Counted from the stretch's first letter, positions 1-64,000 are shown. The stretch: DNA of 64,000 bases from Bacteroidota bacterium (GCA_026391735.1 JAPLDL010000019.1:124001-188000), one strand, 5' to 3'. The notes: generated by a model from the letters alone, not told the origin. Program-made: numbers and translations.

Positions 1-2321
1 ACCAATTGTTTGAAGAGCTCAAACCTCAGGTCGTGAAACTCTATAATGCCCAGAGAAACCTGGTGACCAAACTGCTTGCAGAAGCAAAACAACTGACCTC
101 CGATCCAAACAATTCCGATAATATGAAGAAGGCAGGAGAGCAGATTTTGCGCTGCCATCATGGCCTTCCCAAGAACAAAGCGCTGATCAAGTTCCTCAGC
201 GAACAGGGAATGAGAGCCCTGATGCAGAAGACAGAGAACTTTTACCTCCAGGAACAGTCAAAAAATATGCATATCGTCGACGATGAGCTCTTTTTTATCA
301 TCGATGAAAAAAATAATACCATCGAATTGACGGAACAAGGTATTGACCTGCTTACCGAATCATACGAGGATTCCTCCTTCTATATTTTGCCCGATATGGG
401 AGCTGTAATAGCAGATCTTGAACGCTCCGGATTATCAGATATCGAAAAAGTAGAGAAGAAGGATGCCCTGATGCTTGATTACTCGATCAAGTCTGAAAGG
501 GTTCACACTGTTAACCAGCTTATTAAAGCCTATGCCCTGTTTGAAAAGGATGTGGAATATGTTGTCATGGACAATAAAATCAAGATTGTCGATGAACAGA
601 CCGGCCGCATCCTGGAAGGCCGACGTTATTCAGAAGGCTTGCACCAGGCAATCGAAGCAAAGGAAAGTGTCAAAGTGGAAGCCGCCACCCAGACCTATGC
701 AACGATCACACTTCAGAACTATTTCAGGATGTACAAGAAGCTTGCCGGTATGACAGGTACTGCCGAAACCGAAGCAGGCGAGCTATGGAATATTTATAAA
801 CTGGATGTGGTCGTGATACCGACAAACCGCAAAGTGATCCGTGACGATAGGGAAGACCTGGTTTATAAAACAAAACGTGAAAAGTTCAACGCGGTAATTC
901 AGGAGATACAGGATCTCACCCAAAAAGGGAGGCCTGTTCTTGTGGGTACTACCTCAGTAGAAACCTCGGAGCTGCTCAGCAGAATGCTTAAAAGGGTTAA
1001 TATCCCGCATAACGTGCTGAATGCGAAACTGCATGCCAAAGAAGCCGACATTGTTGCCGAAGCCGGTAAATCAGGCACTGTGACCATCGCTACCAATATG
1101 GCAGGTCGTGGTACTGATATCAAGCTTGGACCCGGAGTCAAGGATGCAGGCGGTCTGGCGATCATAGGTACAGAACGGCATGAATCACGCCGTGTAGACC
1201 GTCAGCTGAGAGGCCGTTCAGGGCGGCAGGGTGATCCTGGCAGTTCCCAGTTTTTTGTTTCCCTTGAGGATGACCTCATGCGGATGTTCGGCTCTGATCG
1301 CATTGCAAGGATCATGGACAGCCTGGGGATCAAAGAAGGGGAGGTGATCCAGCATTCGATGATCACCAGGTCGATCGAAAGAGCCCAGAAAAAAGTCGAA
1401 GAGAACAATTTTGGGATTCGTAAACGTTTGCTGGAATATGACGATGTAATGAATATCCAGCGTGAAGCCATTTATAAAAAAAGGCACCATGCACTCTTTG
1501 GGGACCGTCTTGCAGTCGACATTGCCAATATGATGTATGATGTTTGCGAAACCATCGTCCTTGACCACCATGACGGCCGAGATTATGTAGGTTTCAAATT
1601 TGACCTGATTAAGGAATTCGCTGCTGAACCACCTATGAATGAAGATAAATTTCAGCAGGACAATGCCTCCCAAATCTCAGAGACCCTCTTCGCCCATATT
1701 TACAAGCGTTATAAGACCAAGGGAGAACATATCGCCACCAAGACTTTCCCGGTCATCAAGGATGTGCTTGAAAATGAACCCAGGTACGAAAATATCGCAA
1801 TCCCGGTTACCGACGGACTGAAGACTATGCAGGTAGTCACAAACCTGCGCAAAGCCTTTGAAGACAAAGGGAAGGAGGTTGTCGTTTCCATTGAAAAAGG
1901 CGTTGTTCTATCCATGATTGACAACGCGTGGAAAGAACATCTCCGCGAAATGGATGACCTTAAACAAAGTGTTCAGAATGCTGCCTACGAGCAGAAAGAT
2001 CCCCTTCTTATTTATAAATTCGAATCCTTCGAATTGTTTAAAACCATGGTTCAGAGGACAAACAAGGAGATCCTTTCATTCCTCATTAAAGCCGACGTAC
2101 CTATCCAGGTTGAGAATGTTAAAGAAGCACAGCTGCCAAAAAGGACAGACCGGGGCCGGTTAAAGGAAGAACGTTCCGATTTGCTGTCCCAGGCCAATAG
2201 CGATACGCAGGAGAAGTCACGTCCCCAGCCGGTAAAGGTTGAAAAGAAAGTCGGACGAAATGATCCCTGTCCCTGCGGCAGCGGGAAAAAATTTAAGAAC
2301 TGCCATGGGGCGACACAATAA
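1..2321 (+). CDS. secA: Preprotein translocase subunit SecA (5'-truncated by window edge)
   Basis: DEAD motor motifs ([38 protein letters not shown]) and C-terminal SEC-C zinc motif [20 protein letters not shown]; frame open to the window start. Confidence 0.97.
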
Positions 2322-2388
2322 TAGGTAGCGAAATAATTTCACAGCTCGCTACTTCACTACCTGATATGTTTCACATAAATCAAAGAAT

Positions 2389-3099
2389 ATGAAACTTAAA
2401 CGCATCCTTCTCAAACTCTCCGGGGAAGCCCTTGAAGGAAACCAGGCTTACGGAATAGATCCGGAACGGTTGATTGATTATGCCTTGGAAATCAAATCGG
2501 TTGCATCCAAAGGCTTACAGATTGCCATTGTTATCGGCGGAGGCAATATTTTCAGGGGACTGCAGGGAACCCGCTATGGTGTTGACCGGGTACAGGGTGA
2601 TTATATGGGTATGCTTGCCACAGTGATCAACAGCATGGCATTGCAGGACGCACTTGAGAAAACAGGTTTGAAAGTGAAGCACCTCGGAGGTATCGCGATT
2701 GATCCAGTTTGCGGGCGGATGAGCCGTAACCAGGCAATAAGCTACCTCGAAGAAGGGTATGTTGTTTTGATCAGCGGCGGGACAGGGAACCCTTATTTCA
2801 CTACCGATACAGCCTCTGCATTACGAGCTATTGAGATCAAAGCGGATGCTATCCTGAAGGGAACCCGGGTTGACGGAGTTTATACGGCAGATCCTGAAAA
2901 AGATAAAAAGGCGAAAAAATATGATACACTGAGTTTTGATGAAGCCTATAAAAAGAACCTCAGGATCATGGATCTCACTGCATTTACTCTGTGCAGGGAA
3001 AATGACCTGCCTGTCATTGTCTTCAATATGAACCAGAAAGGCAATCTGCTGAAACTCATACAAGGGAAGAAGATTGGAACAATAGTTCAAAAGTTATAA
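2389..3099 (+). CDS. pyrH: UMP kinase
   Basis: MKLKRILLKLSGEAL..., GGGNIFRG, GTGNPYFTTDTASALRA motifs; next to frr. Confidence 0.96.
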   Translation: MKLKRILLKLSGEALEGNQAYGIDPERLIDYALEIKSVASKGLQIAIVIGGGNIFRGLQGTRYGVDRVQGDYMGMLATVINSMALQDALEKTGLKVKHLGGIAIDPVCGRMSRNQAISYLEEGYVVLISGGTGNPYFTTDTASALRAIEIKADAILKGTRVDGVYTADPEKDKKAKKYDTLSFDEAYKKNLRIMDLTAFTLCRENDLPVIVFNMNQKGNLLKLIQGKKIGTIVQKL

Positions 3100-3128
3100 T
3101 TTTGAGTCGGATTCAAACAATCTGAACC

Positions 3129-3692
3129 ATGAACGAAGAAATAGAATTTACCCTCGAAGAAGCAAAGGAAGGCATGCAGAATGCCCTGCACCATCTTGAA
3201 AAGGAAATTCAAAAGCTCCGCGCCGGGAAAGCCAGCCCGCAAATGCTGGAAGGGGTTAAAATTGATTATTACGGTGTGATGACAGCAATTGACCAGACCG
3301 CCAACATCAGTTCGCCCGATGCCAGGCAAATCATAGTCCAGCCCTGGGATAAAAGCGTCCTTGGACTGATAGAGAAAGCCATTCAGGCTGCAAACCTCGG
3401 CTTTAATCCTAAAAATGAAGGCGAAATCCTCAGGATCGTTGTTCCTCCGTTAACCGAGGAACGTCGCCGTGACCTGGTTAAGAAAGCCAGGGCCGAAGCA
3501 GAAAATGCCAAGATAAGCATCCGCAACATCCGCCGCAATGCCAATGAAACTGCTAAAAATCTGAAGAAAGACGGTATCCCCGAAGATGAAGTTGAAAAAC
3601 TTGAAAGCGATATTCAGAAAGCAACCGATGAATTCATATCCAAAGTCGACAAAATACTTGACATCAAGGAAAAAGATATTATGACAGTTTAA
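3129..3692 (+). CDS. frr: Ribosome recycling factor
   Basis: LRAGKASPQMLEGVKIDYYG, PPLTEERRRDLVKKA motifs; classical pyrH-frr synteny. Confidence 0.96.
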   Translation: MNEEIEFTLEEAKEGMQNALHHLEKEIQKLRAGKASPQMLEGVKIDYYGVMTAIDQTANISSPDARQIIVQPWDKSVLGLIEKAIQAANLGFNPKNEGEILRIVVPPLTEERRRDLVKKARAEAENAKISIRNIRRNANETAKNLKKDGIPEDEVEKLESDIQKATDEFISKVDKILDIKEKDIMTV

Positions 3693-3696
3693 AACC

Positions 3697-4047
3697 ATGA
3701 AACCAATCGTCGTTGACCAGTCTCTTATAGCTTATTGCGGGTTATATTGCGGCGCCTGCAAGAAATACATTTCGGGAACCTGCCTCGGATGCCATGAGAA
3801 TAATAAGGCTGGATGGTGTAAAGTAAGAGCATGCAATATCCAGAACAATTATCAGAGTTGTGCCGACTGCAAGGAATTCAGCAATCCAATGGATTGCAAA
3901 AAATTCAATAACTTCTTTTCGAAATTCTTTGCGCTGGTGTTTAAATCGGACCGGGCGGCATGTATTGATAAAATCAAAAAAGAAGGATATAACGGTTTCG
4001 CTCTTTACATGGCTGAACATAAACTGCAGTCCATAAAACGAATTTGA
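3697..4047 (+). CDS. DUF3795-type cysteine-rich protein
   Basis: YCGLYCGACKKY..C.GC....WCKVRAC...CADCKEF cysteine spacing typical of the DUF3795 family. Confidence 0.75.
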   Translation: MKPIVVDQSLIAYCGLYCGACKKYISGTCLGCHENNKAGWCKVRACNIQNNYQSCADCKEFSNPMDCKKFNNFFSKFFALVFKSDRAACIDKIKKEGYNGFALYMAEHKLQSIKRI

Positions 4048-4050
4048 TTA

Positions 4051-4752
4051 TCAACCGTGCTTGCTTATCTTCAACAGGCGCTCAGTGTCATTCAAAACTA
4101 TTTTCTTCCCTTCCAGAGTTATTAATCCTTCATTGTGGAATTTCCGCAAAGTATGGATTACGTTTTCTTTGGAACAACCTGCAAATTCAGCAAACTCCTG
4201 GCGTGAAAGCGACAGCACAAAAGAATTACTCAGATAAATGTTCTGGGAAAGGAAAATCAGGATATCCGCAATCCTTCCATTGACCTGTTTATGAGCAAGA
4301 CTTATAAAATTAAAAATAGAACTGCGGAAGATATCCGTAATGAATTGAAGCATCTTGAAAAGGTACAAGGTATTTCCCAATGCGATTCTTGTAAGAAGTG
4401 CAACATCAATCGTACACCCTTCGCATTCTTCTATAGCACAAACCGAAAACAGGTTGAACTCAGCATTCACCAGGTTCGCACCCCCAATCAGTGCAGGTGC
4501 CTTGTTAATTGAAAGAATGAGGTTTTTACCGTTCTCGTCCTCATAATTGAATTTAATAATGCCTTTCCTTAAAAAAAGGAAGTGAGTCGATTTGGCTCCC
4601 TGCTTTAAAATCACTTCCCCTTTCTTATATCGAAGCTGCACAGATTTCGACCTCAGCTTTTCGAACTCTTCCTTCTGTATATACTGACAGCTGATTGTCT
4701 TAAAAAGACAATCGTCACAGTCGTAATAGCGTTGGTGATTGATCTGGTCCAT
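4051..4752 (-). CDS. Crp/Fnr-family transcriptional regulator with FNR-like N-terminal cysteines
   Basis: cNMP-binding fold, C-terminal HTH (LSRQEFAEFAGCSKENVIHTLRKFHNEGLI), N-terminal CDDCLFKTISC (C-x2-C-x6-C) plus central CAIEECEGC. Confidence 0.87.
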   Translation of the reverse strand: MDQINHQRYYDCDDCLFKTISCQYIQKEEFEKLRSKSVQLRYKKGEVILKQGAKSTHFLFLRKGIIKFNYEDENGKNLILSINKAPALIGGANLVNAEFNLFSVCAIEECEGCTIDVALLTRIALGNTLYLFKMLQFITDIFRSSIFNFISLAHKQVNGRIADILIFLSQNIYLSNSFVLSLSRQEFAEFAGCSKENVIHTLRKFHNEGLITLEGKKIVLNDTERLLKISKHG

Positions 4753-4765
4753 ATTGTATTTTCAA

Positions 4766-4794
4766 CAAAAGTACTTGATTTATATATATCCAAA
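4766..4794 (-). promoter_or_regulatory. Bacteroidetes-type promoter (TTTG-N17-TACTTTTG) for the Crp/Fnr gene
   Basis: Minus-strand TTTG (4794-4791), 17 nt spacer, TACTTTTG (4773-4766), matching TTTG/TAnnTTTG. Confidence 0.55.
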
Positions 4795-4886
4795 GATGAA
4801 ATAATGCAGTTTTTAATATGTAACACATCAGGTAAAAGGAAACTTTCTTTCAGCGTTTACTATAATATTGGTAATCAACATACTTT

Positions 4887-4894
4887 TACTTTTG
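4887..4894 (+). promoter_or_regulatory. Bacteroidetes -7 box (TACTTTTG) upstream of the ABC ATPase gene
   Basis: Exact TAnnTTTG match 39 nt before the ATG at 4934; ATTG at 4867-4870 is a weak -33 candidate. Confidence 0.45.
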
Positions 4895-4933
4895 TCACGA
4901 AAAATTAACCGATTTTATTATAAAATTTATCAC

Positions 4934-5737
4934 ATGGATATTCAATCAATTTGTGTAATGGGTGGGACTGGAAAAACAGGGGAACCCGAAAAAGTGGAAC
5001 GCTTTGAACTTAATATGGGTGACATTATAAGTATTGTCGGACCTACAGGTTGCGGAAAAACCACCCTGATCAACGATATTGAGCTCTTTGCAAACCGAAA
5101 TACTCCATCCAACAGACTGGTGATGATTAACGGTGAACCCATTTCCGAAGATTTTACTTTTGATCCCAGGAAACACCCGATTGCCCTCATATCCCAACAT
5201 ACAAATTTTCTTTCGGATCTCCCTGTGGGTGAATTCCTGAAGATACATGCGAAGGTAAGGGGAGGGGATAATCCTGAGCAGATGATTGGCGAAACCCTGG
5301 AATTTGCCAACCAGCTTACTGGTGAAGCAATTATAACCACGACGGGAATGACTGAACTTTCGGGCGGACAAACCCGCTCATTACTTATTGCCGATGCGGT
5401 GATCATAGGCAATTCTCCCATAATACTGCTGGATGAAATTGAAAATGCAGGGATTCACAGGTCCCGGGCCCTGGAACTCCTTAAACAGTTTAAAAAGATT
5501 TTTGTATTTGTGACTCATGATCCACATATCGCTCTCCTGTCGGATTACCGGATTATCATGAAAAACGGATCCATGGAGAAACTTATCTGCACTAATCCGG
5601 CAGAAAGAAAAGTTGCCGGCGAACTTGGCAAAATAGATAACCTTATGCTGAATTTCAGGACATACATCAGAAGCGGTCAGGAAATATCTGAAAAAATGAT
5701 GGCAGAACAAATGGAAACATTGAAACTAACAAATTAA
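4934..5737 (+). CDS. Stand-alone ABC-type ATPase, no membrane partner nearby
   Basis: Walker A GPTGCGKTT, signature LSGGQTRSL, Walker B IILLDEIE, H-loop THD; start moved from 4868 to the internal Met (MDIQSICVMGG) because a -7 box lies inside the longer ORF. Confidence 0.8.
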   Translation: MDIQSICVMGGTGKTGEPEKVERFELNMGDIISIVGPTGCGKTTLINDIELFANRNTPSNRLVMINGEPISEDFTFDPRKHPIALISQHTNFLSDLPVGEFLKIHAKVRGGDNPEQMIGETLEFANQLTGEAIITTTGMTELSGGQTRSLLIADAVIIGNSPIILLDEIENAGIHRSRALELLKQFKKIFVFVTHDPHIALLSDYRIIMKNGSMEKLICTNPAERKVAGELGKIDNLMLNFRTYIRSGQEISEKMMAEQMETLKLTN

Positions 5738-5740
5738 CAT

Positions 5741-6442
5741 ATGAAGCTGATAATATTTGCCGGTCCCCCGACCTGCGGGAAGACCACAGTTATAAGACAG
5801 GTTATACGAAGGATGCTTAAAAAAGGCCACAAACCTGCTTACCTGAAAATAGATGTATTGTATGCCGATGAGGATAAAATCATTAGTGAGGAGTTCGGTA
5901 TACCTGCAAAAAAGCTGTATTCAGGTGAATTATGCCCCGATCATTGCAATGTCGTGGTAATGGATGAAGCGGTGGAATGGGCTGAGAAATCGGGTAGTGA
6001 TTTTCTGTTTGTGGAAACAGCCGGGTTATGCCTCCGCTGTTCTCCATACATTGAAAACTCACTGGGTGTAGTGGTTCTCGAAGCCACCAGCGGGATGAAT
6101 CTTCCTTATAAGATCGGCCCGATGCTCACCCTTGCCGATATCGCGGTAATCACCAAGATCGACCTGATCTCACAGGCCGAACGTGAAGTTTTCCGTTACA
6201 GGGTCATCGAGGCTGCCAAAGAGATCACCGTTGTGGAAAGCAATGCCTTATATGGGATCGGGATTGATCCTATTGTTAAGCATATTGAAAGATCGGGTGA
6301 GATTGAGCAACCCATGTTTTTAAGGGGTAATCCTCCGGTTGGGACCTGTACCATCTGTGTTGGCAAGAAGGAAATTGGGGCCAAGAACCATTTCGGGGTA
6401 TTGCGCACCATGGAACATGATCTTTTTTATATTGGAGAATGA
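5741..6442 (+). CDS. HypB/CobW(COG0523)-like GTPase with CxxC motifs
   Basis: P-loop GPPTCGKTT, switch ETAG followed by CLRC, TKIDL guanine-specificity motif, C-terminal CTIC. Confidence 0.78.
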   Translation: MKLIIFAGPPTCGKTTVIRQVIRRMLKKGHKPAYLKIDVLYADEDKIISEEFGIPAKKLYSGELCPDHCNVVVMDEAVEWAEKSGSDFLFVETAGLCLRCSPYIENSLGVVVLEATSGMNLPYKIGPMLTLADIAVITKIDLISQAEREVFRYRVIEAAKEITVVESNALYGIGIDPIVKHIERSGEIEQPMFLRGNPPVGTCTICVGKKEIGAKNHFGVLRTMEHDLFYIGE

Positions 6443-7638
6443 CATCCGCAATCCCAATTAATATGCATCCAAACAATATGAATAGTCCACTCATTTATCT
6501 TGACAATGCGGCAACCACCCCGATAGATCCGGAGGTTTCCAGGGCTATGCAAATGGCAGCGAAGGAATACTATGGGAATGCTTCCAGCCTGCATTCTGTT
6601 GGGACTATTGCCCATGAAATTCTTGATCAGGAAAGGGCAAGGCTCGCTTCACTGATCGGGGCCAGTCCTGATGAGATCATTTTCACGGGAAGCGGTACCG
6701 AAGCCAATAACCTTGCCTTGAAAGGGGTGGCATTTGCCAATGCTCACCGGGGCAGGCATATCATTGTATCGGCAATCGAACATGATTGTGTCCTGAAAGC
6801 TGCCCGTTGGCTGGAAAGCCAGGGTTTTAGCGTCACTTATCTTCCGGTCGACCAACATGGGCTTGTCGATGTACAGGTTCTTGAGAATGCTTTTACCGAT
6901 AAGACCATTTTGGTTTCGATGATGCATGTCAATAACGAAATCGGTACCATTGAACCTGTGAAAGAGATTGGTAATTTATGCAGGGAGAGAAATATTTATT
7001 TTCATTCCGATGCCTGCCAGTCATTCGGGAAGATCCCATTGAATGCAGCTTCTCTTAATGCTGATCTGCTTACAGTGAATGCCCATAAACTCCACGGCCC
7101 AAAAGGTGTCGGCGCTTTATATATTAAGTCGGGGGTGAACATTGAACCCTTGCTTCACGGGGGCGGGCAGGAAAAAGGCATACGCTCATCCACCGAAAAT
7201 ATTCCTGGAATAATAGGGTTTGTTATGGCTGCGGAAATAGCTTGCAGGGAGATGGATTCTGAAACGAAGAGAGTTACAGGTCTCCATGAGCATATATTAT
7301 GCATCCTGAAGCAGAGAATTGATGGAGTTTATTTCAATGGTTCCCTCAGTGCCCGGGTTCCCCATAATATAAATTTCTGTATTGAAGGAATGGAAGGGGA
7401 GGGGATACGGCTTCAGTTACTGCTGGATGAGGCTGGAGTTTGTGTATCCACGGGGTCTGCCTGTTCCTCAAACGATGGGGGAAATCCCTCGCATGTCCTC
7501 CAGGCCATCGGCCTGGATCCCTTCCAGGCAAGGGGAGGAATCAGGTTGAGCCTGGGCCGGTTTACAACGCAGAAAGAAATTGATCGTTTCCTGGATGTCA
7601 TTTCTGAAAAGGTAAAACAGCTTAACCCGATATTTTAA
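6439..7638 (+). CDS. Cysteine desulfurase (NifS/IscS-like)
   Basis: YLDNAATTPIDPEV, NAHKLHGPKGVGALY (PLP Lys), GGGQEKGIRSSTEN, catalytic STGSACSS; 4-nt overlap with the upstream GTPase. Confidence 0.93.
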   Translation: MTSAIPINMHPNNMNSPLIYLDNAATTPIDPEVSRAMQMAAKEYYGNASSLHSVGTIAHEILDQERARLASLIGASPDEIIFTGSGTEANNLALKGVAFANAHRGRHIIVSAIEHDCVLKAARWLESQGFSVTYLPVDQHGLVDVQVLENAFTDKTILVSMMHVNNEIGTIEPVKEIGNLCRERNIYFHSDACQSFGKIPLNAASLNADLLTVNAHKLHGPKGVGALYIKSGVNIEPLLHGGGQEKGIRSSTENIPGIIGFVMAAEIACREMDSETKRVTGLHEHILCILKQRIDGVYFNGSLSARVPHNINFCIEGMEGEGIRLQLLLDEAGVCVSTGSACSSNDGGNPSHVLQAIGLDPFQARGGIRLSLGRFTTQKEIDRFLDVISEKVKQLNPIF

Positions 7639-7689
7639 CCCCTTACCATAGCTGAGCTGGAAAAAAATATAACCATTAAAACCAATATT

Positions 7690-8379
7690 ATGTTTAAAGA
7701 AAACAACCTTCAGTTAGATCTGATCAAGCCTCTTCCGGGCCTCGATTGCGGCGCATGCGGTTTCCGTACATGTGAACTTTTCAGCAACCACCTGGCCAAG
7801 AACCCCCCTGACATTAAACTTTGCATCCATATTGAAAGCAGGAAACCGCAGGCTTCAGACCCGGTGGCCTGCCTAAGCTGCCATCATGCCGGCCTTGGTG
7901 AGAAACTAGGCTGGAAAGACAACCTGAAAAGAGAGTTTGATTTCATACTCGATTCATTTGATAATGAACCAGGCCCCCGTGAAACGATTCTTCCTTATAA
8001 TCCGGCCCTGGTGAAGGACCTGGGAGTAAAAAAGGATGACATTATGATTGGCCGTCCCATGGGAATGTCATGCGGATGCCCTGTTACCCATTGCGGTGTT
8101 GTGACCAGTGTTGATGCACGGAATGGGGTTATAAACTGGTGTGTAACTGGTCCATTAAAGCCCCGATTACAGGGTTTTATCGATATTGGTTATTATGTCG
8201 CCCAGGGTTATGAAGGACTCATTAAAGAAACCAATGTTGATATTAAACTTGGCATGCGCTACTGGTTCCTGCCGCGACGATGCATGCTGCAGTGGAGGCA
8301 TAGCGGGCTTGTCAATGCCGTCACAAAACTGAAAGACGGAGGTTTCAAAGTGAGGATTGAAGGATTATTTATCGGATAA
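7690..8379 (+). CDS. Fe-S binding protein with N-terminal PF04060-like domain and further Cys clusters
   Basis: LPGLDCGACGFRTCELFSNHL...C plus CLSCHH and SCGCPVTHCG. Confidence 0.75.
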   Translation: MFKENNLQLDLIKPLPGLDCGACGFRTCELFSNHLAKNPPDIKLCIHIESRKPQASDPVACLSCHHAGLGEKLGWKDNLKREFDFILDSFDNEPGPRETILPYNPALVKDLGVKKDDIMIGRPMGMSCGCPVTHCGVVTSVDARNGVINWCVTGPLKPRLQGFIDIGYYVAQGYEGLIKETNVDIKLGMRYWFLPRRCMLQWRHSGLVNAVTKLKDGGFKVRIEGLFIG

Positions 8380-8416
8380 TTCCGGGTCTCGCTTGAGACA
8401 ATTAAATCCCTAGTTA

Positions 8417-8453
8417 CCATGTATCTAGCTCAGCCGGTATGCTGAGAACATGG
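8417..8453 (+). other. Nested inverted repeat (candidate structured RNA element)
   Basis: CCATGT-atctag-CTCAGC-cggtat-GCTGAG-a-ACATGG; two collinear perfect 6-bp stems. Confidence 0.5.
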
Positions 8454-8479
8454 GCTGCGAGAAAAATCCTTAAGCCTTT

Positions 8480-8506
8480 CTGCCTGTATATTCAGGCAGT
8501 TTTTTT
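8480..8506 (+). terminator. Rho-independent terminator
   Basis: CTGCCTG-tatatt-CAGGCAG followed by TTTTTTT. Confidence 0.85.
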
Positions 8507-8513
8507 ACTTTTG
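8506..8513 (+). promoter_or_regulatory. Bacteroidetes -7 box (TACTTTTG), probable promoter of the T9SS cargo gene
   Basis: TAnnTTTG match just after the terminator T-tract; no convincing -33 box. Confidence 0.4.
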
Positions 8514-8594
8514 CACCATACCAGGGGGTCTATTCTCTGATTACCTTCGGGTCAAAGGTTGATAGACCGTTTAAAAACTTCTAATCTCTCCACC

Positions 8595-9920
8595 ATGAAA
8601 TTGAAAAATTTACTTCTGCTTGCTTTGACTATTCTGCTACTGCCATCCTGGAAACCTGCCTATACTCAGACAGGACCTTATGTAAAACAGGTACTGACTT
8701 CCAACTCGGGTAAATTTGAGTATCTTCCTCCCTATACCGATTATGTACTTCTTGAATCTTATAATCCCGAGAACAGCCAGATCGATAAATTCGGAGTGAT
8801 ATATACCCAATCCGCACAATCTATCCTGATAAGCGGGCGTTTCGGTTTCTTTACTGCCCAGGATTCAATTATAAAGTATGATCTGTACACATTTGAGCGC
8901 AAAGCCGCTATTGCCGATTCAGGTTTGAACAGGCTTGCCATGTACAAGGGTAAATTACTTGTTTCGAAACAGTATCCGAACCAGCAATATTTTCTTGAAG
9001 TCCTCGATACTTCAAACCTGAGCCTTATTGCAAAAGTCCCGGGAATTTCAGGCGACTGCGGAGGTATATGCGAGGTGAATGATACAGTTTATGTTGCAGT
9101 TAACGGTGGTTATATGGGCACCGAAGGCAAACTTGCTGTTGTTGACCCGGGTTCCTGGACATTGAAAGCAGAAGTGAATTTTGGTCATGAAGCTATTGGA
9201 ATATGGGACCTTTATGTCTATAACGGCAATATATTCACAGTGAACAAAACCCCATACGGAGTTTCGGATACCGGAAGCATAACCATATATACTCCTTCAA
9301 CCCGTACTTTTACCAATATCTTTCTACCATACAGGGTGGCGGCAGGTTCGGGAATTAAAGACAGCCTTCTGTATTTGGGATTAAACTATGGGATTGGTTC
9401 CTTCAATCTGAACACACAGGCCGTTTCAAAACCGGTGATTTTGGCTGATCCTGGTTCTTCGGTGTATACCTATATACTTTCATCCGCAATCGATACTCTT
9501 AACGAAAGGTTATATGTCAATATTGGGGATTATGTAAGTAACGGCAGATGCCAGGTAACTTCGTTCAGCGGCGATTCCATAACATCATACCGCACCGGAA
9601 TTTCATCTGATGCCATCGCTGTAGACACAAGAGTACATTCATCAGGGATCAATGATGGTAAGGGCCTGCAGGTGTCTGCTTTTCTGTTCCCGAATCCCGT
9701 TCAGGATGTGTTGAAGGTAAGGTTTACAGGAAATGTCCAGCTTACCACTGTTAAAGTGATGGATATAAGCGGCAGGGAGGTTTTAACCTTTAAACCGGGA
9801 ATATCACCCGATACTGATTTTGAGTTCAACGTGAGCGGTTTGACCCAGGGTTTGTATTACCTCGTCCTTAGCAGTCCCGAAGGCCGAATTGTAAAACCCT
9901 TTGCAGTCAGCAGGCCTTAA
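8595..9920 (+). CDS. Secreted beta-propeller-like protein with T9SS type A sorting domain
   Basis: Signal peptide MKLKNLLLLALTILLLPSW; C-terminal FPNPVQDVLKV...GLTQGLYYLVLSSPEGRIVKPFAV; ORF listed from 8559, start at 8595 preferred. Confidence 0.8.
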   Translation: MKLKNLLLLALTILLLPSWKPAYTQTGPYVKQVLTSNSGKFEYLPPYTDYVLLESYNPENSQIDKFGVIYTQSAQSILISGRFGFFTAQDSIIKYDLYTFERKAAIADSGLNRLAMYKGKLLVSKQYPNQQYFLEVLDTSNLSLIAKVPGISGDCGGICEVNDTVYVAVNGGYMGTEGKLAVVDPGSWTLKAEVNFGHEAIGIWDLYVYNGNIFTVNKTPYGVSDTGSITIYTPSTRTFTNIFLPYRVAAGSGIKDSLLYLGLNYGIGSFNLNTQAVSKPVILADPGSSVYTYILSSAIDTLNERLYVNIGDYVSNGRCQVTSFSGDSITSYRTGISSDAIAVDTRVHSSGINDGKGLQVSAFLFPNPVQDVLKVRFTGNVQLTTVKVMDISGREVLTFKPGISPDTDFEFNVSGLTQGLYYLVLSSPEGRIVKPFAVSRP

Positions 9921-12277
9921 TAAACCACTATTTCATCGGCAAAGATCCAGCTGGGTTCGCCTGCACCTTCATGCCATGCAGGGCATACCCCGTAATTCTT
10001 TGCAGTCACTCTCAGGTACCTTGCCGGCGTGGCAGGAAAAGCCTGAGTAAATGGCTGGATAAATGCCGTTTCTTCCTTTGGGGAAACCGTATTCAATACC
10101 TGATTGACCGAATGCCACTTTTTGCCATCCGAAGAAAGGGAATATTCCACAAATTTCGGCAGAAAGATCCATGCTTTCTGATTCTGAAGCATGGTCAGCA
10201 TAACCGATGTTACGGGAATATCCTTGCCAAAATCAATAATCACATCAAGGTCATTGCCAAGGTATCCCTGCCATAAACCATCATGATGATCTTTACTCCC
10301 TCTTAACCCGTCAATCAGCGCAGTTTGTCCGCCTGCAGGATATCTCTCCGAGCATTTGGTTTTATAAATGATCTTCTTGCCTACCGCAAAATGGAAAAGG
10401 AAATTGCGTTCGCTTAGCTTCTCTTTGAGTTTGCCATCTGAGAAGATACCTGCTTTGATTACAACAGTACCGCTGATATCAATCGGATCAGTATAGACTG
10501 CGGATTTCGTGCTGGGATTTTTACCATCAAGGGTATAATAAATCGGGAACCCGGGCTGCTCCGATGAAAGAACGACCTTCACCTTCCCTGTTTTCTTATC
10601 GAATAAGGTGTTAATGTCAGCTTTAAAGGAACCTGGGGAATAGGTGACTTTCATGAAATCAAGTTTCTTGAGATGGACATTCAGCCTGGTCCTGAATTCC
10701 ACGAAATTCCGGGCGGTCTTCGGGGACCAGTCCACCTCGGCAAGGGCTATCATACGTGGCAGAGCCATATACTCTACCTGTTTTACCGAGGGTATGAATT
10801 CGGTCCACACATTTCCCTGGGCTCCAAGAATATGTTTTTGCTCATCTTGAGTAAGTTCTTCAGGAACAGGTTCATAGGAATATACTTTTTTCAGGGTCAG
10901 AAACCCTCCGATTGCTTTGGGTTCCGTCTCCGGGTCAGCCTGGTAATGGTCAAAGTAACAGTAATCACCCGGAGTCATAATAGCATCATGCCCCTGCCTG
11001 GCAGCAGCTATTCCGCCTTCCACTCCCCGCCATGACATCACCGTTGCCTCGGGAGCAATACCGCCATCGAGGATCTCATCCCATCCGATAAGCCTGCGGT
11101 TTTTTGAAAGGATGAATTTTTCTATTCGTTTAATAAAATAACTCTGCAACTCCTTTTCGTCTTTCAGGCCTTCGGCTTTGATCCTGTCCTGGCATTTCTT
11201 ACAGGTCTTCCAGTTTGTTTTATCCGCTTCGTCTCCGCCAATGTGAATGTATCTTGATGGGAAAAGCTCCATGACCTCAGTCAGTACATTCTCAAGAAAA
11301 GTAAATACAGAATCGTTCCCAGCGCACAAAATATCTTTATTGGGCCAGTAAGTTCCCGGAGGTACAGTAAACGGACCACCTGTGCAAGAAAGTTCAGGAT
11401 AGGCTGCAAGAACTTCAACCGAGTGTGCCGGCATTTCAATTTCGGGGATGATTGTTACATACCGGCTGGCAGCATATTGCACGATCTCGCGGATTTCATC
11501 CTGAGAATAAAAACCTCCATAAGTAGCAGTTTCTCCCGGTTTCTGCCTGGCCCTTGTGTCCCATGGTTCATTTTCATGGTCGACCCTCCAGGCTCCGATG
11601 CTGGTGAGCTTAGGATATTTTTTGATCTCAATGCGCCAACCATTATCATCGGTCAGATGCCAGTGAAAAACATTCATCTTATACATCGCGATCAGGTCAA
11701 TATATTGCTTGATGAATTCTTTAGGAAAAAAATGACGGGAAACATCCAGGTGCATCCCGCGATAAGCAAACCTCGGATGGTCCTTGATTTCAATGCAGGG
11801 GATACTCAATTTCAGAGATTCAGATCCGTTCTTCCCTGAATATACCTCCGGAGGAAAAAGCTGAATGAGGCTTTGCATTCCATAAAACAACCCGGAACCG
11901 CAAGGAGCTTCAACAATGATTTGTTCTGGAGATACTGTTAAGATATATCCTTCAGCCGGAATTTTCCCTTTATTGGTTAGTCTGAATACTACGGCATTTT
12001 TTATGTTCCTGATATCTGCTGGTTCTTCAAGGACGTTCAGTCCCGTTAACCCGGCCTTCTCCAGGAGTTGTTTGATAAATCCTGCTACCGGTCCGGTTTC
12101 CTTGTCGACAGAATGGATATAAAATGTGGTTCCCCGGTTAAATTCGAAAGTCCCGGGCTTCATCTTCAGGGAAAAAGGTTTAGGGATGATGGTCGTTTCG
12201 TTCTGGGCAGGAGCTTTTACAGCAATAATACAAACCAGTGAAAAGAAAAACAGTAATTCGAATGATTTTTTGTACAT
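9917..12277 (-). CDS. Beta-N-acetylhexosaminidase (GH20) with C-terminal F5/8-like domain
   Basis: HWHLTDDNGWRIEIKKYPKLTSIGAWR, HIGGDEADKTNWK (catalytic D-E), GH20b N-domain. Confidence 0.94.
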   Translation of the reverse strand: MYKKSFELLFFFSLVCIIAVKAPAQNETTIIPKPFSLKMKPGTFEFNRGTTFYIHSVDKETGPVAGFIKQLLEKAGLTGLNVLEEPADIRNIKNAVVFRLTNKGKIPAEGYILTVSPEQIIVEAPCGSGLFYGMQSLIQLFPPEVYSGKNGSESLKLSIPCIEIKDHPRFAYRGMHLDVSRHFFPKEFIKQYIDLIAMYKMNVFHWHLTDDNGWRIEIKKYPKLTSIGAWRVDHENEPWDTRARQKPGETATYGGFYSQDEIREIVQYAASRYVTIIPEIEMPAHSVEVLAAYPELSCTGGPFTVPPGTYWPNKDILCAGNDSVFTFLENVLTEVMELFPSRYIHIGGDEADKTNWKTCKKCQDRIKAEGLKDEKELQSYFIKRIEKFILSKNRRLIGWDEILDGGIAPEATVMSWRGVEGGIAAARQGHDAIMTPGDYCYFDHYQADPETEPKAIGGFLTLKKVYSYEPVPEELTQDEQKHILGAQGNVWTEFIPSVKQVEYMALPRMIALAEVDWSPKTARNFVEFRTRLNVHLKKLDFMKVTYSPGSFKADINTLFDKKTGKVKVVLSSEQPGFPIYYTLDGKNPSTKSAVYTDPIDISGTVVIKAGIFSDGKLKEKLSERNFLFHFAVGKKIIYKTKCSERYPAGGQTALIDGLRGSKDHHDGLWQGYLGNDLDVIIDFGKDIPVTSVMLTMLQNQKAWIFLPKFVEYSLSSDGKKWHSVNQVLNTVSPKEETAFIQPFTQAFPATPARYLRVTAKNYGVCPAWHEGAGEPSWIFADEIVVY

Positions 12278-12287
12278 AAATGTTTCT

Positions 12288-13388
12288 TCAGAAGGTTAAT
12301 TTACAAAGATCAGAAATTATTTTTTTCATGGAGTCGGTATTTTCCTCCATTGATTGTAATAGCCTGAACTGAGCCCTGGCCCTTTGCAGGTTATGACCCG
12401 GGAACCGGATCTTGTAATAAGTGTCTCCGGCCAGGAAGTCAGTGAGGAATCTTAACCCTATGATGAAGGTCATAAAACGGGCTGAAAAGGCAAGGTGGGC
12501 TTTCTCATCATGAGTAAGGATGTCACCTGCAGTTTCAAGAAATCCTTTACTGTATGAGCTGAAAAGTTCCAGGTCGATAGTTATTTTCTGAAGCTCACTT
12601 TCATCCTCGGCTGCAGTATTTGCACCGGTACGGATTGCATCTCCGAAATCATAAAGGCTGTAACCGGGCATTACCGTATCCAGGTCAACAATGCAGATCG
12701 CCTTGTTGTTGCTGTTGAAAAGAATGTTGTTAAATTTCGTGTCATTATGAGTGACTCTTAAAGGGAGCCGTCCCGACCTCCCTAACCTGAGGATAGTGTG
12801 CATCTCATCTGCCCGGTCTTCAATAAATGAAATCTCCGCGACTGTTTCTCCGACTCTTCCGCAAGGGTCTTCTGACCGGATTTTACGGAAAGCTTCCAGT
12901 CTCGTTTCTATATTGTGAAAATTCTTCAATGTTTCCTCAAGGCTTTTTGCCTCCATACCTGAAGTGAGGTTGAGGAATAAGCCGAATGCTTTTCCGCCTT
13001 CATAGGCAAGCATTGGACCCGGAACGAGGTCAAAGCTCCTGCTACCCTTGATGAAATTATACATCCTCCAGAAATTCCCTTCACTATCCTTATAAAAGAA
13101 ACCAGAACTGCATGCAGGGATCAGATGAAGTTCGGCAAATGGGATTCCTGCTTCAGAAGAGTATATCTTCTCCGAAATATACTTTGTGACCTTTAGAATA
13201 TTATCGGTAAGAAGTGTAATATCGGTAAAGATATGATGGTTGATCCTTTGCAGGAGGTAATCAGGGGAAGATTCCGGCGACATTGAAATGCAGTAAGAGT
13301 CGTTAATGTGTCCTGAACCAAAATGTTCATAGCTTATGGGTATACCACCAATCCGGAATTCTTTTGCTATTTTAAGAATATCAATCAT
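12288..13388 (-). CDS. APH-fold sugar kinase, possibly N-acetylhexosamine 1-kinase-like
   Basis: RVTHNDTKFNNILF (catalytic loop) and CIVDLDTVMPGYSLYDFGDAIR; adjacent to GH20. Confidence 0.8.
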   Translation of the reverse strand: MIDILKIAKEFRIGGIPISYEHFGSGHINDSYCISMSPESSPDYLLQRINHHIFTDITLLTDNILKVTKYISEKIYSSEAGIPFAELHLIPACSSGFFYKDSEGNFWRMYNFIKGSRSFDLVPGPMLAYEGGKAFGLFLNLTSGMEAKSLEETLKNFHNIETRLEAFRKIRSEDPCGRVGETVAEISFIEDRADEMHTILRLGRSGRLPLRVTHNDTKFNNILFNSNNKAICIVDLDTVMPGYSLYDFGDAIRTGANTAAEDESELQKITIDLELFSSYSKGFLETAGDILTHDEKAHLAFSARFMTFIIGLRFLTDFLAGDTYYKIRFPGHNLQRARAQFRLLQSMEENTDSMKKIISDLCKLTF

Positions 13389-13421
13389 GTTATTTTGTGA
13401 TGGTGTGAGCTAGTGACGGAT

Positions 13422-14162
13422 TCAGCTGTTTAATATTTCCTTTGCTCTCCTTATTCTTTCCTGGTCGACGACTTCGTGAACGTATTCCTGAAATTCGGGT
13501 TTCCCCATTCTGACTTCCTCCCTCATAAACTTCATTTTACTGGGAACCGGCCTGGTAAGGTACATGTGAAACTCTGAAGCCCCTGTGGATTTAATAACTT
13601 CACTAAGGTTATGTTCTTTTATACCGTGACCCGGCATGACCGTAATTCGGCTCCCGGCATATCGTATCAGCTTGTGTATGAGGTCAGCACCAATCAGAGC
13701 GTTGTCACTCTGCCCTGAGGTCAAAACCCGGTCGATATTAATAAGCATCAGATCATCCAATGCTTTGAAAGGATCAGTAGTCATATCGAACGCCCTGTGG
13801 CAGGTAACTTGCATGGGCCTTGCAATTTCGGTCAGTATACCCATACGTGAGACATCCACATTGCCGTCGGGCAGGAGGACCCCGAAAACCACACCATCGG
13901 CACCCAGTTTCTTTGCAGTTTGAATATCATGTTTCATGATCTCAAATTCTTCGTCGCTGTACAAAAAATCAGCTCCCCTGGGCCGAATCATCACCATGAG
14001 AGGGATTTGCAGTTTTTGCCTGGTAAATAGGATGGTCCCGGCAGAAGGTGTACAACCCCCTTCCATCATGTTCTCACAAAGTTCAATACGATCAGCGCCC
14101 CCATCCCTGGCCGATATCGCCGAGACGGACGAATTGACGCAGGCTTCAAGTATTTTTTTCAT
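13422..14162 (-). CDS. cutC: CutC family protein
   Basis: LEACVNSSVSAISARDGGADRIELCENMMEGGCTPSAG; DGVVFGVLLPDGNVD; CHRAFD. Confidence 0.92.
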   Translation of the reverse strand: MKKILEACVNSSVSAISARDGGADRIELCENMMEGGCTPSAGTILFTRQKLQIPLMVMIRPRGADFLYSDEEFEIMKHDIQTAKKLGADGVVFGVLLPDGNVDVSRMGILTEIARPMQVTCHRAFDMTTDPFKALDDLMLINIDRVLTSGQSDNALIGADLIHKLIRYAGSRITVMPGHGIKEHNLSEVIKSTGASEFHMYLTRPVPSKMKFMREEVRMGKPEFQEYVHEVVDQERIRRAKEILNS

Positions 14163-14231
14163 GAATGGTAAATCTCCCGGGCTGAAAGCCCGAATTGGTA
14201 TGCAAAGATAGAATTATGACCAGAATTAACA

Positions 14232-15221
14232 TTAAAACCATCTGCTTAACCCCATCCCTTCAGTACAATTCCTGCAGATATCTATGGTTTTCCTTCCCTT
14301 CAGGATCATTCGGCGGAAATCTTTATACTTAGGGCCTTTCCAGATCTCCCTGAAGCTGTTATTTTTTATATCACCAAGCAGATGACTGGCATCTTTATCG
14401 AAACAACAGGGAACAATTTTACCGTCCCAGGTAACAACACAGCCAGTCCACATTCTGAAACAATGCCCTGGCAGCGTGTTTTTAATCCGGAATTGCCCCT
14501 TGCTTTTATACCTGCTAAATCTTCCTTCATCCGGCATAAGGGGATTACCGTTCTCAAAATCATAAAACTGGGCCGATTTGATCTCAACCCTGTTTCCTCC
14601 CCATTCAAGTCCTTTTTTACGGATATCCCTGATCTGGTGCTGGTTTGGTCTGAGGACAAGGAATTGTATTATGATCTCCGGAGTTCTGCTTCCTGCCCTT
14701 TGTTTAGCATCGGCAAGATTTTGTATCCCCTGGATCACAGTGTTCAGCGATCCACCTTTCCGGTAAGATTCATAAGCCTGCTGGTCTGTTCCATCAACTG
14801 AGATTATCAGACGGTTGAGACCAGATGCAACTGTTGATGCAGCATTCAAGCCGCCAAGAAAATGGCCGTTGGTAGATGAACTTACATAAATCCCTTTTGA
14901 ACGGGCATAATCAATGAAGCTAAAAAGAAGGGAATTCATATAGGGCTCGCCCTGGAAATACAAGGTAAGCCATGAAAGTTCAGGAGAAAGAGCATCAATA
15001 ACCAAACGAAACAGTTTGAGGTCCATACTCCCTGAAGCCCGGCTGAGTTCTTTCATCCCGCTGGGGCATTCGGGACAATGAAGGTTACAATAATTAGTCG
15101 GTTCAATTGAAACTGTTGCAGGCATCCCGAAGTGAAAAGGGCGCCTTAAACAACGTGACAAAAGATATCCGAAAAGAAGTTTAATGAAGTTGAGGATCCT
15201 CGCAAAAATGAAACTTTTCAA
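14232..15221 (-). CDS. Radical SAM protein with SPASM-like C-terminus
   Basis: EPTNYCNLHCPEC (C-x3-C-x2-C); C-terminal CVVTWDGKIVPCCFDKD...CRNC. Confidence 0.87.
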   Translation of the reverse strand: MKSFIFARILNFIKLLFGYLLSRCLRRPFHFGMPATVSIEPTNYCNLHCPECPSGMKELSRASGSMDLKLFRLVIDALSPELSWLTLYFQGEPYMNSLLFSFIDYARSKGIYVSSSTNGHFLGGLNAASTVASGLNRLIISVDGTDQQAYESYRKGGSLNTVIQGIQNLADAKQRAGSRTPEIIIQFLVLRPNQHQIRDIRKKGLEWGGNRVEIKSAQFYDFENGNPLMPDEGRFSRYKSKGQFRIKNTLPGHCFRMWTGCVVTWDGKIVPCCFDKDASHLLGDIKNNSFREIWKGPKYKDFRRMILKGRKTIDICRNCTEGMGLSRWF

Positions 15222-15233
15222 GGCGGCAAATGT

Positions 15234-15554
15234 TTATTCAGCCGGCTCAGCGTCCCCGGCCTCCTGTTTAGATTGCTGCTCCTGTTTTACTTTCTTTTTC
15301 TTTTTCCTTCTTGCCAGAAAGTCCTTGCTGATTGAAACTATCTTTCCAATCACCGATGTGGTGGTACTTACATCGTCAATAAGTGTTCCCAGGAGATTCT
15401 TGAACGACAACAAATGAACAAGGTTCTGGTAATTATATTTAATACCTTCTTCTCTCCTCACGATCTCCATCTGCAGTTTCTCCTTTTCGCGCTGCAGGTC
15501 TTCCAGCGAGTTGATATGATTCAGCCTGATCTTAAAGGGTTCGCTAGTTCTCAT
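15234..15554 (-). CDS. Hypothetical protein, Lys-rich tail
   Basis: ORF collinear and overlapping with the next membrane-protein gene. Confidence 0.6.
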   Translation of the reverse strand: MRTSEPFKIRLNHINSLEDLQREKEKLQMEIVRREEGIKYNYQNLVHLLSFKNLLGTLIDDVSTTTSVIGKIVSISKDFLARRKKKKKVKQEQQSKQEAGDAEPAE

Positions 15555-15906
15555 CCTCTTCCTCCAAAATGATTTTTGCTAGATGTTTTACCATTGGATT
15601 GATAAAAAATTTGTATCTCATCCCATAAATAATAAGGCCCAGGACGATATAAAAGCCAACAATGATAAGGGCTCCCACATAAGTTGGTCCTACTTCTTCA
15701 CCGTACCAGAAAACAAAGGCAAAGGAGATGAACAGGATTAGAAACATGCCAAGAATGAAAAAGATCACAGAAATGAGGAAAAATGAAGCCAGCCTTGCGA
15801 TCTTCTCGGTTAAAAGCAGTTTAATATAATCTATTCTCAGGTTGACGTAATCCTTCATGTTTTCCGTCAGGGATGAGAAATTGTCCGATATGCGGTTTGA
15901 TTCCAT
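15544..15906 (-). CDS. Phage-holin-like/DUF1469-type small membrane protein
   Basis: Two-TM pattern with amphipathic N-terminus (LTENMKDYVNLRIDYIKLLLTEK). Confidence 0.65.
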   Translation of the reverse strand: MESNRISDNFSSLTENMKDYVNLRIDYIKLLLTEKIARLASFFLISVIFFILGMFLILFISFAFVFWYGEEVGPTYVGALIIVGFYIVLGLIIYGMRYKFFINPMVKHLAKIILEEEDEN

Positions 15907-15947
15907 TGTGATTCTGTTAATATCGTATGGTTATTTTTCTGAAGTTG

Positions 15948-16199
15948 TCATTTATCCTGTGTTCCTTCCTGACCTTGCTTTGTTGACTCTTCATCACTTT
16001 TGTCGGAAGTAAGAACCGTTTTCAATTCTTCAAAGCTGGCAGGAAAACCTTCTTCAAGCTTATCGGCAAGATCAAGGATCTTATCCTTGATCTTTCTTCT
16101 TGTTTTTGATCCTTTTTCCGGGGCGATCAGCATGCCGATGCCGATACCAACCGCAAGCCCTGCTATCGCGGCGATAAGGATATTTGACTTTCCAGCCAT
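15948..16199 (-). CDS. YtxH domain-containing protein
   Basis: GLAVGIGIGMLIAPEKGSKTRRKIKDKI. Confidence 0.85.
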   Translation of the reverse strand: MAGKSNILIAAIAGLAVGIGIGMLIAPEKGSKTRRKIKDKILDLADKLEEGFPASFEELKTVLTSDKSDEESTKQGQEGTQDK

Positions 16200-16219
16200 G
16201 GTTGTTTTTTTATTTACGA

Positions 16220-17317
16220 TTAATTTTTTATTTCTTTTATCAGGCGAAAATTACTGAGAAATTCAGTGGCTACGATTTTTAGAAAACCATAAGCGGGAAC
16301 AGCTACGATCATACCTGGGATGCCGCCCAGACTGGCGGCGGCGATGACGACCAGGAATATTTCAACCGGATGGGCTTTTACACTTTTCCCCTGGATCAGC
16401 GGTTGAAATACATTGTTGTCTACCGTCAGCACCAGCAACATAGCGATAGCGATCTTTATGGCCATAGGCCATATCTGATCATAATTCCCCGTGCTGATTA
16501 CCCCGGTGAGACCAAGCAGAACTCCGGTGATTACAGCGATGATTCCACCAAGATAAGGGATAATGATAATGATCCCGGCAAAGAAAGCTATGACAAGAGC
16601 TCCTTCTACTCCCACAATCAAAAGAGCTATTGAATAAGTCAAAATATTGGCCAGGATCTGGATGATCATCCCGATAAAATATCTTGAAAGGAGTTTCTTG
16701 CTCCTTCTCATTACATTTCTGGTTTGTTCCTCATATTTTTCAGGAATGATAAGAAGTATAAGCTTTGGCATCATCGTGCTATCATATAAGAAGAAAAACG
16801 AGAGAAAAAGAATTGAGAACACATTAAAAAAGAATGAGCCAGTAAAGGATATCACTGAGGAAAGAATATTGGAAAATACGTTAAAATCGATGACTTTCAG
16901 GACCATTGTTTTAAGGGAAGACTCAATGGTTGAACCCCTGGGTATTATGCCATACTGCAGCATTGTGGTTTGAAGCCAGTTGATCTGGACCTGAAAATGT
17001 TCAATAAGCTTCTGAGTATCGATCTGGGAGATCATTGAAGCTTCCCTCATGACAAGGGGAATGAAAAAGGAAAACAATCCGAATACGATGAATATCATCA
17101 GGATCAGGGTGACCGCCACGCTCAGGCTATGAGGGAAGTTCAGTTTCCCGATCCTGATCCTGCCAAGAAGCTCAACCAGGGGAGTGCCAATAATGGAAAT
17201 CACCATTGCTACAATGATGAAAATTACGATCTGGGAAAAATACCAGACCAGGAAGCCGACTACACCAATAAAAAACAGTATAAAGAACAGCTTGTAGCGA
17301 GAATACAATTCCGACAT
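16220..17317 (-). CDS. AI-2E family transporter (YdiK/PerM-like)
   Basis: Multi-TM protein; FFAGIIIIIPYLGGIIAVITGVLLGL and DNNVFQPLIQGKSVKAHPVEIFLVVIAAASLGGIPGMIVAVPAYG. Confidence 0.88.
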   Translation of the reverse strand: MSELYSRYKLFFILFFIGVVGFLVWYFSQIVIFIIVAMVISIIGTPLVELLGRIRIGKLNFPHSLSVAVTLILMIFIVFGLFSFFIPLVMREASMISQIDTQKLIEHFQVQINWLQTTMLQYGIIPRGSTIESSLKTMVLKVIDFNVFSNILSSVISFTGSFFFNVFSILFLSFFFLYDSTMMPKLILLIIPEKYEEQTRNVMRRSKKLLSRYFIGMIIQILANILTYSIALLIVGVEGALVIAFFAGIIIIIPYLGGIIAVITGVLLGLTGVISTGNYDQIWPMAIKIAIAMLLVLTVDNNVFQPLIQGKSVKAHPVEIFLVVIAAASLGGIPGMIVAVPAYGFLKIVATEFLSNFRLIKEIKN

Positions 17318-17337
17318 TCCAATTAATTTCTACAAAC

Positions 17338-17769
17338 CTACTGGTTTTTTACCGGAAAGTCAAGAGAAAAATATGCAGCAACCTCATCCTGGTAAGTCCG
17401 GTTGGCATGATGTTTTTCCTGGCTCAGGATATAATTTTTTGCTCCCTGAAGGTTCCCTTCACTTACTGAAGCTGCATAATATGCCTTATCCCAGCAGAAC
17501 CGTTTTACTGTGATGGATTTTGAATTGATCCACCGGCTTGCCTCCAGTTTTAATTCCTTAACAACCTGTTCGAGGCTTTGTTCACTCCTCAGGCGTACCA
17601 GGCAATGAATATGATCAACCCAGCAGTTGATGGTTCCGAGTTCGATATTCTTATTGACTGCAGCTGCCTTGAGATGATCAAGAAACTCCTGCCGCGATCC
17701 GTTTGAAAACAGGGTATGCCGTCCCCTTGCACCCCAAACAGCATGAACCCATATTTTAGTCTGTGTCAT
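17338..17769 (-). CDS. IS200/Y1_Tnp (REP-associated-like) single-strand transposase
   Basis: HUH motif WVDHIHCLVRL, catalytic Tyr region GAKNYILSQEKHH, 143 aa. Confidence 0.88.
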   Translation of the reverse strand: MTQTKIWVHAVWGARGRHTLFSNGSRQEFLDHLKAAAVNKNIELGTINCWVDHIHCLVRLRSEQSLEQVVKELKLEASRWINSKSITVKRFCWDKAYYAASVSEGNLQGAKNYILSQEKHHANRTYQDEVAAYFSLDFPVKNQ

Positions 17770-17827
17770 AAGCTCTTTTTAGCTTAATCCGTCATCCGCA
17801 GAAAAGTGATATAAAAAAGAGGGGAAT

Positions 17828-18676
17828 TTATATTTTATCTATGATCAGGAAAGCAAATACCACAAAAATGTAAAAGTTCCCGACCAGGAAAATCAGCCTG
17901 AAGCTGATTTTACGGGAGATAAAAAGCTGATATGCAACCAGGAGGATGATAAACAGGTTGAAACCTGCAAGAAGATAACGCAGGTTTATAAATTTAACTA
18001 TGCCGAACCAGGAGAAATAGATGGATATGACAGAAGCAGCAATAAGCCAGACAAGGATTGTAAGTTTCATCATAACCGGTGAAAACATGTCGGAAAGTAC
18101 AGGAAATCCGGCATTTTTATACTCATTTTTGTATTTCAGCATGATCAGCCAGAAATGCGGCATCTGCCAGATAAAGATGAATACCGAAAGAAAAAGCAGG
18201 ACAGGGTCGTTAAAATTTCCTCCTGCGGCTATCCATCCCATGATGAGCGGGATGGCCCCGGTAAGAGCTCCGGGGATCACGGCAAAAGCGGTTTTTCTTT
18301 TCAGAAAGGTATATACTCCATTGTACCATAGTACGTTAAAAAAACCCAGACCGAACAACAAAAGGTTCCCCGAGAGTATAATTACGATAAAGCCGGAAAT
18401 CAGAAACAGGTTCGCTGTTCTGAGTCCGTCGGAAGTTGTAAGATGTCTTGAAGGAATAGGCCTGCCCCTGGTCCTCTCCATTTTTTCGTCATATTCCCAT
18501 TCCTGGTATTGATTGAGGGCGGATGAACCCGCTGCCAGGAGGAAAATACCTGCCAGGGGACCTGCCAATGCAAATGACAAATCTCCAGAACAGATAACAG
18601 CTGATGCAACGGCCGAACAGGTAACCGCCAGGGTAACCCCGGGGCGGATCAGCTGAAAATAATATTTTAGTGACAA
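17828..18676 (-). CDS. ctaB: Protoheme IX farnesyltransferase
   Basis: UbiA fold; NQYQEWEYDEKMERTRGRPIP; YTFLKRKTAFAVIPGALTGAIPLIMGW. Confidence 0.92.
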   Translation of the reverse strand: MSLKYYFQLIRPGVTLAVTCSAVASAVICSGDLSFALAGPLAGIFLLAAGSSALNQYQEWEYDEKMERTRGRPIPSRHLTTSDGLRTANLFLISGFIVIILSGNLLLFGLGFFNVLWYNGVYTFLKRKTAFAVIPGALTGAIPLIMGWIAAGGNFNDPVLLFLSVFIFIWQMPHFWLIMLKYKNEYKNAGFPVLSDMFSPVMMKLTILVWLIAASVISIYFSWFGIVKFINLRYLLAGFNLFIILLVAYQLFISRKISFRLIFLVGNFYIFVVFAFLIIDKI

Positions 18677-18696
18677 ATGGTCTTGGTATTTGAGGA

Positions 18697-19608
18697 CTAT
18701 TTAATGGACTTGAAATAATCGATGATCTTTGCTGTTTCGCTATCGCTGATAAGGCCTTTGTATGACTTCATCACTCCTTTAGGCAGACCCTTGACAACAT
18801 CTTTGTCGGGATCATAAATACTAGTCTTAATATAGGCATCATCCACGGTCACTGAATGTTCTTTCCCGTCGGTCACTACTATACTTTTCTTCCCGTAAAT
18901 CCCCTTGAACGAAGTGCTTACCAGTTTGGTGCCATCGATGGAATGACATCCGTTGCAGCCATTCTTTTTTATGATGGTGAGACCTTCGGGCTCGGCAGCC
19001 CTCCTGGCCAATCCGTTGATCCAGGTATCGTATTCAGCTTGTGGAACGACTTTGACTTTAGCTTCCATGTAGGAATGATTCATCCCGCAGTACTCGGCAC
19101 AAAGGACCCAATATTCCCCGGCCATCGTTGGAATAAACCACATCTGGTTTGTTTTCCCCGGCACACAGTCTTCTTTCTGCCTGAAGGCAGGTACGTAGAA
19201 GCTGTGTATCACATCCAGGGAAGTCAGATTAAGGATCACCGGTTTGTTGACAGGCAGGACCAGCATATCAGATTCCTTATCCCCGGGATATACAAATGAC
19301 CAGGACCACATTTTACTGACTACGGTCACATTCATAGCATCCTTCGGAAAGTCTCTCTGGGGCCGGAATGCGACATACCCGTAATAAAACATCAGCAGGG
19401 CGATGGCAAGAGGGATGAGTGTCCATGTGACTTCCAATGTCGTATTATCCTTAATCTGTTCGGCTTTCGGGTGTTTTGACCGGCGGTATTTCACCACAAA
19501 CCAGAGCATTACAGTGGTAATCCCAACCAGGAAGCAAAGACTGATCCCGAATATTACTTTAAACGCCAGATCCACACCTTCGGCAAAATTTGAAGCTTCC
19601 GTCAACAT
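18697..19608 (-). CDS. coxB: Cytochrome c oxidase subunit II with C-terminal cytochrome c domain
   Basis: CuA site CAEYCGMNHSYM; CNGCHS heme motif. Confidence 0.94.
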   Translation of the reverse strand: MLTEASNFAEGVDLAFKVIFGISLCFLVGITTVMLWFVVKYRRSKHPKAEQIKDNTTLEVTWTLIPLAIALLMFYYGYVAFRPQRDFPKDAMNVTVVSKMWSWSFVYPGDKESDMLVLPVNKPVILNLTSLDVIHSFYVPAFRQKEDCVPGKTNQMWFIPTMAGEYWVLCAEYCGMNHSYMEAKVKVVPQAEYDTWINGLARRAAEPEGLTIIKKNGCNGCHSIDGTKLVSTSFKGIYGKKSIVVTDGKEHSVTVDDAYIKTSIYDPDKDVVKGLPKGVMKSYKGLISDSETAKIIDYFKSIK

Positions 19609-19636
19609 ATCAGTGTTTTAGAAATTATTATAAAAC

Positions 19637-19921
19637 TTACCTCAGCAGATAATCGAAAAATGTAAGGGCAATGACCAGCACATAAATGCTGAGTACCATC
19701 ACAACAAAAACAGTAAACAGCTTCGACTCAAATTTAAGATGCATGAAGTAGCGAAGCACGATGAAAGATTTAATTGAGGCTATGATCAGGGCAACCATGA
19801 CTGTCAAAGCCGAAAGATCGATCCAGGTAACTGTAATGGTGATGGTTGTAAATATAAGTAAAGCCAGCAGTACCCAGCCATAAACCCTGTAATCAGTTAT
19901 ATGTGTTTCTGTATGTTCCAT
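19637..19921 (-). CDS. Cytochrome c oxidase subunit IV-like protein
   Basis: Three-TM small protein between coxB and coxC; FIVLRYFMHLKFESKL. Confidence 0.82.
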   Translation of the reverse strand: MEHTETHITDYRVYGWVLLALLIFTTITITVTWIDLSALTVMVALIIASIKSFIVLRYFMHLKFESKLFTVFVVMVLSIYVLVIALTFFDYLLR

Positions 19922-19991
19922 AGTTTTGTTTTTTAATACAATCCTTTTTCGTTGCCTCGCTTCTCGCTACCTGTTTTTGCTAACCCGCCAC

Positions 19992-20588
19992 CTAAGTGAT
20001 AAGATATAACAGCGGGAACAAAAATATCCAGATCAGGTCAACGAGATGCCAGTAAAGACCTCCATTTTCGAGGAGAACATATTTCTCTGCATTAATGCTT
20101 CCGGTTTGAATCTTAACCATGATAATAGTAAGAATAATGCTGCCCACGATGAGATGAAACACATGTAGTCCGGTCATAAAAAAATACAGGCTGAAAAAGA
20201 GGATATAACCATGCTTAAGGCCGACCATCATGTCTGAGCCCGGGTATAAACCGATTGAAAACTTATGTCCCCATTCAAAATATTTATTAAACAGAAAGAT
20301 CCCCGCACAAATCAGTGTTATCAGGATAAATAGTACTGCCTTCCTCTTTTCTCCTTTCTGAACGGCTGTAATCGACATGGCAACTGTTGCAGAACTTAAC
20401 AGAAGGGCCACCGTGTTTACTGTCCCGATGAAGGCATTGAGCTGATGGGCGGCCTGGTGAAATTCATCTGAATAGTGGCTGCGCATGACGGCATACACCA
20501 GGAAGAGGCCTCCGAAAAGTAGGATCTCGGTGAAAATAAATATCCACATTCCCAGTTTCGCGCCAAGATCGTCTCTGTGCATTTCCAT
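19992..20588 (-). CDS. coxC: Cytochrome c oxidase subunit III
   Basis: KLGMWIFIFTEILLFGGLF; HGYILFFSLYFFMTGLHVFHLIVG; YWHLVDLIWIFLFPLLYL. Confidence 0.94.
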   Translation of the reverse strand: MEMHRDDLGAKLGMWIFIFTEILLFGGLFLVYAVMRSHYSDEFHQAAHQLNAFIGTVNTVALLLSSATVAMSITAVQKGEKRKAVLFILITLICAGIFLFNKYFEWGHKFSIGLYPGSDMMVGLKHGYILFFSLYFFMTGLHVFHLIVGSIILTIIMVKIQTGSINAEKYVLLENGGLYWHLVDLIWIFLFPLLYLIT

Positions 20589-20641
20589 ATATGTGATTTA
20601 TTTTTTAGTCATTTATGTTCTTTAAGGTCACCAGTCACCAG

Positions 20642-22234
20642 TTATTCATAGTTATAAGGTTCTCCTGTGATCACCGGAAGTTCATGAAAATTCTCAACCG
20701 GGGGTGGAGAAGGTATGGTCCATTCCAGGGTGCTGCCTCCCCAGGGATTATCAGGTGCTTTAGCTCCTCTTTTACTGGCCAGGTTAGCAATCATTAAGAT
20801 AATCCCGATTAAAAGGAGGAGCCCGCCAAAACCAGATATCTGCTGGCCCAGGGTAAACTGAGGGAGGTAATCGAAATACCTGCGGGGCATTCCCATAATA
20901 CCAATGACGAACTGGGGGAAATACAATAGGTTAAATCCTACAAAGAGGAATCCGAATGCTATGTTTGCCCTGCGGAAGTTATACATCCTGCCATACATCT
21001 TGGGATACCAATAATGCAGGGCAGCAAAAAACGCAAATCCGACACCTCCGAATATTATATAGTGGAAATGAGCCACCACATAGGCAGTGTCGTGAACGTG
21101 GATATCTGTTGCCAGGGAACCGAGGCTGAGCCCTGTAAGACCGCCTATCATAAACAGGAAAATGAAACCCAGGGCGAACAAAAAGGGCGGTTTTACCGAG
21201 ATAGATCCCTTGTACATCGTTGTAACCCAGTTAAAGACCTTGATAGCACTTGGAACAGCAACGAGAAAGGTCAGAAGGGAAAATACCCAGCGCGCTGTAA
21301 TGCTCATTCCTGAGGTATACATATGATGCGCCCACACGAAATAACCAACCAGAGCGATGGCAAGGCTCGAAAGTGCTATTGCTTTGTACCCGAATACCTT
21401 TCTCTGGGCAAAGGTTGGGATGATCTCGGTGATTACCCCCATGGCCGGTAAAATCATGATATATACCGCGGGATGTGAATAGATCCAAAACAGGTGCTGG
21501 TATAATATAGGATCCCCTCCCAATGAAGGATCAAAAAACCCAATCCTGAGCCATCGTTCGGCGATGACCATTAGAAGGGTGATCCCGACGATAGGAGTTG
21601 CAAGCACCTGGATCCATGCTGTGGCATATAGAGACCAGGGGAAGAGGGGCATTCTGAAAAATGTCATGCCAGGCGCCCTTAACCGGTGGATGGTAACAAT
21701 AAAATTAAGCCCGGTGAGGATGGAGGAGAAGCCCAGAACAAATGCACCGAATACAGCGGCAACTACATTGGTATGTGTTTGTGTGCTGTAGGGTGCATAA
21801 AACGTCCAGCCTGTATCGGGAGGGCCGTTGCCTAAAAATTGTGATGAAAGTGCAATGGCAGCACCCAATATGAAAAGATACCATGAAAACAGGTTAAGCC
21901 TCGGGAAAGCCACATCGTGGGCCCCAATCATTATAGGCATCGAAAAATTGCCGAAGACAGCGGCCAGCCCGGGGATCACCACGGTGAAAATCATGATGAT
22001 GCCGTGGATCGTAAAAATCCCGTTATACGTCTGGGCATTATAAAATTGCTGTCCCGGCCTGAAAAGCTCAAGCCTCATAAGTTCCCCCAGAAGAACGCCG
22101 ACGATGAAAAAGATCATCATGGCATACATGTACATCAGGCCGATCCGCTTGTGGTCGGTTGTTGTGAGCCAGGCAAGTATTCCCTTGTATTTGCCTGTAT
22201 TTTCAAGATATGAGTGCGCAATTGTTTCTGCCAT
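20642..22234 (-). CDS. coxA: Cytochrome c oxidase subunit I
   Basis: FTIHGIIMIF, QHLFWIYSHPAVYIMILPAMG, HHMYTSGM, HDTAYVVAHFHYI. Confidence 0.96.
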   Translation of the reverse strand: MAETIAHSYLENTGKYKGILAWLTTTDHKRIGLMYMYAMMIFFIVGVLLGELMRLELFRPGQQFYNAQTYNGIFTIHGIIMIFTVVIPGLAAVFGNFSMPIMIGAHDVAFPRLNLFSWYLFILGAAIALSSQFLGNGPPDTGWTFYAPYSTQTHTNVVAAVFGAFVLGFSSILTGLNFIVTIHRLRAPGMTFFRMPLFPWSLYATAWIQVLATPIVGITLLMVIAERWLRIGFFDPSLGGDPILYQHLFWIYSHPAVYIMILPAMGVITEIIPTFAQRKVFGYKAIALSSLAIALVGYFVWAHHMYTSGMSITARWVFSLLTFLVAVPSAIKVFNWVTTMYKGSISVKPPFLFALGFIFLFMIGGLTGLSLGSLATDIHVHDTAYVVAHFHYIIFGGVGFAFFAALHYWYPKMYGRMYNFRRANIAFGFLFVGFNLLYFPQFVIGIMGMPRRYFDYLPQFTLGQQISGFGGLLLLIGIILMIANLASKRGAKAPDNPWGGSTLEWTIPSPPPVENFHELPVITGEPYNYE

Positions 22235-22256
22235 ACTATCTGGTTCTATTCATTAA

Positions 22257-23066
22257 TCACTTTTTTCTTTTTGATCTTAACATAAGTGTTATTAACAGCA
22301 CTAATGCCAGGAAGATAATGATCGTTGCACTGATCTTTGTTACTGCCAGGGTATACCTGCGCCCTTCAGGATCATAACTGAAACAAAACTGGAGCAAACG
22401 GTTGATTGTAGGCCTCGACTGTTCCTTCCCAGCTTCAATAATGGCCATTTTTACATCAAATGGCAGGAAAGAAACGCCATACAGGTACCTTGTTATTTTT
22501 CCTTTAGGGCTCACGATAGTGATCACGCCTGGATGTATGTAATCGTTGCCCTGCTGCTTGAATTTAAACCCCACAGCGTTCACCAGAGCGTGTATATTGG
22601 AGCTGTCGCCCGTAAGGTAAAACCAGTCTTTTGCATGGCTTTTGCTATGCCTTTTTAAAAAAGTGTTTTTCTTCTGGATGGCTTTTTCGGGAGTGTCTTT
22701 GTAGTTGAAACTGACAGTCACGATCTGGTAATCCTTACCCAGTTCCATCCCCATTTTCTCCACCACTTCCGAAACACCGTCAAGGAGGGGGCTGCATAAT
22801 CCGGGACAATCAAAATACACCAGGGTCAGGATAGTCGGTTTCGTGAGCAGGTCACCGAGCTTCACCTGTTTATTCTGCTCATTGGTGAAGGTCAGATTCG
22901 GAGGGATGATGCTGTCGAGATGTTCTTCAACCCCTATTTCCGGGCTGATGACCGATTGCGACTGCCCGAAAACGCTTAGCAGCAGGCAGGCCGTTATCAG
23001 TATACCGTAAATTAAAGCCCTGTTTTTCATTATCTTAAACTTGTTTGATTTTTCGCATGTCAACAA
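22257..23066 (-). CDS. SCO1/SenC family copper chaperone
   Basis: YFDCPGLCSPLLDGV (CxxxC) and downstream His-containing region HPGVITIVSPKGKITRYLYG. Confidence 0.9.
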   Translation of the reverse strand: MLTCEKSNKFKIMKNRALIYGILITACLLLSVFGQSQSVISPEIGVEEHLDSIIPPNLTFTNEQNKQVKLGDLLTKPTILTLVYFDCPGLCSPLLDGVSEVVEKMGMELGKDYQIVTVSFNYKDTPEKAIQKKNTFLKRHSKSHAKDWFYLTGDSSNIHALVNAVGFKFKQQGNDYIHPGVITIVSPKGKITRYLYGVSFLPFDVKMAIIEAGKEQSRPTINRLLQFCFSYDPEGRRYTLAVTKISATIIIFLALVLLITLMLRSKRKK

Positions 23067-23934
23067 CTGAAAGGAGGATATAGATGATGAAATACCATAC
23101 GACGATCACGGCCAGGGTATAGATCAGGATCATCCATACCGGGGCTTTGTCCCTGGTCGACCACATGGCCCGGGTGTCGGTAAGGGCCGGTTTGTTCGTT
23201 GGAACTCCAATAGCCAGTGTGTCACTCACAATAGCTTCCTGCATGTTCCCGGTGGGATCATTAACCCTGGCTCCCACGATCACGTTTCCCGACTTATCCC
23301 CGGGAAGATCCTGAGGCCATTCAAATCCTGCATAACCGTTTTCGGATGTGGGTTTTGGGTCGGTCAGCTGCATGTTCCCGAAATACCGTTTAACAAACAC
23401 AACAATCTCGGCGCCTTTTGCAGGAACAGGGCCATCACTGGTGAGTTCAACTGCTTTCACCAGGATTCTTCTCTTTACAGTATCGTAGGTCATGGATAGT
23501 TTGATGCGTTTCCCTATGGAAGCAGCCATTTTCTCCGGGTCGGGTTGTACATATCCTTTATGAAACGAACGGAGAAAAGAAATCACGCTCCACCTTTCGT
23601 CTTCCGTAAGAATGTTCCTGAATTCGGGCATAGGTGCTTTTCCAGTGGTTATCCTGTAAAACAATTCGCCGTCTTTCTGGGTCCCTACTTTGTTCTCCGA
23701 CAGGTCCCCGGGGGAAGGCTGTATGGAGGCGAAATTCTTTTTCGTGGGCAGTCCGTGGCAGCTTTGGCAGTTCTTTAAATAAATCACTTCACCCTGTTTT
23801 GCCATATCAGATGTAAATCTAACGAGGCAGATTTTACCTTTCTGATCATCCGGCACGACCCAGCTGGGGTTTTGCGCTTCAACGCGCAAAGTTGTAATGA
23901 TTACCGGCAGAAGTATATAGAACAGTTTTTTCAT
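23035..23934 (-). CDS. Membrane-anchored c-type cytochrome
   Basis: CQSCHG heme motif, MPEF axial Met region, C-terminal TM. Confidence 0.88.
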   Translation of the reverse strand: MKKLFYILLPVIITTLRVEAQNPSWVVPDDQKGKICLVRFTSDMAKQGEVIYLKNCQSCHGLPTKKNFASIQPSPGDLSENKVGTQKDGELFYRITTGKAPMPEFRNILTEDERWSVISFLRSFHKGYVQPDPEKMAASIGKRIKLSMTYDTVKRRILVKAVELTSDGPVPAKGAEIVVFVKRYFGNMQLTDPKPTSENGYAGFEWPQDLPGDKSGNVIVGARVNDPTGNMQEAIVSDTLAIGVPTNKPALTDTRAMWSTRDKAPVWMILIYTLAVIVVWYFIIYILLSVVDMRKIKQV

Positions 23935-25250
23935 GATTCATTGCTTTTCAGTGGATCCAAACCTTTTTCTTTGGCGGTCTCAACAACAGGGATAACAGGA
24001 AAGAATTTTGATATCAGAGTGATAATGATCAAAACAAGGATGAAGCTTAGCAAGGTTATGGCAATCTCTGTGAGCGTTGGTGTGTAAATTTTGAAATTAT
24101 CAGGTACGTGCTGAATGGGCAGGAATGGATGTGCCATTGTCGGAACAACGATGAGGTAACGTTTGAACCAGGCTGCTATCAGGACCACAACTGAGATGAG
24201 GGTTAGAGGCAAGGGCTTTCGCATCTTCCGGAATAACATAAGGACAATGGGAATGAGCAATCCGCCGACCTGGACAAGCCAGAACATTACAGCAAAATGG
24301 CCGCTCATAAGTTCTCTGAGATGAATGGCATCAGCTCGTTTCAGTTTGTAACCCGGGACCAGGTATTCGTTTATGTTGAAATACAGGTAAACGAAAGCAA
24401 CAAGAACCAGGACTTTTCCCATATTGTTAAAATGAAGATCGGTAAGGTAATCCTTGAGCCTGTAATTCTTACGGAAGAAGAACATGGCTATGATCACCGC
24501 TGCCGATCCTGCCACGAAAGCACCCGAGACGAAGTACGGACCAAAGATGGTACTGTCCCAGCCAGGCCTTACAGTCAGAGCGAATAACCATGATGTCACT
24601 GTGTGGATCGAAAGTGCTGCGGGGATTATCAAGATGAGAAGGATGTAAATTGAACGATGTATGATCCGGTTCTGTTCGGGGTGGTCGGTCCAGTTCAGGG
24701 ATAATACTTTGTAAACCGGTTTAAGCCATGAGGGCAGGCTGCCGTAGCGCTTATAAAGTACGGCCATGTCGGGGATCATGGGCAGCATGAGAAGCATCAG
24801 GCTGATCACGAAATATGTTGTAATCACAGTAACGTCCCAAAGGATAGGTGACTGGAACCTTGCATAGAGAAAAACGTAGGCAAGTCTTTCGGGGCGCCCC
24901 ATATCCATTACGATGACGAGCCCGGCCACGGCTGCGAATGCGACTGCAATGGTTTCGGCAATCCTGGTGATAGGTTGTACCCATTTCATGCCGATGAGCC
25001 CGAGCACGGCGCTGATAAGCATCCCGATAAGGCTTGAGGCTACGAAAAATACGAAGTTCGAGATGTACAGTCCCCATGAGATATAATCCCTGATCCCGGC
25101 AACTCCCAGGCCGTACTTAAGCTGCCTGGTGTAGGCAAACAGGCAGGCCAGGAAGGCAAGAACCAGAAATCCCATCCACAGGAAGAACCCCTTGTTTAAC
25201 CTGATGTGGTGAGACAAGTCGCTGATGATAAGATCCATTTTATTATCCAT
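23931..25250 (-). CDS. NrfD/PsrC-family polytopic membrane subunit
   Basis: Multi-TM; GLYISNFVFFVASSLIGMLISAVLGLIGMKWVQPITRIAETIAVAFAAVAGLVIVMDMGRPER. Confidence 0.88.
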   Translation of the reverse strand: MDNKMDLIISDLSHHIRLNKGFFLWMGFLVLAFLACLFAYTRQLKYGLGVAGIRDYISWGLYISNFVFFVASSLIGMLISAVLGLIGMKWVQPITRIAETIAVAFAAVAGLVIVMDMGRPERLAYVFLYARFQSPILWDVTVITTYFVISLMLLMLPMIPDMAVLYKRYGSLPSWLKPVYKVLSLNWTDHPEQNRIIHRSIYILLILIIPAALSIHTVTSWLFALTVRPGWDSTIFGPYFVSGAFVAGSAAVIIAMFFFRKNYRLKDYLTDLHFNNMGKVLVLVAFVYLYFNINEYLVPGYKLKRADAIHLRELMSGHFAVMFWLVQVGGLLIPIVLMLFRKMRKPLPLTLISVVVLIAAWFKRYLIVVPTMAHPFLPIQHVPDNFKIYTPTLTEIAITLLSFILVLIIITLISKFFPVIPVVETAKEKGLDPLKSNES

Positions 25251-25292
25251 ATTCGTTGCTTCAGCTGATTACTGTAATTCACTTAGTTTCAT

Positions 25293-26258
25293 TTATCCCT
25301 CCTTAGGGGCTTCATCGGTTGCAGGTTCGAAAGGGAACAACCTGTTCTTTGGAGGCAGATAATACACTCTTGGCCTGGTACCGAGTTCAGGCATAAGTTG
25401 GTAGGCGCCGTTATCCCGTAAGAGTTTGCTCAAGCGCACTGTTTCCTTGGTTGTGCCGTTTGACACCGCATCCTCGTTCTCGTCGCCGAAATAATACACT
25501 CCGTTGGGGCAGGCCGAGACGCAATAGGGGAGTTTGCCTTCCCGGCAGCGGTCGGCACTGAACAGGCATTTGGAAATCGTTCCCAGTTTCTGGGGTACAT
25601 TAAGCTCGACATTGTAGGCTTCTCCCTGGTGTTTCCCTGCATCCTTTGGCAGGGTCCACTGGAAGATCCTGGCTGAATACGGACAGGCGGCCATGCAGAA
25701 CCTGCAGCCTATGCATCGTTCGTTGTCGATTAGAACGATGCCGTCACCCCTTTTATAGGTTGCATCGACAGGGCAGACAGCAACACAGGGAGGATTGTCA
25801 CAATGCTGACAGTTCTTAGGCATGTGGTAGGGAGCTGTGTCGGGGGCATCCTGCATTTGCAAGGTGTTCAAATGATATTGCCCGGGTTTGAGCTGGTGCG
25901 CCTCCTGGCAGGCGGCAATACAACGCCTGGCATTCCGGCATTTCGAAAGATCGATGACCATGACCCATCGCCTGCCTTCTATGCCTTCCCTTCCCTTCTC
26001 CAACATAAGTTTTGTAGGATTCTTTGCAAGAGCCTTCAGCTCAAGGCTGTCCACCTCAACAAGCTTGTTGTCCTGGGTCAGCAATACCTTGGCTTCCCCT
26101 GTTGCAGCCTTCTTTTTTTCAAAAATATCCCCCGAATATAAGGCTCCGGCTCCAGCAGCAACCCCGGCACCCAGCAACCCGATATTCTTAAGGAAATTTC
26201 GTCTTGAAGATTTTGAGGAATCTTGCTCATCCCCTTTGTTGACTGTATTTTCGTCCAT
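25293..26258 (-). CDS. Tat-exported 4Fe-4S ferredoxin subunit (DmsB/PsrB/HybA-like)
   Basis: Twin-Arg SRRNFLKNIG; multiple Fe-S motifs CQHCDNPPCVAVCP, CIGCRFCMAACP, CREGKLPYCVSACP. Confidence 0.9.
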   Translation of the reverse strand: MDENTVNKGDEQDSSKSSRRNFLKNIGLLGAGVAAGAGALYSGDIFEKKKAATGEAKVLLTQDNKLVEVDSLELKALAKNPTKLMLEKGREGIEGRRWVMVIDLSKCRNARRCIAACQEAHQLKPGQYHLNTLQMQDAPDTAPYHMPKNCQHCDNPPCVAVCPVDATYKRGDGIVLIDNERCIGCRFCMAACPYSARIFQWTLPKDAGKHQGEAYNVELNVPQKLGTISKCLFSADRCREGKLPYCVSACPNGVYYFGDENEDAVSNGTTKETVRLSKLLRDNGAYQLMPELGTRPRVYYLPPKNRLFPFEPATDEAPKEG

Positions 26259-26293
26259 ACAATGGAATTATCAATTTACAAACGACATCAAAG

Positions 26294-26301
26294 CAAAAAT
26301 A
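26294..26301 (-). promoter_or_regulatory. Bacteroidetes -7 box (TATTTTTG) upstream of the Fe-S/NrfD/oxidase operon
   Basis: Minus-strand TAnnTTTG match 36 nt upstream of the start codon; no clear -33 box. Confidence 0.35.
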
Positions 26302-26368
26302 TAAATAAATTTTTCTGTTTTGCCCTAACAACCGAATTTATACTTAATCTAAATTCGCCATTTAGGTA

Positions 26369-28861
26369 TTAAAATGGGAAAATGATAGATATCTTATATG
26401 CAAAATTATCTCCGACATTATCGAACCCATAAGGCCCCCAGCGGTAAAATGCGCCAATGCCAATGGTATAAAGTTTCAGGTTGACAATGTTGTTTATCAG
26501 TAAACCGCTCTCGTAATATCCAAGGTTCATTTCCTTTGGAAGGGGATCCTGATAGGCATAATGGTCTTTGTGGTCAAGCCAGCCGAACCCAATATTCTGG
26601 GCAAGGGCAAATTCGGGATGGAACCATTTCCGGCCCTTCAGTAAAAGGTGTCCGAAATCATGATAAATGAACAGGCTGGCGTAGGAATTTGAGAGGAATT
26701 CATTCATCCGCATAGTCCCGAAGGTATTCGGAGCAAACAAGGCGAACATCCTGTAAGTTGCATCGCCATAATAAAGATTACAAGCGGGAATAGGCTGGTC
26801 AACATATCCTGTGCTCAACTGGAATGTGAGCTTGCCAAGGAATTTTATGTTAAAGGTCTTTTTGATTTTCAGATCGATCTTGTTATAATCGTATTGCCCA
26901 TTGATAAATCCTTTGATGCCCCTTGTATACTCGAGCCACAACAATGGATAGTTCGTTCCCAGGTTGATCCTGTTATCGATTGTTTGAATATACTGTTCTT
27001 TGTAGGCCCATTTAAAACCAGCCCTGATTTCGGTAAAAGTGTACTGGTCTTTCAAAACCACTGCATTGCCTTCTGGCACGGCAAAGCCATAGGTTGTTGA
27101 TTTTTTATAATCATTTGAGAGGCCCACATTAAAGAGGAACCATTTAAAACCCCTGAAGCCAAAGTTCATGCCGAAATGCTCGGTCCTTTCCAGTTTGAGG
27201 GTATAAAGCGGTTGGAAGTTCCCACCGAGGATAGACTGGTAATCGAGTGGAAACGAAACAAGACCCGAGGGAATAAGATTGAAGTAATAATCGCCGCACA
27301 GGGTAATGTCCTGTCGTTTATTAATATAAAACGTTGCATCCCCTCCGTACTTACTGGTTGAAATTGCAAAGGCATACTGATAAAATCCCCCTACCCGAAT
27401 CCACTTGGCAAGCTTGTCGTTGGTATGTATCCCGGCACCGAGGATCAGGCCTTCATAAGTGTTATAGTTGATAATGCGGTTGATGTCAATATCAATAGGG
27501 CCCCAGGGCCACCTGCCGGTCAGGATGGTTTGAAGGGATTTGGCATATTTATCCAGATTCGATGCCTTACCAATGCTGTCGAGTGTTTTGTAGGTTTTTC
27601 TGTCTTTGGATGTCAGTGAATCTACCCGGTACTGGTTCCAGAATTCTTCGGGACGCGCTCCGGCCGACTGGTCGACTTCCACATCAAGGTAAGTGAATTC
27701 CCTCCTTACCAGGTCAGGGTTCAAAACAATATCCTTTATATAAGACCGTCCCTTGGCGATAAGAAAATGCCGTCCTGCCTGAAGGTTGTAAAAAGTAACA
27801 TCTGTATTCAGTTGCACAGGGAACCAGTGTTCCCCATCCATCAGCTCATACATCTGCCTTATTTTAATCTGCATCCCGCTTTGCTTGGCAGGTTCTGCAA
27901 TAACATTCTGAATAGCCCATTTGTTACTCGAAATTGATATCACCCCTTTCATGCCGTCAAAATTGGTCCCTTTCCTGGGCCTGAATGAAATAATAAACGT
28001 TGTATCCCTGCCCGTATATGTGGTATCCTCGATCTTGAAAAAATACTTGCTTAAAGATCCCGCGCCGATCGGGTTGACATAGGAACTCTGGAATATGGTT
28101 ATAAAGGGTTTGTAAAATGAAAATGATTGGATCTGGGTCGTGAGGAATACAAAGATGGGGTCTTTAAAACCCGACATACGTGCAGCAATCACTTTGTTAT
28201 AGTTCTTATCGGGGTGGAGGAATTTGCGTTTGGTCACGTTTTCCATCAGGAACAGGTACTGTGATTTAAAAAATTCCTGTGTCCTCGCTTCGGAGGTATC
28301 TGCTAATCTTTTTTTTATCGTATCGCTGATTGCTGAAGTGTCGGCCCTCATCATAAACCGTTTCATCATGGCAGAATCAACAACTGCTTTCCCTGCCGTC
28401 GTATCAGTGTCAATAGTAAAAAAGGTCTTGTCATAGGAAGTATAAGAAAATGAAAGCAGTTTCTCAGGGTCGTTCAGATCCCGGTTGTCGACGGCATTTT
28501 TGATTATCCGGTGGGCTGGATTCACACCCGGTAGGACTTCGACTTCTTTAAGGTCGATTTGCTTTGCAGTCATCTCAATTTGCAAATTTTGCAGGTTACC
28601 GGTAAGAGGGTATTTCATGGATTCATATCCTACATACGACAAAGCCAGGAAAGCAGGTTTTTTGCTCCAGCGGAACCTGAATTTCCCATCAATATCGGTA
28701 GTCCCGCCAAAGCCGTCTTCCTGAACAATATTGACAAATGCAAGTGGTTTATGAGTGATGTCATCAATGACTTTCCCGCTCACAACATATATATCCTGAG
28801 CCCAAACAGTACATACCAAAAAGAAAATGGAACAAAACAGGAGAATTGAGCGGCATTTCAT
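26369..28861 (-). CDS. DUF5686 / carboxypeptidase-like regulatory domain outer-membrane protein
   Basis: N-terminal VSGKVIDDITHKPLAFVNIVQEDGFGGTTDIDGKFRF; long beta-barrel-like C-terminus. Confidence 0.83.
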   Translation of the reverse strand: MKCRSILLFCSIFFLVCTVWAQDIYVVSGKVIDDITHKPLAFVNIVQEDGFGGTTDIDGKFRFRWSKKPAFLALSYVGYESMKYPLTGNLQNLQIEMTAKQIDLKEVEVLPGVNPAHRIIKNAVDNRDLNDPEKLLSFSYTSYDKTFFTIDTDTTAGKAVVDSAMMKRFMMRADTSAISDTIKKRLADTSEARTQEFFKSQYLFLMENVTKRKFLHPDKNYNKVIAARMSGFKDPIFVFLTTQIQSFSFYKPFITIFQSSYVNPIGAGSLSKYFFKIEDTTYTGRDTTFIISFRPRKGTNFDGMKGVISISSNKWAIQNVIAEPAKQSGMQIKIRQMYELMDGEHWFPVQLNTDVTFYNLQAGRHFLIAKGRSYIKDIVLNPDLVRREFTYLDVEVDQSAGARPEEFWNQYRVDSLTSKDRKTYKTLDSIGKASNLDKYAKSLQTILTGRWPWGPIDIDINRIINYNTYEGLILGAGIHTNDKLAKWIRVGGFYQYAFAISTSKYGGDATFYINKRQDITLCGDYYFNLIPSGLVSFPLDYQSILGGNFQPLYTLKLERTEHFGMNFGFRGFKWFLFNVGLSNDYKKSTTYGFAVPEGNAVVLKDQYTFTEIRAGFKWAYKEQYIQTIDNRINLGTNYPLLWLEYTRGIKGFINGQYDYNKIDLKIKKTFNIKFLGKLTFQLSTGYVDQPIPACNLYYGDATYRMFALFAPNTFGTMRMNEFLSNSYASLFIYHDFGHLLLKGRKWFHPEFALAQNIGFGWLDHKDHYAYQDPLPKEMNLGYYESGLLINNIVNLKLYTIGIGAFYRWGPYGFDNVGDNFAYKISIIFPF

Positions 28862-28951
28862 CTGCTGTGATTTTTTGAAAGAGTAAATATACTAACAATG
28901 AATTTCGGATAAGAAAAATCTGTAACTTTCTCCTTTGAAAAAATTCATTCT

Positions 28952-30364
28952 ATGATAAGAAACATTACTATTTCGGTTGTCCTATTGTTAATTACAGTTC
29001 AGGCCTTTTCACAGGACGACCATTACTGGACCCAGCAGTTCGGGGCAGTCAGCACGATAATGGGCGGGGCTGTCATCGCCGGGGTCAGGGACAATACGGC
29101 CATTTATTATAACCCGGGGGCTCTTGGGTTTATTTCCCAGCCTTCCCTGTCGGTCGATGCAAACGTTTATAAAATCGATAAAATATTTATTGATGACGGA
29201 TTGGGGAACGGGGTTAACCTGAATTCTGCCCAGTTAAGCATTTATCCGCAGATCATTTCGGGGCTTGTTAATATTGTGAAAAATGACCACTGGAAATTTT
29301 CGTATGCCCTCCTTACGAGGCATTATGCCAATGTGCTGATGAACACAAGGTATACCAATACCGATTTTGATCCGTCAATGGTTGAACCCAATATGAAATT
29401 TATCGGCGCCCTGGATTACACGAACCAGCTCAATGAACAATGGCTTGGATTGGGAGTCGGATACAGGATAAACGATCAATGGAGTGTTGGGGGAACCCTT
29501 TTTATCAGCTACCGTGCACAAAGTTACCAGATGACGAATTATGTACGATTGGTTTATAAAGACGATTCAACTGATTTTTTTGGCAGTGCAAATAATGACC
29601 GGAATTTGAAGTACAAAACATTTTCGGGCCTGTTAAAGTTCGGTGTAGCCTATCAGACTGGCAGATGGAAGTTCGGTCTAACCCTTACTACGCCATCATT
29701 ACAGGTTTATGGAAGTGGTGATATACAGAGGGAGATTTCTATTATTGCAATAGATACCGCAGGCGGCGGAGGCGGAGAGGTTGTAATGGGAAGGCAAACC
29801 GGGATATCTGCAAAATACAAACGCCCCCTGTCAATCGGTCTCGGTGTGGAATATTGCTCGGCCAAAACAAGGATTGCATTGAGCATGGAGTACTATTCAA
29901 AAATCAAAATATACCACCTTTTTGAACCCGAGTCCAACCCGTTTATTTATCCTGAATCAGCTGATACCGGGAGCACCCACAACAAGCTTGAAAGTTTTCT
30001 TCATGTGCAGAATGCAGCAAACCCGGTATTCAATTTTGGAATTGGATTCAGCCAGGACCTAAGCAGCAAATTCACCCTGATGCTGGGTTTCAGGACCGAC
30101 TTTTCTTCTTATGTCGAACCGGAGGAAGGAGACAACTTCCTGCATAATTCGGCAAGCTGGGACATGTACCATTTTTCGGCCGGTGTGTCCTATCATCAGA
30201 AAAGGAATTCAGTGACCGTAGGGTTTACTTACAGTGCAAGTCCCGCGAAACCCATCGCACCGAATAATGACCTGGTGGTACCGGTTGATTTCACCGGTAA
30301 CCCGGTCGTTTACGCCCAGTCTTTCGGGCTGGTCATCGGGTATACTTATTATTTTCCTAAATAA
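28952..30364 (+). CDS. Outer-membrane beta-barrel protein (FadL/OmpP1-like)
   Basis: Signal peptide; YWTQQFGAVSTIMGGAVIAGVRDNTAIYYNPGALGFI; repeated beta-strand pattern. Confidence 0.75.
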   Translation: MIRNITISVVLLLITVQAFSQDDHYWTQQFGAVSTIMGGAVIAGVRDNTAIYYNPGALGFISQPSLSVDANVYKIDKIFIDDGLGNGVNLNSAQLSIYPQIISGLVNIVKNDHWKFSYALLTRHYANVLMNTRYTNTDFDPSMVEPNMKFIGALDYTNQLNEQWLGLGVGYRINDQWSVGGTLFISYRAQSYQMTNYVRLVYKDDSTDFFGSANNDRNLKYKTFSGLLKFGVAYQTGRWKFGLTLTTPSLQVYGSGDIQREISIIAIDTAGGGGGEVVMGRQTGISAKYKRPLSIGLGVEYCSAKTRIALSMEYYSKIKIYHLFEPESNPFIYPESADTGSTHNKLESFLHVQNAANPVFNFGIGFSQDLSSKFTLMLGFRTDFSSYVEPEEGDNFLHNSASWDMYHFSAGVSYHQKRNSVTVGFTYSASPAKPIAPNNDLVVPVDFTGNPVVYAQSFGLVIGYTYYFPK

Positions 30365-30370
30365 TTCCTG

Positions 30371-31540
30371 ATGACAGAAAGTCCAACCACTTCACTGATG
30401 GTCGCCAAGACGATTAGCGGTCTTGAACCAATACTTAAAGCGGAACTTGACGATATCGGGGCTCTGAATACCGAAGTGATGAACCGTTCGGTAAGCTTTG
30501 AAGGGGACAAATCCTGCATGTACCGTGCAAACTACCTTTGTCGTTCGGCCCTGCGCATTCTCCTGCCTGTTCATGTATTTGATATCAATGCCCAGGAGGA
30601 CCTTTACAGGGAGATCAAAGAGTTCCCATGGGAAGATCACCTGGATTCGGACTCAACCCTGGCCATTGATGCGGTGATCTCTTACACGGTGTTCACAAAT
30701 TCGCAGTTTGTAGCCCAGAAAACAAAGGATGCCATTGTTGACAGGTTCCGGGAAAAAACCGGTAAAAGACCTTCGGTCGACCTTGAAAATCCCACGCTCA
30801 GGGTAAATGTCCACCTTTTTAAGAATACCTGTACCGTTTCACTGGATGCATCGGGACAATCACTGCATAAGCGAGGTTATCGCAAGCAAACAGGTATTGC
30901 CCCGCTGAATGAAGTTCTCGCCGCCGGTCTGATCCTGCTGTCGGGCTGGGACAGGAAGAAACCACTCCTGGACCCTATGTGCGGCTCCGGTACAATCTTA
31001 ATTGAAGCCGCCATGCTTGCATCGGCAATGCCTTCGGGGTATTTCAGGAATGAATATGGTTTTATGAAATGGAAGGATTTTGATGAAACCCTCTGGGAAA
31101 CTGTTAAGTCAGAAGCCCTGGCCGTGATAAACCATCACGAAACAACCAGGATTGTCGGCTTCGACAAGTCGGTAATGAGCCTGAAACGTGCTGCTGAGAA
31201 TGTAGGATTTGCCGGACTTGACCGTGATATCTATTTGAAACGGTCAGCGTTCGAGGACTCTGTCCCCCCATCCGCCGAAGGCATAATTATTATGAACCCT
31301 CCATACGACGAACGTATTGAGCTTGAAGATTCAGTCGGATTTTACAAGATGATCGGGAATGTGCTTAAACGAAAGTATAGTGGCTACAAAGCCTGGGTGA
31401 TTTCTTCCGATCTGGAAGCAATTAAATTTATCGGGCTTAAACCCTCAAGAAAAATCAGGATTTTCAACGGTCCTCTGGAATGCAGGTTTCTGGGTTTTGA
31501 TCTGTACGAGGGGAAAAAAACCAGTACTTTTGCAGATTGA
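30371..31540 (+). CDS. THUMP-domain rRNA (guanine-N2) methyltransferase, RlmL/YpsC-like
   Basis: DPMCGSGTILIEAAMLA; IIIMNPPYDERI (NPPY). Confidence 0.92.
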   Translation: MTESPTTSLMVAKTISGLEPILKAELDDIGALNTEVMNRSVSFEGDKSCMYRANYLCRSALRILLPVHVFDINAQEDLYREIKEFPWEDHLDSDSTLAIDAVISYTVFTNSQFVAQKTKDAIVDRFREKTGKRPSVDLENPTLRVNVHLFKNTCTVSLDASGQSLHKRGYRKQTGIAPLNEVLAAGLILLSGWDRKKPLLDPMCGSGTILIEAAMLASAMPSGYFRNEYGFMKWKDFDETLWETVKSEALAVINHHETTRIVGFDKSVMSLKRAAENVGFAGLDRDIYLKRSAFEDSVPPSAEGIIIMNPPYDERIELEDSVGFYKMIGNVLKRKYSGYKAWVISSDLEAIKFIGLKPSRKIRIFNGPLECRFLGFDLYEGKKTSTFAD

Positions 31541-31557
31541 TCTAAAACTTATTTTTT

Positions 31558-32538
31558 ATGCCAAGAGTTACGAGAATAGGAGTATTTACATCGGGCGGAG
31601 ATTCTCCAGGTATGAATGCCGCGATACGTGCGGTTGTCCGCTCGGGTATCAATGAAGGCCTCGATGTGTTTGGAATTTACCGCGGGTATGAAGGTATGAT
31701 TGACGGACAGATAGAACCGATGGAACGGCATTCTGTTTCAAATATCCTCCAAAGAGGTGGAACCATTTTGAAATCGGCCCGAAGCAAACGTTTTATGACC
31801 TATGAAGGCAGACTTCAGGCTTTCCAGAACCTGGAAAAATTCAAAATTGACGGCCTGGTCGCGATAGGAGGTAACGGGACTTTCACAGGTGCTCAGATCT
31901 TTGAAAAGGAATTTAATATCCCTGTTGTCGGTTTACCCGGTACCATCGATAATGATCTGTACGGCACTGATTTTACAATCGGTTTTGATACAGCCTGCAA
32001 TACAGTAGTACAGGCGGCCGACAAGATCAGGGATACAGCTACTTCTCACGACCGTTTGTTTTTCATCGAAGTGATGGGCAGGGACGCAGGTTATCTGGCA
32101 CTTTTTAGCGGTGTTGCAACAGGAGCAGAGTTTATCCTGGTACCTGAAACGAAAACCTATATTGACAACATTGCAAGGCTGCTCAGGCATGATATGCGCA
32201 AAAACAAGACTTCCGGGATCGTGATCGTAGCCGAAGGCGATGATATGGGCGGAGCTTATGATATTGCCAGGCAGGTCAAGGAAAGGTTACCCGAGATTGA
32301 TGCAAGGGTGACCGTTTTGGGTCATGTTCAGAGGGGAGGATCTCCTACCGTGCAGGACCGTATACTGGCAAGTTGGACGGGTTTCGAAGCCGTTCATGCC
32401 CTCATCGAAGGGAAAAGCAATATCATGATCGGGATTGAAAATAAAATGATTACCTATACTCCTTTTGAAGACGCCATCCATAAAAAGAAACAATTCAATT
32501 TCGGCGGACTGGAGCTGGCCAGGATACTTGCACTGTAA
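31558..32538 (+). CDS. pfkA: 6-phosphofructokinase
   Basis: GVFTSGGDSPGMNAAIRAVVR; GIYRGYEGMIDG; PGTIDNDLYGTDFTIGFDTA; GHVQRGGSPT. Confidence 0.97.
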   Translation: MPRVTRIGVFTSGGDSPGMNAAIRAVVRSGINEGLDVFGIYRGYEGMIDGQIEPMERHSVSNILQRGGTILKSARSKRFMTYEGRLQAFQNLEKFKIDGLVAIGGNGTFTGAQIFEKEFNIPVVGLPGTIDNDLYGTDFTIGFDTACNTVVQAADKIRDTATSHDRLFFIEVMGRDAGYLALFSGVATGAEFILVPETKTYIDNIARLLRHDMRKNKTSGIVIVAEGDDMGGAYDIARQVKERLPEIDARVTVLGHVQRGGSPTVQDRILASWTGFEAVHALIEGKSNIMIGIENKMITYTPFEDAIHKKKQFNFGGLELARILAL

Positions 32539-32540
32539 GT

Positions 32541-32584
32541 AGCGAAATTGCGAAGGAGCGAAATAACTTTCGCCGAAGGCGAAA
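32541..32584. repeat. Short degenerate 8-bp direct repeat (RGCGAARK-type) plus inverted repeat
   Basis: agcgaaat-tgcgaagg-agcgaaat then TTTCGCC-gaa-GGCGAAA. Confidence 0.6.
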
Positions 32585-32643
32585 TGAGCACGCAAATGAA
32601 ATAAGAAATTGGTGCGAATAAATGCCGAAGTTAAATCTACCAC

Positions 32644-35145
32644 TTGGAATCGACTCAATTTTACACCGACGTCATCCTTCCTCTGCCGCTGCCGGGTTCA
32701 TTTACCTATGCAATCCCTGTTGAATTAGTTGAAAAGGTCGGCATTGGATACCGGGTTGTAGTCCAGTTCGGGAACAGGAAAATTTATACAGCCCTGGTCA
32801 GAAAAATCCACAGGGAGGTTGACGCCTCAAGAGACTTCAAGGAAATCCTTTCGGTGCTTGATGATACTCCACTGGTCAGCGAATGGCAATTCAGGTTCTG
32901 GGACTGGATGGCATCGTATTATTTGTGCACCGCAGGTGAAGTTATGAACGCCGCCTTGCCTTCTGCGTTTAAGCTGGCCAGCGAAACCCGTGTTGCAATA
33001 AACCCCGGTTACCTTATCGACTCGGTAACCCTGAACGAAAAGGAGTTTACACTGGCTGAAACCCTGTATAACGCAAAGAAAAGTATTGAAATATCAAGAA
33101 TATCAAGGATCATCGGTCAACAGAAGGTCATTCCCGTGGTCAAGACACTCATGGAAAAAGGAGTGATCGTTCTGGAGGAAGAAGTTAAAGAAAAGTACCG
33201 TCCGAAAAAAGAAACATTTATTCGTCTTGATGAATCATATTCTGCGGATGAGGAATCCCTAAGGCAATTGTTCGACCAGCTCGAACGCAGGGCCAGAAAG
33301 CAGCTTGAAATACTGATGACCTGGATACAGCTTTCGAAGCAAGGTCTGGGCGAAATTAAGGCAGTAAAAAAGGAAGAGCTCCTTAGAAAATCAGGATGTA
33401 CGCCGGCTGTGCTTGAGAGCATGTTGAAAAAAAATATTTTCATCCTGGATGAAAAACCGGTGGTAAAAATTCTGGCAGGAAAACCTGAATCGGATCCCTC
33501 TTCTATAACCCTGAGCGATGAGCAGGAGCGGACTATTACAGAGATCCGTGATGCCTGGACGGCCAAAGACGTGGTACTTCTTCACGGGGTTACCTCATCC
33601 GGGAAAACAGAGATCTATATAAAACTGATTGCCGAGACCATTGCCCGGGGTAAACAGGTGCTTTACCTGCTACCCGAGATAGCGCTTACAACCCAGATCA
33701 TCAACCGCCTGAGGAAATATTTCGGCGAAAGGGTGGGAATTTACCATTCACGGTTTAATGACAGCGAAAGAGCAGAGGTTTGGAAGCAGTCGTCTGTAAA
33801 TTCGCAAAACGATGGAGAACGATCTTCCTGTGATATCATTCTGGGCGCCAGGTCGGCAGTTTTTCTTCCGTTCGCTGGTCTCGGGCTTGTTATTGTGGAT
33901 GAAGAGCACGATTCGTCATTCAAACAAATGGATCCGGCTCCACGCTATAACGGGAGGGATGCGGGTTTATTCCTGGCTCATCTCCATGGAGCAAAAGCTG
34001 TGGTCGGTTCGGCTACTCCTGCCATTGAAAGCTATTACAACGCAAAACAAGGAAAATATGCATTGGTAGAGCTTGCCGAGCGCTATGGTGAAATGGAGCT
34101 TCCCCTCATAAAACTGGTAAATATCAGAGACGAGTTGAGAAGAGGGAGAATGAAAACACATTTCTCAACACCCCTTCTCGAACAGCTGTCAGAAGCCATT
34201 AAGAACGGGGAGCAGGCTATTCTCTTTCAGAACCGCCGGGGGTTTTCGCTCAGGCTCGAATGCGAAGCATGCAGCTGGATGCCGTCCTGCAAAAACTGCG
34301 ACGTGACACTGGTTTACCATAAAAAGAGCAACCAGCTGAGATGCCATTACTGCGGCTATGTTGCTTTGGTTCCCCTGGTCTGCCCCGTTTGCCACAGCCC
34401 GGGTGTCAGGATGAAAGGCTTTGGAACCGAGAAAGTAGAAGAAGAACTTGGGATTTTGCTTCCGGGTGCCAGGATCGCCCGCATGGACCTTGATACCACC
34501 CGTAGCAAGCATTCGCACCAGAACATCATCAGCTCATTTGAAGAACGGAAGATCGATGTGCTGGTTGGCACTCAGATGGTTACCAAGGGACTTGATTTTG
34601 ACCATGTAAGCACGGTTTGCATTCTCAATGCCGATAATATGCTTGGTTTTCCCGATTTCCGTTCCGAAGAAAGGAGTTTCCAGCTGATGGCCCAGGTAAG
34701 CGGGCGCTCGGGACGTAAAAAGAAAAGAGGCCTGGTAATTATACAGACATACAACCCGGCCAATATGGTTATTCAGTCGGTAGTGAAGCATGATTATACA
34801 GGGATGTACGAATACCAGATCGGGGAACGCCGTAAATTTAAATACCCTCCGTTTCACAGACTCATCCTTTTAAAAGTCAGGCACAGGGATGCCGAACTGG
34901 TCAACAGGGCGGCTTCGGATCTTGCAAAGAAACTCACAAAAGTATTCGGAAACCGTATTCTGGGCCCCGAATATCCTCCTGTTTCAAGGATCATGAATCA
35001 ATACCTTAAACATATTCTGATCAAAGTGGAAATTGAGTCCTCTGTTGTAACGGCAAAGTCGAAACTGCTCGATATCCTTCACGAATTCTATCAGAAACAG
35101 GAATTTCACCCTGTCAGGGTGCTAATCGATGTGGATCCCCAGTAA
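32644..35145 (+). CDS. priA: Primosomal protein N' (helicase)
   Basis: LLHGVTSSGKTEIYIK, VDEEHDSSFKQ, zinc cysteines CEACSWMPSCKNC...CHYCG...CPVCHS, QVSGRSGR; near-start codon is TTG. Confidence 0.95.
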   Translation: MESTQFYTDVILPLPLPGSFTYAIPVELVEKVGIGYRVVVQFGNRKIYTALVRKIHREVDASRDFKEILSVLDDTPLVSEWQFRFWDWMASYYLCTAGEVMNAALPSAFKLASETRVAINPGYLIDSVTLNEKEFTLAETLYNAKKSIEISRISRIIGQQKVIPVVKTLMEKGVIVLEEEVKEKYRPKKETFIRLDESYSADEESLRQLFDQLERRARKQLEILMTWIQLSKQGLGEIKAVKKEELLRKSGCTPAVLESMLKKNIFILDEKPVVKILAGKPESDPSSITLSDEQERTITEIRDAWTAKDVVLLHGVTSSGKTEIYIKLIAETIARGKQVLYLLPEIALTTQIINRLRKYFGERVGIYHSRFNDSERAEVWKQSSVNSQNDGERSSCDIILGARSAVFLPFAGLGLVIVDEEHDSSFKQMDPAPRYNGRDAGLFLAHLHGAKAVVGSATPAIESYYNAKQGKYALVELAERYGEMELPLIKLVNIRDELRRGRMKTHFSTPLLEQLSEAIKNGEQAILFQNRRGFSLRLECEACSWMPSCKNCDVTLVYHKKSNQLRCHYCGYVALVPLVCPVCHSPGVRMKGFGTEKVEEELGILLPGARIARMDLDTTRSKHSHQNIISSFEERKIDVLVGTQMVTKGLDFDHVSTVCILNADNMLGFPDFRSEERSFQLMAQVSGRSGRKKKRGLVIIQTYNPANMVIQSVVKHDYTGMYEYQIGERRKFKYPPFHRLILLKVRHRDAELVNRAASDLAKKLTKVFGNRILGPEYPPVSRIMNQYLKHILIKVEIESSVVTAKSKLLDILHEFYQKQEFHPVRVLIDVDPQ

Positions 35146-35171
35146 TCGCTTGTACTTCTGACTGCCCACTC

Positions 35172-35486
35172 TTATTTGTCCTTATCTGCTGCGGTGTCAA
35201 CAACCATATAAAGATCTTCATTGGGTTTTTTCATCAGGTATTTTTCCCTTGCAAACCGCTCCAGCTCTGTTGAATCGGTAAGCAATTTATGGGTAAGTGC
35301 CGAGTCTTTCCTGATCTCATCCAGGTAAAAATGTTTTTCCTGCTGAAGATCATCAAGTTTGTCTCTCAGCTTGGCACGGGTAAATACATTATTGCTGTCG
35401 AAAAATACCATCCAAACAATAAAAGCCACCGTAATGAGGAAGTATTTATTGATAACGATCTTCAGTATTTTCTTCAGGGTCTTCAA
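35172..35486 (-). CDS. FtsB/DivIC-family septum formation initiator
   Basis: Short TM plus coiled coil; TELERFAREKYLMKKPNEDLYMV. Confidence 0.85.
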   Translation of the reverse strand: MKTLKKILKIVINKYFLITVAFIVWMVFFDSNNVFTRAKLRDKLDDLQQEKHFYLDEIRKDSALTHKLLTDSTELERFAREKYLMKKPNEDLYMVVDTAADKDK

Positions 35487-35530
35487 GTAATATGGTTATT
35501 AAGCTGAATTCCGTTTAAAATATACTGGCT

Positions 35531-37588
35531 TCACACCAGCTTGGCTTTGAGATAGTCGTAAAATTCGAGTTGGGAACGTACTTTAGGAACATTTCCATTC
35601 TTATACTTATTGGCCTCCCGGCCTGTAATGATCCTGGCTTTAACATTATCGGAAAGCTCTATATCCAGCATGTCCTGCAGCTCTTTCTTTAGTTCCTTAT
35701 CTTCCACGGGGCAGGCAACCTCCACACGGTTGTCGAAATTACGTACCATCCAGTCGGCCGAGGTTATATAATACAAAGGTTTGCCGCCATTTGCAAAGGC
35801 CAGTACTCTCGCATGCTCCAGGAAACGGTCAACAATACTGATGCCTTCGATGTTTTCGCTAAGCCCTTCTACACCGGGCAGGATCACACAAATACCGCGT
35901 ATGATTAGTTTGATCTTAACTCCTGCAGCTGAGGCCCGGTATAATTTTCTGACAATGGTCTCGTCAACCAGGCTGTTCAGCTTGACAATCACCCAGGATT
36001 CCTTTCCTGCCCTGGCATTCTTGATTTCCTTGTTGAGCAGTTTGATAAAGAAATTCCTCATTGAAAAAGGCGAAAGGATCAGCTTTTCGAACTTATATGG
36101 CTTCAGGCTTGCTTCCATCATATGAAAAGCGTTCATCACATCATGGCAGATATCCTGTTTGGCCGTGAGCAGGCTTATGTCGGCATAGATCTTTGCCGTG
36201 TCTTCGTTGAAATTTCCAGTGCCTATCAGCGAATAAAAGAAATCCTTGTTGTTTTCTTTACGGCGGATGAGGATAAGTTTGCTGTGAACCTTGAATCCAG
36301 GTATTCCGTGGATTACTTTGACACCTTCATCCCTTAGTCTCTCAGTCCAGTAGATATTGGCCTCTTCGTCAAAACGGGCCTGGAGTTCCATGAACACGGT
36401 CACATATTTTCCGTTCCTGGCTGCGTTGATGAGAGCGTTTATCACATCTGAATTCTTGGCTGCCCTGTAAATGGTCATTTTAATCGAGCGTACTTTCGGA
36501 TCAATGGACGCTTCCCTAAGAAGGTCAATGATATATTGAAAGCTCTGGTAAGGGAAATTCAGCATGATATCCCTTTCCCTAACGATTGAAAGCACTGAAC
36601 GGTTCTCAAAAAGATCCTTATGTTTCAAAGGTGGCAACGGAGAATATTGTAATTCTTTATGCCCCATGCTGGGAAAGCCCATGAAATCCTTGAAGTTATG
36701 ATACCTCCCGCCTCCCCTGGTAGGATCATTCTTCCCGATATCCAGCCTTTTCTGAAGTATCCTCAGCAGATCTGCGCCCATATCTTTGTCAAAGACAAAC
36801 CTTACTGGGACCCCTCTCTTTCTCTGTTTCAGGCTGTCGCTTACAACTTCCAGAAAACTCTTGGCAACGTCGGAGTCGAAATCAAGCTCAGCATCCCTGG
36901 TGATCTTCACGGTATATGCCGAATATGTATCGTATCCGAAGATCGAGAATACCTCCGACAGGCAATATCTCACAACGTCATCCAGAAGTATAACATAATG
37001 ATTATTGTCGTTGGATGGCAGGATGAGAAAACGCGACACCGTACGGGTCGGCAATTCTATCAAGGCAAAGTCGTCTTTTAATTTCTTATTGCTGTGACCC
37101 AGTTTGACGGCAAGGTAGATGGATTTATCAACAAGTGAAGAAATCTCCCTGAGACTGCTGATCATGATAGGGAAGAGGCCAACACGTACCTGTTCCTTGA
37201 AATACTTTTTCACGAAACTACCCTGTTCTTCGTTCAGCTGAGTTTCATCGATAATGAAAATTCCGTGAGATTTTAGTTCCCCAACAATTTCTTCATACAC
37301 ACTCATGAATTCTTTTTCCTGGACCTGGACGATATCGAAGATCTCTTTAAGGACTTTCTTCGGATTGATAGCTGTATCGTATGGCAGGCTTTTGACTTTG
37401 AGCATTCGGTTCAAAGTAGCGACGCGGACTCTGAAAAACTCATCCCTGTTGTTGGAGAAAATGCCGAGGAATTTCAAACGCTCCAGCAGTGGATTGTTTT
37501 TATCGGCCGCTTCCTGTAACACCCTGCCGTTGAAATGCAACCAGCTGATCTCGCGGTTTAAAATGGGTAATTTGAAATTTGCAGCCAT
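35531..37588 (-). CDS. ppk1: Polyphosphate kinase 1
   Basis: NREISWLHFNGRVLQEA; SIKMTIYRAAKNSDVINALINAARNGKYVTVFMELQARFDEEANI; SLIGTGNFNEDTAKIYAD. Confidence 0.97.
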   Translation of the reverse strand: MAANFKLPILNREISWLHFNGRVLQEAADKNNPLLERLKFLGIFSNNRDEFFRVRVATLNRMLKVKSLPYDTAINPKKVLKEIFDIVQVQEKEFMSVYEEIVGELKSHGIFIIDETQLNEEQGSFVKKYFKEQVRVGLFPIMISSLREISSLVDKSIYLAVKLGHSNKKLKDDFALIELPTRTVSRFLILPSNDNNHYVILLDDVVRYCLSEVFSIFGYDTYSAYTVKITRDAELDFDSDVAKSFLEVVSDSLKQRKRGVPVRFVFDKDMGADLLRILQKRLDIGKNDPTRGGGRYHNFKDFMGFPSMGHKELQYSPLPPLKHKDLFENRSVLSIVRERDIMLNFPYQSFQYIIDLLREASIDPKVRSIKMTIYRAAKNSDVINALINAARNGKYVTVFMELQARFDEEANIYWTERLRDEGVKVIHGIPGFKVHSKLILIRRKENNKDFFYSLIGTGNFNEDTAKIYADISLLTAKQDICHDVMNAFHMMEASLKPYKFEKLILSPFSMRNFFIKLLNKEIKNARAGKESWVIVKLNSLVDETIVRKLYRASAAGVKIKLIIRGICVILPGVEGLSENIEGISIVDRFLEHARVLAFANGGKPLYYITSADWMVRNFDNRVEVACPVEDKELKKELQDMLDIELSDNVKARIITGREANKYKNGNVPKVRSQLEFYDYLKAKLV

Positions 37589-37603
37589 CAGCCAGGGGCC
37601 CTT

Positions 37604-38104
37604 TCAGGTGGTTTTGAGTTGTTTGGGGGTAATATAAAATTTTAATTCGGAAGTTGATGCCGGTACCTCTTCCCATTTCCCGGTGTGAAAATTAATACAT
37701 ACTACTGCTGATGTGGGCATATATTCTATCCCCGGATGAAGGAACAGGTTTGAAAGTTGGGTAATCAGAGGGTTGTGCCCGATGATCATCAACGAATTAT
37801 AAGTGTCATCAGTTCCGTAAATCAGGTCGAGAAGCCTGTCATAGGGCCCGTCATAAATTTTCCGGTCTTTAAGAATTTTTTTCATGGGATAATCAAGGCT
37901 TGCAGCAAAGAGCTTAGCCGTTTCGTAAGCTCTCACTGCCTGGCTGGATATCATCAGGTCGACCCTGACACCCTCTTTGATTAGAAAATCAGTTACCAGC
38001 CTGGTTTTGATTATTCCTTTCGGCAACAAGGTACGCTGGTCATCAGCCAGGCCGGGTGGGTCCCAGGATGATTTGGCATGGCGGACCAGGTAGAGGGTTT
38101 TCAT
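37604..38104 (-). CDS. SixA-like histidine phosphatase
   Basis: LYLVRHAKSSWDP (RHG-type) and IIGHNPLITQL. Confidence 0.92.
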   Translation of the reverse strand: MKTLYLVRHAKSSWDPPGLADDQRTLLPKGIIKTRLVTDFLIKEGVRVDLMISSQAVRAYETAKLFAASLDYPMKKILKDRKIYDGPYDRLLDLIYGTDDTYNSLMIIGHNPLITQLSNLFLHPGIEYMPTSAVVCINFHTGKWEEVPASTSELKFYITPKQLKTT

Positions 38105-38121
38105 GGTTTGTCTTTCGCCGG

Positions 38122-39444
38122 TCAGTAAGCAAACAAAGGATAATCAGCCATCATTTCATTCACTCTTTTCTTTACTTTAAGAATAATGTCCTGGTTTTCA
38201 ATATCACTGATAACCTCGTCTATCATATCCACGATAACAGGCATATGTTTTTCTTTCAGTCCGCGGGTTGTTATAGCTGGTGTGCCCACCCTGAGCCCTG
38301 AAGTCTGGAATGGTGATCGGCTGTCAAATGGAACCATATTCTTGTTGACTGTAATGTCGGCCTGGACCAGGGTATTTTCAACCTGTTTCCCGCTGATGTT
38401 GGGAAATTTCTTCCTCAGGTCAATAAGCATCAGGTGGTTGTCAGTTCCACCGGAGATGACATGATACCCTTTTTCAACAAAAGCTTTTGCCATTACAGCA
38501 GCATTTTTCTTTACCTGCAGCACATAATCCATATACTCATCTGAAAGCGCTTCAAAGAAAGAAACAGCCTTGGAGGCGATCACATGTTCAAGCGGCCCTC
38601 CCTGGACTCCGGGAAAAACAGCCGAATCGAGGAGCTGGGAGAACATCTTCACCTCTCCCTTCGGAGTCGTAAGCCCCCATGGATTGGGGAAATCCTTGCC
38701 CATCAGGATCATTCCGCCGCGGGGACCCCTTAACGTCTTATGCGTAGTTGTAGTAACAACATGGCACCAGGGCATAGGATCATTTAATAATCCTCTTGCA
38801 ATAAGACCCGCGGGATGGGCGATATCGGCCATCAGGATAGCGCCGATCTTATCGGCAATTTCACGCATCCTTTTATAGTTCCAGTCACGGGAATAGGCTG
38901 AAGCACCGGCTATGATCATCTTGGGCCTTACCTGCAGGGCCTGGGCTTCCATTTTGTCATAATCAATAACGCCCGTGCTCTGTTCCACCTGGTAGCCAAC
39001 AGCTTTATAAAAAATACCCGAGGAGTTAACCGGTGAGCCGTGCGACAGATGCCCGCCATGGGCAAGGTCAAGGCCCATAAAGGTGTCTCCGGGTTTTAAA
39101 ATGGTCATCAGAACAGCCATATTGGCCTGTGCGCCCGAATGCGGCTGAACATTAGCCCATTCAGCATTGAATAATGTCTTGGCACGATCGATGGCAAGTT
39201 GCTCGCTTTGGTCTACATTCTGGCAGCCTCCGTAATACCGTTTTCCGGGATAACCCTCGGCATATTTGTTTGTAAGACAGGATCCCATGGCCTTTAATAC
39301 CTGGTCGCTGACGAAGTTTTCCGATGCAATAAGTTCAATTCCGCTGTTCTGGCGGTAAAGCTCCTTTTTAATAATGTTAAAAAGTGCAGTGTCTTTCTTC
39401 ATATTTAAAATTTTTACAGTACCCGAAACGTTATGAATTAGCAA
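38122..39444 (-). CDS. glyA: Serine hydroxymethyltransferase
   Basis: [60 protein letters not shown] (PLP Lys); likely start is an internal Met. Confidence 0.97.
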
Positions 39445-39451
39445 TGAATTA

Positions 39452-39459
39452 CAAAAGTA
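39452..39459 (-). promoter_or_regulatory. Bacteroidetes -7 box (TACTTTTG) for glyA
   Basis: Minus-strand TAnnTTTG match. Confidence 0.35.
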
Positions 39460-39493
39460 TTAATTTTCCGGCAAATTATTGATCTTTGTATCC

Positions 39494-39570
39494 GACATCT
39501 GATATCTGATATCTGACATCTGACATCTGACATCTGACATCCGACATCTGACATCTGACATCTGACATCG
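39494..39570. repeat. 7-bp tandem repeat, 11 copies (consensus GACATCT)
   Basis: GACATCT GATATCT GATATCT GACATCT x3 GACATCC GACATCT x3 GACATCG, unbroken 77 bp. Confidence 0.97.
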
Positions 39571-39597
39571 CCTCCTGCACCCGGCAGGTCAATGTGT

Positions 39598-40764
39598 ATG
39601 GAAAAAGTAAAACTGATATTGCTCCTGCTGCTCTTCCCTCTGGGATTGTCGGCCCAGCTCAATGCCGGCGTTGACGATACCATCAACCCGGGGGTGCCGG
39701 TCACTCTTACAGCTGCATACGGATTGGTCGGTACTGGGATTAATACTACGGATGACGGAGTGGAGGGACCATTCCCGATCGGGTTTGAGTTCACCTTCTT
39801 CGGGAATAAGTATACCCAGTTCTATGTGGGATCCAACGGCTGGATCGGGTTTACATTTAATACGAGGTACATCGGGATAAGTGAACCTTACCGGGTCCCT
39901 AGCCCGAATGAGGATAAAAATCCAAGGGATTGTATTCTCGGGCCTTTTATCGACCTGAATCCTATTCAGGCTGCCAGCCCATATATTTTCTACCGTACGC
40001 TTGGCAAAGAACCCACATGCAGCCTGGTTGTGATGTGGTGCGATTGTCCCATGAATTCATGCCTGGATTCAACCGCTACGTTTCAGATCATTCTTAATGA
40101 AGGAAGCAATACGATCGAGAATCATATAATGAATAAACCATATTGCGACTGGCATGGGAACAGGGGTACGCTTGGACTTCAGAATAAGACCGGAACGATC
40201 GGGTTCCCTGTGCCTGGATATAATGCCACTGCATGGACTATGAAAAATATGGCATTCAAATATACTCCTGTGACGGTCGACAGTTTCCAGATCGCAAGAA
40301 TCCCCTATGATCTGAAACCGATAACCCCGGGAAACAAGGTCTCTTATCGTTGGTTCCAGGCAGGAGACGAAATATCGGAAGATCAGACGATCATCGTGAC
40401 GCCCCTGGAGACTACCACTTATATTGCAAACGCGAAGATCTGCGCTGGGGAAGAATTTTATGATACTGTCACGGTATATGTCCACCAGGTCATTCCTAAC
40501 GCCTTCACTCCCAATGACGACGGACTTAACGACCGTTTCAAAATCCTCGGTTTGCCGGCAGAAAATATAACCAGGTTCCAGATCCAGATTTTCGATCGCT
40601 GGGGCCAGGTCGTATATGAATCAAATAATATTGAAGAAGGCTGGGATGGCACATTCAAGGGAAAGCTTTGTCCCCCTGAAACTTACAACTGGATTATACA
40701 TTACGAAACAAACAGTCGGAAAGACAAAATCTCCAACAAAGGTCAGGTGATGCTTATTCGTTAA
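39598..40764 (+). CDS. Secreted protein with T9SS type B / gliding-motility-associated C-terminal domain
   Basis: Signal peptide MEKVKLILLLLLFPLGLSAQ; C-terminal IPNAFTPNDDGLNDRFKI...FQIQIFDRWGQVVYES...GWDGTFKG. Confidence 0.92.
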   Translation: MEKVKLILLLLLFPLGLSAQLNAGVDDTINPGVPVTLTAAYGLVGTGINTTDDGVEGPFPIGFEFTFFGNKYTQFYVGSNGWIGFTFNTRYIGISEPYRVPSPNEDKNPRDCILGPFIDLNPIQAASPYIFYRTLGKEPTCSLVVMWCDCPMNSCLDSTATFQIILNEGSNTIENHIMNKPYCDWHGNRGTLGLQNKTGTIGFPVPGYNATAWTMKNMAFKYTPVTVDSFQIARIPYDLKPITPGNKVSYRWFQAGDEISEDQTIIVTPLETTTYIANAKICAGEEFYDTVTVYVHQVIPNAFTPNDDGLNDRFKILGLPAENITRFQIQIFDRWGQVVYESNNIEEGWDGTFKGKLCPPETYNWIIHYETNSRKDKISNKGQVMLIR

Positions 40765-42328
40765 CCGGCTTTCCGAAGACCATGTTCAGCAAAGAAGAAA
40801 GCTGGTCGTTATTGAAAGGTTTAGCCAGGTAATGATTTGCTCCCCTCTTAAGTATAGCTTCCTTTTCCTGCTGAAGAGTATACCCCGTAACCGCAATGAT
40901 AGGGGTTGACTGATATTGAGGCTTTTGCCTGATGCGTTCAATTGCTTCCCCTCCGTCCATTCCTGGCCCGAGGTTGATATCCATCAGGATACAATCATAA
41001 AGGTTACTGTTTGTCAAATCAATGGCGGAAATACCGTTTTTAGCGATATCAATCCTGTAGTCTTTTTTCAGAAACAGCTTAACAAGATCAATATTGGCCT
41101 CGTTATCCTCTACCAGCAGAAGCAAAGGGGGCGTTGCATCGGGCTCTGGTAGCACGACAGGATCGGCGGTTTTGAATGCTATGTTTTGCCTGCCCTGGTC
41201 TGATTCCGTTGCCGAAGGTATATGAAGTGTGAACGTCGATCCTTTACCTGCCTCGCTTTCGACGTTCAGATGGAAATTTAAAAGATGAATACTCTTTCTT
41301 GTAATGGAAAGGCCGAGCCCGCTTCCTTCGTAAGGCCTGTTATACCCTTCACTTGCCTGCCTGAATTCTTCGAAAATCATTTCCTGTTTCTCAGCAGGTA
41401 TACCTATGCCGGTATCACTGATTTTTATAATAATGTCTCCGGATGTTGATTCGCTTTTAGTCAACTCGACCTTGATCCCTCCTTCATTGGTGAATTTAAC
41501 GGCATTGTCCATTAAATTCAAAATGGATGTTTGAAGAAGGTGCTCGTCACACCGGATAAATATCCCCGGAGCAATATTGCAATTCACTGCAAGTTGCTTT
41601 TGTTTAGCTGCTTCCTTTATGCTTTCTGCCAGGTTTTCAAGAAGGGCCGACAGGTTGACATTTGTCACATTCAGTTTATACCCCGAATCCAGTTGGGCAA
41701 ACGTCATGATTGAATTCAGAGTTCTCATCAGCCGTTTTGCAGAAGTGAGAATATGCTGGGTCATTCCTTTCTGAGCCTCATCGGTGATCATGGTGCCTAG
41801 CATCTCGGTAAACCCAAGTATGCCGTTCATGGGGGTCCGGAATTCATGGCTCATGTTAGCCAGAAGCGAAGATTTCACCCGGCTTGATTCTTCGGCTGCA
41901 AGTTTTGCAATGATGAGCTCCTGCTGGGCCTGTTTCTTTTCAATCCTCACCTGCATCTCTTCAAGCTCCCTGGTGATGGCTGGCCCCAACCTGTTCAGGG
42001 CACTTTTCATCATGTAATCGTTGGCACCACCTTTCATAATACTGACGGCCAGGTCCTCTCCAACAGTGCCTGAAACAAGGATAAACGGAATATCGAGGTT
42101 CCTCGATTTGAAGATCTTCAACGCTTCCTGCCCGCTGAACCCGGGCATGGCATAATCGGAGATCACGATGTCCCAGCCCCCCTTGTCCAGTTCAGCTTCC
42201 ATATCGGGCCTGGTCTTAACCCTTACGTGGTCTACCTCAAACCCGTCTTTTTTAAGCTGACGGATTACAAGAAGGGCATCGGTTTCATCATCCTCGATCA
42301 GCAAGAGCTTAATTTTTGTCATGTCCAA
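40754..42328 (-). CDS. Hybrid histidine kinase, REC-HisKA-HATPase-REC
   Basis: N-term REC (LLLIEDDETDALLV...ISDYAMPG), HisKA MSHEFRTPMNGILG, HATPase DTGIGIPAEKQEMIFEEF, C-term REC LMDINLGPGMDG. Confidence 0.93.
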   Translation of the reverse strand: MDMTKIKLLLIEDDETDALLVIRQLKKDGFEVDHVRVKTRPDMEAELDKGGWDIVISDYAMPGFSGQEALKIFKSRNLDIPFILVSGTVGEDLAVSIMKGGANDYMMKSALNRLGPAITRELEEMQVRIEKKQAQQELIIAKLAAEESSRVKSSLLANMSHEFRTPMNGILGFTEMLGTMITDEAQKGMTQHILTSAKRLMRTLNSIMTFAQLDSGYKLNVTNVNLSALLENLAESIKEAAKQKQLAVNCNIAPGIFIRCDEHLLQTSILNLMDNAVKFTNEGGIKVELTKSESTSGDIIIKISDTGIGIPAEKQEMIFEEFRQASEGYNRPYEGSGLGLSITRKSIHLLNFHLNVESEAGKGSTFTLHIPSATESDQGRQNIAFKTADPVVLPEPDATPPLLLLVEDNEANIDLVKLFLKKDYRIDIAKNGISAIDLTNSNLYDCILMDINLGPGMDGGEAIERIRQKPQYQSTPIIAVTGYTLQQEKEAILKRGANHYLAKPFNNDQLSSLLNMVFGKPVNE

Positions 42329-42340
42329 ACGATTACTTGA

Positions 42341-45300
42341 TTATTTGCCTGAATCAAATGTGAAATAAAAAGTAGTGCCTTTACCCGGCTCGCTTTCAGC
42401 CCAGATAAGACCTCCGTGTTTCAGAATGATCCTTTTCACAGTTGCCAGTCCGATACCGGTCCCGGTGAACTGGTCATCACTATGAAGCCTCTGAAAAGGG
42501 GTAAACAATTTGTCATAATAAGTCATTTCAAACCCGACCCCGTTGTCCCTGATCTGGTAAACGGTCTTCCCGTCCCTGGTTGTCCGTTTGAATTCAATCA
42601 CCGATTCTTTTTCTTTGCCTGAATATTTCCAGGCATTGTCAAACAGGTTCTGGAATGCTATCCGCAGGAGTTTGGGATCGCAATATTCAAGCATTCCTTC
42701 CTGGATATTCAGGCGAACCCTGCGCTCTGGATTAAGTTTCCTGATCTCTTGATTGATATCCATTGCAATATCACTGATATTGACCTGCATCTTGTCTATA
42801 TCCTGTCTCACAATTCTCGAAAGTTTCAGCAATTCGTCAATCAACACATTCATCGAGCCTGCCGATTCATTGATCTTTTTCAGAAAATCTCTCTCCGTTT
42901 CGTCCAGCGATGAAAAATAATCCTCGATAAAAGCTCTAGTAATGCTGTCAATCCTGCGAACCGGCCCTTTCAGGTCATGAGAAACCGAATAGGAAAAGGC
43001 CTCCAGCTCTTTATTTGCAGCCTCGAGTTGAGCGGTGCGGTCGGTGACTTTTTGTTCAAGCTGTTCGTTAAGCTTCCTGATCTCCTCAGTGCGGGCGACG
43101 ACAAGGGCTTCCAGCTCTTTCTCCCGAAAAGAACGCATCCGGTATTTTATTATAAGGATAACCAGTGAGATCAATGCAATGATACATATCAGGATAAACC
43201 ACCATGTCTGGTAAAAGAAGGGAAGAACATGAATTTTAACGCTTGCAGTTACCGGTGAAAGTTCACCAAGGTTATTGAACACCTGGACTTCAAATGTATA
43301 ATCGCCCGGGGGAATATTGGTATAATAAGCAGTACGTCTTCTTCCCACACTATCCCAATCCTTGTCAAATCCGACAAGCCGGTACCGGAATGTCAGTTCT
43401 TCAGGCATGATGAAGGAAGGGGCTGTGTAATTGATCTCAATCCTTGTCAGTCCTGCCCCAATGGTATATTCTTCCTGGTTTGCAGCAGACCTGCTGTTAA
43501 TGAATACCGAGTCGATCAGGGGAACAGGCCGGCTGCTCCAGCTCATGGAATTCTCGGGTTTGATAATAACAGCCCCTTCGCTGCCAGGGAACCAAAGCTG
43601 TCCGTTCTTGAGCCGGCATGCTCCCGGGAAACATGCCAGGTTCAAACCCGAAAGTCCTATAGCTGTGTCAAAAGGTATGAAATGCATAAAAAACGGATTG
43701 CTGCTGTTTTCCAGTGCTTTCTGAAGTATACTTGATTTTACCGCTGTCAGTCCGTCATATCCTCCAAACCAGAAAAGCCCTGAACGATCCTCTAAAATGT
43801 ATCCAATATGGATAGATAACCTTGATGGTGCTACAGGGGTAAAAGTTTCCGTTGCCGGATTAAAATGGATCAGGCCATTCCCCGATGAGCCGATCCAGAT
43901 GTTGTCAAGGGAGTCAAGATGCAGGCACATGATAAAAGGGGCCTGCAAGCCTTGTTTTGCTCCATAGGTTTTAATCTTTCCGTCTTTGATCCTCGCTAGT
44001 CCGCCCTCCTGTGTCCCAACCCACATGGATCCTTTACGGTCTTCAAGGAAACAGAAAATTTTATTGTTGGGAAGTCCTTCTTTCGTCGTGATGACCGAAA
44101 CAACCTTGTCATCCTTCATTATAAATATTCCCTGGTCGGTCCCGATCCAAAGCCTGCCGTCTTTGGCAGTATAAAGTGTATGAAAAAATGTGCAATTCAG
44201 ACCCTGGGTGTCATTAAACCGTTTTGCCGAATGTCCGTCATATTTCACGAAAATTCTCTGACTCCCTATCCATATATTGTTTTTTTTGTCAGCGGCTATC
44301 GAAAAAACAGGGTTTTCGCCCAAGCCTATGGCCGAGCCAAGGGATTCAATCTTGCCATCCCTGATGCGGTCAACGCCACCGTTTCTGTTCCCTACCCATA
44401 TATTGCCGTCGTTGGTTTGTAAGATCGACATGGGGCAATTCCCCGATAATCCATTCAGTGAATTAAGCACCTGCACGGGGACTGATCTTATTTTTGAAAG
44501 CCCCGATCCCATGGTCCCGGCCCAAAGGTTCCCTTCTGAGTCCAGAAATAAAGAGATAACAAGGTTTGAAGCCAGATGTTTCCGGGTGTCCAGTTGTTCG
44601 GTTTTTCCTGAAAATGTATTCAGAATGAAAACTCCCTGCCCTTCGGTGGAAACGGCAATTGTGTTTTTTCCAAAGCCGGTGATCTGTTTGATACAGCCCC
44701 TGATCAAACCTGGTTTGTCCTCCCGCATTGTTATCTTGCCGTTTTGCAAAGTGTATAAATGACCTTCGGAACATCCAATCCACAAGGTATTCAATGAATC
44801 AAGCCATAAAGCGTTAATATCCTGGTGGGCGAGTCCTTCAGCCGGGCCATAACTTTTAATATGATCCCTGGAAATTAAACAAAGCCCTTTATCTGTGCCT
44901 ACCCACATGCCTTTCCCTTTTTCAGGGCATAATACATTAACACCGTTGTCGCTTAAACCCTCTGCAACGGTATATACCTTGCTGCTTTTATTATGGTAAC
45001 AGATAACACCATTATTGGCAAGGCCGACCCAGATGTTGCCGTCATGATCCTCTGATATAGCTGTGATGGTTTTATGCAGGAAGATTTCTTCAGAATCCAA
45101 TGTCTTCCATATGTGATTTTTATAAGCAAGGATCAGTCCCTTGCCAAATCCTGCAAGAAGAGTACTGTCGCGTGTCAGGTAAAGAAAATTACAGTCAGTA
45201 TATTTAAAGATACTGTCGGTTGATTTGTTCAGTCTTGCAAAATGGATGCCGTCGAACCTGTAAAGGCCAAAATCATTTGCAAGCCAAAGGTAGCCGTCAG

Positions 45301-45469
45301 GAGTCTGGGCGATGGAATAGATGCTGGGAGGAGCAACATTGGGAACCCAATTTCTAACCTGGTAAGAGTGACCGGAGATCTCGCTCAGGTCTTTTTGAGC
45401 AAATGACGATGGTGTATAAAAAACAACAACAAACACCAACATTAACATAGCAGATAAAGGGCGCCGCAT
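42341..45469 (-). CDS. Two-component-regulator propeller sensor histidine kinase (Reg_prop, Y_Y_Y, HisKA, HATPase)
   Basis: Repeated DxxGxLWIGT-type propeller motifs, PPGDYTFEVQVFNN (Y_Y_Y), YSVSHDLKGPVRRID, GTGIGLATVKRIILKHGG; no C-terminal REC or HTH. Confidence 0.93.
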   Translation of the reverse strand: MRRPLSAMLMLVFVVVFYTPSSFAQKDLSEISGHSYQVRNWVPNVAPPSIYSIAQTPDGYLWLANDFGLYRFDGIHFARLNKSTDSIFKYTDCNFLYLTRDSTLLAGFGKGLILAYKNHIWKTLDSEEIFLHKTITAISEDHDGNIWVGLANNGVICYHNKSSKVYTVAEGLSDNGVNVLCPEKGKGMWVGTDKGLCLISRDHIKSYGPAEGLAHQDINALWLDSLNTLWIGCSEGHLYTLQNGKITMREDKPGLIRGCIKQITGFGKNTIAVSTEGQGVFILNTFSGKTEQLDTRKHLASNLVISLFLDSEGNLWAGTMGSGLSKIRSVPVQVLNSLNGLSGNCPMSILQTNDGNIWVGNRNGGVDRIRDGKIESLGSAIGLGENPVFSIAADKKNNIWIGSQRIFVKYDGHSAKRFNDTQGLNCTFFHTLYTAKDGRLWIGTDQGIFIMKDDKVVSVITTKEGLPNNKIFCFLEDRKGSMWVGTQEGGLARIKDGKIKTYGAKQGLQAPFIMCLHLDSLDNIWIGSSGNGLIHFNPATETFTPVAPSRLSIHIGYILEDRSGLFWFGGYDGLTAVKSSILQKALENSSNPFFMHFIPFDTAIGLSGLNLACFPGACRLKNGQLWFPGSEGAVIIKPENSMSWSSRPVPLIDSVFINSRSAANQEEYTIGAGLTRIEINYTAPSFIMPEELTFRYRLVGFDKDWDSVGRRRTAYYTNIPPGDYTFEVQVFNNLGELSPVTASVKIHVLPFFYQTWWFILICIIALISLVILIIKYRMRSFREKELEALVVARTEEIRKLNEQLEQKVTDRTAQLEAANKELEAFSYSVSHDLKGPVRRIDSITRAFIEDYFSSLDETERDFLKKINESAGSMNVLIDELLKLSRIVRQDIDKMQVNISDIAMDINQEIRKLNPERRVRLNIQEGMLEYCDPKLLRIAFQNLFDNAWKYSGKEKESVIEFKRTTRDGKTVYQIRDNGVGFEMTYYDKLFTPFQRLHSDDQFTGTGIGLATVKRIILKHGGLIWAESEPGKGTTFYFTFDSGK

Positions 45470-45497
45470 GGAATTTTTTATTAATTTATTTACAAAT

Positions 45498-45528
45498 CAA
45501 AGATATAACTATTAATTTTTTTGACAAA
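45498..45528 (-). promoter_or_regulatory. Near-perfect Bacteroidetes promoter TTTG-N19-TATCTTTG for the propeller kinase
   Basis: Minus strand TTTG (45528-45525), 19 nt, TATCTTTG (45505-45498). Confidence 0.7.
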
Positions 45529-45595
45529 AAATATTGCTTTTTACAGAATGTTTCATATTTTTATGATAAAATTACGAACCTTAAAATCTGATCGT

Positions 45596-45907
45596 ATGGC
45601 TGGAGACAATCTAACAGTTCATTTTTTTAATGTGGCTGCCACACATGTTTCAACAACACCACTTCCTAATATAAAGCTGGCTGCGTATCGGCCGATTGAT
45701 GTGATACAGATCATGTATCAGAATCAATATGCACCGGTACAGGGAAGCGGTGGAACAACCATCTGGAAAATGGGTAGATGTATCATCTCACCCTTAACCA
45801 ATATCCCGGTAATGGGTCCGCTTTTTGACGAGTGTAAAGCGTTGGGCAGCTCTCCCAATAATGTTGTTAACGGCGCGGATATAGCTTTGATTGAGGTGGT
45901 TATTTAG
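45596..45907 (+). CDS. Small protein of unknown function (103 aa)
   Basis: MAGDNLTVHFFNVAATHVSTTPLPNIKLAAYRPIDVIQIMYQNQYAPVQGSGG...; ends just before a hairpin terminator; start at 45596 preferred over 45521, which overlaps a promoter. Confidence 0.6.
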   Translation: MAGDNLTVHFFNVAATHVSTTPLPNIKLAAYRPIDVIQIMYQNQYAPVQGSGGTTIWKMGRCIISPLTNIPVMGPLFDECKALGSSPNNVVNGADIALIEVVI

Positions 45908-45931
45908 CAGGTTTAGAAAAATTATCCAAAT

Positions 45932-45958
45932 GCAGGAGGCTCAACCTGACCCTCCTGC
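45932..45958. terminator. Hairpin terminator, possibly bidirectional
   Basis: GCAGGAGG-ctcaacctgac-CCTCCTGC, flanked by CTGCTTATTTT (+) and ATTTGGATAATTTTTC (-). Confidence 0.65.
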
Positions 45959-45962
45959 CTGC

Positions 45963-48113
45963 TTATTTTATACACTCCACCTCATCCACGAATAACCAGC
46001 ATTTCTGTCCTGGTGCATAATGCCAGGGCGGAGTTAATCCCTGGTTTTTTGCAATAATCTTTATATATCTTGTCAGCGGCCTAAGCTTCTTTGTTGAAAT
46101 GCTTACAATCCGGGGTTTTGATTTGAGGCTTGAAGGGCCAGGAAACTCAGGTTTGAACTCATCCGCCTTTTCAAAGTTGATGCCGTCAGAGCTAAAATAA
46201 ATGGAGGCCAGAACCGGAGGGAAAATCCAGGAAGCGGTATTGACAAGGAAATTGATCTTTACCTGGTCAATATGTTTTTTTACACCCAGGTCAACTGTTG
46301 CCTCAAAGTCATCACCCTGAAAACCAAGCCAATCCCTGCCCTGAGACCCAATATTACCAAGGATCCCGTCGGTAAGTGTAAAATCATTCCCCCTGTAACT
46401 CCCTGAAGGTTTGTTTTTCAATACCACTTTACATCCCAGAGCTTCATGAACTGTAAAACGTATCGAATCTGTTGCCTGCGAAGGAATTTCATTTATAAAT
46501 GCTTTTGCACTAAGCCGGCATGAAGTGTCAAGGATCAGAGAATCATGATAGACTGCGGATGTCATTTCGGGTGTACTGCCATCATTCGTATACCTGATAA
46601 CCGCCGACCTGTCGGGACAGTATAATCCGACCTTCAGGTTTTTATTTACAGGATTAATTTTCCCGGAAATACGAACCTCACGGTAGTTTACCGGAAATGA
46701 ATCAGTCCTGAACGAACTCGCAGGCAATCCCCATTTATCAAAGACCGAAGCAGTGTCGGTATTCCGAAAGGCATATCTGACATATTTGGGGGAGGGGACC
46801 TCCTTGCTTGAGACGATAACCGAACTTCCTGCTATCAACGCATCTGCCGGTTTGAAAATCCCGTCATCTCCGGCAATTCTGAAGCCACTCAACTTGTCGC
46901 CTCGTCCATACAGGAAGTCGGTGTTCTTTAAATACACCTGGATCTTATCCTCCTCGATCCTCGAAAATCTGAGTTCGGGACTTGTTGAGGATCTCAGGCT
47001 AGCCTGGTTGTATGCTTGTGCAAAAGCCAGCAAAGAAAGGCGATAACCGACTTCCTGCTTGTTTTTTGGATGTATGTCATTAAGGTTACCTATATCCAAA
47101 GTCACAGCCATCCCGGTATTCTCCATCTCCAGGGCCTTTTCCTGGGCTTCCCTGAGGTAACCGCTGGCCTCATCATAATCACCGTAATTGAAAGGAGCGA
47201 TCTGTACAAAGTAAAAAGGCAGGTCAAGTTTCTCCCAGTACCTGCGCCATGAAAGTATCATGCTTTTGAAAAGGCTGCCATACAGGTCGGGGTCATAACG
47301 GTTTGATTCGCCCTGGTACCAGATAACACCTTTTATGGTGTAATGGCGAAGAGGGTAAATCATACCGTTGAATAATCCCGAAGGTGCCGAAGCTTCCCAT
47401 GAAGGGTTGTTGGGATGGTTCAGGTAAAAAGAAAGGCCGGGAATATATCTTAAATATTCATCCGGGGTCCAGGCTTCAGCCGGAGTCCCGCCCCAGCTTG
47501 AAACGATCAAACCGACGGGAACATTGAACTTTTTATTGATCTCAAGTCCGAAACAGAAAGCGGTCGCACTGAAATTCAGGATAGACGATGAATCCGCCGG
47601 AAGCCATCTTGCCAGGCAGGAATCCGACGGCTGCTTCAGAGCCTGTTTACCAATCGTGCATAACCTGATTTTATTAAGTCTGCTTGTGTCTATTCTCTTT
47701 TTAAGGTCGGGAAAGTATTTCCAGCCGCCCAAATTCTGAAACGTAAATTCCATATTGGATTGCCCGCTGCAAACCCATACCTCACCAACCATAACATCAT
47801 TGATCTCCAGCATGTTATTCCCACTGAATCGTATGGTATAAGGCCCTCCCGGCCCTCCCGAAAATAACCTGATATTCCATCGTCCTTCCTTGTCGGCCCT
47901 GAGAGAATAGCTTTTCCCGTTCCAGCTTGTATAAACCGTGATGGATTCGCCGGGATCAGCCCAGCCCCAAAGGTTTATCTGGGTGAACTGTTGTAAAACC
48001 ATATGATCAGAAAGGACAGCAGGGAGCCTGACTTCCCCGAGAACAGAATTCATCAACATTATAAAAAGTAATGAACAAAGCAGCCTTTTGATTCCCCTTA
48101 ACATAGTTTTCAA
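45963..48113 (-). CDS. Sialate O-acetylesterase-family protein with C-terminal chitobiase/F5/8-like region
   Basis: LPAVLSDHMVLQQ, GEVWVCSGQSNMEF, GVIWYQGESN (SGNH). Confidence 0.92.
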   Translation of the reverse strand: MKTMLRGIKRLLCSLLFIMLMNSVLGEVRLPAVLSDHMVLQQFTQINLWGWADPGESITVYTSWNGKSYSLRADKEGRWNIRLFSGGPGGPYTIRFSGNNMLEINDVMVGEVWVCSGQSNMEFTFQNLGGWKYFPDLKKRIDTSRLNKIRLCTIGKQALKQPSDSCLARWLPADSSSILNFSATAFCFGLEINKKFNVPVGLIVSSWGGTPAEAWTPDEYLRYIPGLSFYLNHPNNPSWEASAPSGLFNGMIYPLRHYTIKGVIWYQGESNRYDPDLYGSLFKSMILSWRRYWEKLDLPFYFVQIAPFNYGDYDEASGYLREAQEKALEMENTGMAVTLDIGNLNDIHPKNKQEVGYRLSLLAFAQAYNQASLRSSTSPELRFSRIEEDKIQVYLKNTDFLYGRGDKLSGFRIAGDDGIFKPADALIAGSSVIVSSKEVPSPKYVRYAFRNTDTASVFDKWGLPASSFRTDSFPVNYREVRISGKINPVNKNLKVGLYCPDRSAVIRYTNDGSTPEMTSAVYHDSLILDTSCRLSAKAFINEIPSQATDSIRFTVHEALGCKVVLKNKPSGSYRGNDFTLTDGILGNIGSQGRDWLGFQGDDFEATVDLGVKKHIDQVKINFLVNTASWIFPPVLASIYFSSDGINFEKADEFKPEFPGPSSLKSKPRIVSISTKKLRPLTRYIKIIAKNQGLTPPWHYAPGQKCWLFVDEVECIK

Positions 48114-48174
48114 TGGTCAGATTTTATAATTTTATCGCCTCATTCATCTTATTATTTACAAAACAAATATACCA

Positions 48175-50223
48175 ATGAAGAGATTATTGTTCCTTATTTT
48201 GTTTTCTTTTTTCCTTATCTCATGTTCTTTTGCCCAAAAGGGAACTACTACTCAGCATGATACTCAGATGAAATGGTGGCGCGAGGCGCGCTTCGGCATG
48301 TTCATCCACTGGGGGCTCTATTCTGTTCCTGCAGGAACCTGGAACGAAAAAACAGGTTACGGGGAATGGATCCGGACCTCAGCGGAGATCCCTTTGGAAA
48401 CCTATGAACAATTCATGCCGCGATTCAACCCCGTTGGTTTTAATGCGGATGAATGGGTTAAAGCGGCCAGGGATGCTGGGATGAGATATATAGTGATCAC
48501 TTCAAAACATCATGATGGGTTTTGCATGTTTGATACCAAACAAACAGACTTCAACATTATGAAAACTCCGTTTAAACGGGATCCTATGAAGGAACTTGCG
48601 GTTGCCTGTGAAAAATATGGTTTGAAATTTTGTTTTTATTATTCCATTATGGACTGGCACCATCCTGATTACCTTCCCAGAAGGGAATGGGAGAAAGACC
48701 GTACGGTGGGAGATGCTGATTACAATAAATACGTGGCATACATGAAAGCTGAATTGAAGGAATTACTGACTCAATACGGCAACATAGGCGTGCTGTGGTT
48801 TGACGGCGAATGGGAACCAACATGGAACCAAACCCGCGGGCTTGACCTGTATAATTATGTAAAAGGACTTCAGCCATCCATCCTTGTAAATAACAGGGTG
48901 GGTGCAGGAAGGCTGGACATGGAAGGCTTGACCAAACAAGGAATGTTCGGTGGAGATTTCGGCACTCCCGAGCAGCAGATTCCTCCCACCGGACTTCCGG
49001 GTACCGATTGGGAAACCTGCATGACCATGAACGATCATTGGGGGTATAACAGTAACGATAAAAATTTCAAGAGTTCGAAGGAGATCATTCGCATGCTCGT
49101 TGATATTGCTTCAAAAGGGGGCAATTACCTTCTGAACGTCGGCCCTACTTCTCTCGGGACATTCCCCCGGGAAAGTATAGACAGGCTAAGGGATATCGGC
49201 AAATGGATGGAACTTAATTCCGAATCGGTTTATGGAACCAATGCCAGTCCTTTTGTTTCGACCCCATGGGGAAGATGTACCATGAAATCAGTGAAAGGAG
49301 GCTTCAGGCTGTATCTTCATGTGTTTAATTGGCCGGCAAACTCACAACTCCTTGTTGGAGGTTGCCTGAATAAAGTGAATAAGGCCTTTATCCTTTCCGA
49401 CAAGAATCATCCCGCTCTGAAAACCGTCAGGGTGGATGATGCAATCATCATTTCAGTTCCTTCAGCTCCACCCGACTCCATCAACACAGTAGTTGTTCTG
49501 GATTTTAAAGGAGCTCCTGATTTTACAGATCCACCTGAGATCAGTGCCGCTTTTTCCAGCCTGGTAGATTCCCTGAAAATCACACTAAGCTCACCCCGCC
49601 CGAAGGTTGAAATCAGGTTTGTGGTCAGCGATACCGTAAAACAGGTTGATATGGGAGGTGTACTTTACCAAGGGCCTTTTAACCTGTACAACGAATACGT
49701 GGTAAATGCCCGCTGCTTCAGGGATGGCAAACCGGTGAGCGGAACAAGCAGCCGGCGATTTGAACTTAAGGTACCTTATGCCGCCAGGGCTGTTTCTGAA
49801 CTTAAACCTGGACTCTCATACCGCTATTTTGAAGGTGAATGGGATAACATGCCGAATTTTAAGAAATTGCAACAATGGGTTTTTGGAACTGTGGATACCC
49901 TGACCCTGGCCCCTAAAAAACGCAATGAAAATTTTGCAATGTATTTTTTCGGATATATAAAGGTCCCGAAACGGACATTATATAAGTTTACCCTTTCGTC
50001 GGATGACGGAAGTAAACTGTTTATCGATGACAGGCTGATGATCAATAACGACGGACTTCATTCGATGCTTGAAAAAGGCATGGAAACCGGACTTAACGCA
50101 GGGTATCATGCGATCAGGGTGGAGTATCTTCAGCGCACCGGAAGCGCCGGGCTCGAGCTGTATATAGAAAGCCCTGGAGTTCCAAAAAAACTGGTAACAA
50201 AAGAGATGCTTTTCCATGAATAG
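48175..50223 (+). CDS. Alpha-L-fucosidase (GH29) with C-terminal PA14-like domain
   Basis: WWREARFGMFIHWGLYSVPAGTW; YIVITSKHHDGFCMFDTK; VLWFDGEW; C-terminal FTLSSDDGSKLFIDDRLMINNDGLH. Confidence 0.95.
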   Translation: MKRLLFLILFSFFLISCSFAQKGTTTQHDTQMKWWREARFGMFIHWGLYSVPAGTWNEKTGYGEWIRTSAEIPLETYEQFMPRFNPVGFNADEWVKAARDAGMRYIVITSKHHDGFCMFDTKQTDFNIMKTPFKRDPMKELAVACEKYGLKFCFYYSIMDWHHPDYLPRREWEKDRTVGDADYNKYVAYMKAELKELLTQYGNIGVLWFDGEWEPTWNQTRGLDLYNYVKGLQPSILVNNRVGAGRLDMEGLTKQGMFGGDFGTPEQQIPPTGLPGTDWETCMTMNDHWGYNSNDKNFKSSKEIIRMLVDIASKGGNYLLNVGPTSLGTFPRESIDRLRDIGKWMELNSESVYGTNASPFVSTPWGRCTMKSVKGGFRLYLHVFNWPANSQLLVGGCLNKVNKAFILSDKNHPALKTVRVDDAIIISVPSAPPDSINTVVVLDFKGAPDFTDPPEISAAFSSLVDSLKITLSSPRPKVEIRFVVSDTVKQVDMGGVLYQGPFNLYNEYVVNARCFRDGKPVSGTSSRRFELKVPYAARAVSELKPGLSYRYFEGEWDNMPNFKKLQQWVFGTVDTLTLAPKKRNENFAMYFFGYIKVPKRTLYKFTLSSDDGSKLFIDDRLMINNDGLHSMLEKGMETGLNAGYHAIRVEYLQRTGSAGLELYIESPGVPKKLVTKEMLFHE

Positions 50224-53200
50224 GCTCCCACTTGTTGTGAAGCTGTCCATATTCATTCTGTTTGCTTTCTGCGGCATATCAGCAGCTCAAAATCCGGGAT
50301 GGCCTGGAGTATTTTACAAAGGATGGGAACATTCCTTAAAAGGAGGGGGCTTCGGATACCATTCCCCCGAACCGGATGTTAAATCTTCCTTGCTCGTCCG
50401 CTCTGAAGATTCCACAATGTATATCGAATGGGAAACCGAAAAGGTATCTTCTGAACTTGCTTCAGGGAGTGTTCAGTTTGTGTGGATGTTCGGAATAGAC
50501 GCCAATCCGAACGGCCATTCTTACAAGCTCTTCCTGAACGGGAAGTTCTGCCTGGAATTCGCCAACCCGGTAGTATCTGAGAAAAAGGCCTGGTCGGTGA
50601 AAGGTGCAAACGGGGTTACTCTTGACTTCATGACAACAATGCTTGACAAATTCAATGACCCCATGGGATATGCCTTTCTTACACTGCCATCGACCCTCGT
50701 AAAAAAAGGAGAAAGACAAAACCTTAGAGTTTGTGGTGAAACTGCGGGAAGCCGCAGCTGGTATATGACCTTTGAAGCGGCGGTCGCTGAAAAAATCACA
50801 GTGGAACAGCAAGAGGCTGTCATCCGAGGAGCTGATCATAAAAATTATTTTGGGGTCATCGCTGGTTTTGTCCGCCTTGGCAATGCCGTCAAAGCCATTA
50901 TTGAACCATCGGCAGGTACATCGATACCCCTCACACTTCAGCCGGGATACAACACGGTAAGTTTGTTGTTCCCCGAAACGGATTCAATCCAAAAACAGGT
51001 CTTAAAGATCAAAGTGGAAGGACAAAGCCTGGTTTTGAAAGAGATCGCCCTGCATCCTGTAAGGCATTGGAAGATTTATTTCGTCCAGCATGCCCATACC
51101 GATATTGGATATACCCGTCCGCAAACCGAAATCCTGCCTGAGCATTTGAGGTATATTGATTATGCGCTCGATTATTGCGACCAAACTGATTCCTTTCCCG
51201 ATGCAGCGAAATTCAGGTGGACCTGCGAGACATCCTGGGCAGTGAAAGAATACCTTGAGACAAGGCCTCCTGACCAGATAGAAAGACTGCGCAGAAGGCT
51301 GAAGGAAGGCAGGATAGAACTCACCGCACTCTATCTCAATTCATCCGACCTCGGTGACGAAACCACTATCGCGGCATCACTTCAGCCGGTAACTTATTTT
51401 CGAAGCCTGGGTTTTAAAGTGAAGACTGCCATGCAGGACGATATCAACGGGGTACCCTGGTGCCTGGTAGATTACCTCAGCGGGGCCGGCGTCGGCTATC
51501 TGAACATGGGGCAGAATACAGACCGCGCCAGGAAACCTTTTAACCGGCCCACGACTTTCCTTTGGGAAAGCCCTTCGGGTAAGAGGATCATAGTGAACCG
51601 TCCCGAACATTATATGTGGGGGAACAATATGGGTATAATCTCCGGTACGGAAGCTCTCGGGAGAAACCTGCTTCCCCACCTTTCAGAGATTACAGGCAAA
51701 GGATATCCCTTCAATGAATACGCAATCCAGTTCAGCGGTTATTTTACCGATAATTCTCCCCCTTCAACCACTGCCTGTAAAATCGTGAAGGAGTGGAATG
51801 AAATGTATGTTTGGCCGGAACTCAGGCTTGCAACGATCTCGGAATTCCTTGACCTGGTGAAAGAAAAACATGCTTCGGAACTTCCTGTGATACACGGTGC
51901 ATGGCCCGACTGGTGGATTGATGGTTTCGGTTCAGCTGCTCTTACAACCGCCTATACCCGTATGGCTCATGCCGACTTCATTGCAAACGACGGACTTATG
52001 TCTGTTTCGAAAATCATGGGTGCCAATCGAAACAGGCATGTTGAAGAACTGCACCAGCAGATCTTCGAGGATCTTGCTTTTTATGATGAGCATACTTTCG
52101 GAGCAGCTGAAAGTATTTCAGATCCGATGTGCGAAAACAGCGTGGTCCAGCTGGGAGAAAAACTCTCTTACACCTGGGAAGCAGTTAAAAAAAACCGGAT
52201 TCTGCGGGAAGAGGTTATGGGTTGCCTGCAAGACCATCTGCCTTCATATCCGGGGGAAGCCTCCGTTTCCGTTGTTAATACAATGAGCTGGACCCGGAGC
52301 GGGGATGTTAACCTGTATATTGACCACCAGCTCCTCCCTGGCGACAAGCAGTTCAGGATACTGGACCCGGAGAATCAGGAAGTGAAAGCCCAGTCATGGA
52401 GCGAAAGATCTGAAGGCAGTTACTGGACGCTTCATGTTGATAAGGTCCCGCCCATGGGATATAATTCCTATCGTATTGAAGTTACATCAGAACCGTTAAG
52501 GCATCCTGTCAGGAAAAAGTTCAATGGTTCTCTCGAAAATCAGTGGTATGTTTTAAAAATTGATCCTGCCAGCGGCAAGATCACCAGCCTGTATGACAAA
52601 GATGCCCGTCGCGAACTGAATGAGGGTTCCGGGAAATACGGCTTTGGGGAAGTTATATACGAAACCCTTGGCAAGAATCGTGAACAGCTTTCCAACGGGC
52701 ACCTTGAAGAATACAGTAGAAGGGTATGGGATCAGGTTAAAATTTCGGATATTTCAGATGGATCAGTGTGGACAAGCCTTAATTTGACAGGACAGATTCC
52801 TGCATGTGCAGATGCCGGCGGGATCAGCTGCGAGATTAGGCTGTATAAAGCCGAAAAAAAGATCGAATTCAGATACTCCATGAAAAAACTCCCCGTGACT
52901 GACCCTGAGGGGGTTTATATCTCATTTCCTTTCAAAATGAAGAAAGAAAACAAGGTTTGTTTCGAAGTTGCAGGAGCTGTCGTTGAAGCCGGCAAGGACC
53001 AGATAAACGGTTCGGCCACCGACTGGCAGGGGATACAGAATTATGTTTCGCTCAGCGATGACAGCTGCGGAGTGGTGTTTGTATCTCCCGAGATCCCCAT
53101 TGTACAGCTTGGCGATATCAACCTGGGCCAATTCCGGCCCCTGGTTCAAAAACCAAAGCCGGTGATTTACTCCTGGGTCCTGAATAATTACTGGACTACC

Positions 53201-53653
53201 AATTTCCTGGCCAGCCAGGAGGGTGAGCTCAAATGGACCTATATAATTACTTCGGGCCCGGCTGTGGCAAATGACGCTGCGGCAAGGTTTGCCTGGGGTT
53301 CAAGAGTGCCGATGATTGCCAGGGTCCTGCCTGCTTCAGGCCACGAAAACACTAAACCACTTTCAGCGGGATTTATGGGAGATATATCCCCGAATCTGCT
53401 TCTTATAAACTCACAACCTTCAGCCGGATATACAGGCATAGTCTACCAGCTGAGGGAAACTGCGGGCTTCCCGCTAACCTTTAAGCCACTGCTGTTGCTG
53501 AAGCTGCCGGACGAGGTTTTAGAAAACGGCAGAAAAAAAATTGTGGCTACGCTTGTCAATGCCATCGGGGAGGAAATTAAACCACTTTCAGGAGATGTGA
53601 GTATATCGGCCTTTGAAACAGTATTTATTAAACTGGAATGGAATGAACAGTAA
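50216..53653 (+). CDS. GH38-like alpha-mannosidase family glycoside hydrolase
   Basis: YFVQHAHTDIGYTRPQTEI; AMQDDINGVPWCLVDYLSGAGVGYLNMG; long C-terminal beta-sandwich. Confidence 0.83.
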   Translation: MNRLPLVVKLSIFILFAFCGISAAQNPGWPGVFYKGWEHSLKGGGFGYHSPEPDVKSSLLVRSEDSTMYIEWETEKVSSELASGSVQFVWMFGIDANPNGHSYKLFLNGKFCLEFANPVVSEKKAWSVKGANGVTLDFMTTMLDKFNDPMGYAFLTLPSTLVKKGERQNLRVCGETAGSRSWYMTFEAAVAEKITVEQQEAVIRGADHKNYFGVIAGFVRLGNAVKAIIEPSAGTSIPLTLQPGYNTVSLLFPETDSIQKQVLKIKVEGQSLVLKEIALHPVRHWKIYFVQHAHTDIGYTRPQTEILPEHLRYIDYALDYCDQTDSFPDAAKFRWTCETSWAVKEYLETRPPDQIERLRRRLKEGRIELTALYLNSSDLGDETTIAASLQPVTYFRSLGFKVKTAMQDDINGVPWCLVDYLSGAGVGYLNMGQNTDRARKPFNRPTTFLWESPSGKRIIVNRPEHYMWGNNMGIISGTEALGRNLLPHLSEITGKGYPFNEYAIQFSGYFTDNSPPSTTACKIVKEWNEMYVWPELRLATISEFLDLVKEKHASELPVIHGAWPDWWIDGFGSAALTTAYTRMAHADFIANDGLMSVSKIMGANRNRHVEELHQQIFEDLAFYDEHTFGAAESISDPMCENSVVQLGEKLSYTWEAVKKNRILREEVMGCLQDHLPSYPGEASVSVVNTMSWTRSGDVNLYIDHQLLPGDKQFRILDPENQEVKAQSWSERSEGSYWTLHVDKVPPMGYNSYRIEVTSEPLRHPVRKKFNGSLENQWYVLKIDPASGKITSLYDKDARRELNEGSGKYGFGEVIYETLGKNREQLSNGHLEEYSRRVWDQVKISDISDGSVWTSLNLTGQIPACADAGGISCEIRLYKAEKKIEFRYSMKKLPVTDPEGVYISFPFKMKKENKVCFEVAGAVVEAGKDQINGSATDWQGIQNYVSLSDDSCGVVFVSPEIPIVQLGDINLGQFRPLVQKPKPVIYSWVLNNYWTTNFLASQEGELKWTYIITSGPAVANDAAARFAWGSRVPMIARVLPASGHENTKPLSAGFMGDISPNLLLINSQPSAGYTGIVYQLRETAGFPLTFKPLLLLKLPDEVLENGRKKIVATLVNAIGEEIKPLSGDVSISAFETVFIKLEWNEQ

Positions 53654-54725
53654 AAGTTATCTTATCCTGGACGACGGTACAAGGCTTGAAGGGAAGCAGT
53701 TCGGGGCCGACCGCTCCGTTGCGGGAGAGGTGGTGTTCAACACCGCCATGACAGGTTACCCCGAAAGCCTTACCGATCCGTCATATAAGGGGCAGATCCT
53801 CGTGCTCACCTTTCCCCTCATCGGGAATTACGGAGTACCCCGCGACAGGTTTGAAAAAGGGCTTTCAAGGTTCTTCGAATCCGACCACGTGCATATCACC
53901 GGCCTCGTCATCTCCGATTATTCGGTCGATTACAGCCACTGGAACGCCATGAAAAGCCTCAGCGACTGGCTTCGCGAATACAACATCCCAGGGCTGTATG
54001 GCATTGATACCCGGGCCCTCACCAAGCACCTCCGCGAAAAAGGCACTATGCTGGGAAAGCTCATCTCGCCTGCCGAAGGCGACATCGAATGGTACGATCC
54101 CAACTCCGACAACCTGGTAGCCCAGGTCAGCATTCCAAAACCCGAGATCTACCAGGGCAATGAAGAGAAGGTGATCCTGGTCGACTGCGGGGTGAAAAAC
54201 AACATCCTCCGCTGTCTTATCGACCTTGGAGTTACTGTCAAGAGGGTGCCCTGGGATTATGATTTTACAAATGAGGAGTACGGCGGATTAGTTCTCTCCA
54301 ATGGTCCGGGCGACCCCCAAATGTGCGCGGCAACCATCAGCCACCTTTCAAAAGCGCTTGAGAGGGATACGCCTGTATTCGGCATCTGCCTGGGAAACCA
54401 GCTGCTCTCGATAGCAGGAGGGGCAAAGACCTACAAACTCAAATACGGGCACAGGGGCTATAACCAACCCGTGCTGCAGGTGGGAACCAACAGGGCCTAT
54501 ATCACCAGCCAGAACCATGGCTTTGCAGTTGACAATGAAACCCTGGGCGCCGACTGGGAACCCTATTTCATAAACCTGAACGATAATACCAACGAGGGGA
54601 TCAGGCATAAGAAAAAACCCTTCATGTCGACCCAGTTCCATCCCGAAGCCTCGGGTGGCCCCAACGATACCAGGTTCCTGTTTGATGAGTTTTACCGTTT
54701 GATGCAGAAAGGGAATTCGAAATGA
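53643..54725 (+). CDS. carA: Carbamoyl-phosphate synthase small subunit
   Basis: LDDGTRLEGKQFGADRSVAGEVVFNTAMTGYPESLTDPSY; FGICLGNQLLSIAGG; start at 53643 overlaps the GH38 stop. Confidence 0.97.
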   Translation: MNSKSYLILDDGTRLEGKQFGADRSVAGEVVFNTAMTGYPESLTDPSYKGQILVLTFPLIGNYGVPRDRFEKGLSRFFESDHVHITGLVISDYSVDYSHWNAMKSLSDWLREYNIPGLYGIDTRALTKHLREKGTMLGKLISPAEGDIEWYDPNSDNLVAQVSIPKPEIYQGNEEKVILVDCGVKNNILRCLIDLGVTVKRVPWDYDFTNEEYGGLVLSNGPGDPQMCAATISHLSKALERDTPVFGICLGNQLLSIAGGAKTYKLKYGHRGYNQPVLQVGTNRAYITSQNHGFAVDNETLGADWEPYFINLNDNTNEGIRHKKKPFMSTQFHPEASGGPNDTRFLFDEFYRLMQKGNSK

Positions 54726-57700
54726 CGACAAACGATATTAAGAAAGATATTCGCAAGGTGATCATCCTCGGCTCAGGCGCCCTCAAAATAGGGGAGGCCG
54801 GGGAATTTGACTATTCAGGTTCCCAGGCCCTGAAAGCCCTGAAAGAGGAAGGGATATCGACGGTGCTGGTCAACCCCAACATTGCCACCATCCAGACTTC
54901 CGAAGAAATTGCAGATAAGGTTTATTTTCTCCCGGTGACTCCCGAATTCGTGGAAAGGGTGATTGAAAAGGAAAAACCCGATGGCATCCTGCTATCCTTC
55001 GGAGGGCAAACCGCCCTGAATTGCGGGGTAACCCTCTTCAAGACAGGAGTGCTGGAGAAACATAATGTAAAAGTGCTGGGAACACCGGTGCAGACTATCA
55101 TCGACACCGAGGACAGGGAACGCTTCGTTAACAAGCTGCTAGAGATAGGAGTTAAAACCCCGGCCAGCTTTGCTGTGGAATCAACCGAAGCGGCCATGGA
55201 AGCGGCTTCAAAGATAGGTTTCCCCATTATCATTCGCGCTGCATTCACATTAGGCGGACAAGGCAGCGGGTTTAGCGGGAACGAAGAAGACCTGAAAATA
55301 TCGGCTGCCAAAGCATTTTCATATTCCCCCCAGATCCTTGTCGAGGAAAGCCTCAAAGGCTGGAAGGAGATAGAATACGAGGTGGTTCGCGACCGATACG
55401 ACAACTGCATCACGGTTTGCAATATGGAGAACTTCGACCCCCTCGGCATCCATACCGGCGAAAGCATTGTTGTCGCACCTTCGCAAACCCTCACCAACGC
55501 CGAGTATTACAAGCTTCGCGACCTTTCCATCAAGGTCATCAGGCATCTCGGTATCGTGGGAGAATGCAATATACAGTATGCCCTCAACCCCGATTCGGAG
55601 GAATACCGTGTGATCGAGGTCAATGCCCGCTTATCCAGGTCATCGGCCCTGGCATCAAAAGCAACGGGTTATCCCCTGGCTTTCGTAGCCGCAAAACTGG
55701 CCCTGGGCTATGGCCTTCATGAACTGAAAAACTCGGTCACAAAGGTCACTTCGGCGTTTTTTGAGCCTGCACTGGATTACATAGTCGTGAAGATCCCCCG
55801 TTGGGACCTTGGCAAATTCAGCGGGGTCTCAAAACAGATCGGCTCCAGTATGAAAAGCGTGGGTGAGATCATGGCCATAGGCCGTAGTTTTGAAGAAGCC
55901 ATTCAGAAGGGTCTGCGGATGATAGGGCAGGGGATGCATGGTTTCGTAGGGAACAAGGACCTCGAAGTCGAAGACATAGAAACCGAGCTCACAGAGCCTA
56001 CCGACATGAGGATATTCGTGATCGCCCAGGCCCTGGAAGCAGGGTTAACGGTCGACAGGATATGGGAACTCACACGCATCGACCGCTGGTTCCTGTATAA
56101 GCTGCAGAACATCTTCCGCCTCAGCCACGGGCTTTCAAAAATAACCTCACTGGAGGAACTCCCCGACGAACTGCTGAAAGAGGCCAAACGCCTGGGTTTT
56201 TCCGACTTCCAGGTCGCCAGGCTCATTTTGAAACACGATAAGACCGAGGTTGGCCGTGACATGCTGCTGGTTAGGGAACACCGTATCAACCGCGGTATCC
56301 TGCCCATGGTCAAGCAAATAGACACTCTTGCTGCAGAATACCCCGCAGTGACCAATTATCTTTACATGACCTATGGAGGCACGGAGCATGATATAGATTA
56401 TGCAGCCGATGCCACTTCCCTTCAAAGATCGGTGATAGTGCTGGGTTCAGGTGCCTATCGCATCGGCAGCTCTGTCGAGTTCGACTGGTGCAGCGTGAAT
56501 GCCCTCACCACGGTCCAGAAAGCAGGCTACCGATCGGTCATGATCAACTACAATCCCGAGACAGTCAGCACCGATTACGATCTCTGCGACAGGCTGTATT
56601 TTGACGAGCTCTCATTTGAACGGGTGATGGATATCATCACGCTCGAAAACCCGGCCGGGGTGATCATTTCGATGGGCGGACAAATTCCCAACAACCTTGC
56701 CCTCAGGCTGCATGCACAGGGCGTTCATGTACTCGGCACCTCACCCATCGATATCGACAGGGCCGAGGACAGGCATAAATTCTCCTCCCTTCTCGACGAA
56801 CTTGGCATCGACCAGCCCCGCTGGCAGGAGCTTACTAGTCTTGACGATATTTACAAGTTTGCAGAAAAGGTGGGTTTCCCGGTCCTGGTAAGGCCTTCGT
56901 ATGTATTGTCGGGAGCAGCCATGAACGTGGTCTCCAACATTAACGAACTGGAATATTTCCTGAAACTTGCAGCAAAAGTCTCGAAGGAACACCCGGTCGT
57001 TGTCTCTGAATTCATCCAGGAAGCCAAGGAGATCGAAATAGATGCTATTGCACGAAAAGGTGAGATCGTGGTATATGCCATCTCGGAGCATGTTGAATTT
57101 GCAGGGGTGCATTCAGGCGATGCAACCATCGTATTCCCTCCTCAAAAACTCTACATAGAAACCGTAAGAAGGATCAAGAGAATAAGCCGTGATATTGCAG
57201 ACTCTCTCAATATCACAGGACCTTTCAACATTCAGTTCCTTGCCAAGAACAACGATATCAAGGTCATCGAATGCAACCTCAGGGCATCGCGCTCCTTCCC
57301 CTTCGTATCGAAGGTCCTAAAGACCAATCTCATCGAGATCGGAACTCAGGTGATGCTTGGCCTTTCCTTTGAAAAACCCGATAAATCCCTGTTCGACCTC
57401 GATTACATTGGAGTGAAAGCCCCCCAGTTCTCCTTCTCACGTTTAAGCAAGGCCGATCCCATCCTGGGCGTCGATATGGCTTCAACAGGGGAAGTGGGCT
57501 GCATTGGAGATACATTTTCGGAAGCCATTCTCAAAGCCATGCTCAGCGTAGGCTACAGGATACCCGGCAAGAATATCATGCTCTCAACAGGTCCTGCCAA
57601 GGCAAAGACAACCTTGCTTGAAGGCTGCCGGATGCTGTCAGAGCTTGGGTATAACCTGTATGCAACCCCCGGCACGGCCGAATTCCTGAGATCTTTTGAT

Positions 57701-57967
57701 ATCCAGTCAACTGTCCTTCACTGGCCCGACGAAGACCTCAAACCCAACATCGTGGACTATCTCAAGGAACGAAAGATCGACCTGGTGATCAACATCCCCA
57801 AGAACCTTTCACGTACCGAGCTCAACAACGATTACCTCATCCGCCGTACATCTGTAGATTACAATATCCCCCTTATCACCAACGCCAACCTTGCCAATGC
57901 CTTCATCATGGCATTCTGCCTGCTAAAGCCTGAGGATATTGAGATCAAGAGCTGGGATGAATATTGA
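54722..57967 (+). CDS. carB: Carbamoyl-phosphate synthase large subunit
   Basis: ILGSGALKIGEAGEFDYSGSQALKAL; duplicated ATP-grasp halves; VIVLGSGAYRIGSSVEFDW; MGS domain. Confidence 0.97.
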   Translation: MTTNDIKKDIRKVIILGSGALKIGEAGEFDYSGSQALKALKEEGISTVLVNPNIATIQTSEEIADKVYFLPVTPEFVERVIEKEKPDGILLSFGGQTALNCGVTLFKTGVLEKHNVKVLGTPVQTIIDTEDRERFVNKLLEIGVKTPASFAVESTEAAMEAASKIGFPIIIRAAFTLGGQGSGFSGNEEDLKISAAKAFSYSPQILVEESLKGWKEIEYEVVRDRYDNCITVCNMENFDPLGIHTGESIVVAPSQTLTNAEYYKLRDLSIKVIRHLGIVGECNIQYALNPDSEEYRVIEVNARLSRSSALASKATGYPLAFVAAKLALGYGLHELKNSVTKVTSAFFEPALDYIVVKIPRWDLGKFSGVSKQIGSSMKSVGEIMAIGRSFEEAIQKGLRMIGQGMHGFVGNKDLEVEDIETELTEPTDMRIFVIAQALEAGLTVDRIWELTRIDRWFLYKLQNIFRLSHGLSKITSLEELPDELLKEAKRLGFSDFQVARLILKHDKTEVGRDMLLVREHRINRGILPMVKQIDTLAAEYPAVTNYLYMTYGGTEHDIDYAADATSLQRSVIVLGSGAYRIGSSVEFDWCSVNALTTVQKAGYRSVMINYNPETVSTDYDLCDRLYFDELSFERVMDIITLENPAGVIISMGGQIPNNLALRLHAQGVHVLGTSPIDIDRAEDRHKFSSLLDELGIDQPRWQELTSLDDIYKFAEKVGFPVLVRPSYVLSGAAMNVVSNINELEYFLKLAAKVSKEHPVVVSEFIQEAKEIEIDAIARKGEIVVYAISEHVEFAGVHSGDATIVFPPQKLYIETVRRIKRISRDIADSLNITGPFNIQFLAKNNDIKVIECNLRASRSFPFVSKVLKTNLIEIGTQVMLGLSFEKPDKSLFDLDYIGVKAPQFSFSRLSKADPILGVDMASTGEVGCIGDTFSEAILKAMLSVGYRIPGKNIMLSTGPAKAKTTLLEGCRMLSELGYNLYATPGTAEFLRSFDIQSTVLHWPDEDLKPNIVDYLKERKIDLVINIPKNLSRTELNNDYLIRRTSVDYNIPLITNANLANAFIMAFCLLKPEDIEIKSWDEY

Positions 57968-58003
57968 GAAACTTCGATTTACGATTAACGGATCACGGTT
58001 AAT

Positions 58004-59488
58004 TTAGTTATGTAAAAAGTTCCATTCGGGTTTTGAAGAAGGCGTACGGAGGCGGGAATACTGCTTCATTTTCTGGATGATTTCCGGATGTTGGGTGGCA
58101 ACATTGAATTTTTCGTCCGGGTCGGCCGATAGATCATACAACTCAAACATCCTCATAGGTTCCTTGATAAGGTCTTTTCGTAAGGCTTTCCATTTTCCTG
58201 CGCGTATCGCCTGGGTCCCGCCCGTGCTGGTATATTCCCAATACAGGAATTCGTGTTCTGCCGGATTTTTTGCGCCACTGAGTGCCGCGGCAAAGGATAT
58301 CCCGTCAATATTCTTTGGCGTCTCAAGTTTTGCCAATTGAGCCAGGGTGGGCATGAAATCCCAGGCAGCATAAGGAATTGAGCAAACTTCTCCGGCTTTG
58401 ATCATTCCGGGCCACCGGGCAATGCAGGGAACCCTAATACCCCCCTCGTAAAGAGACCCTTTTCCCCCTCTCAGGTTGCCGTTGCTGTTGAAAAATGCAG
58501 GATCGGCTCCGCCAAGGCTGAACGTAGCTCCGTTATCGCTTGTAAAGATCACACAGGTATTTGAATCAAGATGATTCTCGGTTAAAGCCTGCATAATTTT
58601 CCCTGTTGCCTCATCCAGGGCGCTGACCATGGCGGCATAGGTTGCATGAGGGTGAAATACAGGGAGATACCCCATTTGGCCCTGGTAAGGAGGATCATCC
58701 ATGATCTCGGTATATTCCTTGAGGTAGTTGTCGGGTACCTGCAGTGCAAGGTGGGGCAGGGTATACGTCATCAGCAAAAAAAATGCAGAATCTTTATGTG
58801 ATTTGATAAAATGAAGGGCTTCCTCGGTAAACAAATCTTCGGCATATGCTGTCCCCTGGTATTTATTATAGTTCGCCTGATTCTTTGGATCTCCGCTCAA
58901 TTTTTGTTGAGGAGAGAAATCGGGATTCCCGGTCAGAAATTTTTCATTGTTGTACCAGAGGTAGGAGGGATAATGGTTATGGGCATGCCTTTGGCAAAGG
59001 TATCCGAAGAACAGATCAAAACCCTGGTTCTCAGGAATCCCTGTCGATCCGGGTCCCCCCAGCCCCCATTTACCGATGCATGCCGTACTGTAACCGGCCT
59101 GTTTTAACATCCTGGCTATGGTGAAAGTATTTGGCTCGAGGGGCTGCTGGCCTGAATAATCATTCCATTCTCCTATCTCGAAATTGTCACGAACCTGGCA
59201 ATGTCCGGTATTTCTTCCGGTCATAAAACAGCATCTGGATGGAGCGCAAACCGTGCTTCCTGCATAAAAATCGGTGAACCGCATCCCTTCTGAAGCAAGT
59301 TTGTCAAGATGGGGTGTGCGGATGATCTTCTGCCCGTAACATCCCATATCCCCGTATCCAAGATCGTCGGCCAGAATGATGATAAAATTTGGGTGTTTAC
59401 CTGCTTTTTTATGGGTCTGGCTGATGACATTCGGGGGAAGAACCAGGCTTGTAATGATTAAAGCAAGACCGATCACTGAAGTTCGCAT
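58004..59488 (-). CDS. Arylsulfatase-type sulfatase (S1 family)
   Basis: FIIILADDLGYGDMGCYG; formylglycine motif CAPSRCCFMTGR; FTSDNGATFSLGG. Confidence 0.95.
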   Translation of the reverse strand: MRTSVIGLALIITSLVLPPNVISQTHKKAGKHPNFIIILADDLGYGDMGCYGQKIIRTPHLDKLASEGMRFTDFYAGSTVCAPSRCCFMTGRNTGHCQVRDNFEIGEWNDYSGQQPLEPNTFTIARMLKQAGYSTACIGKWGLGGPGSTGIPENQGFDLFFGYLCQRHAHNHYPSYLWYNNEKFLTGNPDFSPQQKLSGDPKNQANYNKYQGTAYAEDLFTEEALHFIKSHKDSAFFLLMTYTLPHLALQVPDNYLKEYTEIMDDPPYQGQMGYLPVFHPHATYAAMVSALDEATGKIMQALTENHLDSNTCVIFTSDNGATFSLGGADPAFFNSNGNLRGGKGSLYEGGIRVPCIARWPGMIKAGEVCSIPYAAWDFMPTLAQLAKLETPKNIDGISFAAALSGAKNPAEHEFLYWEYTSTGGTQAIRAGKWKALRKDLIKEPMRMFELYDLSADPDEKFNVATQHPEIIQKMKQYSRLRTPSSKPEWNFLHN

Positions 59489-59537
59489 AAAGGTATACTT
59501 GCTGATTATGGATTGCTAAAATACCTAATTTTACGGC

Positions 59538-60149
59538 ATGAAAATGAAAACACTTTTACACCTGGTTATACTCTGCTTTCTCTTATCAGCAGCTTCATGC
59601 GACGTTACACAGCAGACCAAGACCGCAATGAACCTGGCAAATTGCGAATTCAGGCTGATTTCGGCGGAGAAAATAAACATTGCAGGCATTGCTGTGGATT
59701 CCTATGCCTCCGTAAAAGACCTTGGAGTAGCCGATTTTGCCATGATCATGGGCGCCCTTACCCAACCCGAGCTGCCCTTATCAATGCAGCTCAACATCGA
59801 AGTAAAAAATCCCAACCCTGCACCTGCAGGTATAAACAGCCTTGATTATATCATTTTCATCGACGATATCCAGATGCTCCAAGGCTCATACATGAAGCCT
59901 GTTTCAGTACCCGCGAACTCATCCGCACTCATTCCTGTTCAATTAGATACAGATCTGAAGCAAGCCCTGAAAGGAAAATCCATGGACGCAATCCTAAATT
60001 TCGGCTTTAACCTTGCAGGCGTCAGTCACGCGGCGACCCGGTTCAAAGTGAAGCTCAAACCCAGCATCCTGGTAGGCAGCACAACACTTTCCTACCCGGG
60101 ATATATTACTGTGAAAACTGAGTATTCCAACGGGCAGACCGTACCTTAA
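59538..60149 (+). CDS. LEA14-like lipoprotein
   Basis: Lipobox-like LLSAASC; LNIEVKNPNPAPAGINSLDYIIFIDD. Confidence 0.65.
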   Translation: MKMKTLLHLVILCFLLSAASCDVTQQTKTAMNLANCEFRLISAEKINIAGIAVDSYASVKDLGVADFAMIMGALTQPELPLSMQLNIEVKNPNPAPAGINSLDYIIFIDDIQMLQGSYMKPVSVPANSSALIPVQLDTDLKQALKGKSMDAILNFGFNLAGVSHAATRFKVKLKPSILVGSTTLSYPGYITVKTEYSNGQTVP

Positions 60150-60161
60150 TTCATGTTGATT

Positions 60162-61619
60162 TCATGACCTGTTCTTCAGTCTGTAAACCATTACCGATCC
60201 TTTCTGCAGGACCAGGCTGTCGAGAAAAGGGATCAGTCTCTTATCATGATCGATCGCCCTGGAGTCAGTGTAGATGTACTTTGCCCCTTCAGATATCATC
60301 CTGGCAAGTTCCGTTGCATTCAGTCGGTCATTTTCAAATCCCCACCCTTTTTTATTTATATAATAAAACCAGATGAAGTGGGATTGATCGTTGCCGGCAA
60401 TACAGAGAGCATGTTCTGGTACGGCATTCCTGAGTTCGGTCCTGTAGATCAGTAAATCCTTATTGAAACCTGGCGATTCGGGATTCAGCTCTTCCTGCAT
60501 TCTGAGATAACATGTGACCGGCTGTAAAAGTATTAGGAGTATCGCGAGATACCTGAAAAAAACACCCTTCGACCGTAAGAGGTAAAAAGCTCCGTATGCC
60601 ACCAGCATGAATAGAAAAGGATAGAATGGGAAAAGATAATAGTCGTGCGTCTTTCCGATCGCATCGGCTTCATAAAAGTAATATATCAGCACTGCAATGC
60701 CTGATCCGAGTATCAAAGGAAACTTCGGATCCCTGTAGGATCTTCGTTTAAACAGAAAATAAAACCCTGAAATAAAGAAGAGGAGGGATCCGTAATTCAG
60801 CAGTAATTCGGGAAGATTGGATACCAGGTTATGCTGGTAATAATCGAGCGTAGTCAGTAATGAACCTTCGTTTACAAACATCCCTCGAACAACTGGATTT
60901 CCATGCCATTGAGGTATGACACTCAGGTACCATGCAAGGGGTGGAAGAAGGGAACACAGCAAAGGAATTGCCTGGAGCAATGTTTTTCCGTTGAGCCCCT
61001 GTTCCCTGATCAACAGGGCAAAGTAAAGAAATGGAACGATAAAATATACGATGAACGGCAGTTTACATAAAGCCCCGAGGCTTAATAAAAGACAGCTGAG
61101 GGCCAGCGTCACGATCCGTTTATCATTATACCATATAAAAAATAAAGCGAGACCCCAGATAGAACAGCATAAGGCAAAATTATCAGGCATGGGATTCACG
61201 GAATAATAATAGAAGCTTGGGGAGAAACTAAAGGCCCAGGCGCCAATCACCGAAAGTGCCGGATTACGGAAAAGGGCATTCAGAAGTTTATAAATTCCCA
61301 GGACCGACAATAACCCGGTTATGAACATAAAGATTCTGGAAATGATGAGATGGTTGCCGAAGATCTTGAATGTGCAGGCCACGAGCCATTGCATCAAAGG
61401 AAATTCCATCCGGAATATTCCATCTGTATTTCCTCTGTCATTTCTGCGGGGGTCCAGTATGTTCATATCTTCCTCATAAAAATTAATGATGGTCGATTGT
61501 GTCTGGGTCTGACGCCATACATGAAGGCTCATCAGATCCTTTGAGAAATCATGAAAGTGCATAACCAGGCTGATCCCTGCAATGGAAATGAAAATAAGTA
61601 ACCTGGTAGTTTTGCTCAT
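60162..61619 (-). CDS. Polytopic glycosyltransferase family 39/PMT-like protein
   Basis: Multi-TM; LHVWRQTQTQSTIINFYEED early loop; PMPDNFAL. Confidence 0.75.
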   Translation of the reverse strand: MSKTTRLLIFISIAGISLVMHFHDFSKDLMSLHVWRQTQTQSTIINFYEEDMNILDPRRNDRGNTDGIFRMEFPLMQWLVACTFKIFGNHLIISRIFMFITGLLSVLGIYKLLNALFRNPALSVIGAWAFSFSPSFYYYSVNPMPDNFALCCSIWGLALFFIWYNDKRIVTLALSCLLLSLGALCKLPFIVYFIVPFLYFALLIREQGLNGKTLLQAIPLLCSLLPPLAWYLSVIPQWHGNPVVRGMFVNEGSLLTTLDYYQHNLVSNLPELLLNYGSLLFFISGFYFLFKRRSYRDPKFPLILGSGIAVLIYYFYEADAIGKTHDYYLFPFYPFLFMLVAYGAFYLLRSKGVFFRYLAILLILLQPVTCYLRMQEELNPESPGFNKDLLIYRTELRNAVPEHALCIAGNDQSHFIWFYYINKKGWGFENDRLNATELARMISEGAKYIYTDSRAIDHDKRLIPFLDSLVLQKGSVMVYRLKNRS

Positions 61620-61697
61620 GCTGTGAAATTTTTAATTTTCCCGGATCAATTCCCCTCCCCCCTGGGGCGGTATCAAATCAAAGTTTAGGTTTATTGT

Positions 61698-63758
61698 TCA
61701 GATTATGATTAGCTTTTTAATCTCCGTTTTCCTTTCTGAGATCAGCCTGAGATAATAGGCCCCCGGCTGCAGGGACGAAACATCATATTGTTCGGAATGG
61801 TTCCCCGCATTGAATTCACCTTCAATCACGGTTTTTATGATCACCCCTGAATTGCTGATAATATCGGCATGAACAACAGTTTTGGTTCTGTTGCTGAAAC
61901 TGATGCTGATCTTGTCTCCGGCCGGGTTGGGGAAAACGGTAACAGAGAATTCCTCCTTATCATCCCCTGTTCCCAGGCCGTAAAGTAACAGGTAAACATT
62001 CCTGCTGCTGACTAGGTCGCATTGGTTTGATATAATGCAATGGTAAGGCCCGGGTGAATCTTCTTCATCAACAGGGTCGATCACTAATATACTGTCGGTC
62101 GCATCAGGAATGGGGGCGTTATTTCTGAACCATTGGAATGATAATGGCACACCGCCTGCAGCGTTTACTGTAAAAACCGCCCTGCCATGAGGAGCAACCC
62201 ACTGGCCGTCGGGTTCAACGGTTATCGCAGGGGAATGTAAAATGGATAATTCGGCCGTATGACTGTACAAGGTGTATTTATCATTCATCAGCCGGCAGCG
62301 GATCAGGCTGATTCCGTCCATCTGGCTTGAATTCAGCAGGCGGAGCGTATCGGTAAGGGTACCCTGAAAAATATTACCATCATAAAGGTTAACCCAGGTT
62401 TCAGCTGTTTTCATCTGCCATTGCATGCTGATGGCATCGCCGCTGCCTACAATACTGAAAAGCGCAGAATCGCCTTTACAGACACTCTGAGAGGATGGTT
62501 GCACGGTTATATAAATAGCTCCGGGTTCGCATCCGGGTTGAAAACAGCCGTAACGGTCGGTTTTAAGTATCCAGGGATCTGAATCATAAGAGCCTGGATA
62601 ACTATAATAGCCTGCCATCAGCAAGCCATCGTCGGAGGTAGGAATTATTGAATATATCACCTGGCTCCCGCTTGCCGGATTATGTGAAGGGCCTTTCACA
62701 TCTGTAACAAATTCCTTGTAAAACAACTCCCTTGCATCGACAGTGCAGTTGAAAATGCAACCCTTGCCAGATACCTGTACACCGCATGCAATTAAAGTGG
62801 TGTCAAGTAAACAGGTCGATTCATTAATGCTGATGATCTGGTAAGCTGACCCAAAAACAGTATCCTTCAAAAGGACGTTGCCTGTTGTGAGTTTCATCAG
62901 TTCGAAACGGGTATGCTGGGGAAGAGGGTTGATAATGCTGGTCGTTGCAAGGGCAAGTATGGAGGTGTCTTTTGTGATTGAAACGAATACCTGGTTTGTC
63001 CCTGTATAGGCTCTGTTACCTATGTTTCTCCACCATTTAAAATCTCCTGAACTGTTTACTTTCACCATCACACCGGATCCGATTTGGATATTATAATTAT
63101 CATAAACATATAATCCCGCCACAATGCTATTATCGGGCAGGGCGGCAATCGAATTAACGTAAGTGATGGCATGCGTCGAAGCTTCACCTGTGAGTTTTGC
63201 CCATTTTACATTGCAGAGGCTGTCGGTACGGATAATGATCCCGGTATAACCATATTGACCGAGAATTGTAAAATCCTTATCGGCGGTTTGGGTAAACGTT
63301 TTTGGGAATATATAGTCTACATAGCCATCCGGAGGGTGTATGGCTTTTGTCCAAAGGCTGTCACCATCAGGTGTGAGTTTCATTAATTCGATGGTCCAGT
63401 CAAACTCACTGGTATTATGCTGAAGAAGGATGATAAAATTCCCGTCCCCGGTCTTCATGATTGCTTTCGTATCGGGGCACTCATACCAGTTCAGGCTGTC
63501 GCCGTATATTTTCTTCTTCAAGATGGCCCCATCCCGGCCAAGTTTAAGAACAACCAACCTGCTGTCGGAACTGTATGACTTGTTCCAGGTATGACTGGTA
63601 CCCATCACCAGGTAACCATCACTTGTTTCCGCTAATTGTGAAGCATACTCAAAATCAAGGGAATCCCTGAAAATGATCTTTTTATTAAAGGTCGGGGTTT
63701 GAGCTGTCGAAATCTGTGACAGCAATAACATAAATAATGGGATAATAATTGATTTCAT
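61698..63758 (-). CDS. Secreted Ig-like protein with T9SS type A sorting domain
   Basis: Signal peptide; Ig-like QWFRNNAPIPDATDS...GPYHCIISNQC; C-terminal VFPNPAGDKISISFSNRT...LQPGAYYLRLISERKTEIKKLIII. Confidence 0.88.
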   Translation of the reverse strand: MKSIIIPLFMLLLSQISTAQTPTFNKKIIFRDSLDFEYASQLAETSDGYLVMGTSHTWNKSYSSDSRLVVLKLGRDGAILKKKIYGDSLNWYECPDTKAIMKTGDGNFIILLQHNTSEFDWTIELMKLTPDGDSLWTKAIHPPDGYVDYIFPKTFTQTADKDFTILGQYGYTGIIIRTDSLCNVKWAKLTGEASTHAITYVNSIAALPDNSIVAGLYVYDNYNIQIGSGVMVKVNSSGDFKWWRNIGNRAYTGTNQVFVSITKDTSILALATTSIINPLPQHTRFELMKLTTGNVLLKDTVFGSAYQIISINESTCLLDTTLIACGVQVSGKGCIFNCTVDARELFYKEFVTDVKGPSHNPASGSQVIYSIIPTSDDGLLMAGYYSYPGSYDSDPWILKTDRYGCFQPGCEPGAIYITVQPSSQSVCKGDSALFSIVGSGDAISMQWQMKTAETWVNLYDGNIFQGTLTDTLRLLNSSQMDGISLIRCRLMNDKYTLYSHTAELSILHSPAITVEPDGQWVAPHGRAVFTVNAAGGVPLSFQWFRNNAPIPDATDSILVIDPVDEEDSPGPYHCIISNQCDLVSSRNVYLLLYGLGTGDDKEEFSVTVFPNPAGDKISISFSNRTKTVVHADIISNSGVIIKTVIEGEFNAGNHSEQYDVSSLQPGAYYLRLISERKTEIKKLIII

Positions 63759-63849
63759 ATGATTTTAATGAGTTTTCCGGTAGATAGAATTATTCATGTA
63801 CTGGACGATTTTCACGAAATTATCTGTTTTGTACAAATTAAGCATGTAA

Positions 63850-64000
63850 CTATTCTTTAACAAATTTACCATTGAAAACACCTTCCTTGTTTATTAACTT
63901 AATGAAATAAATGCTATTCTGGAGTGAGCTGAGATTGATTACACCTTTGAACGAGGAGATGCTTTCTTGTAAGACTTCCTTGCCGTCAAGGGAAAAAACC
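63850..64000 (-). CDS. C-terminal fragment of another T9SS type A cargo protein (cut by window edge)
   Basis: Minus strand reads ...VFSLDGKEVLQESISSFKGVINLSSLQNSIYFIKLINKEGVFNGKFVKE*. Confidence 0.8.
   Translation of the reverse strand, partial: VFSLDGKEVLQESISSFKGVINLSSLQNSIYFIKLINKEGVFNGKFVKE

Follow-up and report, generated by a model that had tools for sequence, protein, structure and literature searches.

Four genes packed on one strand of a Bacteroidota genome encode an ABC-type ATPase, a GTPase, a cysteine desulfurase and an Fe-S protein. Do their products make up one machine that assembles or inserts a specific Fe-S or metal centre, as an earlier note on this DNA proposed, and had such a machine been described before? 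The analysis below retains a conserved core of ATPase, GTPase and Fe-S protein; for the desulfurase as a fixed member and for a specific Fe-S target it gave no support.

The operon and its proteins

The window, i.e. the whole stretch of 64,000 nucleotides that we analysed, belongs to an assembly of 2.8 Mb in 25 contigs, 80% complete, whose relatives in our scans are Bacteroidales. The operon lies on the plus strand and runs from a soluble ABC-type ATPase of 267 aa (4934..5737; Pfam ABC_tran, 8.2e-16) through a G3E-family GTPase of 233 aa (5741..6442; Pfam cobW, i.e. cobW/HypB/UreG, 1.7e-12) and a NifS/IscS-type cysteine desulfurase of 399 aa (6439..7638; class-V aminotransferase, 4e-81; TIGR03402, 2.4e-138) to an Fe-S protein of 229 aa (7690..8379; PF04060, 8.4e-9). 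Successive genes are separated by 3, -4 and 51 nt, and an intrinsic terminator with a 7-bp stem and a T run follows on the same strand (8480..8499; CTGCCTG-TATATT-CAGGCAG-TTTTTTT). The coordinates and gaps first read from this stretch are thus borne out, and so are the protein kinds, on which Pfam and NCBIfam agree, even if none of the four proteins exceeds an NCBIfam equivalog cut-off. A search of the operon for structured RNA and tRNA found none. A CRP/FNR-type regulator, identified by domains (Pfam HTH_Crp_2, 1e-12; cNMP_binding, 7e-12) and synteny, is encoded divergently (4051..4752, minus strand) and repeatedly accompanies the module in Bacteroidota (40 loci). We rejected an FNR-type [4Fe-4S] motif in this regulator, the pattern having matched only 14 of 40 sequences. 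Upstream of it, a small Cys-rich DUF3795 protein (3697-4047) is kept by several close relatives. Neither this gene nor the other near neighbours, secA, pyrH and frr (named by inspection), is a sulfur gene.

The ABC ATPase carries the Walker A motif GPTGCGKTT and the signature LSGGQTRSL. It had been described as lacking a membrane partner and as not obviously SufC; indeed, no permease gene adjoins it in the gene list of the window, and SufC is absent from its best PDB matches. Its orthologues, 58-75% identical, stand immediately upstream of the GTPase in other families and phyla. Apparent ABC-GTPase fusions at three loci (L028, L064, L074) were rejected, because a stop codon separates the two genes.

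GTPase sequences from different phyla share 67-73% of their residues. The AF2 model of the GTPase (pLDDT 82, pTM 0.85) has its best fold matches in HypB (2hf8, 7.7e-12) and UreG (4hi0, 1.1e-10). Seven residues, C65, H68, C97, C100, C203, C206 and H217, are invariant in an alignment of 23 sequences, and among them are the two CxxC pairs noticed earlier (97/100 and 203/206), which are invariant across phyla. In the alignment with HypB and UreG, whose metal-binding residues are known, C65-P66 falls on the CP of UreG and on a Cys with which HypB binds metal; C97 and C100 stand on either side of the third metal Cys of HypB. The GTPase is therefore predicted to have a HypB/UreG-like metal-site region, and its initial description as HypB/CobW-like is supported as concerns the G3E fold and this region.

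The desulfurase keeps both its PLP lysine (HK, 216/217) and its catalytic Cys (SACS, 340-343) and, judging by these residues, is an intact NifS-type enzyme; its TIGR03402 score of 461 bits is below the equivalog cut-off of 530.75. In the Fe-S protein, the four Cys of the N-terminal PF04060 motif (C20, C23, C28, C45) are invariant across phyla; this motif occurs in RnfB and corrinoid Fe-S proteins too, a likeness that had been pointed out. Four other residues, C130, H134, C198 and H204, lie in the beta-rich C-terminal domain and are invariant in an alignment of bacterial and archaeal sequences. They are the likely loaded site and, in a domain without a solved fold, provide precise targets for mutants. 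The AF2 model of this protein has a pLDDT of 83.5, and a fold search against the PDB at E<=0.001 returned no match.

Recurrence and gene neighbourhoods

Among 40 genomes searched, i.e. the source genome and its relatives, 14 have a close GTPase, and the order CRP-ABC-GTPase-NifS-FeS is retained in the loci examined among them. Scanned with a GTPase alignment, 85,462 species genomes yielded 178 confirmed loci, of which the best 80 were kept. In these 80 the GTPase (67-99% identical) has the ABC gene directly upstream and/or the FeS gene downstream, except at contig edges (e.g. L057 and L076, where the GTPase begins the contig and only NifS is visible after it). At one locus (L033) no FeS gene was detectable downstream of NifS. 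Since the arrangement recurs in this way, the packing seen in the window is not due to chance. The 80 loci are from Bacteroidota, Omnitrophota, Planctomycetota, Acidobacteriota, Thermodesulfobacteriota, Schekmanbacteria, Patescibacteria, Pseudomonadota and two methanogen lineages, an assignment to be taken with care since most of the genomes are metagenome bins and the taxon of some may be wrong. The recurrence across distant anaerobes for which the earlier note had called was thus found, with ABC-GTPase-FeS in many bacterial phyla and in methanogens. The quartet does not hold together as a fixed unit: of the 59 complete loci drawn from the best 80 of the 178, 43 have NifS, placed between GTPase and FeS, and 16 lack it. 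Hence, the conserved core is ABC-GTPase-FeS. A small DUF6356 protein is inserted within several Bacteroidales modules (L066, 9899-10123; L029, L039, L042, L052, L065, L068).

The family is rare, with no member in a sample of 246 other Bacteroidota genomes and members in 5 of 346 Thermodesulfobacteriota, three of these being already-known carriers. In the GTPase tree, few deep forks of which are supported, the copies of Methanocella and Methanoregulaceae are nested among bacterial ones, which suggests horizontal transfer. Pairwise protein distances between loci correlate overall (r 0.87-0.92; ABC/GTPase 0.92, GTPase/FeS 0.91); restricted to the far bacteria, the correlation is 0.93 between ABC and GTPase but 0.55-0.60 when FeS is involved.

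What do these genes neighbour? We clustered the ORFs around the best 80 loci and compared them with 60 control stretches from 20 carrier genomes. At least one cysteine/methionine gene (or CysC) occurs at 21 of the 80 loci and in 1 of the 60 controls (Fisher p 3e-5), counts that are indications rather than clean statistics, because the control stretches mostly begin at contig ends and some are short, and because the 80 loci are phylogenetically uneven and mutually related, so that p-values overstate their independence. The same holds for PLP enzymes of cysteine/methionine metabolism (16 copies vs 1), CysK/CBS (8 vs 0), CysE (4 vs 0), MoeB (6 vs 0), CDO (3 vs 0) and Rrf2 regulators (36 of 80 loci vs 0 of 60 stretches). 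At the other 59 loci no recognised sulfur gene is present in the stretch examined. Individual neighbourhoods show CysC-CysD-CysN immediately 3' of FeS (L075), CysE-CysK-MoeB (L046), CysK-CysE (L041), CDO and CysK within the operon (L073), an SsuA-type transporter (L084), and MetNIQ with an OAH sulfhydrylase over cut-off and a cysteine-synthase-like enzyme (L086). The genes called CysC, CysD, CysN and CysE here are presumed to be such from recognition of their sequences and not from a family scan.

Archaea provide a second setting. In methanogens, a trio of ATPase, Ni2+-binding GTPase and COG2000 Fe-S protein has been pointed out beside coenzyme M genes, its putative role being given as unknown (Chadwick et al. 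2025, PMC12068725). When 60 archaea around Methanocella were searched with a profile, 11 had a full-length relative of the Fe-S protein; two of these relatives are of the bacterial type, and the other nine are more distant. ABC, GTPase and FeS are together in all ten archaeal regions examined, and NifS lies between GTPase and FeS in only one of these (L152). Three regions (L153, L154, L155) contain a six-gene run ABC-GTPase-FeS-COG1900-cysteate synthase-ComDE, the COG1900 protein of L155 matching PF01837 at 1.7e-90. Among the nine distant-type loci, a cysteate-synthase-like PLP gene adjoins the module in seven, ComDE is beside it in six and COG1900 in five, where the names cysteate synthase and ComDE are based on Pfam domains, gene context and recognition and have no curated equivalog. 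We take these archaeal modules to be the published trio. The Fe-S protein of the window is probably COG2000, a name inferred because the operons match. Hence the suggestion of an undescribed cluster is only partly right: the archaeal trio had been pointed out without a function, and besides this paper we found in open-access full texts no relevant one naming COG2000. For the bacterial NifS-bearing form and its sulfur-assimilation context we found no earlier description. A substrate-binding protein resembling NMT1/SsuA recurs beside archaeal modules (L152, 12063-12989; L156, 4811-5767; L157, 5104-6042; L158, 4379-5347); it has no adjacent permease, and no signal peptide is obvious in it.

Functional readings and their rivals

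The genes found around the module, in bacteria and in archaea, suggest a role in sulfur assimilation and in the making of thiols. Common to both are enzymes placing sulfur into small molecules, i.e. cysteate synthase, ComDE and COG1900 in archaea and cysteine/homocysteine synthases in bacteria, and this leads to a reading in terms of sulfur delivery or of a metal-sulfur centre. This reading is the most economical one for a set in which the GTPase is of metallochaperone type, the ABC ATPase is soluble and the Fe-S protein has a second invariant Cys/His set. We would give roughly even chances to ABC-GTPase-FeS working as one machine, driven by NTP, that either assembles or fills a metal-sulfur centre or else transports activated sulfur, on behalf of sulfur assimilation and the biosynthesis of thiols or sulfonates. 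In such a machine, the desulfurase, where present, would draw sulfur from cysteine; the Cys/His site of the GTPase would bind metal and GTP hydrolysis would lead to its release; the ABC ATPase would power a conformational or redox change; and the Fe-S protein would be where the work is done, the [4Fe-4S]-type N-terminus standing next to the C-terminal Cys/His set, and it would then serve or mature a partner enzyme making a C-S bond. Our data show the conservation, the order of the genes, the motifs, the fold of the GTPase, the sulfur genes around the module and its coexistence with SUF; complex formation, the identity of the metal, the direction of sulfur flow and the partner enzyme are what we infer in this scheme. 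A narrower version seems to us rather unlikely: the COG2000-type protein would receive a metal-sulfur site from GTPase and ABC ATPase and would pass activated sulfur on to partner enzymes, with NifS as the donor in the bacterial form. The sulfur might be supplied as sulfide, persulfide or sulfite, and the partners might be cysteate synthase in methanogens and cysteine/homocysteine synthases in bacteria. Cysteate synthase requires sulfite, whose source in methanogens is, to our knowledge, unclear.

The search for a specific target enzyme, which had been called for, produced none: [FeFe]-hydrogenase, COG1900 and sulfite reductase all failed co-occurrence tests. It is conceivable, though rather unlikely, that the module is a dedicated maturation set for one specific metalloenzyme, with insertion in the manner of HypB, UreG or CooC. 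The G3E fold of the GTPase fits this. In methanogens the target would be MMP16 (COG1900), a coenzyme M synthase. The six-gene runs agree with this, and so does the distribution of MMP16: of the 9 archaea that have the distant-type module, 7 possess MMP16 over cut-off (8 with a split gene), and of the 51 that lack it, 20 do (Fisher p 0.065 or 0.009). MMP16 is thus associated with the module, not required: those 20 archaea have MMP16 without the distant-type module, genome G374 has the module beside cysteate synthase and ComDE (L157) yet has no MMP16 over cut-off, and none of the tested Bacteroidales with the module has COG1900. We rejected it as an obligate target on the first and last of these grounds; outside Bacteroidota COG1900 occurs in 9 of 22 carriers. 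In bacteria the target would perhaps be a HydE-like radical SAM protein. Proteins of the HydE family are found in or after the module operon of L022 (9907-11016), L023, L025 and L073 (4374-5474); those in the L022 and L073 operons exceed the TIGR03956 cut-off, and both genomes have a second HydE elsewhere. This favours the maturation reading, but HydE is present at only 4 of the 80 loci, and of 34 genomes that carry the module 21 have it over cut-off and 13 do not. These 13, together with HydG, which is over cut-off in 33 of 40 relatives, module or not, led us to reject [FeFe]-hydrogenase maturation and an [FeFe]-hydrogenase accessory operon. At one of the 80 loci (L031, 4321-7066), an hgcA-hgcB pair (PF03599; NVWCAAGK motif) and an ArsR-type regulator immediately precede the module, on the same strand, a single case for which a link with hgcAB was rejected.

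Might the Fe-S protein rather reduce sulfite, a sulfonate or a corrinoid, with the NTPases energising low-potential electron transfer? The solubility of the ABC ATPase and the PF04060 motif, which RnfB and corrinoid Fe-S proteins also carry, speak for it, as does the lack of siroheme sulfite/nitrite reductase in 39 of 40 tested Bacteroidales, in which CysD is common. This enzyme is missing from carriers and non-carriers alike, with CysD common in both, so its absence fails to separate them and the module was rejected as its substitute. Characterised G3E GTPases of this type, moreover, deliver metals or cofactors (PMC9164220). We regard electron transfer as quite improbable. Very improbable is a second general Fe-S assembly system, replacing SUF or acting under stress, even though NifS, an ABC ATPase and an Fe-S protein recall the logic of SUF, and Rrf2 and CRP/FNR-type regulators are near the module. 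The proposed check for suf elsewhere in the genome found SufB/D in the source genome (G000) and in nearly all relatives, module present or not. With SUF in the same genome, the module is not the housekeeping system; as a SUF substitute it was rejected, and as sole system it is largely refuted. The loci without NifS, the patchy distribution among the relatives and the absence of SufC from the PDB matches argue in the same direction. The module is not for general Fe-S assembly.

The reading in terms of sulfur delivery or a metal-sulfur centre bears on an acknowledged blank beside coenzyme M biosynthesis, the archaeal trio. Bacteria without the known coenzyme M synthase family carry the same machine, which makes the module separable from methanogenesis. 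The built-in desulfurase and the nearby cysteine/methionine genes point to a broader, testable role in sulfur chemistry.

Comparison with known systems

The GTPase of the window resembles HypB and UreG in its G3E fold (E 1e-11 to 1e-10) and in having Cys/His at metal-site positions. Yet, it is far under their equivalog cut-offs (hypB 50.7 vs 121.2 bits; ureG 28.4 vs 204.2), it carries the additional CxxC at 203/206, and no HypA, hydrogenase or urease genes adjoin it. COG0523 (CobW) is defined by a CxCC motif (PMC9164220), which the GTPase alignment does not contain. Like SUF, the operon pairs the gene of a soluble ABC ATPase with that of a cysteine desulfurase. It differs from SUF in that SufB/D and SufU are lacking, in the NifS/IscS type of the desulfurase and in the addition of the GTPase and the PF04060 protein; SUF itself is encoded separately in the same genome. 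The earlier remark that no SufB/D or IscU/NifU scaffold sits beside the operon holds for the gene list of the window and for the neighbourhood clusters. The Fe-S protein has the four-Cys cluster motif of corrinoid Fe-S proteins and RnfB, whereas its C-terminal domain has no solved relative. The closest counterpart is the methanogen trio, with the same three kinds of homologous proteins in the same order, contiguous in L153-L161. In its distant type, the GTPase is about 44-53%, the ABC ATPase about 44-48% and the Fe-S protein about 29-37% identical to the bacterial ones. The bacterial form, in contrast, often has NifS between GTPase and FeS, and its loci are without cysteate synthase, ComDE or COG1900.
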